From the NCBI GenBank assembly GCA_019753125.1, contig JAIELH010000016.1:1-41521 (forward strand): DNA of 41,521 nucleotides, read 5' to 3'. The notes below the pieces were generated by a model. That model was given only the letters and a program-made list of their open reading frames with translations, made no database searches and was not told the origin of the DNA. Position 1 is the first letter of the stretch, and every line of letters starts with the position of its first letter. The position numbers were made by a program, and so were the translations under genes. Shown piece after piece: positions 1 to 41,521 of this stretch. Source of the stretch: Gallionellaceae bacterium. GTDB lineage: Bacteria > Pseudomonadota > Gammaproteobacteria > Burkholderiales > Gallionellaceae.

Positions 1-1055
1 TGTGCCAACGGCGCAGCCACCAGCACGATGATGAGCAGTGTGAGCGCATGCACGATGCCGGAGATCGGGCTGGTGGCGCCGGAGCGTACATTGGTGGCGG
101 TGCGCGCGATGGCACCGGTGGCCGGGATGCCGCCGAAGAAAGGGGTGACGATGTTGGCGATACCTTGCGCGATCAGCTCCTGGTTCGAGTCATGTTTGTC
201 GTCGATCATGCCGTCCGCCACGGTGGCGGAGAGCAGCGACTCGATCGCGCCGAGCAGCGCGATGGTCATCGCCGGAGCCATCAGGTGGCGCAATGTCGGG
301 TAGGAGAATTCCGGCAAGGTAAATGACGGCAGGCCTTGCGGGATGCCGCCGAAGCGTGTGCCGATGGTTTCCACCGGCAGGCCGAATAACGTAACGGCCA
401 GCGTGCCCAGCACCAGCGCGACAATCGGCGAGGGTAATTTTTGCGACCATGCTTTCGGGTAGAACCAGATGAATAATGCCGAACTGGCTGCCAGCAGCAG
501 CGTGGCAAAATCTGCGGTGGGAGCGGCGTAATAGATGGCCTGCAGCTTGTGGAGGAAGTCGATCGGCATCGACTCGATCCGCAGGCCAAAAAATTCTTTC
601 ACCTGACTCAGGATGATCAACACCGCGATGCCGTTGGTGAAACCGATGATCAGCGGGCGCGGAAAAAACCGGATGAGGTTGCCCATGCGCGCCGCCCCCA
701 TCAGCACCAGTATGATGCCCGCCATGATTGTGCAGATCAGCAGATTGGCGTAGCCGTACTGCACAATGATGCCGTACACGATGACGATGAATGCGCCGGT
801 CGGCCCGCCGATTTGCACCCGCGAACCGCCCAGTGCGGAGATGATGAAGCCGGCGATGATCGCGGTGAAAATGCCCGCTTCCGGCTTTGCGCCGGAGGCG
901 ATCGCGAAGGCGATGGCCAGCGGCAGTGCAATCACGCCGACAGTGATGCCGGCGGTGATGTCTTTGGTGAAGTGCGCTTTGTTATAGCCGCGCAAAGCAT
1001 CGACCAGGCGCGGATGAAAATATTGTGAAAGCTTTACCGGAAGCGGTTTGTTCAT
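1..1055 (-). CDS. SulP family anion transporter, partial (C-terminal part beyond window)
   Basis: The reading frame opens with ATG at 1055 (MNKPLPVKLSQYF) and runs off the left edge without a stop, so about 351 N-terminal residues are present. Full SulP proteins have roughly 500-600 residues and usually end in a cytoplasmic STAS domain, which would lie outside the window. The first membrane segments are typical of SulP: a segment with ITAGITVGVIALPLAIAFA, then GGSRVQIGGPTGAF, and FPRPLIIGFTNGIAVLI. The family carries sulfate, bicarbonate or dicarboxylates with H+ or Na+ across the inner membrane. The substrate cannot be told from this part; bicarbonate would suit an autotroph, but that is inference. 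No clear Shine-Dalgarno sequence precedes the ATG. The next gene upstream (NTF2-like) is on the same strand, 49 bases away. Confidence 0.93.
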   Translation of the reverse strand, partial: MNKPLPVKLSQYFHPRLVDALRGYNKAHFTKDITAGITVGVIALPLAIAFAIASGAKPEAGIFTAIIAGFIISALGGSRVQIGGPTGAFIVIVYGIIVQYGYANLLICTIMAGIILVLMGAARMGNLIRFFPRPLIIGFTNGIAVLIILSQVKEFFGLRIESMPIDFLHKLQAIYYAAPTADFATLLLAASSALFIWFYPKAWSQKLPSPIVALVLGTLAVTLFGLPVETIGTRFGGIPQGLPSFTLPEFSYPTLRHLMAPAMTIALLGAIESLLSATVADGMIDDKHDSNQELIAQGIANIVTPFFGGIPATGAIARTATNVRSGATSPISGIVHALTLLIIVLVAAPLA

Positions 1056-1104
1056 AAAGGCTGTGCAGCACCCCCGGATTTAAAATTATGTTTTGTTTTT
1101 GCCA

Positions 1105-1515
1105 TCACGATGGGTATTTTCCGGTTCTCATCGTCGCGGAAGGAGGCGGGTCGCCGCACATGTCGATCCGGGTGATTTTCCCGTTCTTTACATGCGCAAA
1201 CACGGTTGCCACGAGGTTTTCCTTCTCGCCTTCGGCGGTAACGACGCATTCGTCATGTCCCCATGCATTGGCATGCGCGATCTCGGCATAGGTGCGACTG
1301 CACGATTGTTTGATTGAGGATAGTACGGATTCCATGTAGTCGAGAAATTCCTGCTTAGAGGGAATTTCTCCGATCATCCACTGCGATGAATAGCGGAAAT
1401 TCTCGTCCAGCAACGGCTCGATGTGCGACATATCCAGCGTGTTCATCATGCGCGCATAAGCGCGCAATGCGTCGATTTCCGTTAATTTAATTTGGCTATC
1501 CATTTCATGTTTCAT
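1105..1515 (-). CDS. NTF2-like / SnoaL-fold small protein
   Basis: This is a 136-residue soluble protein with no signal peptide or membrane segment. It has the layout of the NTF2-like (SnoaL) fold: an N-terminal helix (ALRAYARMMNTLD), then LLDENFRYSSQWM, a helix ending in LDYMESVLSSI, and alternating strands with ATVFAHVKNGKITRIDMCGD near the end. Such proteins form cone-shaped dimers that bind or isomerise small ligands, or serve as accessory domains, and the fold alone does not give a function. A second in-frame ATG lies four codons in (1503); neither start has a convincing ribosome site. The gene lies 49 bases upstream of the SulP gene and could be cotranscribed with it. A candidate FNR-type site sits about 117 bases upstream of the start. 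Confidence 0.75.
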   Translation of the reverse strand: MKHEMDSQIKLTEIDALRAYARMMNTLDMSHIEPLLDENFRYSSQWMIGEIPSKQEFLDYMESVLSSIKQSCSRTYAEIAHANAWGHDECVVTAEGEKENLVATVFAHVKNGKITRIDMCGDPPPSATMRTGKYPS

Positions 1516-1631
1516 CGGTCAAGGCCTGCTTGTTCCATTTAAAGTTTAATCAAGCGATCAAACCAGGAAGCGCTGATCTTTTCGGGAACATTAACGTAGA
1601 TCAGGTTTTTTATTCGTTTTTTCATGAAAGG

Positions 1632-1645
1632 TTGATGTGCATCAG
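1632..1645. promoter_or_regulatory. Candidate FNR/Anr-type binding site
   Basis: The sequence ttgatgtgcatcag matches the FNR consensus TTGAT-N4-ATCAA at 9 of 10 defined positions. It lies about 117 bases upstream of the NTF2-like start and 324 bases upstream of the PAS gene, so it could serve the minus-strand gene. I could not place a good -10 box at the matching distance, so this remains a motif match. Confidence 0.35.
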
Positions 1646-1768
1646 TTTTTAATCGCTAATTTAAGGAGCGGGGTGTCAACGTTCCTTTAAAGCTTCTGTG
1701 GTATATTGCGGCATGAGGCGAACTTGGGCAGTTTGTGGCAAAGCCGAACGTTAAATGGTTTTTATGTT

Positions 1769-1786
1769 GGCTCAATTTAGTGAGCC
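1769..1786. repeat. Short hairpin in intergenic region
   Basis: The arms ggctca and tgagcc pair perfectly over 6 bases around a 6-base loop. No T-run follows on either side, so it is not a clear intrinsic terminator. Confidence 0.4.
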
Positions 1787-1871
1787 GAATTTTATCATAT
1801 GGATGGATAGCGAGAGTACAATCCCGCAAACAAGCCAAAGTCAGCCAAGCAAGCTTCCTCTGTTACGCCGT

Positions 1872-1921
1872 ATACCAATACAATAGGGTGGCAATGTTTA
1901 CCACCCTCATCGCATTGGTAT
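1872..1921. repeat. Nested (two-level) palindromic element
   Basis: The outer arms ataccaat (1872-1879) and attggtat (1914-1921) pair perfectly. Inside them agggtgg (1885-1891) and ccaccct (1901-1907) pair perfectly around a 9-base loop. The two stems share one axis, with short unpaired flanks between them, so the 50-base unit could fold as one long imperfect hairpin. It resembles the dispersed GGGTGG-type palindromes of environmental proteobacteria (inference). It ends 47 bases before the PAS gene, in the leader or promoter region. Confidence 0.6.
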
Positions 1922-1944
1922 GACTAACAGCGATTGCTTATAAG
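1915..1944 (+). promoter_or_regulatory. Candidate sigma-70 promoter for the split Aer-like genes
   Basis: TTGGTA (1915-1920) and TATAAG (1939-1944) are 18 bases apart, which would start transcription near 1951, just before the ribosome site AGGAG of the PAS gene. The -35 hexamer lies in the right arm of the nested palindrome, so folding or binding there could affect expression. This rests on motif matching only. Confidence 0.35.
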
Positions 1945-1968
1945 TGACAGACAGATCAGGAGCGGGGA

Positions 1969-2487
1969 ATGAAAAGACAAATTACGCCGACTGCGGTTGA
2001 AAGGGTGATGCGTGAAGATGATTTCATCGTCTCGATGACAGACCCCAAAGGCATTATTACTTACGGCAATCGGACATTTATCGAGTTTTCCGGCTACAGT
2101 GAGGCCGAATTGCTCGGTTCGCAGCACAACATTATCCGCCACCCGGATATGCCGCGCGCCGTATTCAAGCTGTTATGGGACAAAATACAAAACCGCGAAG
2201 AGTGTTTTGCTTACGTAAAAAACATGTCCAAGGATGGCAGTTTTTATTGGGTGTTCACCAACGTCACGCCGAATTTCGACGCCAATGAAAATATAACGGG
2301 CTATTTCTCGGTGCGGCGAAAGCCAAAGCTAAGCGGGATTAAAACCATGACCGAGGTCTATCGCATCATGCTGGAAGCGGAGAAAAAAGCCGGGCCAGCC
2401 AATGCGATCGCCGCGTCCACCAAAATACTGGTTGATATATTGAAAGAAAAGGGGCTCAGCTATGACGAACTCGTCCTTGCAATTTAG
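1969..2487 (+). CDS. Aer-type PAS domain protein (sensor half of a split aerotaxis receptor)
   Basis: This 172-residue soluble protein consists almost wholly of one PAS domain of the Aer type (about residues 20-120). It has the family's conserved run from the N-terminal [19 protein letters not shown], through [20 protein letters not shown] and [11 protein letters not shown], to the closing GYFSVRRKP. In Aer this domain binds FAD and senses redox state or oxygen. A short helical tail (residues 130-172) follows in place of the HAMP and signalling domains. The start has a good AGGAG site six bases upstream. Its last 26 bases overlap the next gene, which encodes the missing membrane and signalling parts, so the two products very likely act as one receptor. 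Cofactor binding is inferred from the family. Confidence 0.9.
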
Positions 2488-3931
2488 GCTTTCTGCGCTG
2501 TTATGGTCGTTCTCGTGCGGGATGTTTGCTATTGTTCTGACCGGTTTCGCGTTGCGTGGAGTGGATATTTTTTTGCTGCTTTTCCTTGCTGTCAGCGTGG
2601 CGGTGTCGATGTGGGGGCAATGGCTGACCAAGCGCTGGTTGGCGCCGCTTGGAAAATTGAAACTTGCTGTCGATGAGGTTGCTCAGGGGAAGTTTAATAG
2701 CCGGGTAACCGGCATCGCCGAATCGCGTGACGAGATCAGCATGTTGTGCTGGAGCGTGAACGATATGCTGGATCAGATAAACGTCATGTTCCGTGAGCAG
2801 GATTCCAGTTTTCGCGCCAACCTGAAGGGTAACTTTTATCGCACTGCAATAAGCGGCGGGATGCACGGCGAGCTCAGAAAAAACCTGGAAAACTTGAACG
2901 TCATGCTGAAGGCGATGGAGAAACAGAAAACCGATGCGATGCGCACGCAAATGTTGTCGCGCGCCCACTCGCTCAACTCGGGTAATTTACTGCAAAATTT
3001 GACCTCAAATCAGCAGGACTTGAAAGTAATTTCCGATAATATGGATCAATTGGCAAGCTTGTCCCGGCGTACCCGGGAAGACGCCGAGGAGAGCCGCGAA
3101 TCGGTCAAGGATGTCGTGCAGAAATTGACCGGCATCGTCGAGCGGGTAAATCACGCCAATGCCGCAATTACCAACCTGAATGCGCGCAGTTCCGAGATCA
3201 ACAAGGCAGTCGGCCTGATCAATTCGATTGCCGACCAGACCAACCTGCTGGCCTTGAATGCGGCGATTGAAGCGGCGCGCGCCGGTGAGGCGGGGCGCGG
3301 CTTTGCGGTGGTGGCGGACGAAGTGCGCAAGCTGGCCGAGAACACCAAGAATGCCTCCGAGTCTATCGGCAGCATCATGCAATTGCTGCAAGGCGAAGCA
3401 GCCAAAATGCTCGAAGACTCCAAAGAAATGCATGAAATAACAAATTCATCGCAAGGTGTCATCGGGCAGCTTGAACAGAAATTCGGGCAATTCTACGAAT
3501 CTGCCGTGACTATTTTATCGGGGGCGCGCTATGCAAAAAACCTCAGCTTTGCTTCACTGATAAAAGTGGATCACGTTGTCTACAAGCAGCGTGCTTATGC
3601 GTTGATCAATGACCCCGGCAACGATGAATTCAGGAAGGCTGTGGATGTCGATCATCACGGTTGTCGCCTCGGGCATTGGTATGAAGGGGAGGGCAAGGAG
3701 GTGTTTGGCAATTCTTCTTCATTCCGCTCGTTATTAACCCCGCACAGCAAGGTTCATGAATGCATGCAGCTTATGGTCAAACAATTGGATCAGGGCTGGG
3801 AGCGTAACCCCGCGATACAGGACAGCATTTGCGACGCGCTGGACTGTGCCGAAAAGGCCAGTCTGGAGGTGATGCATATGATGGACAAAATTGTTGTGGA
3901 CAAGCACCCGGATATGGCAAGAGCGAGCTGA
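2462..3931 (+). CDS. Methyl-accepting chemotaxis-type transducer with C-terminal CZB domain
   Basis: This 489-residue protein has two closely spaced membrane segments near the N-terminus (about residues 8-30 and 34-52) with almost no periplasmic loop, as in Aer. A HAMP-like linker follows ([19 protein letters not shown]), then coiled coil and the MCP signalling hairpin with the highly conserved tip [18 protein letters not shown] and [17 protein letters not shown]. The last 110 or so residues form a chemoreceptor zinc-binding (CZB) domain, with [28 protein letters not shown] and PHSKVHE supplying the His/Cys ligands. CZB domains bind zinc and respond to zinc or oxidants. The start overlaps the PAS gene by 26 bases and has an AAAGGGG site. 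I read the pair as an energy or redox taxis receptor whose input comes from the separate PAS protein. Confidence 0.92.
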
Positions 3932-3970
3932 ACCGTAGCCGCAAGCCCCGGCACTTGCAAGTAGCGTTAT

Positions 3971-4975
3971 TCAGGAAAAGAAGCGCTGGCGGGCATTGGC
4001 AGGGATGTCCATTCCCGTCGCTTGCGCGCGTTGCAGCAACTCCCAGTAATAGCGGTAGGATGCGCGGTCATGCAGTTTGCCTTCGTGCTGGATGGGCCCC
4101 CAGGCGGCATCCTGGGCGGCGGCCAGCAAAGTGGCGGCCTCATCGACCTCCGCAAAATCCGGGCGCATCGCCTCGACAATCGGCAGTATTTGGTTCGGGT
4201 GGATGCTCCACATGCGCAGGAAGCCGAGTTCCTGACGGGCGCGCCGCGCGTCCTCACGCACCACGGTGGTATCGCGGATTTCGGTGGTGACGTTGTGGCT
4301 GGGCACGACGCCGTTGCCCAGTGCGGCAGCGGCAATCGCGCACTTGGCGCGCACCACCAGCGCATGGCTGAACTGGCCGGGTGAGCGCATCGCGGCGGCG
4401 GGTATTGCGCCGTGATGGGCGGAGACGAAGTCCATCAGGCCGAAGTCGAGAGTCTCGACATGGGGCAGGCGCGTGATCTCCCAAGCCTCATGCAAGGCGC
4501 CGGGTGTTTCGATCAGCACATGGACCGGTATCTCGCGGGCAATGCCGTGGCGAATTCTCAGTTCGTCGAGCGCGTTGATCTGCATCGCAACATCTTCGGC
4601 ATTTTCCGGCTTGGGCAATACGATGTAAGCCACGCGTTGCCCGGCGCGGCTGATGACAATCTCCAGTTCGTCGCGCCAGGCCGGATGCCTGACATCATGG
4701 ATGCGCACGCCGATGCGGTCGAAACGGTTCTCGCCGGATAGCATTGCCCCGGTGATCATGCTGGCATGTTCCCGTTCCCTGCCTGCGGGAGCGCCGTCCT
4801 CGCAGTCGGCGGTGATGTCGAAAATCGGCTGTCCGTCGACCGCCAATTCGGCCTGAATCTGAAGCGCCTTGTTCAGCATCTTTTCGCTGCCGGCAAAGTG
4901 TTCGCAGGCGGCGAGCTGGGGGAATGGCCGACTGCCCGCATAGAGCACAGCGGATGGGTGGGTAAGGTTATTCAT
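3971..4975 (-). CDS. HpcH/HpaI aldolase / citrate lyase beta (CitE-like) family protein
   Basis: This 334-residue protein is of the CitE-like family, TIM-barrel enzymes that cleave or form C-C bonds in acyl-CoA or oxo acids with a divalent metal. Recognisable elements are FDITADCEDGAPAGRE (the metal/phosphate region), RIGVRIHD, IVLPKPENAEDV, VHVLIETPGAL with the metal-binding Glu, LDFGLMDFVSAHHG, and the conserved WSIHPNQI near the C-terminus. No citrate lyase alpha or gamma subunit lies nearby, so it is not part of a citrate lyase complex. A malyl-CoA or related CoA-ester lyase/thioesterase role is possible but cannot be settled here. It is convergent with the MCP gene (39-base gap) and diverges from the kdpD-like gene. 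No good ribosome site is visible at the ATG. Confidence 0.87.
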   Translation of the reverse strand: MNNLTHPSAVLYAGSRPFPQLAACEHFAGSEKMLNKALQIQAELAVDGQPIFDITADCEDGAPAGREREHASMITGAMLSGENRFDRIGVRIHDVRHPAWRDELEIVISRAGQRVAYIVLPKPENAEDVAMQINALDELRIRHGIAREIPVHVLIETPGALHEAWEITRLPHVETLDFGLMDFVSAHHGAIPAAAMRSPGQFSHALVVRAKCAIAAAALGNGVVPSHNVTTEIRDTTVVREDARRARQELGFLRMWSIHPNQILPIVEAMRPDFAEVDEAATLLAAAQDAAWGPIQHEGKLHDRASYRYYWELLQRAQATGMDIPANARQRFFS

Positions 4976-5230
4976 TCAGGGGAATTTCTAAAAATGGTGA
5001 ACATCATTGGATCGAATATTATCATACGCAGCAGCGCAAATTTTGCCTGGCAAGCCGTGACAGCAAGTCGTGATCGAGCTTTGGCATACTCTGTGCGGTA
5101 GCGCACAAACCAGCTTCTTGTTATTCGGCGGATTCAAGGATGACATACTAAATTTACGCTATTTTTATATTCAGCGTGGAATAATCTTCCCTGTTGGTGT
5201 ATCAACTGTTCAGGCGGAGAAACAACCATC

Positions 5231-6745
5231 ATGTATCAGTTAAAGACTCTCTATTCATCACGCTGGACACAACATCTGTTCGCCATCCTGTCCTGCACCT
5301 TCACGACCATAGTCACTCAGCCACTCCGAGAATTGGTTGACCTCGCCAATATCGTCATGCTGTTCCTGCTTACGGTAGTTATCGTTGCTGTATGGCTAGG
5401 GCGCAAGCCGGCTATCACTGCATCACTGTTCAGTATTGCTTTATTCGATTTTTTCTTTGTACCACCTCTCTTTTCGTTTTCAGTCAACGACGCGCAATAT
5501 CTGATTACCTTTGCCGTGATGCTGATGGTCGCACTTATTATCGGGCATCTGACCATCGGTTTACGCCAGAACGCCATCGAGGCCAGCCAGCGTGAGCAAC
5601 AGACGCGCGCGCTGTATTTGCTGGCGCAACGACTGGCAGGTGCGGTGACGGTAGAGCAAGCCATACTTGAAGTGCAGAAGTTCGTCAGCATCCATCAGCA
5701 ACTTGGACTGAGGGTGCTGATTCCCGCGCCAAATGAGGTATTGGTCACGCCTGCCGGTATTCAAGCCGCACTCAGCGCGACTGAAATGCTTGTTGCGTGC
5801 TCAGTCTTTTCATCCAATCAGGCTATCGAACTTGCCGATGAATCGCCTGCCACGCTTGTACTGCCGCTATCCGGAGTAATGCGCCCGCGCGGGGTGATGC
5901 TGGTGAACGCAGAGCTGGATATGTTGCACCAGCAGCGCGCCTTGATGGAGGCAGTGGCGTCATTGTTGGCAACTGCACTGGACCGGCTGCATTTCGTCGA
6001 TGTGGCCGAGCAAAACAGGATGCAGATTCAGGCCGAGCGGCTGCGCAGTTCGATTCTGGCGGCGCTGTCGCACGATGTGCGCACACCGTTGACCGTGCTC
6101 TATGGTTTGGCGGACACACTAACTTTGCCGCAACAAAACTTTCCGGAATCGGCAAGAGAAACTGCCTGTGCGATTCGCGACCAGGCGATACGCTTGAATA
6201 ATATGGTGAATAATCTGCTCGACATGGCGCGTTTGCATGCCGGACAGGTACAGCTACGCAAGGAATGGCAGCCGATCGAAGAGGTCATCGGCGCCAGCAT
6301 CAAATTATCAGGAGCCGATTTGCAATGTCATGCGGTCAAGGTGCACCTCGCAGATGGGTTGCCGCTTGTCGAATTCGATGCGGTTCTGCTGGAGCGGGTG
6401 TTTTGTAATCTGCTTGAGAATGCGGCCAAATACTCCCCACCGAATACCGATATTGAACTTTCTGTGTCAAGCGATGGAACGGAAGCGGTGATCACTGTTT
6501 GCAACGCCGGGGAAGGGTTTCCGAAGGATAAGCTGATGCAGGTGTTTGAACCCTTTGAGCGCGGCAATGCAAAAAGCAATGTGAGAGGGGCGGGCATGGG
6601 GCTGGCGATCTGTCGTGCGGTGGTTGAAGCACATGGCGGCAAGATTGCAGCCAGTAATCCTGCAGGTGGCGGTGCCTGCATTCGTTTCACGCTGCCGCTG
6701 GGCGAGCCTCCCGACATCGAGCCTGAAAAGGAGGGCGAGGCATGA
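5231..6745 (+). CDS. KdpD-like sensor histidine kinase lacking the N-terminal KdpD/USP domains
   Basis: This 504-residue protein matches only the C-terminal half of KdpD (normally about 900 residues). It starts directly in the four-helix membrane domain (DUF4118, about residues 12-105, including FDFFFVPPLFSFSV). A GAF-like region follows (about 120-255), then the dimerisation domain with the phospho-acceptor His281 in AALSHDVRTPL, and an ATPase domain with LLENAAKYSP, GEGFPKDKLMQVFEPFERG and GAGMGLAICRAVVEAHGG. All kinase motifs are intact. The N-terminal ATP-binding KdpD domain and the USP domain are missing; no frame upstream encodes them, so this is a genuinely short form. The stop overlaps the start of kdpE by four bases (ATGA). 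The nearby target is kup rather than kdpFABC. Confidence 0.93.
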   Translation: MYQLKTLYSSRWTQHLFAILSCTFTTIVTQPLRELVDLANIVMLFLLTVVIVAVWLGRKPAITASLFSIALFDFFFVPPLFSFSVNDAQYLITFAVMLMVALIIGHLTIGLRQNAIEASQREQQTRALYLLAQRLAGAVTVEQAILEVQKFVSIHQQLGLRVLIPAPNEVLVTPAGIQAALSATEMLVACSVFSSNQAIELADESPATLVLPLSGVMRPRGVMLVNAELDMLHQQRALMEAVASLLATALDRLHFVDVAEQNRMQIQAERLRSSILAALSHDVRTPLTVLYGLADTLTLPQQNFPESARETACAIRDQAIRLNNMVNNLLDMARLHAGQVQLRKEWQPIEEVIGASIKLSGADLQCHAVKVHLADGLPLVEFDAVLLERVFCNLLENAAKYSPPNTDIELSVSSDGTEAVITVCNAGEGFPKDKLMQVFEPFERGNAKSNVRGAGMGLAICRAVVEAHGGKIAASNPAGGGACIRFTLPLGEPPDIEPEKEGEA

Positions 6746-7434
6746 ACATACCCGAGTTTTCAGTATTGCTGATTGAAGATGAAAGAGATATTCGCCGCTT
6801 CGTGCGCCAGGCACTCGAAAGCAATGGCTGCCAGGTGCGTGAGGCCGGAACAATGGCGCAGGGGCTGAGCGATGCGACGGCACATAAACCGCAACTGGTC
6901 ATTCTCGACTTGGGGCTGCCGGATGGCGATGGTGTGGATTTTGTCCAGCGCCTGCGTAGCTGGTCAAACATCCCAATACTGGTGTTGTCGGCCCGCTCTA
7001 CAGAGCGCGACAAGATCGCGGTGCTGGACGCGGGTGCCGACGACTACTTGACCAAGCCGTTCTCGGTCGGCGAGTTGTTGGCGCGGGTGCGCGCTTCGTT
7101 GCGGCGCAGCCGCTCCGGCAACATGCTCGAATCCCCGCTAGTCAACTTCGGTAATGTCGGGGTCGATTTGGCGCGCCATACCGTCACCAAAGATCAGCAG
7201 CCGGTCAGGCTGACGGCCATCGAATTCAAATTGCTGTCCGTGTTGCTCGCCAATGCGGGCCGGGTGATGACACACCGGCAATTGTTGCGTGATGTCTGGG
7301 GAGCATCCCATATCGAAAGCACCCATTACCTGCGAATTTATGTCGCCCATCTGCGGCAAAAACTTGAAGACGACCCGACTCAGCCAACTCACTTTTTGAC
7401 CGAGATCGGCATCGGTTATCGCTTCCAACCCTGA
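6742..7434 (+). CDS. kdpE: KdpE-like response regulator (OmpR/PhoB family)
   Basis: This 230-residue response regulator has an N-terminal receiver domain, with the acidic pocket in LLIEDERDIRR and the phospho-acceptor Asp56 in LVILDLGLPDGDG. It also has the conserved Thr/Ser and Lys (VLSARSTERDK; DDYLTKPF). A winged-helix DNA-binding domain follows (about 130-230), with LTAIEFKLLSVLLANAGRVM and the closing HFLTEIGIGYRF. Length and sequence style fit KdpE. It overlaps the kinase gene by four bases and ends 24 bases before kup, so the three genes are almost certainly one operon. By family rule it would activate potassium-uptake genes; here the likely target is its own operon or kup. No binding site could be identified with confidence. 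Confidence 0.94.
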   Translation: MNIPEFSVLLIEDERDIRRFVRQALESNGCQVREAGTMAQGLSDATAHKPQLVILDLGLPDGDGVDFVQRLRSWSNIPILVLSARSTERDKIAVLDAGADDYLTKPFSVGELLARVRASLRRSRSGNMLESPLVNFGNVGVDLARHTVTKDQQPVRLTAIEFKLLSVLLANAGRVMTHRQLLRDVWGASHIESTHYLRIYVAHLRQKLEDDPTQPTHFLTEIGIGYRFQP

Positions 7435-7458
7435 TTCACACCAAATACCCGGGAGAAA

Positions 7459-9342
7459 ATGATGCAACAAGAACCTGGTGGCCCAGCCAAATCAAGCCTG
7501 CCGACTTTGACCGTTGCTGCCATTGGAGTGGTGTTCGGCGACATTGGCACCAGCCCTCTTTATGCGCTGCAAACAACCTTTACCGGCACCCATTCCCTTG
7601 CTGTCGTGGAAGCCAATATCCTCGGCGTGCTGTCCATGATGTTCTGGACCATCATGCTGCTGGTATCGCTCAAATACGTGGTCATCATCATGCGTGCGGA
7701 TAATCATGGGGAAGGCGGATCACTGGCCTTGCTGGCGTTGGTGAATGAGCTGATGGTGCAGCACCCGAAAATAAAAGGAGTTATCACTGTGCTCGGCGTG
7801 TTTGCCGCCGCGCTGTTTTATGGCGACGGCATAATCACCCCGGCAATCTCGGTATTGTCGGCAGTCGAGGGGCTGGATTTAGTTTCACATGAGTTTAAGA
7901 ATTACATCATACCCATCACCCTCATCGTTTTGACCGGATTGTTCTTCATCCAGAAACGCGGCACCGGCGCAGTAGGCATGGCATTCGGCCCGATCATGGT
8001 GTTCTGGTTTGCTTGCCTGGCGGTGTTTGGCGTCATCTCCATCGCACAGAGCCCACAAGTCCTGTGGGCTCTGAACCCGATATATGCGGTGCGTTTTCTG
8101 AGCGCGGATCCGTGGGTATCTTTCATGGCTCTGGGCGGTATCGTTCTTGCGATAACCGGCGGCGAAGCCCTGTATGCCGACATGGGGCACTTCGGAAAAT
8201 ACCCGATCCGCCTCGCGTGGTTCTCTTTCGTGCTGCCCGCACTGGTGCTGAATTACTTCGGCCAGGGCGCGTTGCTGCTGCACAATCCGCAAGCCATCGA
8301 AAGCCCGTTTTATCTACTCGCCCCCGCATGGGCGCTGATACCGATGGTGCTGTTGGCGACTGCGGCAACCGTCATCGCCTCGCAAGCTGTCATATCCGGC
8401 GCATTCTCGATAGCGCACCAATCCGTGCAAATGGGTTTTTTGCCGCGCATGGAAATCCGCCACACTTCCGGCAAGGCACAAGGGCAGATTTACGTGCCCT
8501 TCACCAACTGGACGCTGTATCTGGCGGTGGTCTTTCTCGTTTTTGTTTTCCAAAGCTCCAGTAATCTGGCGGCGGCTTACGGTATTGCCGTCACCGGCAC
8601 CATGACCATAACTACGATGCTGACAGCCTTCGTCATTGTGATGCTATGGCGTTGGCCGTTGGTTGTTGCGATACCGTTGATTGCTGTTTTTTTGATCGTG
8701 GACATGGCCTACTTTGCGGCCAACGCCATCAAAATCCCGCAGGGGGGCTGGTTTCCCATTTGCATTGCCCTGGTGTCTTTTACCGTGCTCACGACATGGA
8801 AACGCGGCAGGGCGTTGCTGTTCGCCGATATTGCGCGCCGGTCAGTTCCGATACAAACAGTGATTGACAGCATAGATAGTGTGCCCAGAGTAGAGGGTAC
8901 CGCGGTATTCCTGACGCCCACGAGCGAGGGCGCACCATCGGCCATGCTGCACAACCTTAAACACAATCACGTTCTGCACGAGCGCAACATACTGCTGAGC
9001 GTGGTCATCGAAGACAAGCCTTATATCACCAAGGGCAACAGGCTTTTGATCAAGGATATGGGCAAGAACTTTTACTGGGTGCGGGTTTTCTACGGCTTTA
9101 TGGAAACACCCGATATTCCGGTTGCGATGGAGTTGTGCGCTACACGTGGATTGCATTTTGACATGATGGACACTTCCTTTTTTATTTCCCGTGTCCTGAT
9201 TGTTTCCAGCCCCAACCCCGGCATGGTCAAATGGCGTGAGCGGCTATTCATGGCGTTATCCAGAAACGCCATGAATGCGGCAGATTTCTTCAAGATTCCG
9301 GTTAACCGGGTTGTTGAAATGGGAACAAAAATTGAAATCTGA
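7459..9342 (+). CDS. kup: Kup-type low-affinity potassium transporter
   Basis: This is a full-length 627-residue KUP/HAK/KT transporter, a K+/H+ symporter of the inner membrane. The family signatures are clear: [14 protein letters not shown] at the N-terminus, [35 protein letters not shown] and [18 protein letters not shown]. About twelve membrane segments are followed by a soluble C-terminal domain (from about residue 450) that contains [13 protein letters not shown] and ends in the basic [13 protein letters not shown]. Two adjacent ATGs (7459 and 7462) are possible. The GGGAG site at 7451-7455 is better spaced for the second, which would shorten the protein by one residue. Placement directly behind the KdpDE-like pair suggests that this two-component system controls Kup. 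Confidence 0.97.
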
Positions 9343-9416
9343 TTTCGCTTGCCCCGGGAATCATGCAAGATTACGCGCCTACCTGACAGCGCCATTATCT
9401 TGTGCTTCCGGTTTGG

Positions 9417-11258
9417 TCAGGCGGGCTGGATTTCGACCAGGGTTTCGTCCGGCGCTACGCTGTCGCCCTTCTTGACATGGATGCTGATCACGATGCCGCT
9501 CAGAGGCGCCTGGATTTCGTTTTCCATTTTCATCGCTTCGATGACCAGCACGCCATCTCCTGCCTCGACCTTGTCTCCGACCTTGACCTTGACGTCGACA
9601 ATCGTGCCGGGCATCGCGGTTGCCACGCAACCCTCGTGGGATGGGCGCGGACGCTCTGCGCCTGAAACCGGTGCGGCGGTTTTTTTCTTGCCGCCTGCTT
9701 TACCGCCGGAAACTTCGATCTCATTCAGCGTTTCGACGACGACTTCTTCCGAAATGCCATCGACGGAAACATAGAACGGACGCTGGGCTTCGCCGTGGTG
9801 TCCGCTGCCAGTGAGTTTGATATGGAAGGTCTCGCCGTGCAGCGTGACCTTGAATTCGTTCGGCGCATAACGCTCGGAGGTGGTGGCGGCGGCTTCTTTT
9901 GGCAGCAGCGGCTCGGGTTTGAGCGTGTTGGCATTGCGTTCCTGCAGGAAGGTTTTTGCCAGTTCCGGGAACATCGCATAAGTGAGGACGTCTTCCTCGC
10001 TCTTGGCCAAGTTCTCACACTCGATCTTGAGCTTGCCCATCTCATTTTCGAGCAGATCAGCCGGGCGGCAGGTCACGACTTCCGCATTGCCGACCGCAAG
10101 TTTCCTGACTTGTTCGTTGACCTTGCCCGGCGCCTTGCCATAGTGCCCAAGCAGGTAGTTCTTGACTTCATTCGTGACCGATTTGTAACGTGCGCCGGTC
10201 AACACGTTCAGCACCGCCTGGGTGCCGACGATTTGCGAGGTCGGCGTGACCAGCGGCGGATAGCCCAAGTCTTCGCGCACCCGAGGAATTTCGGCGAGCA
10301 CTTCGTTCATGCGGTTCAGCGCGCCCGATTCCTTGAGCTGGTTGGACAGGTTGGAAATCATGCCGCCCGGCACCTGGTTGACCAGCACGCGTGTGTCCAC
10401 GCCGGTGTAGGCGCTCTCGAATTGCCAGTATTTCTGGCGCACTTCGTAGAAATAGGCGGTCAATTCCTGTATCGCGGCGAGGTCGAGGCCGGTATCGTAG
10501 GGTGTGCCTTTCAGCGCGGCGACGATGCTCTCGGTCGAGGAATGGCTGGCGCCTTCGCCGAACGAGGAGTTGCAGGTATCCAGTATCGTGGCGCCTGCTT
10601 CGACAGCCTTGAGGAAGCACATCGAGGACAGGCCGGAGGTGGAGTGGCTGTGCAGGTGGATTGGCAGTTTGACCGCCGCGCGCAGCGCCTTTACCAGATC
10701 GGTGGTTGCGTAAGGCGTGAGCAGGCCGGCCATGTCCTTGATGCAGAGGGTATCGCAGCCCATCGCTTCCAGCTCGCGGGCCAGCTCGACGAACTGGGGG
10801 ATGCCATGCACCGGGCTGGTGGTGTAGCTGATGCAGCCCTCGGCATGCTTGCCGGATTTTTTTACCGCTTCGACGGAGACGCGCAAATTGCGCAGATCGT
10901 TCATCGCGTCGAATATGCGGAACACGTCGATGCCATTGGATGCGGACTTGCTGACAAAGGCGCGTACCACGTCGTCGGAGTAGTGCCGGTAGCCGAGCAG
11001 GTTCTGGCCGCGCAACAGCATCTGGATGCGGCTGTTCGGCAAGGCCTTGCGCAATTTCTTCAGGCGTTCCCACGGGTCTTCTTTCAGGAAGCGCACGCAG
11101 GAATCGAAGGTCGCGCCGCCCCAGGCTTCTACCGACCAGAAGCCGATGCTGTCGAGCTTGTGGCAGATCGGCAGCATGTCTTCGGTGCGCATGCGCGTCG
11201 CGATCACGGATTGATGTCCGTCACGTAGAACTAATTCGGAAATGAGGGTTTTTGCCAT
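9417..11258 (-). CDS. pycB: Pyruvate carboxylase subunit B / oxaloacetate decarboxylase alpha-type carboxyltransferase
   Basis: This 613-residue protein joins a carboxyltransferase domain to a C-terminal biotinyl domain. The N-terminal barrel opens with ISELVLRDGHQSVIATRM and contains EAWGGATFDSC and the metal-ligand run LHLHSHSTSG. The middle is the conserved PycB/OadA region. An acidic and Ala-rich linker leads to the lipoyl/biotinyl domain with the biotinylation motif EAMKMEN (Lys about residue 577). The biotin carboxylase pycA is directly upstream (27-base gap), and no OadB or OadG membrane subunits are present. This argues for the ATP-dependent two-subunit pyruvate carboxylase that makes oxaloacetate rather than a Na+-pumping decarboxylase. 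It is convergent with kup; the 74-base gap has no clear intrinsic terminator. Confidence 0.93.
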   Translation of the reverse strand: MAKTLISELVLRDGHQSVIATRMRTEDMLPICHKLDSIGFWSVEAWGGATFDSCVRFLKEDPWERLKKLRKALPNSRIQMLLRGQNLLGYRHYSDDVVRAFVSKSASNGIDVFRIFDAMNDLRNLRVSVEAVKKSGKHAEGCISYTTSPVHGIPQFVELARELEAMGCDTLCIKDMAGLLTPYATTDLVKALRAAVKLPIHLHSHSTSGLSSMCFLKAVEAGATILDTCNSSFGEGASHSSTESIVAALKGTPYDTGLDLAAIQELTAYFYEVRQKYWQFESAYTGVDTRVLVNQVPGGMISNLSNQLKESGALNRMNEVLAEIPRVREDLGYPPLVTPTSQIVGTQAVLNVLTGARYKSVTNEVKNYLLGHYGKAPGKVNEQVRKLAVGNAEVVTCRPADLLENEMGKLKIECENLAKSEEDVLTYAMFPELAKTFLQERNANTLKPEPLLPKEAAATTSERYAPNEFKVTLHGETFHIKLTGSGHHGEAQRPFYVSVDGISEEVVVETLNEIEVSGGKAGGKKKTAAPVSGAERPRPSHEGCVATAMPGTIVDVKVKVGDKVEAGDGVLVIEAMKMENEIQAPLSGIVISIHVKKGDSVAPDETLVEIQPA

Positions 11259-11285
11259 GTTAATTGACTTGACGGTAGGTTGAAA

Positions 11286-12704
11286 TTAGATGCCTTCATG
11301 TGCCGCGATGACAGCCGAAATAGCGGCTGCCCTCAATTCCGGCGGAATTTTTGTCGTGTAATCGATCAGCTCGGGATGGGCTTCCACGAACCCGGTGTTG
11401 AAGTCCGCATTCCTGAAGTCGGGGTGTTTCAATATTTCCTGATAGTACGGCATCGTCGTCTTGACGCCATAGATCACCATGTCGCCCAGCGCGCGGCGGC
11501 CGCGTTCGACGACGCCATCCCAGGTGAGCGCCCATACGGTGAGTTTGGCGCACATCGAGTCGAAGTAGGGCGGTATCTCGTAGCCGCTGTACATCGCGGC
11601 GTCGATGCGCACACCGGGGCCGCCCGGCGCATAGTAACGCGTGATCTTGCCAAAGCTCGGCAGAAAGCCATTCTTGGGGTCTTCCGCGTTGATGCGGAAC
11701 TCCATTGCGTAGCCGCGAAATTTGACGTCTTCCTGTTTGTATTGCAGCTCAAGCCCGTCGGCGATGCGGATCTGTTCCTGCACGAGGTCGATGCCGGTGA
11801 TGGTTTCCGTCACGGTATGCTCGACCTGGATGCGGGTGTTCATTTCCATGAAGTAGAAATGGTTGTCCTGGTCGAGCAGGAATTCGACGGTGCCGGCATT
11901 TTCATAACCCACGGCACGGGCGGCCATCACGCCGAGATTGCCGATATATTCGCGCTGCGCCGGGGTGATCTGCGGCGACGGGGCGATCTCGATCAGTTTC
12001 TGGTTGCGGCGCTGGATCGAGCAATCGCGTTCGAATAAATGGATCGTATTGCCATGGCTGTCGGCGAGTATCTGCACCTCGATATGGCGCGGGTTGACCA
12101 CACATTTTTCCAGGAAGACTTCCGGCTGACCAAACGCCTTGTTGGCTTCCGAAATCACCCGCTCGTAATTGCCGATCAGGTCTTTGTCGCTGTCGCAGCG
12201 GCGGATGCCGCGCCCGCCGCCGCCGTTGGTGGCCTTGAGCATGATCGGGTAGCCGATTTTGTTTGCCAGGGCGCGCGCTTCTTCAACATTGGCGAGGTTG
12301 CCGTCGCTACCTGGCACGCAGGGAATGCCGGCGGCTATCATCGCGTTGCGCGCCTGGATTTTGTCGCCCATCTGGCGGATCACATCGGCGCTCGGGCCGA
12401 TGAATTTGATGCTGCGGCGCGCGCAAATTTCCGCCAGTTCCGGATTTTCCGCAAGGAAACCGTAGCCCGGATGCAGCGCATCGCACCCTGAGGTAACCGC
12501 GATGTTGACGATGTTATGCGCGTTCAGGTAACCGGTGACCGGTTCGGAGCCGATATGGTAGGCCTCATCGGCTTTTTTCACGTGCAGCGCGTGGCGGTCG
12601 GCGTCGGTGTAGATGGCGACCGATTTGATGCCCATTTCCGAGCAGGCACGCACAATGCGCACCGCGATTTCACCGCGGTTGGCGACGAGTATTTTTTTTA
12701 TCAC
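11286..12704 (-). CDS. pycA: Biotin carboxylase, pyruvate carboxylase subunit A
   Basis: This 472-residue biotin carboxylase has the classical start KKILVANRGEIAVRIVRAC, then HPGYGFLAENPELAEIC, the ATP-grasp glycine loop GGGGRGIRRC, the catalytic EKCVVNPRHIEVQILAD, RDCSIQRRNQKLIE and MEMNTRIQVEHTVTE. It charges the biotin on the partner subunit with bicarbonate and ATP. Length fits the two-subunit PycA (about 470), slightly longer than AccC. The start is a GTG at 12704 with GGGGA about seven bases upstream; the second to fifth codons contain a run of eight A residues. It is first in the pycA-pycB operon, with a good promoter about 90 bases upstream. AccC of fatty-acid synthesis is the alternative, but the neighbour argues against it. 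Confidence 0.94.
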   Translation of the reverse strand: MIKKILVANRGEIAVRIVRACSEMGIKSVAIYTDADRHALHVKKADEAYHIGSEPVTGYLNAHNIVNIAVTSGCDALHPGYGFLAENPELAEICARRSIKFIGPSADVIRQMGDKIQARNAMIAAGIPCVPGSDGNLANVEEARALANKIGYPIMLKATNGGGGRGIRRCDSDKDLIGNYERVISEANKAFGQPEVFLEKCVVNPRHIEVQILADSHGNTIHLFERDCSIQRRNQKLIEIAPSPQITPAQREYIGNLGVMAARAVGYENAGTVEFLLDQDNHFYFMEMNTRIQVEHTVTETITGIDLVQEQIRIADGLELQYKQEDVKFRGYAMEFRINAEDPKNGFLPSFGKITRYYAPGGPGVRIDAAMYSGYEIPPYFDSMCAKLTVWALTWDGVVERGRRALGDMVIYGVKTTMPYYQEILKHPDFRNADFNTGFVEAHPELIDYTTKIPPELRAAAISAVIAAHEGI

Positions 12705-12794
12705 GAATAATCCCCGAAAGCTATTGAATGCCCGGCCGAATGACTGTTGAGTTGCATGTTTCTGCGCGTTGCGGTTTAAAGTCCTGATTTCGGC

Positions 12795-12823
12795 ATTATA
12801 GCGGCATCACCCTGCTGTGCCCA
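12795..12823 (-). promoter_or_regulatory. Sigma-70 type promoter of pycA-pycB
   Basis: Read on the minus strand, TGGGCA (12823-12818) and a perfect TATAAT (12800-12795) are separated by 17 bases. Transcription would start near 12788, leaving a leader of about 84 bases before the GTG of pycA. This is the best promoter match in the window. Confidence 0.6.
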
Positions 12824-12878
12824 ACGGTAATTAAAACCAGCCCGGGGTTTGTTGTCGCCGTAGTTGCGCGAAAGCCTT

Positions 12879-12889
12879 TGTTATAGAAT
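12879..12889 (+). promoter_or_regulatory. Candidate extended -10 promoter of the phosphoribulokinase-like gene
   Basis: TGT followed by TATAGAAT forms an extended -10 element about 40 bases before the ATG at 12929. No good -35 box is present, which would fit a promoter that needs an activator. An inverted repeat AAACC-N7-GGTTT (12834-12850) lies about 30 bases further upstream and could be an activator site, for instance for a LysR-type regulator (inference). Confidence 0.35.
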
Positions 12890-12928
12890 CGCCACCCTTG
12901 CCTCGTCCATATTATTTCAGGGAGCGTC

Positions 12929-13867
12929 ATGTCGCGCAAATATCCAATCATCGCGGTTACCGGTTCATCCGGTGCGGGCGTCTCTGTAGTAAGGCATGCT
13001 TTTGAGAATATTTTCCGCCGCGAGACAAACTGCGCATGTCTGGCGACATCGGGCCGTTCTGAAAGAAAAATCCAGGCGGCATACATCGAAGGTTCCAGCC
13101 TGCATAACATGGATCGCATCGCATTTCAGGCGGCCGCGGCAGCAGCGGCCAAGGCCGGCAACAACACCTTCAGCCACTTTGGCCCGGAAGCCAATCACTT
13201 CGACAAGATCGAAGAAATGTTCAGGAGCTATGGCGAAACCGGCATGTGCCGGCGGCGCCACTATATACATAGCGAAGCCGAGGCCGGCAAATACAACAAG
13301 CACTTCGGTTTGACCGACCTGAAACCGGGCGTATTCACGCCATGGGAAGACATTGAAGAAAATTCTGACTTCATGGTTTACGAGGGGCTGCATGGCCTGG
13401 TGGCCGACGCAGCCAGCAACATCGATGTTGGAAAATATGTGGATTTCGGCATCGGCGTCGTGCCGGTGGTGAATCTGGAATGGATCCAGAAGATTCATCG
13501 CGACAAGACGGAGCGCGGTTATTCCACCGAAGCGACGGTGGATACGATCATGCGCCGGATGCCTGATTACATCAAATTCATCACGCCGCAATTCTCCAGA
13601 ACTCATATCAATTTCCAGCGTGTGGCGACCGTCGATACCTCGAACCCGTTCATCGCGCGCGATGTCCCATCGCTGGATGAAAGCTTTGTCGTAATCCGTT
13701 TCCGTGACCTAAAGGGCGTGGATTTTTTGCACCTGCTGACCCTGATTCCGGGTTCGTTCATGTCGCGTGCCAACACGCTGGTGGTGCCGGGCGGAGCGAT
13801 GAGCGTCGCGATGGAAACGATCCTCGCGCCGGTCGTGCATCAGATGATCGAAAACAAGAATGGATAA
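12929..13867 (+). CDS. Phosphoribulokinase family protein, divergent, catalytic Asp replaced
   Basis: This 312-residue protein is clearly of the proteobacterial (class I) phosphoribulokinase family: IIAVTGSSGAG P-loop, NTFSHFGPEANHFDKIEEMF, MVYEGLHG (Walker B Glu), LEWIQKIHRDKTERGYSTEA and INFQRVATVDTSNPFIARD. Two things are unusual. Between the P-loop helix and the substrate loop there are about 14 extra residues (around 33-50). The loop that should read EGD-x-F-H reads EGSSLH, so the catalytic base (Asp42 in the Rhodobacter enzyme) is Ser56. His59 and Arg63 of the loop remain. The start has AGGGAG just upstream. Canonical enzymes phosphorylate ribulose 5-phosphate in the Calvin cycle; this one may be inactive, regulatory, or act on another substrate. 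The frame is continuous, so it is not a simple pseudogene. Confidence 0.88.
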   Translation: MSRKYPIIAVTGSSGAGVSVVRHAFENIFRRETNCACLATSGRSERKIQAAYIEGSSLHNMDRIAFQAAAAAAAKAGNNTFSHFGPEANHFDKIEEMFRSYGETGMCRRRHYIHSEAEAGKYNKHFGLTDLKPGVFTPWEDIEENSDFMVYEGLHGLVADAASNIDVGKYVDFGIGVVPVVNLEWIQKIHRDKTERGYSTEATVDTIMRRMPDYIKFITPQFSRTHINFQRVATVDTSNPFIARDVPSLDESFVVIRFRDLKGVDFLHLLTLIPGSFMSRANTLVVPGGAMSVAMETILAPVVHQMIENKNG

Positions 13868-13916
13868 ATGCCTTGCAGCAAGGCATGGGCATGTGAACAA
13901 GCCATTAAGATAGCTC

Positions 13917-15812
13917 GTGTCTACTTCTTTCCAAGCGGCGCAAATCCTCCGCGACACATTCGGCTATGCCGCCTTTCGCGGCGAGCAGCAGTCCATCATC
14001 GAGCATGTGACGGCGGGCGGCGATGCGCTGGTGTTGATGCCGACCGGCGGCGGCAAATCGTTGTGCTACCAGATACCGGCACTGCTCCGTCAGGGGGCGG
14101 GTATCGTCGTATCGCCGCTGATCGCGCTGATGCAGGATCAGGTGGATGCGATGCGCCAGCTTGGCGTGAAGGCAGCTTTCCTGAATTCCAGCATCAATGC
14201 CGTTGCCGCGCGCGAAGTGCAGGGGCAGTTGCTGCGCGGCGAGCTCGACCTGCTGTATGTCGCGCCGGAGCGTCTGCTGATGCCAGGTTTTTTGGCACTG
14301 CTCGATCAAATACATGCCACTCCCTCTCCCTTGCAGGGAGAGGGCTGGGGAGGGGGTAGAAAATCCGGTGCATCTGGCATTGCATTGTTCGCGATCGACG
14401 AGGCGCATTGTGTCTCACAATGGGGGCACGACTTCCGTCCCGAATACCGCGAGCTGACCGTGTTGCACGAACGCTTCCCGGACGTGCCGCGCATCGCGCT
14501 GACCGCGACCGCCGATGCGCCGACGCGCGGCGAGATCGTCGAGCGGCTGGCGCTGGAGCGGGCGCGCCAGTTCGTTTCCAGCTTCGACCGCGCCAACATC
14601 CGCTACCGCGTCACGCAGAAATCCAATGCGCGCCAGCAACTCCAGGCGTTTCTTGAGGCGGAACATGCGAACGATGCCGGTATCGTCTATTGCCTGTCGC
14701 GCAAGAAAGTTGAGGAGACCGCCGCCTGGCTGAAGGAACGCGGCTGGGATGCGCTGCCCTATCACGCCGGGCTGGATGCCGTGACGCGCAGGGCAAATCA
14801 GAGCCGCTTCCTGCGCGAGGAAGGCGTGGTGATGGTGGCGACTGTGGCGTTCGGCATGGGCATCGACAAGCCCAACGTGCGCTTCGTCGCGCATCTCGAT
14901 TTACCCAAGAGCATGGAAGGGTACTATCAGGAAACCGGGCGTGCCGGACGCGACGGGTTGCCCGCCAATGCATGGCTGGCTTACGGGCTGGGCGATGTCG
15001 TCGCGATGCGCCAGATGATCGATGGCGGCGACGCTCCCGAAGAGCGCAAGCGCTTGGAGCGGCAGAAGCTCGACGCGCTGCTCGGCTATTGCGAATCCAC
15101 CGCGTGTCGTCATCAAACCCTGCTGCGCTATTTCGGCGAGGAGCATCCGGGCAATTGCCGGGAATGCGACAATTGCCTGGAGCCGGTGGATACCTGGGAT
15201 GCGACACAGGCCGCGCAGATGGCGCTGTCCTGTGTGTACCGCACCGGGCAGCGTTTTGGCGCCGGGCATCTGGGCGATGTGCTGGTGGGCAAGACCACCG
15301 AGCGCGTCGGGAAATTCAATCATCACACGCTCTCTACGTTCGGCATCGGCAAGGAACTCACTGCCGCGCAATGGAGCAGCGTGTATCGCCAACTGGTGGC
15401 GGGCGGCCTGCTGGAAGCGGACGTTGAAGCCTATGGTGGACTGAAGCTCACCGAAGCCGCGCGCCCGATACTGCGCGGCGAGCAGGAGTTATGGCTGCGC
15501 CGCGACGCCGATCCCGCCAAGCGCAAGGCGCAGCGCGCCGAGCGCAATGCCCAACGCAATACCAGGGCGCGCGAGCCTTTTGCCGGGGCGAACGATGATC
15601 CGTTGTGGTTGGCGCTGAAGGCCAAACGCATGGAGCTTGCCCGCGAACAGGGTGTGCCGCCCTATGTCATTTTCCACGACAGCACGCTGCTGGAAATGCT
15701 CAACCACCGCCCTGTCAGCCTTGCCGAGCTGGCAGAAATCAGCGGGGTAGGGCAGGGCAAGCTGGCAAAATACGGGGAAGTGTTTCTGAAGGTACTGGCA
15801 CTATATCTTTAA
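13917..15812 (+). CDS. recQ: ATP-dependent DNA helicase RecQ, with in-frame repeat insertion
   Basis: This 631-residue 3'-5' DNA helicase starts at a GTG (13917). Motifs in order are [17 protein letters not shown] (I), [18 protein letters not shown] (II and the aromatic-rich loop), ALTATA (III), YHAGLD, and [19 protein letters not shown] with [10 protein letters not shown] (V-VI). The zinc-binding [20 protein letters not shown], a winged-helix RQC region and a C-terminal HRDC domain ([29 protein letters not shown]) follow. Residues about 133-152, just before motif II, are an insertion absent from typical RecQ. They are encoded by a palindromic repeat read through in frame ([17 protein letters not shown]). 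All catalytic motifs are intact, so the enzyme is probably active. Confidence 0.96.
14319..14369 (+). repeat. Palindromic repeat element inserted in frame within recQ
   Basis: The core has perfect 9-base arms, ccctctccc (14322-14330) and gggagaggg (14336-14344), around a 5-base loop. A G-rich tail follows (ctggggagggggt, 14345-14357). This looks like a dispersed palindromic repeat of the REP type, unlike the surrounding coding sequence. It keeps the recQ frame open and adds about 17-20 residues. The outer limits are estimated from where RecQ similarity resumes. Confidence 0.7.
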
Positions 15813-15822
15813 ATGTTATGAT
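15795..15822 (+). promoter_or_regulatory. Candidate promoter of the split-transketolase/glycan operon
   Basis: CTGGCA (15795-15800) and TATGAT (15817-15822) are 16 bases apart, giving a start near 15829 and a leader of about 30 bases before the ATG at 15859. It overlaps the end of recQ (stop at 15812). Confidence 0.4.
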
Positions 15823-15858
15823 CGCCGCAAATAATAAACTGCTGCAGTATCGGAGCTT

Positions 15859-16641
15859 ATGGCCAAGATCAGGCTAACCACAAAAGATTTTTCCGTCATG
15901 CGCAAACGGCTGCTGCAAATGCATTTCGACAGCGGCGTAGGACATATTGGCGGAAACCTGTCGGCACTGGATGCCATGCTGATTGTGTTCCATGAATATC
16001 TCGGTGGGGAGGATAAATTTATCTTGTCCAAGGGGCACTCGGCAGGCGCTCTCTATACAACGCTGTGGAGCCTGGGGCGTCTTCAGGACCAGGACCTGAA
16101 GTTATTCAGCAAGGACAACACGCTGCTTGCCACACACCCGCCGGCGAGGGGTATTGCGGATATCCCGTTCGCCACCGGCAGCTTGGGACACGGCTTGTCG
16201 CTTGCTGCGGGAACGGCGCTTGCGTTCAGATTAAAGGGCAATAATGCCCAAGTGTTTTGCCTGACCTCTGACGGTGAATGGCAGGAAGGTTCGACATGGG
16301 AGGCGCTGATTTTTGCCTGCCATCACCGGCTATCCAATCTCACCGTGCTGGTGGATCACAATAATTTGCAGGGATTTGGCTCCACTGCCGATGTCGCGTC
16401 GATGTCCCCGCTCTGGGATAAGCTTCAAGGTTTCGATGTTGAGCTGCTGGTAATCGATGGACATGACCCTGATGCCATTCGCGCCGCGCTTGAAGGAGAG
16501 AGGAAACGCCTTCGGGTCGTTGTTCTGCGCACCGTCAAGGGGCATGGGGTCAGCTTCATGGAAAACCGGATGGAATGGCATTACCTTCCTCTCACCGAAG
16601 CGCAATACCGCCAGGCAATCGAGGAAGCCGATCTCAAATGA
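15859..16641 (+). CDS. Transketolase, N-terminal subunit (split type)
   Basis: This 260-residue protein corresponds to the thiamine-diphosphate (pyrimidine/phosphate) half of transketolase. Seen are GVGHIGGNLSALDAML, LSKGHSAGALYTTLW, FATGSLGHGLSLAAG and the ThDP/Mg motif SDGEWQEGSTWEA..DHNN. The first Gly of the usual GDG is Ser here. Transketolases move two-carbon ketol units between sugar phosphates. Split forms are common in archaea and in some bacterial secondary pathways, whereas a housekeeping bacterial enzyme is usually one chain of about 660 residues. GGAG lies just before the ATG. The stop overlaps the start of the C-terminal subunit (ATGA), so the two are made together. Coupling to sugar-nucleotide and glycosyltransferase genes points to a glycan precursor role (inference). 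Confidence 0.93.
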   Translation: MAKIRLTTKDFSVMRKRLLQMHFDSGVGHIGGNLSALDAMLIVFHEYLGGEDKFILSKGHSAGALYTTLWSLGRLQDQDLKLFSKDNTLLATHPPARGIADIPFATGSLGHGLSLAAGTALAFRLKGNNAQVFCLTSDGEWQEGSTWEALIFACHHRLSNLTVLVDHNNLQGFGSTADVASMSPLWDKLQGFDVELLVIDGHDPDAIRAALEGERKRLRVVVLRTVKGHGVSFMENRMEWHYLPLTEAQYRQAIEEADLK

Positions 16642-17549
16642 GGAAACAACTTTGCGATGCGCTGGTGGCGCGAGCTGCAAAACCCGGGATGGTGTTTCTT
16701 ACCGGCGATTTGGGATTCATGGCGCTGGAGCCTCTGCGGGAGGCATTGGGGAAGCGCTTCATCAATGCCGGAGTGGCCGAACAAAATATGGTTTCGGTGG
16801 CGGCCGGGCTCGCGCGGCAGGATTTCGAAGTCTGGGTGTACAGCATCGCGCCATTTTGTTATGCGCGCCCGTTCGAGCAAATCCGCAACGATATTGCCTT
16901 CCACAACCTGCCGGTAAAATTGATCGGCAATGGAGGCGGTTACGGCTACGGCGTGCAGGGGCCCACTCATCATGCGATTGAAGATTATGGGGTGCTGTTG
17001 ACTCTGCCCAACATGTCTGTCTATGTTCCGGCATTCGATGAGGATATGGAGGCGATCATTGCACGTGCCGGAACCTCTCCCCGTCCTGCGTATATCCGCA
17101 TGGGACGCGGCGAACCTCCCGGGGGTTATACGGTGCCCGCCTATGCGCCCTGGCGGCAACTGACTTGCGGCAACGGCCCGGTGGTCATTGCAGTGGGGCC
17201 GCTGGCGGGAACCTATATCGAGGCTTTCGAGCGATTGCCTGTGGAGTCCCGCCCCAACCTCTGGGCTGTTTCCGAGTTTCCGCTCGGGCAGTTGCCCGGC
17301 GAATTGTTGGTCCAGATTGAGAAACAACCCGGCCTGTGTGTCGCCGAAGAGCATGTGCGGCGCGGCGGATTCGGTTCCGAACTGTTGTTGTATCTGGCCG
17401 AGAAAAACATTACCGTACGCCGCTTCCGGCATCTGTATGCCCGTGCACATCATTATGACCGGTATGGATCGCAGCAGTTTTTGCGCCGGCAATCCGCCCT
17501 CGATGCCGACAGCATGCTTGCCGTGCTGAAAGGATTCCAACATGCCTGA
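16638..17549 (+). CDS. Transketolase, C-terminal subunit (split type)
   Basis: This 303-residue partner contains the pyrimidine-binding domain with the ThDP-activating Glu in NAGVAEQNMVSVAAGLA. The middle NGGGYGYGVQGPTHHAIEDYG and YIRMGRGEPPGGY fit transketolase/DXS-type enzymes, and the C-terminal domain has CVAEEHVRRGGFGSELL. The start at 16638 overlaps the stop of the N-terminal subunit by four bases; GAGGAAG is upstream. A longer frame open to 16575 lies inside the other gene and is rejected. The gene ends with an 8-base overlap into the next one, so translation is coupled all the way from the transketolase to the epimerase-glycosyltransferase fusion. Confidence 0.93.
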   Translation: MRKQLCDALVARAAKPGMVFLTGDLGFMALEPLREALGKRFINAGVAEQNMVSVAAGLARQDFEVWVYSIAPFCYARPFEQIRNDIAFHNLPVKLIGNGGGYGYGVQGPTHHAIEDYGVLLTLPNMSVYVPAFDEDMEAIIARAGTSPRPAYIRMGRGEPPGGYTVPAYAPWRQLTCGNGPVVIAVGPLAGTYIEAFERLPVESRPNLWAVSEFPLGQLPGELLVQIEKQPGLCVAEEHVRRGGFGSELLLYLAEKNITVRRFRHLYARAHHYDRYGSQQFLRRQSALDADSMLAVLKGFQHA

Positions 17550-19506
17550 CTTGCAAGCTTACATTCGCGCCCTGAAAGGCCCGGTTCTGGTCACGGGCGC
17601 ATCGGGTTTTATCGGCGCCAACCTGTTCAAGATGCTCGCGGCTGTCCGCGACGATGTTTATGCGGTCATCCACCGCGAAAAAGGCTGGCGTCTTGCCGAG
17701 GTTGCCGATGAGCGCATTATTGCGGTAGATATTAACGATTATGCGGCAACCAAGAATCTCGTCAGCAGCGTAGCGCCGCAAACGGTTTTTGATTGCGTGG
17801 CTTACGGCGCCTATTCGTTCGAGGAAGACACCAACCTGATTTATCAGACGAACTTCCAGGCGATCGTCAATCTGGTCAGCCTGCTTGCGGGCCAGCCATT
17901 TTCCGCATTCATTCATGCGGGAAGCTCATCCGAGTATGGAACGAATTGCGCCGCGCCGCCCGAGGACAGTGTGTGCGAGCCGAACAGCCCCTATGCCGTG
18001 TCCAAGGTGGCGATTGCCGGATACCTGCGCTTCATGGGCAGGCAACGCAGCTTTCCCTGTGCGAACCTGCGCCTGTATGCGGTTTACGGCCCGCTGGAAG
18101 ACACCTCGCGCCTGATCCCGAATCTGTTGCGCCAGGCGCTGGCGGGGAAATTGCCGCCTTTCGTCGATCCGCGCACCTCGCGCGACTTCGTTCATGTGGA
18201 TGATGCCTGTGCCGCTTTTATTATGGCGGCGGCAAAAATGCATCCGGGTTTATACGGAGAGAGCTTCAATATCGGCAGCGGCATCAAGACCACAATAGCC
18301 GAACTGGCAGAAATCTCCCGGCGTGTGTTTGGTGTAACGGCCGAGCCCCAATTCGGCACGATGGACGGGCGCGCCTGGGACCTGGCGGAATGGTATGCCA
18401 ACCCGCGCAAGGCCATTGAGCAGCTTGGCTGGAAGCCGCAGATCGCCTTGGAGGACGGATTGCGCTCCACGGCGCGCTGGGTGGCGCAATTATCCGACAG
18501 CGAAATGGTTTCGGCATCCAAGAAATATATCAGCGAACGCAGGCGCAGCGTTTCCGCGATCATCGCTTGCTACAAGGATGCCCAGGCCATTCCGGTCATG
18601 CACCAGCGCCTGACCGAGGTTTTCCGCAAGCTGGATATCGATTACGAAATCATCTTCGTCAACGATGGCAGCCCGGACGACAGCGCGCGGGTGATCCGCG
18701 ACATCAGCGCAAACGACCCGCGCGTGATCGGTATTTCACACTCGCGCAATTTCGGCTCGCAGATGGCTTTCCGCAGCGGCATGGAACTCTCGACCAAAGA
18801 CGGCGTCGTGTTGCTGGATGGCGACCTGCAAGACCCGCCGGAGCTGATCGAAGCGTTTTATGCCAAGTGGGAAGAAGGATACGACGTCATATATGGCCGC
18901 CGCATCAAACGCGAAATGCCCTGGTACTGGGGTCTTATGTACAAGCTCTTTTACCGCATCTTTGCGATGTTCAGTTATGTCAGTATTCCACTCGACGCAG
19001 GCGATTTTTCGTTGATGGACCGGCGTGTTGTCGGCTGGCTGCTCAACTGTCCCGAGCGCGATCTGTTCGTGCGCGGCCTGCGCGCCTACGTGGGCTTCAG
19101 GCAGGTCGGCGTCGACTACGTGCGGCCGGAACGCATGTTCGGGCATTCGACCAATAGCCTGGTTAAAAATATCGATTGGGCAAAAAAGGGCCTTTTTTCT
19201 TTTAGCAATGCGCCGCTCACCATGCTTACGACTACCGGCGTCGTTTTGCTGGGAGTATCCTTGCTGTCCGCAATCGCGGTCACCTTGCTGCGATTGATTA
19301 TGCCGGAGATAGCGCCGCGCGGCATGACAACCCTGCTGATCACGGTTTTGTTTTTTGGTTCTTTCAACATCTTCGCCATTGGCTTGGTGGGTGAGTATGT
19401 GGCCAAGATCATGGCGGAGGTCAAAAGCCGCCCGCGCATGATACGCGCTGCTTTAATCAGAAATGGTAAAACCACTGAGCTTTTGCCTGATGGTAAAACT
19501 CACTGA
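17542..19506 (+). CDS. Fusion: NAD-dependent epimerase/dehydratase + DPM-type family 2 glycosyltransferase
   Basis: This 654-residue protein carries two enzymes. Residues 1-315 form an extended SDR sugar-nucleotide enzyme: VLVTGASGFIGANLFKML (NAD binding), AGSSSEYG, the catalytic Tyr/Lys in SPYAVSKVAIAGY, and DFVHVDDACAAF. From about 332 on is a family 2 glycosyltransferase of the polyprenyl-phosphate type: SAIIACYKDAQAIP, IIFVNDGSPDD, SRNFGSQMAFRSGME, LLDGDLQDPPELI and DAGDFSLMDRR. Two C-terminal membrane helices (about 565-590 and 605-630) complete it. GtrB, ArnC and DPM synthases share this second part and load a sugar onto a lipid carrier. The fusion implies that one polypeptide finishes the sugar nucleotide and then transfers it. 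It overlaps the transketolase by eight bases; AAAGGA precedes the ATG. Confidence 0.93.
   Translation: MPDLQAYIRALKGPVLVTGASGFIGANLFKMLAAVRDDVYAVIHREKGWRLAEVADERIIAVDINDYAATKNLVSSVAPQTVFDCVAYGAYSFEEDTNLIYQTNFQAIVNLVSLLAGQPFSAFIHAGSSSEYGTNCAAPPEDSVCEPNSPYAVSKVAIAGYLRFMGRQRSFPCANLRLYAVYGPLEDTSRLIPNLLRQALAGKLPPFVDPRTSRDFVHVDDACAAFIMAAAKMHPGLYGESFNIGSGIKTTIAELAEISRRVFGVTAEPQFGTMDGRAWDLAEWYANPRKAIEQLGWKPQIALEDGLRSTARWVAQLSDSEMVSASKKYISERRRSVSAIIACYKDAQAIPVMHQRLTEVFRKLDIDYEIIFVNDGSPDDSARVIRDISANDPRVIGISHSRNFGSQMAFRSGMELSTKDGVVLLDGDLQDPPELIEAFYAKWEEGYDVIYGRRIKREMPWYWGLMYKLFYRIFAMFSYVSIPLDAGDFSLMDRRVVGWLLNCPERDLFVRGLRAYVGFRQVGVDYVRPERMFGHSTNSLVKNIDWAKKGLFSFSNAPLTMLTTTGVVLLGVSLLSAIAVTLLRLIMPEIAPRGMTTLLITVLFFGSFNIFAIGLVGEYVAKIMAEVKSRPRMIRAALIRNGKTTELLPDGKTH
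19182..19188 (+). other. Candidate -1 slippery heptamer A AAA AAG
   Basis: The heptamer lies in exactly the X-XXY-YYZ phase of the fusion gene (codons 547-549). It forms part of the near-palindrome AAAAAAGGGCCTTTTTT (19182-19198). A -1 shift would add GPFFF and stop at 19203-19205, giving a 554-residue product without the two C-terminal membrane helices. No stimulating pseudoknot was found by eye. Confidence 0.25.
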
Positions 19507-19547
19507 GTTAAACGCCTCATTTTTAAAATCATCAAAGGGATTGAAAA

Positions 19548-20267
19548 ATGCAAGTCAAAAAAAATGTTGAGGTTTTCAATCAAGACATTTTACAAGGGCA
19601 AGGCTATAAATATACTACTGACGACAGGCTATCCACCCGCCTTGCCAATGCAAGAATGACACAGGGAATACGGGAGGCGACAGACTGGCACGGAAAAAGC
19701 GTTCTTGACATTGGCTGCGGTGATGGGACTTTCACACATACACTCATTCAAATGGGAGCAGCAAAAATCCTCGGTCTGGATCCAGCCAGCGCCGCTATCG
19801 AAAAAGCCATGCAGGGCGCGAAAGGCAATCCATTGGTACACTTCGACGTAGGCAATGTATATCAGCTTGACGCACTTCAACAAAAATTTGATATCGTCGT
19901 TTTTCGCGGGGTTTTACATCACCTGCCGGATGCGGCCAGCGCTGTCAAAATGGCTGCAAAGGTGGCAGGTGAAATCGTCATCCTGGAACCCAATGGCGCA
20001 AACCCGGTACTGAAAGGCATTGAAAAACTATCCTCCTACCATCGGTTGCATGAGGAGCAGTCGTTTCTCCCCTCGACCATCAGAAAATGGTGCTCCGAAG
20101 CGGGTGCGGTGTCGACCTATAGTAGATACATCAACCTTGTTCCCATATTTTGCCCTTCGGCATTAGCGCATCTGCTGAAATTTATAGAACCATTGGTAGA
20201 GCGAGTACCATTCTTGCGCAATATTGCTTGCGGTCAAATAGTGATCAGGGCAGCCGTTTCCCGATAA
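19548..20267 (+). CDS. Class I SAM-dependent methyltransferase
   Basis: This 239-residue soluble protein has a Rossmann-type methyltransferase core: motif I VLDIGCGDGTFTHTL (residues 52-66), the acidic end of strand 2 in ILGLDPAS, the post-motif FDIVVFRGVLHHLPDAASAV, and a following strand EIVILEPNGANPVL. The C-terminal part (SSYHRLHEEQSFLPSTIRKW) resembles methyltransferases of polysaccharide clusters. The substrate is not known; a sugar or lipid-linked glycan is likely from context. The start has AAGGGA seven bases upstream. The gene follows the fusion gene by 41 bases on the same strand and is markedly richer in A/T than the upstream genes, suggesting a different origin or relaxed composition. 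Confidence 0.88.
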   Translation: MQVKKNVEVFNQDILQGQGYKYTTDDRLSTRLANARMTQGIREATDWHGKSVLDIGCGDGTFTHTLIQMGAAKILGLDPASAAIEKAMQGAKGNPLVHFDVGNVYQLDALQQKFDIVVFRGVLHHLPDAASAVKMAAKVAGEIVILEPNGANPVLKGIEKLSSYHRLHEEQSFLPSTIRKWCSEAGAVSTYSRYINLVPIFCPSALAHLLKFIEPLVERVPFLRNIACGQIVIRAAVSR

Positions 20268-20381
20268 ACATGCCTCGCCAATTTTCTTTTAATCGGAAAG
20301 TGTGGAGGCGCTTTGGCTTCCGTGGCCGCCCCCCTGAAATGGCGCTATGCCGGGCTTGGTTTGTGTGAGAAAGAATGGTTT

Positions 20382-21287
20382 ATGAAAAACTCTCGCTCCT
20401 GCCCCGTCTGCAATACCGGTTCCGATAAGGCAAAACTCTTTATTGATAAGAATATAAATTTGGCAAAATTGTCCAGCTTCAGCTTTGCCTCGCGTAAAGA
20501 GCCGGAATATATGTGTCACCGGCTCGTGCAATGCCCCAACTGCGACTTGGTCTATGCAGATCAGCCACCTGGCGAAGAGGAGCTTGCGCATGCATATCAT
20601 GCCGCTGACTATGATAGTTCGGAAGAGGCAAACGACGCGGCAAAAGCCTATATCCTGGCCATGCGGCCAACATTGGACAAGCTTGCGCGGCGCCAGAGCG
20701 CGCTTGAAATCGGCACCGGCACCGGTATTTTTCTTGAGTGCTTGTCGCGCGAAGGATTTACGGAGCTGGTGGGTGTCGAACCGTCATCTGCGGCAATTGC
20801 GGCTGCCCCTGAATATCGCCGTGCATGGATTCGTGAGGGGATGTTTGAGAAAAAGGATTTTGCTCCCGGATCGTTCGACTTGATTTGTTGTTTCATGACC
20901 ATGGAGCACGTACGTGACCCTGAGATGGTCGCCAGTGCCGCATTCCACCTGCTGCGCCCGGGTGGTGCTTTCGTCACCGTGACGCACGATTACCGCAGCT
21001 TTGTCAACCGGTTGCTAGGCAGGCGTTCCCCCATTATTGACATCGAGCACATGCAGCTCTTTTCCGAGCGCAGCGTGCGCTATCTTTTTGAGAGCGCCGG
21101 CTATGCTGACGTCACGGTAAGCGCTTTTGCCAATACTTATTCGCTACGATACTGGATGCGCCTGGCGCCGTTACCTAGAGGTGTTAAATCGGCAGCATCC
21201 AGCTTTGCGGCTGCCCTGGGTATGGATAATGTCAAATTGAAGATAAATGTGGGCAATCTCACCACTTCCGGTTTTAAGCATGTTTGA
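20382..21287 (+). CDS. SAM-dependent methyltransferase with N-terminal zinc ribbon
   Basis: This 301-residue protein starts with a four-Cys knuckle (CPVC at 7-10 and CPNC at 51-54), which likely binds zinc. A methyltransferase core follows, with ALEIGTGTGIFLECL (about 107-121), VGVEPSSAAI, FDLICCFMTMEHVRDPE and LLRPGGAFVTVTHD. Such Zn-ribbon methyltransferases are frequent in O-antigen and capsule loci, where related proteins C- or O-methylate sugars. I prefer the ATG at 20382, because the two cysteine pairs start there and GAGAAAG precedes it. The frame is open to 20313, which would add 23 residues with no family features. The 3' end overlaps the GtrA gene by eight bases. Confidence 0.88.
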   Translation: MKNSRSCPVCNTGSDKAKLFIDKNINLAKLSSFSFASRKEPEYMCHRLVQCPNCDLVYADQPPGEEELAHAYHAADYDSSEEANDAAKAYILAMRPTLDKLARRQSALEIGTGTGIFLECLSREGFTELVGVEPSSAAIAAAPEYRRAWIREGMFEKKDFAPGSFDLICCFMTMEHVRDPEMVASAAFHLLRPGGAFVTVTHDYRSFVNRLLGRRSPIIDIEHMQLFSERSVRYLFESAGYADVTVSAFANTYSLRYWMRLAPLPRGVKSAASSFAAALGMDNVKLKINVGNLTTSGFKHV

Positions 21288-21735
21288 CAAATTCCGCCAT
21301 TTTGTAGCCGAAATTGCCGGCCGTAATCGTTTTTATGGTACTGGTTTTAGCCCACAAAAAAATAGGGCAATACGCTTCCTGATCGCGGGAGTGATAAATA
21401 CACTTTTTGGTTTTGCGATCTACAGCGTATTTATCATAATTGGGGTTGCAGTATGGCTTTCGCTATTGGCCGGAATGCTTTCTGGAACGGCCTTCAATTT
21501 TTTTACCACGGGTGGTTATGTATTCCGTGACTTGTCACTCACCCGCTTCCCTCGGTTTGTCATTTGCTACCTGTTTGTTTATGGCGTAAATATTTTGTTG
21601 ATCGAGATAATTTCTTTCTGGCTAAACAGTAAAATACTGCCTCAAGCCATCGTCATATTTCCACTGGCGTTGCTTTCGTATTTTCTTATGGCGCGATTTG
21701 TATTTTCTACCGCCAAGGATTCGATAGGCGGATGA
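21280..21735 (+). CDS. GtrA-family membrane protein (putative lipid-linked sugar flippase)
   Basis: This is a 151-residue protein with four predicted membrane helices. It has the GtrA hallmark after a short cytoplasmic N-terminus, RAIRFLIAGVINTLFGFAIY, then the polar-flanked FNFFTTGGYVF and a C-terminal helix ending LLSYFLMARFVFS. GtrA proteins are thought to flip polyprenyl-phosphate-linked sugars across the inner membrane, working with a GtrB-type transferase (here the fusion protein) and a periplasmic GT-C enzyme. The likely start at 21280 overlaps the methyltransferase stop by eight bases. An upstream in-frame start (21247) exists but lies inside the neighbour. It is the last gene of the plus-strand operon and ends 36 bases before the convergent membrane protein. 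Confidence 0.9.
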   Translation: MFDKFRHFVAEIAGRNRFYGTGFSPQKNRAIRFLIAGVINTLFGFAIYSVFIIIGVAVWLSLLAGMLSGTAFNFFTTGGYVFRDLSLTRFPRFVICYLFVYGVNILLIEIISFWLNSKILPQAIVIFPLALLSYFLMARFVFSTAKDSIGG

Positions 21736-21771
21736 AGGTCATTTGGGTGCCGTGCCCTCCCATTATTGGGT

Positions 21772-23607
21772 TCATGCCAATTTGTCTGGCATTGATGACT
21801 TGAGTTTTCTCAGGAATGCAGGCGCAAACATTAACGGGGCTACCGCAAGCAGCACCACGAGCAGCAGCGTTGCCTGCGTCACCCGATTTGCGATTTGCTG
21901 TGCGGGAGAAAAACTGAACGGATAGGGCTTATAGCTTGTGAAGGCTTGCGCCGCCTCGCGCTGTGCAGACGTGAAATGGTCACCGGGCGTGCAGTGGTTT
22001 TGTTCGGGATAAAGGTAGCAGGCAGGGTTCTTGATATTCAGCAGGCCATTTTTTTCTTCCAATGCCAGCCCCGGGTGCAGCGCCTTGATTGGAAAGTACT
22101 CCAGGCCGTAACCGAATGACGGGTTGTAGCAGGCGAGTTGTGATGCGCCGAAGGCGATCAGGTCATTCCTGTTGTAAATCTGGTCACTCGCATTGGCAAA
22201 CGTACCGACATGTTGGATGCGTGGCTGTGCCGTGCTGGTTCTTGCGGATTGCCAAGCGTCTACGATGATGTCGGGGCGATAGCCCTGGGTGTGGTAGAAC
22301 GTGCGATCCTTGACGGCATTAAGCAGAACCAATGCCACAAGCGCGGCTGTGAATATTCCGTTCCTGCGGCCAGGCAGTTGCGAAATTTTGTCAAAGAACA
22401 GCGCCGACGACAAGATCGCGAGCGGAATGTAAACCAGAAACCAGCGCACCAGAGCGCTGCTCGACTTGATCACCGGAGCCTGCTTCAGGAAGGCATTCCA
22501 ATCCGGCGTATATATGTTCAGTGCAAGCGGTAGTGCAAGGATGAGCCCAAGTAATGCGAACCACCCATATCTGGTTATGCTTATATTTAGCTGTGGGTGG
22601 GCGCCTCGTATACGATAGAACCAGGATGCCGTTCCAGCCAGTATCAGCAGCAGTGGAATCATGGTAACGCCATATTCCCACTCGTGGCGTTCAAGCGCCC
22701 ATTGCATATTAGTGGTCAGCGCACGTGCCTGTTCGGCAATGTTTGTTGGAGCAAAGAAAAGCGCGCTGAACAACAGATGCATGGCATTCCAGATGCCGGT
22801 TACGCCCGGCAGGGAATAATCATTGCGCGGAAAGTTGCGCAGGAAAGATAGCAATGCCGTCAATTTTGCAGCCGACAGACCAATAGATACCAGCGCAGCA
22901 ATCGCCGAGCGGGGCACAAACCCCCTGGATATTCTGCCGGTGATGCCATGTATGCAGGTAATTCCCAACACAGCCAGCGCGCAAGGCAATATCTGCGATC
23001 CTATGCCGGAGTAGATTCCATATGCGAGCAGGCTGCCGCCAGCGGAGCCGTTGAACAGAACAGCAAATACGCGATTATTTACGGCAGGCCTGAGCAGCAA
23101 CCAGGCGATCAGCGGGACTAGCATCACGCTGTGAAAAGTGAGATGGCCAATCATCGCGCGGTGGATGAAGAATCCGTTGAACATGAACAGTGCGCCGCCG
23201 AGTAGCGCCGCTTGGCGGCTGGTATCAAAGCAGGTGCGCAGCAGCAGGTAAAAGCCCCAGAAGCCGAGTGATGCAAACAACAATACCGTTGCATAAACGC
23301 TGGCGAGAGGGTTAACGAAAAGGGTCAATATTTGTGTAACTGAATAGTAGATGGACGCTTGGTCGCCAAGCACCGGCTGGCCACCGCAAAAAGCCGGCGT
23401 GAACCAGAATGGCTCAAAAAGTCCATTACTCCTGAGCCAAAAATAGCCGTCCAGCAAGTTCGGCAGAGCGTGTGAATAATCATGCCCCAACGTGCCGTTG
23501 CGGGTCGGGAAAAATTGTCCAAAAATAAGGTGGAATGCAGTTAATAGCAGCAGAAAACTGGCGGGCACGAGCCAACGGCTTTGAAATATGATGGAAAGTC
23601 TTGCCAT
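21772..23607 (-). CDS. Large multi-spanning membrane protein, GT-C/YfhO-like, hypothetical
   Basis: This 611-residue protein has about eleven to thirteen hydrophobic helices. The start at 23607 is chosen for the strong AAGGA site seven bases upstream; the frame extends a further 26 codons upstream without support. After the first helix comes an exoplasmic loop with HDYSHALPNLLDGYFWL and EPFWFTPAFCGGQPV, the arrangement expected of GT-C transferases with an acidic motif (here HDYSH) in loop 1. A soluble stretch near the C-terminus (about 440-560) has several Cys and His, and a final helix ends in a basic tail. I do not recognise a named family. Next to GtrA and a GtrB-type enzyme, it is the natural candidate for the transferase that uses the flipped sugar (inference). 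Confidence 0.72.
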   Translation of the reverse strand: MARLSIIFQSRWLVPASFLLLLTAFHLIFGQFFPTRNGTLGHDYSHALPNLLDGYFWLRSNGLFEPFWFTPAFCGGQPVLGDQASIYYSVTQILTLFVNPLASVYATVLLFASLGFWGFYLLLRTCFDTSRQAALLGGALFMFNGFFIHRAMIGHLTFHSVMLVPLIAWLLLRPAVNNRVFAVLFNGSAGGSLLAYGIYSGIGSQILPCALAVLGITCIHGITGRISRGFVPRSAIAALVSIGLSAAKLTALLSFLRNFPRNDYSLPGVTGIWNAMHLLFSALFFAPTNIAEQARALTTNMQWALERHEWEYGVTMIPLLLILAGTASWFYRIRGAHPQLNISITRYGWFALLGLILALPLALNIYTPDWNAFLKQAPVIKSSSALVRWFLVYIPLAILSSALFFDKISQLPGRRNGIFTAALVALVLLNAVKDRTFYHTQGYRPDIIVDAWQSARTSTAQPRIQHVGTFANASDQIYNRNDLIAFGASQLACYNPSFGYGLEYFPIKALHPGLALEEKNGLLNIKNPACYLYPEQNHCTPGDHFTSAQREAAQAFTSYKPYPFSFSPAQQIANRVTQATLLLVVLLAVAPLMFAPAFLRKLKSSMPDKLA

Positions 23608-23772
23608 GCAGCCATCCTTAAAAAATACAAACGCAACCAAACTGACCTTCCCCCGGTTTTTCATCTTCCCATGGGCGGCTTTCATGCTACCAGTTTTTCA
23701 TATTGCCGAGCGATGAGCCAGCCATCCAGAAACTGCATTGACGATTTGCAGCACAGTGTCGATGCTCTGTTT

Positions 23773-23794
23773 TTGGTTAAATCATTTTAACCAA
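23773..23794. promoter_or_regulatory. Perfect 22-base palindrome, candidate operator
   Basis: TTGGTTAAA and TTTAACCAA (9-base arms) flank a 4-base spacer TCAT. The right arm overlaps the predicted -35 of the fumarase promoter. No T-run follows, so a dimeric regulator site is more likely than a terminator. Confidence 0.45.
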
Positions 23795-23814
23795 TCCGTG
23801 TAATCCGTTAGAAT
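23787..23814 (+). promoter_or_regulatory. Candidate fumarase promoter
   Basis: TTAACC (23787-23792) and TAGAAT (23809-23814) are 16 bases apart. Transcription would start near 23821, about 40 bases before the ATG at 23860. Confidence 0.4.
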
Positions 23815-23859
23815 CACCTCTTGAAATTTGTACATATTTATCAACTTGAACCTGATCAC

Positions 23860-25380
23860 ATGACAATCATCCGCCAGGAAGACCTCATCGCCAGCGTCGC
23901 TGACGCGCTGCAATATATTTCTTACTATCATCCGCTCGACTATATCCAGGCGTTGGGCAAGGCCTACGAGCGTGAACAGTCGCCTGCGGCGCGTGATGCG
24001 ATCGCGCAGATTCTGACGAACTCGCGCATGAGCGCGCAGGGGCACCGGCCGATCTGCCAGGATACCGGCATCGTCGCGGCGTTCGTCAAGATCGGCATGG
24101 AGGTGCGCTGGGATGACGCCAGCATGGGTGTCGGCGACATGGTCAACGAGGGCGTGCGCCGCGCTTACATGAACCCGGACAACATGCTGCGCGCCTCGGT
24201 GTTGAGCGACCCGGCCGGAGCGCGCAAGAATACCCGCGACAACACGCCGGCGGTGATCCATTACGAGATCGTGCCGGGCGATAAGGTCGAAGTGACGCTG
24301 GCGGCCAAGGGCGGCGGCTCGGAAAACAAATCCAAGTTTACCGTCCTCAATCCGTCGGACAGTCTGGTCGATTGGGTGCTGAAAACCGTTCCGACGATGG
24401 GAGCCGGATGGTGCCCGCCGGGCATGCTCGGCATCGGCCTCGGCGGCACGGCGGAAAAAGCCATGCTGCTCGCCAAGGAAGCGTTGATGGAGCCGATCGA
24501 CATGCACGAGTTGCAGGCGCGCGGAGCGAGCAACCGCGTCGAGGAGCTGCGCCTGGAGCTGTATGAGAAGGTCAACGCGCTGGGCATCGGCGCACAGGGG
24601 CTGGGCGGCCTCACCACGGTGCTGGACGTCAAGATCAAGGACTACCCGACCCATGCCGCCGGATTGCCGGTAGGGATGATTCCGAACTGTGCGGCCACGC
24701 GCCACATCCACTTCACGCTCGACGGCAGCGGCCCGGCCGCGCTGATCCCGCCCTCGCTCGACGAGTGGCCGAAGGTCGAATGGAAAGCCTCACCCGATTC
24801 GCGCCGCGTCAACCTCGACACGGTTACGCGCGAAGAGATCGCCAGATGGAAACCGGGTGAAACCCTGCTGCTGTCCGGCAAGCTGCTCACCGGGCGTGAT
24901 GCCGCACACAAGCGCATCGCCGACATGCTGGCACGCGGCGAAGCCTTGCCGGTGGATTTCAACGGGCGCTTCATCTACTACGTCGGACCGGTCGATCCGG
25001 TGCGCGACGAAGTGGTCGGCCCGGCCGGCCCCACCACCGCGACGCGGATGGATAAATTCACCGACATGATGCTGGAAAAAACCGGTCTGGTCGGCATGGT
25101 CGGCAAAGCCGAGCGCGGCCCGGCAGCGATAGACAGCATCAAGCGGCACAAGGCGGTTTACCTGATGGCGGTCGGCGGCGCGGCGTATCTGGTCTCGAAG
25201 GCGATCAAGGCATCGAAGGTGCTGGCCTTCGCCGACCTGGGCATGGAAGCGATCTACGAATTCACGGTACAGGATATGCCGGTCACCGTTGCGGTGGACA
25301 GCAACGGCACATCGGTGCATGAAACTGGGCCGGCGGAATGGCGCATCAAGATCAGCCAGATTTCCAGGCAACCTGTTTGA
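23860..25380 (+). CDS. Class I fumarate hydratase (iron-sulfur type)
   Basis: This 506-residue single-chain class I fumarase converts fumarate to malate in the TCA cycle and uses an oxygen-sensitive 4Fe-4S cluster. The alpha part has RPICQDTGIVAAFVKIG (first cluster Cys), GGGSENKSKF, AGWCPPGMLGIGLGG (second) and PNCAATRHIHF (third). The beta part (from about 330) has LLLSGKLLTGRDAAHKR, IYYVGPVDPV and GPAGPTTATRMD. The start MTIIRQEDLIASV at 23860 is typical of the family; a TTG at 23821 in frame would add 13 unlikely residues. No strong Shine-Dalgarno sequence is seen. It diverges from the GT-C-like gene, and a palindrome and promoter lie between them. Confidence 0.96.
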   Translation: MTIIRQEDLIASVADALQYISYYHPLDYIQALGKAYEREQSPAARDAIAQILTNSRMSAQGHRPICQDTGIVAAFVKIGMEVRWDDASMGVGDMVNEGVRRAYMNPDNMLRASVLSDPAGARKNTRDNTPAVIHYEIVPGDKVEVTLAAKGGGSENKSKFTVLNPSDSLVDWVLKTVPTMGAGWCPPGMLGIGLGGTAEKAMLLAKEALMEPIDMHELQARGASNRVEELRLELYEKVNALGIGAQGLGGLTTVLDVKIKDYPTHAAGLPVGMIPNCAATRHIHFTLDGSGPAALIPPSLDEWPKVEWKASPDSRRVNLDTVTREEIARWKPGETLLLSGKLLTGRDAAHKRIADMLARGEALPVDFNGRFIYYVGPVDPVRDEVVGPAGPTTATRMDKFTDMMLEKTGLVGMVGKAERGPAAIDSIKRHKAVYLMAVGGAAYLVSKAIKASKVLAFADLGMEAIYEFTVQDMPVTVAVDSNGTSVHETGPAEWRIKISQISRQPV

Positions 25381-25457
25381 TTTTCAGTCGATTGTCTTCA
25401 AGCCAGATAGGTTGTCGAGCCGTGCGCACCTGCTGTCAGGCTGAAAAATAACCGACG

Positions 25458-26612
25458 ATGTCTCAACACAACTTTGTTGTCCCTCATGATGGCAGCATGA
25501 GCCCCAAGGCCTGGTATCAGGCCGCCGGCAAATCGCCCGAGTTCGTCTATGACGCCGCGCAGGCCGCCGCAATCGACGAACTGGATGCGCTCTGGCATCA
25601 ATTGATCGAGTTCAAGGCCAAGCGCAACCGCTTTCTGGGGCGTAGCCTGCGCAGCCCGGATGTGCCGAACGGGCTGTATCTGTGGGGCGGGGTAGGGCGC
25701 GGCAAGACGTTCCTGATGGATGCGTTCTACGATTGCCTGCCGTATCGCCGCAAACGCCGTATCCATTTCCATAAATTCATGGCCGAGGTTCATCACGAGA
25801 TGAAGCTGCTGTCCGGGGAAAAAGACCCGCTGGTCGTGCTGGCCGACAATATCGCCAAGCTGACACGCGTGCTGTGCCTGGATGAATTCCATGTCGACGA
25901 TATTGCCGATGCGATGATCCTGGGGCGGCTGGTGCCGGCGATGCTGGAGCGCGGCGTGGTGCTGCTGACCACTTCAAATTATCCGCCTGATGGGTTGTAT
26001 CCGCACGGTTTGCAGCGCAAGAATTTTCTGCCCGCGATCGGGCTGCTCAAGCGCAAGCTGAAGGTGCTGAACGTGGATGGCGGCAGCGATTACCGCCAGA
26101 GAAAGTCGCCCCGTGAGCCGATATTCATCGTGGCCGCCGATGCCGAAGGGGTTGCCGCGAGCGAGGTGCGCCTGAATGTCTTGTTCGAGATGATAGCCGC
26201 AGGAATGCCGCGCAACGGGCAGCGTATCGAAATTCGGAGGCGTCCGATTCCGGTGAAAAAAGCCGCGCGCAATGTGGTGTGGTTCGATTTCAAGGAGCTG
26301 TGCGCCGGGGCGCACGCGCAGGAAGATTACCTGGAGATCGCGCACCTCTACCCCACGGTGTTTCTGTCGCATATCCCGAAGATGACCGCCGAACATGCGG
26401 CCGAGGCGCGGCGCTTTGTCTGGCTGGTGGACGTGCTTTACGACAACAATGTCCGGCTGGTGGCTTCATCGGCGGCCGCGCCGGATCAGATTTACGCCGA
26501 TGGCGCGGTAGCCGGCGAGTTCTCGCGCACTGCCAGCCGCCTGATTGAAATGCAGTCCAGACGTTACCTGGAGTTGCCGCATCACTTGCAGGATATGTTG
26601 CCGGACAGTTAA
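25458..26612 (+). CDS. zapE: AFG1-like ATPase, cell division protein ZapE
   Basis: This 384-residue P-loop ATPase is of the AFG1/ZapE family. Walker A is GGVGRGKTFLMDAFYDCLP, preceded by NGLYLWG. The characteristic RIHFHKFMAEVHHEM follows, then Walker B/sensor CLDEFHVDDIADAMIL, LTTSNYPPDGLYPHGLQRKNFLPAI, and the C-terminal FDFKELCAGAHAQEDYL and FVWLVDVLYDNNVRL. ZapE associates with the division ring and destabilises FtsZ polymers under low-oxygen or heat stress; mitochondrial AFG1 acts in respiratory complex quality control. It is 77 bases behind fumarase, a neighbourhood often seen in betaproteobacteria between TCA genes. The start has no clear ribosome site. Confidence 0.95.
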   Translation: MSQHNFVVPHDGSMSPKAWYQAAGKSPEFVYDAAQAAAIDELDALWHQLIEFKAKRNRFLGRSLRSPDVPNGLYLWGGVGRGKTFLMDAFYDCLPYRRKRRIHFHKFMAEVHHEMKLLSGEKDPLVVLADNIAKLTRVLCLDEFHVDDIADAMILGRLVPAMLERGVVLLTTSNYPPDGLYPHGLQRKNFLPAIGLLKRKLKVLNVDGGSDYRQRKSPREPIFIVAADAEGVAASEVRLNVLFEMIAAGMPRNGQRIEIRRRPIPVKKAARNVVWFDFKELCAGAHAQEDYLEIAHLYPTVFLSHIPKMTAEHAAEARRFVWLVDVLYDNNVRLVASSAAAPDQIYADGAVAGEFSRTASRLIEMQSRRYLELPHHLQDMLPDS

Positions 26613-26615
26613 ATT

Positions 26616-27455
26616 TCAGCAGTTCGACAGCAGATTCACGAGCCCGTCCAGCCCGACGAAATTCAGCGCGTAGCTGGCTTGTTCGCGCACCACGGGCTTG
26701 GCGTGATAAGCGATGCTGATACCGGCATGCGCCATCATTTTCAAATCGTTTGCGCCGTCGCCCATCGCGATGACCTGCTCCGGTTTGAGTTCGAGTTCCT
26801 CGCGGATTTTTACCAGCCAGTCGGCCTTGCCTTGCGCATCGAACACTTTGCCCAGCACTTTGCCGGTGAGCTTGCCATCCTGGATTTCCAGCGTGTTGGC
26901 GTGGGTGAAATCGAGCCCCAATCGCGGTTTTAGCCGCTCGGTAAAAAACAGGAAGCCGCCCGACACCAGCAACGTCTTGATGCCGTGCTCCTTCAGTTTG
27001 GCCAGCATGACCTCGGCGCCGGGGTTGAGTTGCAGGCGCTCGTCATATACCCGCTGCAACGCGCTCTCGTTTAATCCTTCCAGCAACGCGACGCGGCGGC
27101 GCAGGCTCTCGGCGAAATCTATCTCCCCGCGCATCGCGGATTCGGTGATCGCCGCGACCTGCGGTTTTAGCCCCTGCATGTCGGCGATCTCGTCGATGCA
27201 TTCGATATTGATCAGCGTGGAGTCCATATCCATCACCACCAGACCGAAATCGGACAGGTGTGTGCCGTGCGCCACGAAACCATAATCAAGCCGATGCTCA
27301 AGGCAATAGGGCGCGATGGCGGAGTGCGGTTTTGCGTCGCGTAAACGGTAGAGGTGTGCGGCGACCTGTTCGATACGCGCGGCGCCGGAAAGCTTGGCGA
27401 GATGCTCGATCTGTGCGGAAGGGATGTCGTGCAGGGCCTGGAGGATGAGGTTCAT
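26616..27455 (-). CDS. serB: Phosphoserine phosphatase SerB
   Basis: This 279-residue HAD-superfamily phosphatase makes serine from phosphoserine. The catalytic motif I is VVMDMDSTLINIECIDEIAD (nucleophile and acid Asp), motif II LLVSGGFLFFTERL, and motif III with GDGANDLKMMAHAGISIAYHAKP. The N-terminal ~75 residues form a small regulatory-type domain, as in other proteobacterial SerB. The ATG at 27455 (MNLILQALHDIP) is preferred; the frame stays open a further 33 codons upstream, but those residues look non-coding. It ends three bases after the zapE stop, so the two genes are tightly convergent, and it diverges from the thiolase gene. Confidence 0.96.
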   Translation of the reverse strand: MNLILQALHDIPSAQIEHLAKLSGAARIEQVAAHLYRLRDAKPHSAIAPYCLEHRLDYGFVAHGTHLSDFGLVVMDMDSTLINIECIDEIADMQGLKPQVAAITESAMRGEIDFAESLRRRVALLEGLNESALQRVYDERLQLNPGAEVMLAKLKEHGIKTLLVSGGFLFFTERLKPRLGLDFTHANTLEIQDGKLTGKVLGKVFDAQGKADWLVKIREELELKPEQVIAMGDGANDLKMMAHAGISIAYHAKPVVREQASYALNFVGLDGLVNLLSNC

Positions 27456-27612
27456 GCGTAAAAGGTTTATGGAAATTGGATTGCAGGAAAGCGCAGATTG
27501 TAAATTAATCCGGAGAGTAGGCCAAACCGGAAAACTCTGCACAAACCGGAGCATTTCGGAGATAAACTAACGGCAGGGCAGAATTCAACGCACAATCAGG
27601 GGGTAAATTTAT

Positions 27613-28815
27613 ATGAGCCGCAATATCCAGGAAGCCTATATCGTTGCCGCAACGCGCACGCCGACCGGCAAAGCGCCGCGCGGGATGTTCCGCAACACCC
27701 GCCCCGATGATCTGCTGGCGCATGTGCTGCGCAGCGTGTTGGCGCAAGCGCCGTCGCTCGATCCGGCGAGCATCGGCGATGTGATCGTCGGTTGTGCGAT
27801 GCCCGAGGCGGAGCAGGGGATAAATGTGGCACGCATCGCGCTGTTGCTGGCAGGATTGCCGAATACTGTGCCGGGCATGACGGTGAACCGCTTCTGTTCT
27901 TCGGGGTTGCAGGCGGTGGCGATGGCGGCGGATCGCATCCGGCTCGGCGAGGCGGACGTGATGATTGCGGGCGGGATGGAGAGCATGAGCATGGTGCCGA
28001 TGATGGGCAACAAGATCGCATTCAACCCGGAAATTTTTGCGCGCGACGAAAATATCGCGATCGCCTACGGCATGGGCATCACCGCCGAGAAGGTGGCGGA
28101 GCGCTGGAAGGTGTCGCGCGAGGCGCAGGATGAGTTCGCCTTTCACAGCCATCAGCGCGCGATCAGGGCGATTGCCTCCGGCGAATTCAACGACGAGATC
28201 ACGCCGTACCGCATCGAGGAGCACCAGCCGGATTTGAATGCGCGTGAGGTGAAAATAAAAACGCGCGAGGCGGCGCACGATGAGGGGCCACGCGCCGATA
28301 CTTCGGTCGAGGCTTTGGCGAAACTCAAACCGGTGTTTGCGCAGAAGGGCTCGGTGACGGCGGGCAACAGCTCGCAGATGTCGGATGGCGCGGCTGCGGT
28401 GCTGCTGTGCAGCGAGGCCGCATTGAAACGCTATAACCTGACGCCGATCGGGAAATTCCTCGGCTTCAGCGTCGCGGGCGTGCCGCCGGAGATCATGGGC
28501 ATCGGGCCGAAGGAGGCGATCCCGCGTGTGCTGAAGCAAGTGGGATTGACTCTGAACGACATGGGCTGGATCGAACTCAACGAGGCCTTTGCCGCGCAGT
28601 CGCTGGCGGTGATCGGGGATGTCGGCCTCGACCCGGCCATCGTCAATCCGCTCGGCGGTGCCATCGCGCTCGGCCACCCGCTCGGCGCAACCGGCGCGAT
28701 CCGCACCGCCACGCTGCTGCACGGCCTGCGCCGGCGCAAGCAGAAATACGGCATGGTCACGATGTGCATCGGCACCGGCATGGGTGCGGCGGGCGTGTTT
28801 GAAGCGCTATATTGA
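27613..28815 (+). CDS. Acetyl-CoA acetyltransferase / thiolase
   Basis: This is a 400-residue thiolase. The acyl-accepting Cys is Cys95 in NRFCSSGLQAVAMA. GGMESMSMVPMMGN, NSSQMSDGAAAVLL, WIELNEAFAAQSLAV, and the C-terminal His/Cys pair in GGAIALGHPLGATGA and TMCIGTGMGAAGVFE are all present. It either condenses two acetyl-CoA or cleaves 3-ketoacyl-CoA; the closest style is FadA/FadI or acetyl-CoA C-acyltransferase. GGGGG lies about nine bases before the ATG. The upstream space (27505-27565) contains four CCGGA/TCGGA repeats that might be a regulator array. The stop overlaps the ATG of the next gene (TGATG), so the two are translationally coupled. Confidence 0.94.
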   Translation: MSRNIQEAYIVAATRTPTGKAPRGMFRNTRPDDLLAHVLRSVLAQAPSLDPASIGDVIVGCAMPEAEQGINVARIALLLAGLPNTVPGMTVNRFCSSGLQAVAMAADRIRLGEADVMIAGGMESMSMVPMMGNKIAFNPEIFARDENIAIAYGMGITAEKVAERWKVSREAQDEFAFHSHQRAIRAIASGEFNDEITPYRIEEHQPDLNAREVKIKTREAAHDEGPRADTSVEALAKLKPVFAQKGSVTAGNSSQMSDGAAAVLLCSEAALKRYNLTPIGKFLGFSVAGVPPEIMGIGPKEAIPRVLKQVGLTLNDMGWIELNEAFAAQSLAVIGDVGLDPAIVNPLGGAIALGHPLGATGAIRTATLLHGLRRRKQKYGMVTMCIGTGMGAAGVFEALY

Positions 28816-30032
28816 TGGCATCAATATCGGCTGAAATGCTGAATAGCGATTGCCACTCTGGCTTGCTGGATTGCGCCGCATTGCAGCAGGAAATACATGC
28901 CCAGGGTGATGTGTGGCAGCGTCTGGTGAAGGAGCGTTGTCCGCATCTGTTTGCCGGTGTGGCATTGTTCATCGGCAACGCGCAATTGCGGCAGATGGAA
29001 ACGGTGATTGCTGCGGCGGAGCGCGTCGTGAACCTGCCTGCCTGGCAAGATACCGGTCGCGAGGGCAGCTCTGCACGGGGCGTATTCTTTGGTTACGACT
29101 TTCATCTCAACAGCGATGGCGCGCATCTGATCGAAATCAACACTAATGCGGGCGGCGGGTTTTTGAATGCGCTGTTGTTCGATAGTCAGCGCCACGCCGG
29201 GCAGCCCGGTATGGCGCTCGCAGAAAAAAATCTCGAACAGGTTTTTCTGGATATGTTCCGCAACGAATGGCGGCTGGCACGCGGCGATGTGCCGCTTCGC
29301 ACGGTCGCGATTGTCGACGAACAGCCCGAGGCGCAATATCTTTATCCGGAATTTTTGCTGGCGCAACGCATGTTCGAGCGGGCCGGGATTGCGGCCTATA
29401 TTGTCGATCCTGCCGCGTTGCATTTGCGCGGCGAGAGCCTCTGCCTGGACGAGCAGGAGATCGATCTGGTGTACAACCGCCTGACGGATTTTTCGCTGCA
29501 ACGCTATCCCGTATTGCATCAGGCATATCTGGACAGGTGTGTGGTGCTCACGCCCGGCCCGGCGCACTATGCGCGCTATGCCGATAAGCGCAATCTGGTG
29601 CAGTTGAGCGATGCAGATGCCCTGCGCGCACTCGGCGCGGATCAGGCCGACATTCCGGTTTTGCTGGCGGGGGTACCGCAGACGATGCTGGTGGGGCAGG
29701 CAGGCCGTGAGCAATGGTGGCAACAGCGCAGGCAGTGGTTCTTCAAACCCGACAGCGGTTATGGCAGCAAGGGCAGCTACAGCGGCGCCAAGCTTACGCG
29801 GCGGGTGTTCGAGGAGATCATGCAGGGCGGTTATGTCGCACAGCGCATTGCCGCACCGGGTGAGCGCATCGTGTGCCCGGATGGTATGGAGCCGCAGCCG
29901 CTTAAGTATGATGTGCGTTGCTATGTGTATGACGGACAGGTACAGCTGGTTGCGGCGCGTCTCTATCAGGGGCAGACAACCAACTTTCGTACGACGGGTG
30001 GCGGTTTCGCGCCGGCCTATCTGGTGGAGTAG
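28815..30032 (+). CDS. Hypothetical ATP-grasp-like protein
   Basis: This 405-residue soluble protein does not belong to a family I can name. The N-terminal half has FGYDFHLNSDGAHLIEINTNAGG, in which LIEINTNAGG resembles the metal-binding end of an ATP-grasp site. The C-terminal third has QWFFKPDSGYGSKGSYSG (Gly-rich loop), GGYVAQRI, LKYDVRCYVYDGQVQLVA and RLYQGQTTNFRTTGGG, which fits an ATP-grasp core in unusual (perhaps permuted) order. ATP-grasp enzymes ligate a carboxylate to an amine or thiol, as in glutathione synthase. The ATG at 28815 overlaps the thiolase stop (TGATG). A further ATG at 28836 is possible. Coupling to the thiolase suggests a linked substrate, but none is evident. Confidence 0.75.
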   Translation: MASISAEMLNSDCHSGLLDCAALQQEIHAQGDVWQRLVKERCPHLFAGVALFIGNAQLRQMETVIAAAERVVNLPAWQDTGREGSSARGVFFGYDFHLNSDGAHLIEINTNAGGGFLNALLFDSQRHAGQPGMALAEKNLEQVFLDMFRNEWRLARGDVPLRTVAIVDEQPEAQYLYPEFLLAQRMFERAGIAAYIVDPAALHLRGESLCLDEQEIDLVYNRLTDFSLQRYPVLHQAYLDRCVVLTPGPAHYARYADKRNLVQLSDADALRALGADQADIPVLLAGVPQTMLVGQAGREQWWQQRRQWFFKPDSGYGSKGSYSGAKLTRRVFEEIMQGGYVAQRIAAPGERIVCPDGMEPQPLKYDVRCYVYDGQVQLVAARLYQGQTTNFRTTGGGFAPAYLVE

Positions 30033-30083
30033 AATGGTGTAGAGCAAATTTCGGGTTACCTGTGCATCTTTTAAGGATGGATT

Positions 30084-30407
30084 ATGAGCGGAAATAAATT
30101 GATGTTGTCACACATGCTATTGCTGGCTTTCCTGATGTTCGGTGTGCAGCCTTTGGCGCAGGCCAGGGATTTGTCGACCTTGCAGACGGCGTTGCGGATT
30201 GCGCAGGATGAGATGAAAGCAGCCGAGGCAGAGCGCGATGCCGATGTGCAGCATGTGGCTGCCACTGAAAAGGAAATAGAACAATTAAAGAAACAATTGA
30301 AAGCGGGACGGGAAAAAGCGACCCGCTCCGAAAAACGTTATGTTGAAAGCAAGAAGCAGCATGACAAGGCACAAGCCGCGTTGGATCAGGCCTGGAAACA
30401 ACGTTAG
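30084..30407 (+). CDS. Small exported coiled-coil protein
   Basis: This 107-residue protein has a signal peptide (residues 1-27: a Lys near the start, hydrophobic MLLLAFLMFGVQPL, and likely cleavage after AQA). The mature part is one long charged helix (LQTALRIAQDEMKAAEAERDA and EKEIEQLKKQL), a coiled coil of about 75 residues. It likely sits in the periplasm. The start has AAGGA six bases upstream. No family is recognised; similar small periplasmic coiled coils are common and poorly studied. It follows the ATP-grasp-like gene by 51 bases and precedes crcB by 24, and may be cotranscribed with either. Confidence 0.75.
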   Translation: MSGNKLMLSHMLLLAFLMFGVQPLAQARDLSTLQTALRIAQDEMKAAEAERDADVQHVAATEKEIEQLKKQLKAGREKATRSEKRYVESKKQHDKAQAALDQAWKQR

Positions 30408-30431
30408 ACCACTCACCGGCAAGCGCTAGAC

Positions 30432-30815
30432 ATGACGCCATATGCTTTTCTCGCGATAGGAATCGGTGCCGCGCTCGGCGCATGGCTGCGCTGGGGATTG
30501 GGGTTGTGGCTCAACCCGGCATTGCCGGAGCTGCCGCTCGGCACCTTGTCGGCCAATCTGGTTGGCGGCTATTTGGTTGGCTTGGCTGTCGCTTTTTTTG
30601 CGCAGCATTCGGGGGTGTCGCCGGAATGGCGGCTATTCATCATCACCGGCTTTCTCGGCGGACTGACCACTTTTTCCACTTTTTCGGCGGAGACTGTTAC
30701 GCTGTTGTTGCGCGGCCAGTATGCATGGGGCGCGGGCATTATCGCCGCGCATCTCGGCGGATCGTTGCTGGCGACGGTGCTGGGTATTCAGACTTTTAAA
30801 TGGCTGCATAATTAA
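30432..30815 (+). CDS. crcB: Fluoride ion channel CrcB (Fluc)
   Basis: This 127-residue, four-helix membrane protein is of the CrcB/Fluc family: [11 protein letters not shown] at the first helix, [18 protein letters not shown] with the conserved Asn, and the hallmark [19 protein letters not shown]. As a dual-topology dimer it lets fluoride leave the cell. It is followed 13 bases later by a DUF190 gene, a pairing seen in many bacteria. The short upstream gap (24 bases) holds no fluoride riboswitch, so expression is probably read through from upstream. Confidence 0.95.
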
Positions 30816-30828
30816 CTTGGGAGCAATG

Positions 30829-31134
30829 ATGAACAGGCTTACTTTTTATGTCAGTGAAAAACAGCTTCATTCCGGAATGCCTCTGTATGAATGGTTGCTG
30901 GAAGAGGCGAAGGCGCTTGGCGCGCATGGCGGATCGGCATTTCGCGCCATCGCCGGATTTGGGCGGCATGGCAGGTTGCATGAGGAGACTTTTTTCGAAC
31001 TGGCCGGAGAATTGGCGGTGAAAGTCGAATTCATTCTTGACGACAAGTTGGCCGAGCAGATGCTGAAACAGATCGGCGCGCAAAGCCTGAATGTGTTCTA
31101 CGTGCGCCACGAAGTGCAGGCGGGGATTGCTTGA
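30829..31134 (+). CDS. DUF190 family protein (PII-like)
   Basis: This 101-residue protein has the DUF190 pattern: RLTFYVSEKQLHSGMPLYEWL, GAHGGSAFRAIAGFGRHG and a closing strand NVFYVRHEVQAG. DUF190 proteins have a PII-like fold and often accompany CrcB, so a regulatory or accessory role in fluoride resistance is expected. Two ATGs are adjacent (30826, 30829); GGGAG is better spaced for the second. The frame is open upstream to 30721, but that lies within crcB. Confidence 0.92.
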   Translation: MNRLTFYVSEKQLHSGMPLYEWLLEEAKALGAHGGSAFRAIAGFGRHGRLHEETFFELAGELAVKVEFILDDKLAEQMLKQIGAQSLNVFYVRHEVQAGIA

Positions 31135-31143
31135 ATAGCTGTT

Positions 31144-31160
31144 CATGGCAGGTAGCCATG
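31144..31160. repeat. Hairpin after the DUF190 gene
   Basis: CATGGC and GCCATG pair over 6 bases around a 5-base loop. No T-run follows, so at best it is a weak terminator or RNA-end structure for the crcB-DUF190 transcript. Confidence 0.35.
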
Positions 31161-31195
31161 CTGTTGCGGGGCAGAGAAATGGCCGGATACTGAAA

Positions 31196-31227
31196 GTTCA
31201 TCATGTTTTTGGAAAGCGCTGATGAAC
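31196..31227. promoter_or_regulatory. Inverted repeat upstream of the GGDEF-EAL gene
   Basis: GTTCATCA (31196-31203) and TGATGAAC (31220-31227) pair perfectly with a 16-base spacer, 25 bases before the start codon. It may be an operator or a leader hairpin. Confidence 0.35.
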
Positions 31228-31252
31228 ATGTAGCACTGTCAGGCAGAAAGGA

Positions 31253-34192
31253 ATGGCTGTGACGGATAATGGTGGTGTCGGAAAAATAGTGCAGGCGTTG
31301 TTTTTTCCTGTCATTGCGCTGCTTAATCGCCTGGGTTACACCCAAAAATTTACGCTGCTGTGGCTGCTGTCAATGGTCGCAACCACGGTAGTGATGTACA
31401 GCCTGTTAGCCAGCCTCGACCGGGTTATCCAACCCTCGCAGCGAGAGCTGGAATGTCTTGCGCTGATTAAGCCGATTTCCAGAGTCGTTCAATTAATCCA
31501 GTTGCATCGCGGGATGTCGGCTGCGCTACTCGGTGGCAACGAAGCAATGCGGGATGGGCGCGCCGCCAAGGAAAGCGAGATTGCCGGGGCATTCAAGGCG
31601 ATGGAAGAAGCGTTGCCTCCCAGGCTGGTGCCGGGTGAAAGCTTCCAGCATATCAAAGAAAACTGGGCACGGCTGCGCAAAGAAGGACTTCACTGGACGG
31701 CGGCAGATAACCTCGCCGCGCATACCGGCTTGATCGACCAGATACAGTCATTTGAGGTGGCTATCGCCGATGACTATGGGCTGACGATGGATATGGAAAC
31801 CGGCACGTTCTATCTGATCGACACCTCCATTAACAAACTACCGCATGCGCTTGAGCATCTTGGGCAGATCCGCGCATATGCCGCCGGTATTCTGGCCAGC
31901 AAACAGGCCAGTGAGCAGCAGAAAGTAAAATTACATACCCTGATTGCCGGGCTTGACAACGCGCTCAGGGAGCTCAATGCCAACCTTGAAAAAACCAGCC
32001 GCCACAATCCCGCGTTGCGAGCCTCGCTGATGAAAGTGCACAAGGATGTTGCTGATTCGGCGCAGCGCATTACCAGTCTGGTGAAGTCGGACATCCTTGC
32101 CGGCCATTTTGCTACGCCTTCCAATGATTTCCTGAGTATGGCCACTGCGGAAATCGACAGCAGCTACTCGCAACTGTATGAATCGCTGCTGCCGGCGGTC
32201 GAAACGCTTCTCAGGGAGCGTATTGCCAAGGCAAAAAATATGTTGCGCGAAACGGTCGGTATTTCTTTGCTGCTGTTGCTGGCGGTAGTCTATTTTACGG
32301 TCAGCATGTATTACGCCATTATCGGCAGCATTCAATTGCTGGCCCGTTCCGCGCGCGCTTTCGCCAGCGGCGATCTGAGCCAGCGGGTCAATCTCAGGAC
32401 GCGCGATGAACTCAGTTTGGTGGGCGACAGCTTCAATGAAATGGCTGATGGATTCAATGCCATGCTTGAGGCGCGCTACGAAGATGAAGCGCGCTTGCGC
32501 GCCACCATCGAGACCGCGATGGATGCCGTGGTGCAAATGGATGCCAACGGGCTTATCGTTGGCTGGAACACGCAGGCGGAGAAAATTTTTGGCTGGTCCC
32601 GCGAAGAAGCGGTTGGGCAGGTGTTGAGTGAAATCATCATTCCGCCCCAATACCGCAAAGCGCATATTCAGGGGCTGGAGCGTTTTCTGCATTCCGGCGA
32701 AGGGACTTTCCTGAATACGCGGGTCGAAATTGTGGGGCTGCACCGCGATGGCCACGAGTTTCCGGTCGAGCTGGCTGTCGCTGCGCTCAAAACGACATCG
32801 GGCAAGATGCGGGGTGAGTATGAATTCAGCGCATTCATACGCGACATCACCCGGAAAAAAGAATCCGAAGAAATGATCTGGAGGCAAGCCAATTTTGACA
32901 CGCTGACCGGCTTGCCCAACCGGCATATGTTCTACGACCGCCTGGAGCAGGACATCAAAAAATCGCAGCGCGCTGACTTGAAGGTAGCGTTGCTGTTTAT
33001 CGATCTCGACAAGTTCAAGGAAGTCAACGACACGCTGGGGCACAGCATGGGTGACCTCCTGTTGAAGAGCGCGGCGCGCCGCATCGGCGACTGCGTGCGC
33101 GAGGCCGACACCGTGGCGCGTTTGGGCGGCGACGAGTTCATTGTTATTCTGGCGGAGCTCGAAAACACCGAGATCGTAGAGCGGGTGACGGAAAATATTC
33201 TGCGGAAACTGGCGGAGCCTTTCCGGTTGGATGGCAACGTGGCGTACGTGTCGGCCAGTATCGGCATCACGCTCTATCCGAGCGATGCCACCGGCGTGGA
33301 AGAGTTGCTCAAGAATGCCGATCAGGCAATGTACACGGCAAAAGATGGGGGCCGCAACCGCTTCAGCTACTTTACCCAGCCGATGCAGCAAGCGGCACAA
33401 AAGCGCCTGCAATTGGTTAACGATCTGCGCGGCGCATTGGCGGCTGACCAGTTCAAGGTTTATTACCAGCCTATCGTGGAGCTGTCCACTGGGCGTATTC
33501 ATAAGGCGGAGGCGCTGATTCGCTGGCAGCATCCGAAGCATGGTATGGTCAGCCCTGCCGAGTTTATTCCGATGGCCGAGGAAGCCGGGCTGATTGTCGA
33601 GATCGGCGACTGGGTATTCAAGGAAGCGGCACGCCAGGCAAAGCAGTGGAGGATGTCGCATAACACCGGGTTCGAGATCAGCGTGAATATCTCACCCGTG
33701 CAATTCCGCAGTCCAAACTGCATGCACAAGATGTGGGCTCCTTATTTGCAGAAACTTGAACTGCCATGGCAAAGCATAGCCATTGAAATCACCGAAGGGT
33801 TGCTGCTGGACACCGGGATTGGCGTTATTGACAGGTTGCGCGCATTCCGCGATGCGGGCGCGCAAATATCGATCGATGATTTTGGCACCGGCTATTCGTC
33901 GCTGTCCTACCTCAAGAAATTCGACATTGACTATCTGAAGATCGACCAATCATTCGTGCGAGATCTGGAAGCGGACCCCGACGATATGGCGCTATGCGAG
34001 GCCATCATCGTGATGGCGCATAAACTTGGCCTTAAAGTCATCGCCGAAGGCGTGGAAACGGAAGCACAGCGCAAACTGCTGGCTGCGGCGGGCTGCGATT
34101 ACGCGCAAGGATACTTGTATTCCAGACCGGTACCGGCCGCAGAGTTTGAGGTGTTGCTGAAAGGCAACTGGCCGCTTGATCAGAAATGTTGA
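31253..34192 (+). CDS. Membrane-bound PAS-GGDEF-EAL protein (c-di-GMP turnover)
   Basis: This 979-residue protein starts with one membrane helix (about 34-54) and a long, mostly helical extracytoplasmic domain (55-325) that resembles the nitrate/nitrite-type (NIT) sensor with LIQLHRGMSAALLGGNE. A second helix (about 332-355) and HAMP follow, then a PAS domain (about 415-540: AVVQMDANGLIVGWN, RDGHEFPVE). The cyclase domain has TLTGLPNRHMFYDRL, the active RLGGDEF and an RxxD inhibitory site (READ) five residues before it. The phosphodiesterase domain has EALIRWQHP, EITEGLLLDTG, DDFGTGYSSLSYLKKFDIDY and EGVETE. Both catalytic sites look intact. AAAGGA abuts the ATG at 31253 but is ideally spaced for the GTG at 31259, which may be the true start. 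Confidence 0.95.
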   Translation: MAVTDNGGVGKIVQALFFPVIALLNRLGYTQKFTLLWLLSMVATTVVMYSLLASLDRVIQPSQRELECLALIKPISRVVQLIQLHRGMSAALLGGNEAMRDGRAAKESEIAGAFKAMEEALPPRLVPGESFQHIKENWARLRKEGLHWTAADNLAAHTGLIDQIQSFEVAIADDYGLTMDMETGTFYLIDTSINKLPHALEHLGQIRAYAAGILASKQASEQQKVKLHTLIAGLDNALRELNANLEKTSRHNPALRASLMKVHKDVADSAQRITSLVKSDILAGHFATPSNDFLSMATAEIDSSYSQLYESLLPAVETLLRERIAKAKNMLRETVGISLLLLLAVVYFTVSMYYAIIGSIQLLARSARAFASGDLSQRVNLRTRDELSLVGDSFNEMADGFNAMLEARYEDEARLRATIETAMDAVVQMDANGLIVGWNTQAEKIFGWSREEAVGQVLSEIIIPPQYRKAHIQGLERFLHSGEGTFLNTRVEIVGLHRDGHEFPVELAVAALKTTSGKMRGEYEFSAFIRDITRKKESEEMIWRQANFDTLTGLPNRHMFYDRLEQDIKKSQRADLKVALLFIDLDKFKEVNDTLGHSMGDLLLKSAARRIGDCVREADTVARLGGDEFIVILAELENTEIVERVTENILRKLAEPFRLDGNVAYVSASIGITLYPSDATGVEELLKNADQAMYTAKDGGRNRFSYFTQPMQQAAQKRLQLVNDLRGALAADQFKVYYQPIVELSTGRIHKAEALIRWQHPKHGMVSPAEFIPMAEEAGLIVEIGDWVFKEAARQAKQWRMSHNTGFEISVNISPVQFRSPNCMHKMWAPYLQKLELPWQSIAIEITEGLLLDTGIGVIDRLRAFRDAGAQISIDDFGTGYSSLSYLKKFDIDYLKIDQSFVRDLEADPDDMALCEAIIVMAHKLGLKVIAEGVETEAQRKLLAAAGCDYAQGYLYSRPVPAAEFEVLLKGNWPLDQKC

Positions 34193-34261
34193 CTTCATTC
34201 ATGCTTCGGTAACGAATTGTATTGTTGGCGCGGCACGAATTAAAGCGCCACATTCGCCCCG

Positions 34262-34288
34262 AGGCTTGCAAGCCTGTATGCAATGCAT
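34262..34288. promoter_or_regulatory. Two adjacent palindromes upstream of dsrE-like gene
   Basis: AGGCTTGCAAGCCT (34262-34275) is a perfect 14-base palindrome. ATGCA-A-TGCAT (34278-34288) follows two bases later and is symmetrical about its centre. They lie 40-65 bases before the start codon, a typical operator position. Confidence 0.35.
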
Positions 34289-34326
34289 ATTAGAACTGTT
34301 GGAAGAACCCTCCTATGGGAGATTGC

Positions 34327-34647
34327 ATGAAACTCGGAATCATCATCCACTCAAATGATCCGGAAACCGTCTGGAACGCCTTCCGGCTTGGGGTGTTTTC
34401 CCGTAAGCAAGGGGATGCTGTTTCAGTCTTCTTGCTGGGCAGCGGCGTGGAGGCGGAATCACTCGATAACGGTAAGTTTGATGTCATTGGCCAGATTCGC
34501 AGCTTTTCGGAGGCGGGCGGCTCAATCCTGGCTTGTGGCACCTGTCTCAAAATTCGTCAATCTAAAGGATCGGATATCTGCCCGATATCCACGATGCAGG
34601 ATTTGTATGCGCTGATTCATGACTCGGACAAAGTGTTGAGCTTTTAA
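34327..34647 (+). CDS. DsrE family protein (sulfur-relay type)
   Basis: This 106-residue protein is of the DsrE/TusD fold: the N-terminal strand LGIIIHSNDPETVWNAFRLG, the strand-loop VSVFLLGSGVEAE, and a pair of cysteines in ILACGTCLKIR, where the second is at the usual persulfide-carrying position. DsrE-family proteins accept and pass on sulfane sulfur. The ATG at 34327 has GGGAG five bases upstream; the in-frame ATG at 34315 would add four residues. It is followed 12 bases later by a methyltransferase, likely in the same transcript. Confidence 0.88.
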   Translation: MKLGIIIHSNDPETVWNAFRLGVFSRKQGDAVSVFLLGSGVEAESLDNGKFDVIGQIRSFSEAGGSILACGTCLKIRQSKGSDICPISTMQDLYALIHDSDKVLSF

Positions 34648-34659
34648 GGAGATTAGGCC

Positions 34660-35280
34660 ATGGATCGCAAGCAACATTGGGAGCAGGTATATACCGTCAA
34701 GGCATCTGATGCGGTTAGCTGGTTTCAGGAACATGCCGATCAATCTTTGCGGCTCATCCACAACATAAGGCTTGGTAAGGATGCTGCCATTATTGATGTG
34801 GGAGGGGGCGCTTCCAGGCTGGTGGATGATCTTGCGGTGGAGGGCTATACCGACCTGACAGTTCTTGACCTGTCGGCGTCGGCGCTTGCTGTTGCGAAGC
34901 AGCGTCTAGGCAAACATGCGGATGTTGTGCACTGGATGGAAGGTGACATTACCCGCGCGGAGTTTCCCATGCACCGTTTCGACATTTGGCATGATCGCGC
35001 AGTGTTCCATTTTCTGACCGATCAGGCTGACCGCCATGCTTATGTCGAGCGGGTCATGCGTGCAGTTCGCCCGGGCGGGCATGTGATCGTTGCCACCTTT
35101 GCCGAGGATGGGCCGGAAAAATGCAGTGGCCTGCCAGTAATGAGATACCAGCCTGAAGCCCTGCATGCTGAATTTGGAGGCGCTTTTCTGCTGGTCGGGC
35201 ATGAAAAGGAGGCACACCACACTCCGTTCGGCACAGTTCAGCAGTTTGTTTACTGCTATTGCCGCAAGGCCAATTGCTAA
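34660..35280 (+). CDS. Class I SAM-dependent methyltransferase
   Basis: This 206-residue methyltransferase begins HWEQVYTVKASDAVSWFQ, a start typical of a small family related to thiol/thiocyanate and tellurite methyltransferases. The SAM motif is AAIIDVGGGASRLVDDL, then LTVLDLSASAL, DIWHDRAVFHFLTD, VRPGGHVIVATFAEDGPEKCSGL and YQPEALHAEF. The HDRAVFHFL segment is characteristic of this group. The gene may methylate a sulfur or metalloid compound, in line with its DsrE neighbour (inference). AAGGAG is eight bases upstream of the ATG. Confidence 0.9.
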   Translation: MDRKQHWEQVYTVKASDAVSWFQEHADQSLRLIHNIRLGKDAAIIDVGGGASRLVDDLAVEGYTDLTVLDLSASALAVAKQRLGKHADVVHWMEGDITRAEFPMHRFDIWHDRAVFHFLTDQADRHAYVERVMRAVRPGGHVIVATFAEDGPEKCSGLPVMRYQPEALHAEFGGAFLLVGHEKEAHHTPFGTVQQFVYCYCRKANC

Positions 35281-35372
35281 ACTGGCTATGAAGTCAGCAT
35301 GGGCGGATTCGCAAGCTTCTGGCATCAGGATTTCCCGTGCCTGTTTGGAATGACAGGCTTGCAGGGGCCGGT

Positions 35373-36329
35373 ATGATGGCATCGCACAAACATCTTGCAG
35401 CCACGATGCAAACCGCCTACATCAGCCATCCGCTCTGCCTCAAGCACGACATGGGCGCGCATCACCCGGAATCTCCGGCGCGTATTCATGCGATCGAGGA
35501 TCAGTTGATCGCATCCGGGTTGATGGATCACTTGCAACGCCACGATGCGCCGGAGGCGACGCGCGAGCAGTTGCTGCGGGTGCATGATGCGGATTATCTC
35601 GATTCGATCGAATTCAGCGCGCCGCAACAGGGCATGGTGCAACTCGACGGCGACACCGCGATGAATCCGTTCAGCCACCGGGCGGCGCTGCGTGCGGCGG
35701 GAGCGGTGGTGCTCGGTGTGGATCTGGTGATCGCGGGCAAGGCCGAGAACGCCTTCTGCAACATCCGCCCGCCCGGACATCATGCCGAACGGGCGCGTGC
35801 GATGGGCTTCTGCATATTCAACAATATTGCGGTCGGCGCGGCGCACGCGCTGGCTCAGCACGGTTTGCGGCGCGTGGCGATCGCCGATTTCGACGTGCAC
35901 CACGGCAACGGCACGGAAAACATCTTTCACGACGAGCCGCGCGTGATGCTGTGTTCCACCTTTCAGCATCCGTTCTACCCTTATTGTGGCGCTGACAGCG
36001 GCAACGACCATATCATCAACGTGCCACTTGCCGCCGGGTCGGGCGGCAAGGAATTTCGTGATGCGGTCACGCGGCGATGGCTACCCGCGCTGGAGTGTTT
36101 TCAACCCGAATTGCTGTTGATCTCGGCGGGGTTCGATGCGCATCGCGACGACGATATGGCGATGCTCGGCCTGGCCGAGGCGGACTATGCGTGGGTGACA
36201 TCGGAGTTGAAGTGCATTGCCGCGCAGCATGCGCATGGCCGCATTGTCTCGGTGCTGGAAGGGGGGTATGACCTGCCGGCGCTGGGGCGGAGCGCACTGG
36301 TGCATCTTAAGGTGCTCAGCGGGTTGTAG
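35373..36329 (+). CDS. Histone-deacetylase-family amidohydrolase
   Basis: This is a zinc hydrolase of the HDAC/acetylpolyamine amidohydrolase family, 318 residues from the ATG at 35373. That start has AGGGG five bases upstream; a start at 35406 (MQTAYISHP) is also plausible. The N-terminal HDMGAHHPESPARI and the general-base pair in NIRPPGHHAERARAMGFC are present, as are the metal ligands IADFDVHHGNGTENIF and SAGFDAHRDD, and VLEGGYDLPAL at the end. Bacterial members deacetylate polyamines, acetoin-related or other small acetyl amides rather than histones. The substrate is not evident. Confidence 0.94.
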   Translation: MMASHKHLAATMQTAYISHPLCLKHDMGAHHPESPARIHAIEDQLIASGLMDHLQRHDAPEATREQLLRVHDADYLDSIEFSAPQQGMVQLDGDTAMNPFSHRAALRAAGAVVLGVDLVIAGKAENAFCNIRPPGHHAERARAMGFCIFNNIAVGAAHALAQHGLRRVAIADFDVHHGNGTENIFHDEPRVMLCSTFQHPFYPYCGADSGNDHIINVPLAAGSGGKEFRDAVTRRWLPALECFQPELLLISAGFDAHRDDDMAMLGLAEADYAWVTSELKCIAAQHAHGRIVSVLEGGYDLPALGRSALVHLKVLSGL

Positions 36330-36357
36330 CGCCATGCGGGGTGCATAGGTAATGTAA

Positions 36358-36523
36358 ATCCAAAACCCCGGTTGTCCACGAAAAACACGAAAGACACGAA
36401 ATAAATCAATTGGTTACTCCAGTGCGCTGGCGCGCCTGAGAGATGTGGCAGTTTATTTGTGCATCCATTTGAATAAGTTTGTGTTTTTCGTGTTTTTTGT
36501 GGATCAATCAAGGTTTTCAGGAT
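36358..36523. repeat. Imperfect inverted-repeat element (MITE-like or long hairpin)
   Basis: The left arm (36358-36400) and the right arm (about 36479-36523) are imperfect inverted repeats. Within them the inner 26 bases (36375-36400 against the complement of 36479-36504) agree at about 23 positions, and the outer ends start with atcc and end with ggat. The left arm contains a nine-base tandem unit, cacgaaana, three times (36378-36404). The 80-base middle is unrelated. No transposase, and no clear target-site duplication, is seen. Confidence 0.6.
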
Positions 36524-36625
36524 AAATGGTCTGTCGAATTACCCTGCTTTTTCCGCTCTATTCATTTCTTTGCTTGCCACCTGTGCTGTTATTTTGCCAT
36601 CGTTACAAGAAGTCTAATTATTGGT

Positions 36626-36639
36626 GCGATATGCATCAA
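36626..36639. promoter_or_regulatory. Weak FNR-like site before the coiled-coil gene
   Basis: The sequence gcgatatgcatcaa matches TTGAT-N4-ATCAA at 8 of 10 positions. It lies only 20 bases before the start codon, so if real it would more likely block than activate. Confidence 0.2.
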
Positions 36640-36659
36640 TCTTGTGAGGGAATAACATC

Positions 36660-39600
36660 ATGTCAACGCCGCCTAAAATCCGTTTAGTCACCAACGACAG
36701 CGAGGAATATATCGCCGAATCCCAAGCCATTCAGGAAGCGCGTGCGCGCATCGAGGCCGAGGCGCAGGCGGATGTTTCCGCCCAGGCGCGCGCGCGCGCC
36801 GAAGCGCATGCGCGCGCAGTAGCACAGGCGCGTGAGCGCGCCGAGCTGGATTTGACCGCACAGATCGAGGCCAATAGCCGGGATGGTGCGAGGCTTGCCG
36901 AGATAACCCAGATCAAACTGGAAGCGGAGAAACAGCTTGCCCGCGAGTTGCAGGAAAAATTGGCCTGCGAGGTGCGTCTGCAGGAAGAGAATCAGGCAAG
37001 GTTGCGCGCCGAGCAGCAAGTACGGGATGAGTTGAACCAGCGTTTGCAGCAGGAGCAGGTGGTGCGCATTGCCGCCGAGGGCAAAGCCAAGGCCGAGCGT
37101 GAGTTGGCTGCATTGATCGAACAGCAGCGCAAGGCCGAGCATGATGCCCAGTTGCGCGCCGAGGCGGAGATACGGGCCGTCCAGGGGGTTATCGCCGAGA
37201 TCATGTCTTGCGCCGATCAGGCCAGCAGGGAGCGCCTGGCGGCAGAACAGGCGCAGAAAATTCAAGCTGAAGAAAGATTGAACCTGGAATTGCGGCTGCG
37301 CGATATGGCGGCAAAAAAAGCCGCCAGCGAGGCCGAGGAGATGGAGGCGGTAAAGAATCGCGCCGAGGCCGAGCAACGCGAATTGGAACAGATCAGCAAG
37401 CGTGCCGAGGCCGAGCAACGTGCCGCATTGGCTGCCGAGAATCGCACCAGGCTTGAGCAGGAGTCAGCCAGGCTTGCCCAGGAAAAAGAGATGACCGATC
37501 AGGTTATCGCCCGTTCCATGCAGGAAAAGCTTGCCAAGGAACAGGAGGCCGTGGCGCTGGCCAATTCCCGGCTCAAGGTCGAACAAGCTGCGGCCCAGGC
37601 TGCGGAAGCGCGCGCGCGCGCGGAAGCGGTGGCGCTGGATGAGGTTGAAGCACGATTGGCTGCCGACCGCGATGCAGAACAGGCTGCACTGACGCGTTCT
37701 TCTGCCGAACGCGCCGCGATGGATTTTGCCGTCCAGCGAAAATTTGCCGAGGAGCAGGCCAGGGCCGACGCCGAGGCGCGCGAGCGTAGCGAGCGCCAGG
37801 CTTATGCTGTCGCAAAACAGCGGGCGGAAGCGGAGGCAAGCGCACGAATCGCTGCCGAACGCAAGCTCAAGGCCGAACAGGAGGCGGAGGTATTGCTGTT
37901 GGAACAGGCTGATCTCGACAGCAAGGCATTGCAAAAACAGCAAGAAAATAATGCGTTGTTACGCAAGGCCGGGCAAGAGGCGGAAGACCGGCTTGCCGCC
38001 GAAACGATGGCAAATCATGCGGCAGCCCATAAGTTGCAGGCAGAGCGCGATCTGGTCATAGTGGCGCAGCAACGCACCGAAGTGGAATTGCAGGCTGCAC
38101 GCGAGGTTGAGCTCAGATTGCAGGCCGAAGCGCAGGCGATTGCGGTGGCCAATGAACATGCTGTCGTGGCGCGCGAGGCGTTGCGCATCGCACGGGAAAA
38201 CACCGAGCGTGAAAGCTCGTTGCTGCAAATCGAGCAGGATCGCATGGCGAGGGAACAGGAAGCGGAAAAACTGTTGCTGGAGAAATTGCAGTTGCAGAAT
38301 GCCGCATTGCAATCTGCACAATTGCACGCTGAAGCGTTAGCTGCCGAACGTTTGGCGCTGGAGCGGAACCTGGCTGCGGAGCAGGTTGAAATTGCAGCAG
38401 TACAGCAAAAAACTGAGGCGCTGGAAGCGGCCACCTTGGCGGCGGAACAACGTGCAGCTCTGGCAAAGGACGCGCAGATGGTTGCCGAAACGCAGCATGA
38501 AACCGAGCTGCGTGCCATTGCCGAAATCGAGGCGCGCATGGCTGCCGAGCTGCGCGCCATTGACGTGGACAACACGCGTATCGAACTTGAAACCCGGGCC
38601 AGGGAACTTGCGGAAGAAACCGAAAGGCTGAATACCCAGGCCATGCTGGATGCGCAGGAGCTGGAAAAGGCGGCAGTGCGGCTGGTGAATATCGCCAGGG
38701 TTCGCGCTGATGGGGAGAGCAGGGCTCTGCGTGCGGAAGAAGAAAAAATCCATGCCGAAGCGCTGGCTGCCGTTGCATTCAGCAAACAGATTGCCGAAGC
38801 GGAGCAGGCACGGGATACCGCAATGGCGCGTGCTGAAAGGATGGCGACGCTGCGTATTGAAGAAGAGCAAAAAGCCGCCGAAGCGGAGCAGGAGCGTCTG
38901 CGCTGTGAGGCGCAGGCCGCGATTGCCGCACGCAAGCGCACTGAAGTTGCCGAAATGGCCAAGCTGGAAGTCGAGCAACGCGCACAGATTGAATCTCAGA
39001 TGCTGGAACAGGAACAGCGCTATCTCGATCAGGAGCGCGAGTTGACCGCGCAAGCCGTCCAACGCCAGGCGCTGGCGACAGAAGCGGAGCAGGCAATGCT
39101 GGCGCGCATCGAGGCGGAACGTCTGGCTGCGCAGGCCGAGCAGGAGAAGATCGCGGCAGAGCAGGCTGCGATGATGCGTGCCAAAGAAGCGATCGAAGCG
39201 GTGATACGGGAACATCAGGAATCCATGTCGCTTATTGAAGAGGCCACCGGGCATCGCCTTGCCGAAGAACACAAGGCTATTGAAGCGGAGCAGGAACAAC
39301 TGCGCAGCGAAGAGCTGGCGGCGGAGGCTGCACGCCGGCGCAGCGAGGCCGCTGCAATGGCAAAACTGGAAGTCGAACAGCGCGGGCGGATCGAAGCTGA
39401 AATGCTGGAACATGAGCAGCGCTATCTCGAACAGGAGCGCGAGTTGACGGAACAGGCCGCGCAACGCCGGATGCTGGCCGCAGAAGCGGAGCAGGCAATA
39501 TTGGCGCGTATCGAAGTGGAGCGCCTGGCTGTGCAGGCCGAGCAGGACAAGGTCGCAGCGGAGCAGGCCGCCAGGCAGCAGTATGAAGAACTTGCGCGCC

Positions 39601-40367
39601 GTGTTGCCGAGGTAAGCGAACAGAATGCTGCGGATTATGAGCGTGCCGAGCAGGCCGAGCAGGAACGCCTGAATGCAGAAGAGGCGGTGCAGATGTTGAT
39701 GCGCGAGCGGGTTGCGATCGCTGAACAGGCTGAACAGGCCCTGGCGCGCCAGCGTGAAGAAGAGCAGGCATTGCTGGCACAGCAACAGTCGAGGCTGGAA
39801 AACGAGCAGCGTCTGCTGCTGGAAACTGCCGCGCGTATCGAGGCCGAGGCGCAAGCCAGCGCGGCTGCGGAGCAGCGCGAAATTGCCGAACAGCGTGCCC
39901 GCGAGGCAGCGCAAACCAAAGCAATGCTGGAGCAGGAGGCGGCGCTGGCGGCGCAGCAATGCGCCGAACTGGAAGAGCGCGAAAATGAGCGGCTCCGCGC
40001 GCAAATTGAAGGGTCGCGTGCCGAACTGGCCGTGCGCGAATTGATGGAGCGGATGCGCAGGAACAAACAAATCGCCAAGCTGATAAAAATAGCCGGGGGC
40101 GTGGCGGCGTTTGTCGGGCTTTCAATATCAGCCTTGCAAACACAGGAATCGACCACCGCGAAGCCAGCCGAAGCCAGCCTGTCGGTTCAAGCCACTGCGA
40201 AACAGCCGGAACCCGCTGTGATTCAAGCCGAGCAAAGCACGGTAGTTGCTGTCCAAACTGGAACAGAAGCCGGGCAACATACCAAGCCGGAAACCTATCT
40301 GGTGTTAGGCGACTTGAAGATGTCCGATCAGCTTGGTAAAGAGCCTGGGCAACCTGGGAAAGAGTGA
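36660..40367 (+). CDS. Giant coiled-coil protein with C-terminal membrane anchor, hypothetical
   Basis: This 1235-residue protein is almost entirely Ala/Glu/Gln/Arg-rich helix from about residue 15 to 1135, predicted to be a long coiled coil. Stretches such as AEAERLA and EQERL recur throughout. One hydrophobic helix follows (IAKLIKIAGGVAAFVGLSIS, about 1140-1160), then a polar tail of 75 residues rich in Pro, Thr and Gln that would lie in the periplasm. There is no signal peptide, so the rod is cytoplasmic and tail-anchored. Residues 741-837 and 875-971 are a tandem duplication (about 72 of 97 identical, no gaps). It may be a scaffold or cytoskeletal element, as are crescentin- or TolA-like rods, but it belongs to no family I recognise. 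Low-complexity composition leaves long open frames on the other strand; these are not genes. Confidence 0.85.
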   Translation: MSTPPKIRLVTNDSEEYIAESQAIQEARARIEAEAQADVSAQARARAEAHARAVAQARERAELDLTAQIEANSRDGARLAEITQIKLEAEKQLARELQEKLACEVRLQEENQARLRAEQQVRDELNQRLQQEQVVRIAAEGKAKAERELAALIEQQRKAEHDAQLRAEAEIRAVQGVIAEIMSCADQASRERLAAEQAQKIQAEERLNLELRLRDMAAKKAASEAEEMEAVKNRAEAEQRELEQISKRAEAEQRAALAAENRTRLEQESARLAQEKEMTDQVIARSMQEKLAKEQEAVALANSRLKVEQAAAQAAEARARAEAVALDEVEARLAADRDAEQAALTRSSAERAAMDFAVQRKFAEEQARADAEARERSERQAYAVAKQRAEAEASARIAAERKLKAEQEAEVLLLEQADLDSKALQKQQENNALLRKAGQEAEDRLAAETMANHAAAHKLQAERDLVIVAQQRTEVELQAAREVELRLQAEAQAIAVANEHAVVAREALRIARENTERESSLLQIEQDRMAREQEAEKLLLEKLQLQNAALQSAQLHAEALAAERLALERNLAAEQVEIAAVQQKTEALEAATLAAEQRAALAKDAQMVAETQHETELRAIAEIEARMAAELRAIDVDNTRIELETRARELAEETERLNTQAMLDAQELEKAAVRLVNIARVRADGESRALRAEEEKIHAEALAAVAFSKQIAEAEQARDTAMARAERMATLRIEEEQKAAEAEQERLRCEAQAAIAARKRTEVAEMAKLEVEQRAQIESQMLEQEQRYLDQERELTAQAVQRQALATEAEQAMLARIEAERLAAQAEQEKIAAEQAAMMRAKEAIEAVIREHQESMSLIEEATGHRLAEEHKAIEAEQEQLRSEELAAEAARRRSEAAAMAKLEVEQRGRIEAEMLEHEQRYLEQERELTEQAAQRRMLAAEAEQAILARIEVERLAVQAEQDKVAAEQAARQQYEELARRVAEVSEQNAADYERAEQAEQERLNAEEAVQMLMRERVAIAEQAEQALARQREEEQALLAQQQSRLENEQRLLLETAARIEAEAQASAAAEQREIAEQRAREAAQTKAMLEQEAALAAQQCAELEERENERLRAQIEGSRAELAVRELMERMRRNKQIAKLIKIAGGVAAFVGLSISALQTQESTTAKPAEASLSVQATAKQPEPAVIQAEQSTVVAVQTGTEAGQHTKPETYLVLGDLKMSDQLGKEPGQPGKE
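38880..39572 (+). repeat. Internal duplication in the coiled-coil gene (unit about 291 bases, offset 402)
   Basis: The segment 38880-39170 is repeated at 39282-39572 with a constant offset of 402 bases (134 codons). The two protein copies share about 72 of 97 residues without a gap, for example MAKLEVEQR and EQRYL-QERELT. The constant spacing implies a duplication event rather than mere low-complexity similarity. Confidence 0.8.
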
Positions 40368-40396
40368 GGCTGGCAAAGCGCTTGATGCCGGGCGGG

Positions 40397-41338
40397 TTAA
40401 GGGGCTGCCGAAACAGGCGCTAATTTAAAATTCAGCACGATCAGCATGACCAGCAACAGCATCGCCACCGCATTGTGCAAGACTGCGCCCAACAGCGGCA
40501 ATCCAAGCAGCACATTGGCAATGCCGAGCATGAACTGAAACACGATCAGGCACAGCATCGCCCTGCCAACCTTGCGCAGGCTGCTTATCGCGATGATTCT
40601 GAAGGACAGCCAACCCAGATAGAGAACGGTAAGCAGCGCGCCTGCACGGTGCATCCAGTGGATTGCCGTCAGCCTTTCGATCGAAAGCGGCAAGCCGGAG
40701 TTGTCCAGATGATATGAAAAATCCATCGGTGGCAGCAGGGCGCTTTGGCAAAGAGGGAAGCCGGTGCAGGCGAGTGCGGCAAAATTGGAGCTCACCCATC
40801 CGCCCAGCATGATTTGGGCCAGAGTCAGGATGAAACCCAGTCGTACATGGGGGCGCCAGCTCTGTGCATCGCCGGAATCGATGATGCCAGCCGATGGCAT
40901 CTGGCGCAATGCAATCCATATCAGCAGCGCTAGCATCGCAATCCCACCGGCGAGATGCACCAGAACAATGACCGGTCGCGGTAAATGGGAAAAGGCCCAG
41001 ATGCCGAATGCCGCGAGAAACACCATCAGCATCAACAACAACGTGGGCAGCAACGGAGACTGGCGCAATGCCTTGCGTTTTTGCCATGAAAATCCGCACA
41101 CTGCGATAGCCATGATACCCAATGCCATCACCACCTGGCTGTGCAGTTTCCACTGCCATGAAGTGTGTCCGCGCGCAGCGCCGGGCTGGGGTGGCTGCCT
41201 TTCCTTCAAGGCATTTTTTTGATAGCAGGCAGGCCAGTCGGCGCAGCCAAGGCCGGCATCCGCAAGACGGGCATAGCTGCTCAGCACCACAGCGCAAAAA
41301 GCGAGTATACAGGTGGATAAAACAAGTTTCAGATACAT
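40397..41338 (-). CDS. Heme A synthase family protein (COX15/CtaA)
   Basis: This protein has eight predicted membrane helices and 313 residues from the ATG at 41338 (MYLKLVLSTC). The frame is open a further 26 polar codons to 41416. It has ARLADAGLGCADWPACYQ after the first helix, and single His residues where the heme ligands of CtaA lie: LHSQVVMALG, VLVHLAGG, IHWMHRAGALL and LHNAVAML. In the usual E-x-x-H-R motif of the first half, the Glu and Arg are replaced (WKLHSQ). CtaA oxidises heme O to heme A for cytochrome c oxidase. The altered motif leaves activity uncertain. It is convergent with the coiled-coil gene (29-base gap). Confidence 0.88.
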   Translation of the reverse strand: MYLKLVLSTCILAFCAVVLSSYARLADAGLGCADWPACYQKNALKERQPPQPGAARGHTSWQWKLHSQVVMALGIMAIAVCGFSWQKRKALRQSPLLPTLLLMLMVFLAAFGIWAFSHLPRPVIVLVHLAGGIAMLALLIWIALRQMPSAGIIDSGDAQSWRPHVRLGFILTLAQIMLGGWVSSNFAALACTGFPLCQSALLPPMDFSYHLDNSGLPLSIERLTAIHWMHRAGALLTVLYLGWLSFRIIAISSLRKVGRAMLCLIVFQFMLGIANVLLGLPLLGAVLHNAVAMLLLVMLIVLNFKLAPVSAAP

Positions 41339-41497
41339 GAGTCTGTACGGGAAATATTGACTGTGCGATTGTATGTCATCATCGCGCACAAGGCGATGCT
41401 TGTTGCGGGCCTCCATAACTGTTGTGCAGTATCTCGTCTGGCGTTAAAGTGCGGATGCGTGTCGCGGCAACAATAAAACAAAAGGGAGTATCAGGTC

Positions 41498-41521
41498 ATG
41501 GCATTAACCATTCTGGCGGTA
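41498..41521 (+). CDS. Start of an unidentified gene, cut by the window edge
   Basis: Only eight codons (MALTILAV) are inside the window. A GGGAG site lies about nine bases upstream of the ATG, in the 159-base space that diverges from the CtaA-like gene. The product cannot be told; the hydrophobic start may be a membrane segment. Confidence 0.45.

Follow-up and report, generated by a model that had tools for sequence, protein, structure and literature searches.

A conserved Gtr-like glycosylation cassette with a split transketolase at its core: probable source of an unusual branched sugar for surface glycans

Results

In the window, the 41,521-nucleotide stretch of Gallionellaceae contig JAIELH010000016.1 that we analyzed, positions 15859..23607 hold a cassette that we read, with a probability of roughly 55%, as a horizontally spread gtr-like three-component glycosylation set with an enzyme of its own for two-carbon sugar branching. 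The cassette's composition and its role in lipid-linked glycosylation are well supported; we infer C2 transfer by the split transketolase (TK) to an NDP-keto sugar, and an unusual branched sugar is probably made for surface glycans. The gene order given in the initial annotation was confirmed as described, as were the overlaps of 4 bases between TKN and TKC, 8 bases between TKC and SDR-GT2, and 8 bases between MT2 and GtrA:

15859..16641, + strand: TKN, N-terminal (ThDP-binding) split transketolase subunit, 260 aa (PF00456, 6yak)
16638..17549, + strand: TKC, pyrimidine-binding split transketolase subunit, 303 aa (PF02779, 6yaj)
17542..19506, + strand: extended NDP-sugar SDR fused to a GtrB/PgfS/ArnC-type GT2, 654 aa (Pfam)
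19548..20267, + strand: MT1, class I SAM methyltransferase, 239 aa (Pfam)
20382..21287, + strand: MT2, class I SAM methyltransferase, 301 aa, N-terminal CPVC..CPNC ribbon (PF13489)
21280..21735, + strand: small membrane protein of the GtrA type, putative flippase, 151 aa (PF04138)
21772..23607, - strand: membrane protein, candidate GT-C-fold glycosyltransferase in the GtrC role, 611 aa (structure model)

A promoter and terminator scan gave no clear signal. Long antisense frames occur at high-GC cassette loci.

The split transketolase is linked to the SDR-GT2 fusion well beyond this genome. TKN-TKC lies directly upstream on the same strand in 41/45 full-length fusions of other records (10 of the 45 from records named Methylobacterium), while the remaining four comprise two with TKN-TKC after a gap or inserted gene and two cut by a contig end. 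This count omits 7 of 52 loci, being incomplete (L060, L066) or matching the GT2 half only (L062, L063, L065, L067, L068), and scores L019 and L054, which have no upstream sequence, as not strict. Among 398 Pseudomonadota genomes, in each of which 3 to 5 candidates were scored, the full fusion was found in five including the window's own, and TKC adjoins it in 5/5. The cassette TKC sequences form one clade (support 100/100) with Verrucomicrobiota and Vulcanimicrobiota rows amid Pseudomonadota, in a tree that does not place the long branches L059, L144, L015, and L138 securely. The proposal of a Gtr-like lipid-linked glycosylation set around a split transketolase is supported, as are its conservation and horizontal spread.

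Across 30 recQ loci compared, the window's recQ neighbours were seen only at the window's own locus, and so no empty insertion site was readable from them; a homologue of g25458 lies near recQ in one relative (L172). We rejected a phage origin: a search of IMG/VR by peptide patterns found no relative, and among 50,697 phage records just one (an unverified entry for an Enterococcus phage) carries both fusion halves, at 26% identity.

TKN matches Pfam PF00456 (81.9 bits), has as its best PDB match the N component of a split-chain TK (6yak, E = 1.3e-48), and retains the DGE..NN cofactor motif. TKC matches PF02779 (83.9 bits) and PDB entry 6yaj (E = 7.8e-31). Pfam families over cut-off for the cassette TK were Transketolase_N, E1_dh, DXP_synthase_N, and Transket_pyr, with TPP_enzyme_C below cut-off only; these Pfam matches do not place the enzyme in the ThDP decarboxylase superfamily. 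In the split-TK alignments and the alignment to the genome's own tkt, the ThDP motif, the catalytic Glu (E411), and the equivalents of His26/His261 and of the two phosphate-binding arginines, R358 and R520, both retained in the cassette TK, are invariant or nearly so. The acceptor site differs. Its motif in TKC is GNGGGYGYGVQGPTHH, and the window's TKC lacks the equivalents of the acceptor-site residues His461 and Asp469. Among 85 aligned split-TK rows (7 of 91 hits left out as short or stop-containing), His at the 461 position occurs in none and Asp469 in three, while both residues are present in the genome's own tkt and in the solved split TK (6yaj). In E. coli TK, D469 and S385 determine the acceptor (excerpt of PMC5073344).

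In the fusion, the SDR portion spans approximately residues 1-325 and the GT2 portion ends in C-terminal hydrophobic helices; the whole scores 208 bits against NCBIfam PgfS, under the cut-off of 500. The GT2 half resembles the sll0501 structure (5ekp, E = 8.8e-59) and shares 34.6% identity with phage P22 GtrB over the matching region, and would be a polyprenyl-phosphate GT2 of the GtrB type found in gtr systems. A structure model of the fusion (mean pLDDT 74.3) is of good quality chiefly over the SDR half, whose nearest folds are NDP-sugar (UDP-sugar) 4-epimerases and dehydratases, the first ketoreductase appearing at rank 49; by profile against the PDB, epimerases and dehydratases scored close together. 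An acidic residue at the end of strand β2, typical of NAD-binding epimerases, is present in only 2 of the 52 SDR sequences caught (L040, L057), and because this position otherwise lacks one, the sequence suggests that the SDR uses NADPH and acts as a reductase.

MT1 had no counterpart at E≤1e-10 among 68 loci compared and is apparently specific to the window's locus. MT2 matches PF13489 (95.6 bits, searched with the frame from 20376), and MT2-like genes are found in 27/45 cassette loci. In five other split-TK loci an MT2-like gene lies between TKC and GT2 with no adjoining SDR; reduction is therefore not always involved. GtrA matches PF04138 (46.5 bits, cut-off 26.1), the flippase gene of gtr systems, and a GtrA-like gene is present in 21/45 cassette loci, i.e., under half. 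The convergent membrane protein adopts a GT-C fold in its predicted model. Large multi-helix candidates (n = 51, from 34/45 loci and the window) fall into 30 families, as for the locus-variable GT-C enzyme of gtr systems, with the window's alone assigned a GT-C fold from a model and some others perhaps unrelated neighbours. GtrC proteins of gtr operons vary widely (excerpt of PMC3688519), and fusions of GT-C with GtrA exist.

The cassette itself has neither a dehydratase nor a nucleotidyltransferase gene, and rfbF/rfbG were found at 0/45 cassette loci (L017-L061), which show no CDP-4-keto-(3,6-di)deoxyhexose neighbourhood. Of 40 split-TK loci, four of them cassettes, 7 have both genes beside the TK; three of the seven belong to one genus, and RfbH scored over cut-off in two (L118, L133). 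These rfbFG-linked TKs share 34-39% identity with the cassette TKC and fall elsewhere in the tree. A screen of the surroundings of 53 cassette sequences with a few NDP-sugar probes picked up NDP-6-deoxysugar genes at 2 (L034, rmlA/B/D; L035, gmd and fcl), and a galE-like match lies near the cassette in L059. In 37 cassette genomes (excluding L039), rmlB scored over cut-off in 32, gmd in 25, and a CDP-glucose type dehydratase in 13, none being universal. Deducing the substrate from dehydratase co-occurrence was rejected, the rmlB count being close to the backgrounds in the phylum (94/120) and in relatives (81/101). Another split-TK group (L141, L139) adjoins genes resembling, by eye, HldE-type nucleotidyltransferases and HAD phosphatases.

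Discussion

In the reading we prefer, the split transketolase would take glycolaldehyde (C2) from a ketose phosphate and attach it to an NDP-keto sugar supplied by the host, at the keto carbon, which would then bear a hydroxyacetyl branch, and the SDR half would reduce a carbonyl, most likely that of the branch. The fused GT2 half would load the sugar on undecaprenyl phosphate, as its family strongly indicates, MT2 may methylate it, GtrA would by family flip the lipid-linked sugar, and the locus-specific GT-C enzyme, as its predicted fold suggests, would transfer it to a surface glycan. The branching role proposed earlier for the TK gains indirect support, because the acceptor site is altered and distant split TKs adjoin CDP-4-keto-6-deoxyglucose genes. 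Against it we counted the cassette's want of a dehydratase or nucleotidyltransferase, the non-universal 4,6-dehydratases of cassette genomes, the distance of the rfbFG-linked TKs, the epimerase/dehydratase-like SDR folds, the five loci without an adjoining SDR, and the presence of GtrA in under half of loci.

The TK might instead act on sugar phosphates and yield an uncommon ketose or aldose phosphate, to be activated by other enzymes of the host and then used by SDR-GT2, with no branching of an NDP-sugar. The retained phosphate-binding arginines and the neighbours of L141 and L139 fit such a route, but a nucleotidyltransferase (rmlA) lies near only 1 of 53 cassette sequences (L034, by rmlA and rfbF probes) and the rfbFG-linked relatives suggest an NDP-keto acceptor, so that we regard it as unlikely.

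4-Epimerases oxidise C4 in passing, and a self-contained, redox-neutral cassette can be drawn in which the SDR would oxidise C4 of a common NDP-hexose, the TK would add glycolaldehyde there, the same SDR would reduce the side-chain carbonyl, and GT2 would load the product. This scheme would need no dedicated sugar-nucleotide pathway and would therefore explain how the cassette travels without one; we hold it to be quite doubtful. It is similarly improbable that what SDR and GT2 load is a common sugar, e.g., after 4-epimerisation, with the TK product modifying another part of that glycan: UDP-sugar 4-epimerases are the nearest SDR folds and GtrB-type enzymes load glucose (excerpt of PMC11127046), but the TKC-SDR-GT2 overlap is tight, the linkage is near-constant, and the β2 end without an acidic residue suggests an NADPH-dependent reductase.

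That the cassette TK is an ordinary housekeeping transketolase beside an unrelated glycosylation operon is scarcely credible, for although the split TK of Carboxydothermus hydrogenoformans is active on ordinary aldehyde acceptors (excerpt of PMC7661550), the TK-fusion linkage is constant across several phyla, the cassette TK has lost acceptor-site residues, and a canonical tkt is also there (as two contig-end pieces; examined in the window's own genome). The initial annotation had reserved this reading for a split pair that was the genome's only transketolase in a neighbourhood that was not conserved, and neither is the case; the linkage of the TK to glycosylation genes is not due to chance.

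The gtrABC O-antigen glucosylation cassettes (Salmonella/Shigella, phage P22) likewise combine undecaprenyl phosphate loading, a flippase, and a GT-C enzyme, and gtr operons share with our cassette GtrB, GtrA, a widely varying GtrC, and horizontal acquisition; the three-component pentofuranose systems (Citrobacter, GT136) also have lipid loading, a flippase, and GT-C but differ in using a UbiA-family synthase and a MATE flippase, and these systems load glucose, galactose, or pentofuranoses (excerpts of PMC3688519 and PMC11127046). In the cassette, by contrast, the split transketolase and SDR-GT2 fusion are constant and a methyltransferase is frequent. YerE-type yersiniose synthesis is alike in placing a ThDP enzyme and an SDR (YerF, the partner of YerE) in a surface-glycan context, and the distant split TKs share its CDP-4-keto-6-deoxy setting, with RfbH in two loci. 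YerE differs in belonging to the decarboxylase superfamily and using pyruvate (excerpt of PMC12247030), whereas the cassette has a transketolase-superfamily enzyme and no CDP-sugar genes.

The claim that no such system has been described must be narrowed, since split-gene TKs have already been put forward as the enzymes that branch keto sugars of miharamycin and amipurimycin, nucleoside antibiotics whose clusters, likened here by description only, appear in section 2.3 of PMC12247030 without mention of a fused SDR-GT2, GtrA, or GT-C. The same review cites 13 split TKs of Streptomyces from Krug et al. 2024. The C. hydrogenoformans enzyme (6yaj/6yak), two-chained and the best sequence match among solved structures, retains His and Asp at its acceptor site, and its characterisation used aldehyde acceptors (excerpt of PMC7661550). 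Cluster wps-2 of Actinoplanes missouriensis similarly places a split TK and a methyltransferase in a polysaccharide cluster but has a Wzx/Wzy pathway and two DegT genes, with GtrA in another cluster; its removal caused no phenotype in the conditions tried, and the TK is given no function (excerpt of PMC13390465). A literature search for dihydroxyethyl-branched LPS sugars returned no match using the term.

A 2025 review assigns a role in surface-glycan diversity to YerE-like enzymes and treats ketone acceptance by transketolases as unproven (excerpt of PMC12247030). If our preferred reading is correct, a two-subunit enzyme set would be available for tests of ketone acceptance, new branched sugars would be predicted in carriers from Methylobacterium, Azorhizobium, Rhizobium, Cupriavidus, and Rhodanobacter, and transketolase-type enzymes would gain a role in bacterial surface-glycan diversity.

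A Split Transketolase and an SDR-GT2 Fusion Form a Conserved Gene Set

The window is part of a 2.47 Mb draft genome of 97 contigs, and it carries the cassette between recQ and a fumarase gene.

Genes of the cassette in the window
15859-16641, TKN, N-terminal (ThDP-binding) subunit of the split transketolase (TK)
16638-17549, TKC, pyrimidine-binding subunit
17542-19506, SDR-GT2 fusion (sugar SDR and GtrB-type glycosyltransferase)
19548-20267, first methyltransferase
20382-21287, second methyltransferase (MT2)
21280-21735, GtrA
convergent to the rest of the cassette, membrane protein of 611 aa

The gene overlaps reported in the initial annotation were confirmed. The G+C content is ∼0.50 across the methyltransferase-GtrA stretch, compared to 0.57-0.59 in the TK and SDR-GT2 genes. 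Immediately upstream of recQ lies a phosphoribulokinase/uridine kinase-family gene (12929-13867), which adjoins biotin carboxylase and oxaloacetate-decarboxylase-like genes on the minus strand (9417-12704).

A pattern scan of a collection with one genome per bacterial or archaeal species picked up 52 sequences related to the fusion, of which 45 are full length, in records titled as Beta-, Gamma-, and Alphaproteobacteria, Verrucomicrobia, Eremiobacterota, and actinobacteria; Methylobacterium accounts for 10 of the 45, and some of the closest cassette relatives are titled Gallionella or Gallionellales. Of the 45 full-length fusions, 41 are immediately preceded by TKN and TKC on the same strand. 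At locus L018 the pair is present with its aligned TKN and TKC pieces 228 bases apart, at L057 ∼1 kb with a methyltransferase-like gene separates TKC from the fusion, and at L019 and L054 (both within the 45) the contig ends short of the TKN-TKC position. A separate sample covered 398 Pseudomonadota genomes, with 3 to 5 candidates scored in each; five genomes (the window's own included) have the full fusion, and TKC adjoins it in 5/5. Given both samples, the neighborhood is not due to chance. A close TKC occurs in 4 of 61 genomes of the window's genus (G000, G024, G029, and G042), and Methylobacterium aquaticum carries a cassette copy on a 1.57-Mb plasmid.

A maximum-likelihood tree built from 85 TKC rows unites the cassette TKCs in a single clade with support of 100/100; L059, a long-branch actinobacterial cassette row, falls outside this clade, and L114, which lacks the SDR, falls inside. 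Verrucomicrobiota rows adjoin those of Burkholderiales, and those of Vulcanimicrobiota are placed, on weaker forks, among Alpha- and Betaproteobacteria; the cassette has thus spread by horizontal transfer. Non-core genes vary between cassette loci, and the neighbors of recQ in relatives differ from those in the window.

Properties of the Cassette Proteins

The cassette TK retains the ThDP motif, and in an alignment to the genome's own tkt it keeps the equivalents of the catalytic Glu, Arg358, and Arg520 and has Gly at the position of the acceptor-site residue His461 (residues are numbered as in E. coli TK). The Asp469 position is Gln (Met in most relatives), the Arg91 equivalent is changed too, and Ser385 falls in a gap of this alignment. 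Among 85 split-TK rows (7 of 91 matches, short or with a stop, were left out), His461 occurs in none and Asp469 in three, and a solved split TK has the equivalents of both. PMC5073344 describes, for E. coli TK, the pairing of Asp469 with Arg91, the contact of Ser385 with the substrate phosphate, and laboratory mutation of Asp469 and Ser385 to shift the acceptor from phosphorylated aldehydes to others; Arg358 is named in PMC7661550. The genome also has a canonical tkt, a check suggested in the initial annotation, as two contig-end pieces of 125 aa and 461 aa. The cassette transketolase is very probably not a housekeeping enzyme.

The SDR half of the fusion has an S-Y-K triad (GSSSEYG, YxxxK) instead of the TDE-type motif that characterizes 4,6-dehydratases. 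Of 59 SDR sequences, some of them repeat retrievals from a single locus, 52 were caught, and in all but 2 of these the end of strand β2 lacks the acidic residue. This suggests an NADPH reductase, whereas the nearest folds are 4-epimerases and dehydratases. The PDB entry nearest to the GT2 half is the Synechocystis glycosyltransferase sll0501. Phage P22 and related phages have a matching region, labelled gtrB in some of the records, with which the GT2 half shares 34.6% identity. In an unverified Enterococcus phage record, a single stretch (L180:1314-3287) matches both the SDR and the GT2 half at 26% identity.

Of the 45 cassette loci, 27 have an MT2-like gene, 21 a GtrA-like gene, and 36 encode a large multi-helix protein. 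Near the cassettes, 51 large multi-helix candidates from 34 of 45 loci, counting that of the window, sort into 30 families (E≤1e-6), and some may be unrelated neighbors. The window's 611-aa protein has a GT-C fold in its predicted model, and two homologues of this GT-C-like protein, P0169 (764 aa) and P0177 (743 aa), carry a GtrA domain in addition. Constant donor-loading parts with a variable GT-C are likewise a feature of gtr operons, as described in PMC3688519 and PMC11127046.

Distant Split-Transketolase Loci

A split-TKC-like protein was detected in 68 of the 398 Pseudomonadota genomes (E≤1e-24), and 40 split-TK loci were fetched, four of them cassettes. Seven of the 40 have both rfbF (glucose-1-phosphate cytidylyltransferase) and rfbG (CDP-glucose 4,6-dehydratase) inside the fetched stretch, and three of the seven (L119, L120, L122) belong to one genus; the two genes were found in 0/30 recQ-centered control loci, which are shorter (138 kb versus 473 kb), and in 0/45 cassette loci (L017-L061). 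NCBIfam cut-offs are exceeded by the dehydratases tested in L117, L118, L119, L130, and L133; in L118 and L133 the cytidylyltransferase and RfbH score above theirs as well. An SDR adjoins the TK in L117, L118, L119, and L130, and by BLAST also in L120 and L122; in L133 it adjoins rfbG. The TKs at these rfbF/rfbG loci share 34-39% identity with the cassette TKC. Their loci share the CDP-4-keto sugar pathway with YerE, which branches a CDP-4-keto-3,6-dideoxy sugar (PMC12247030).

Five loci (L114, L115, L132, L135, L147) have the arrangement TKN-TKC-MT2-GT2, an alternative architecture on this theme. No adjoining SDR was found in any of the five (L135 has a GalE-like gene at greater distance), so outside the fusion clade the SDR does not always accompany the TK. 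By eye, some of these clusters lie near radical SAM-like and further methyltransferase-like genes. Another split-TK group (L141, L146, L139, L136) lies near genes resembling HAD phosphatases and radical SAM proteins, with HldE-type nucleotidyltransferase-like genes in L139 and L141 (also by eye), and possibly represents a separate activated-sugar pathway. On a Roseibium algicola plasmid (L006), the SDR and GT2 of a cluster rfbF-rfbG-DegT-methyltransferase-SDR-GT2 are unfused, with ∼30% identity to the fusion, and stand next to CDP-sugar genes; a methyltransferase takes the position held by TK in other clusters, and the DegT scores under the RfbH cut-off.

Proposed Role of the Cassette

The initial annotation knew of no described system of this composition. 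We likewise found no earlier description of the cassette in the open-licence literature searched, but for miharamycin and amipurimycin hydroxyacetyl transfer by split-gene TKs has already been proposed, ahead of any in vitro test (PMC12247030); the same paper lists 13 Streptomyces sequences as candidates and ascribes branched surface sugars to YerE-like enzymes. Among the open-licence papers searched, one (PMC13390465) has transketolase, GtrA, and glycosyltransferase together, with split TK and GtrA in separate clusters and the TK without an assigned function.

No dedicated sugar-nucleotide pathway travelling with the cassette was found in the neighborhoods screened, and none of the dehydratases tested was universal among cassette carriers, whose counts were set against those of background genomes. 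A role in lipid-linked glycosylation is highly probable, and C2 transfer by the cassette TK to an NDP-keto sugar is somewhat favored; we give the two together a probability of roughly 0.55. The gtr-like cassette would then make a sugar with a two-carbon branch, load it, flip it, and attach it.
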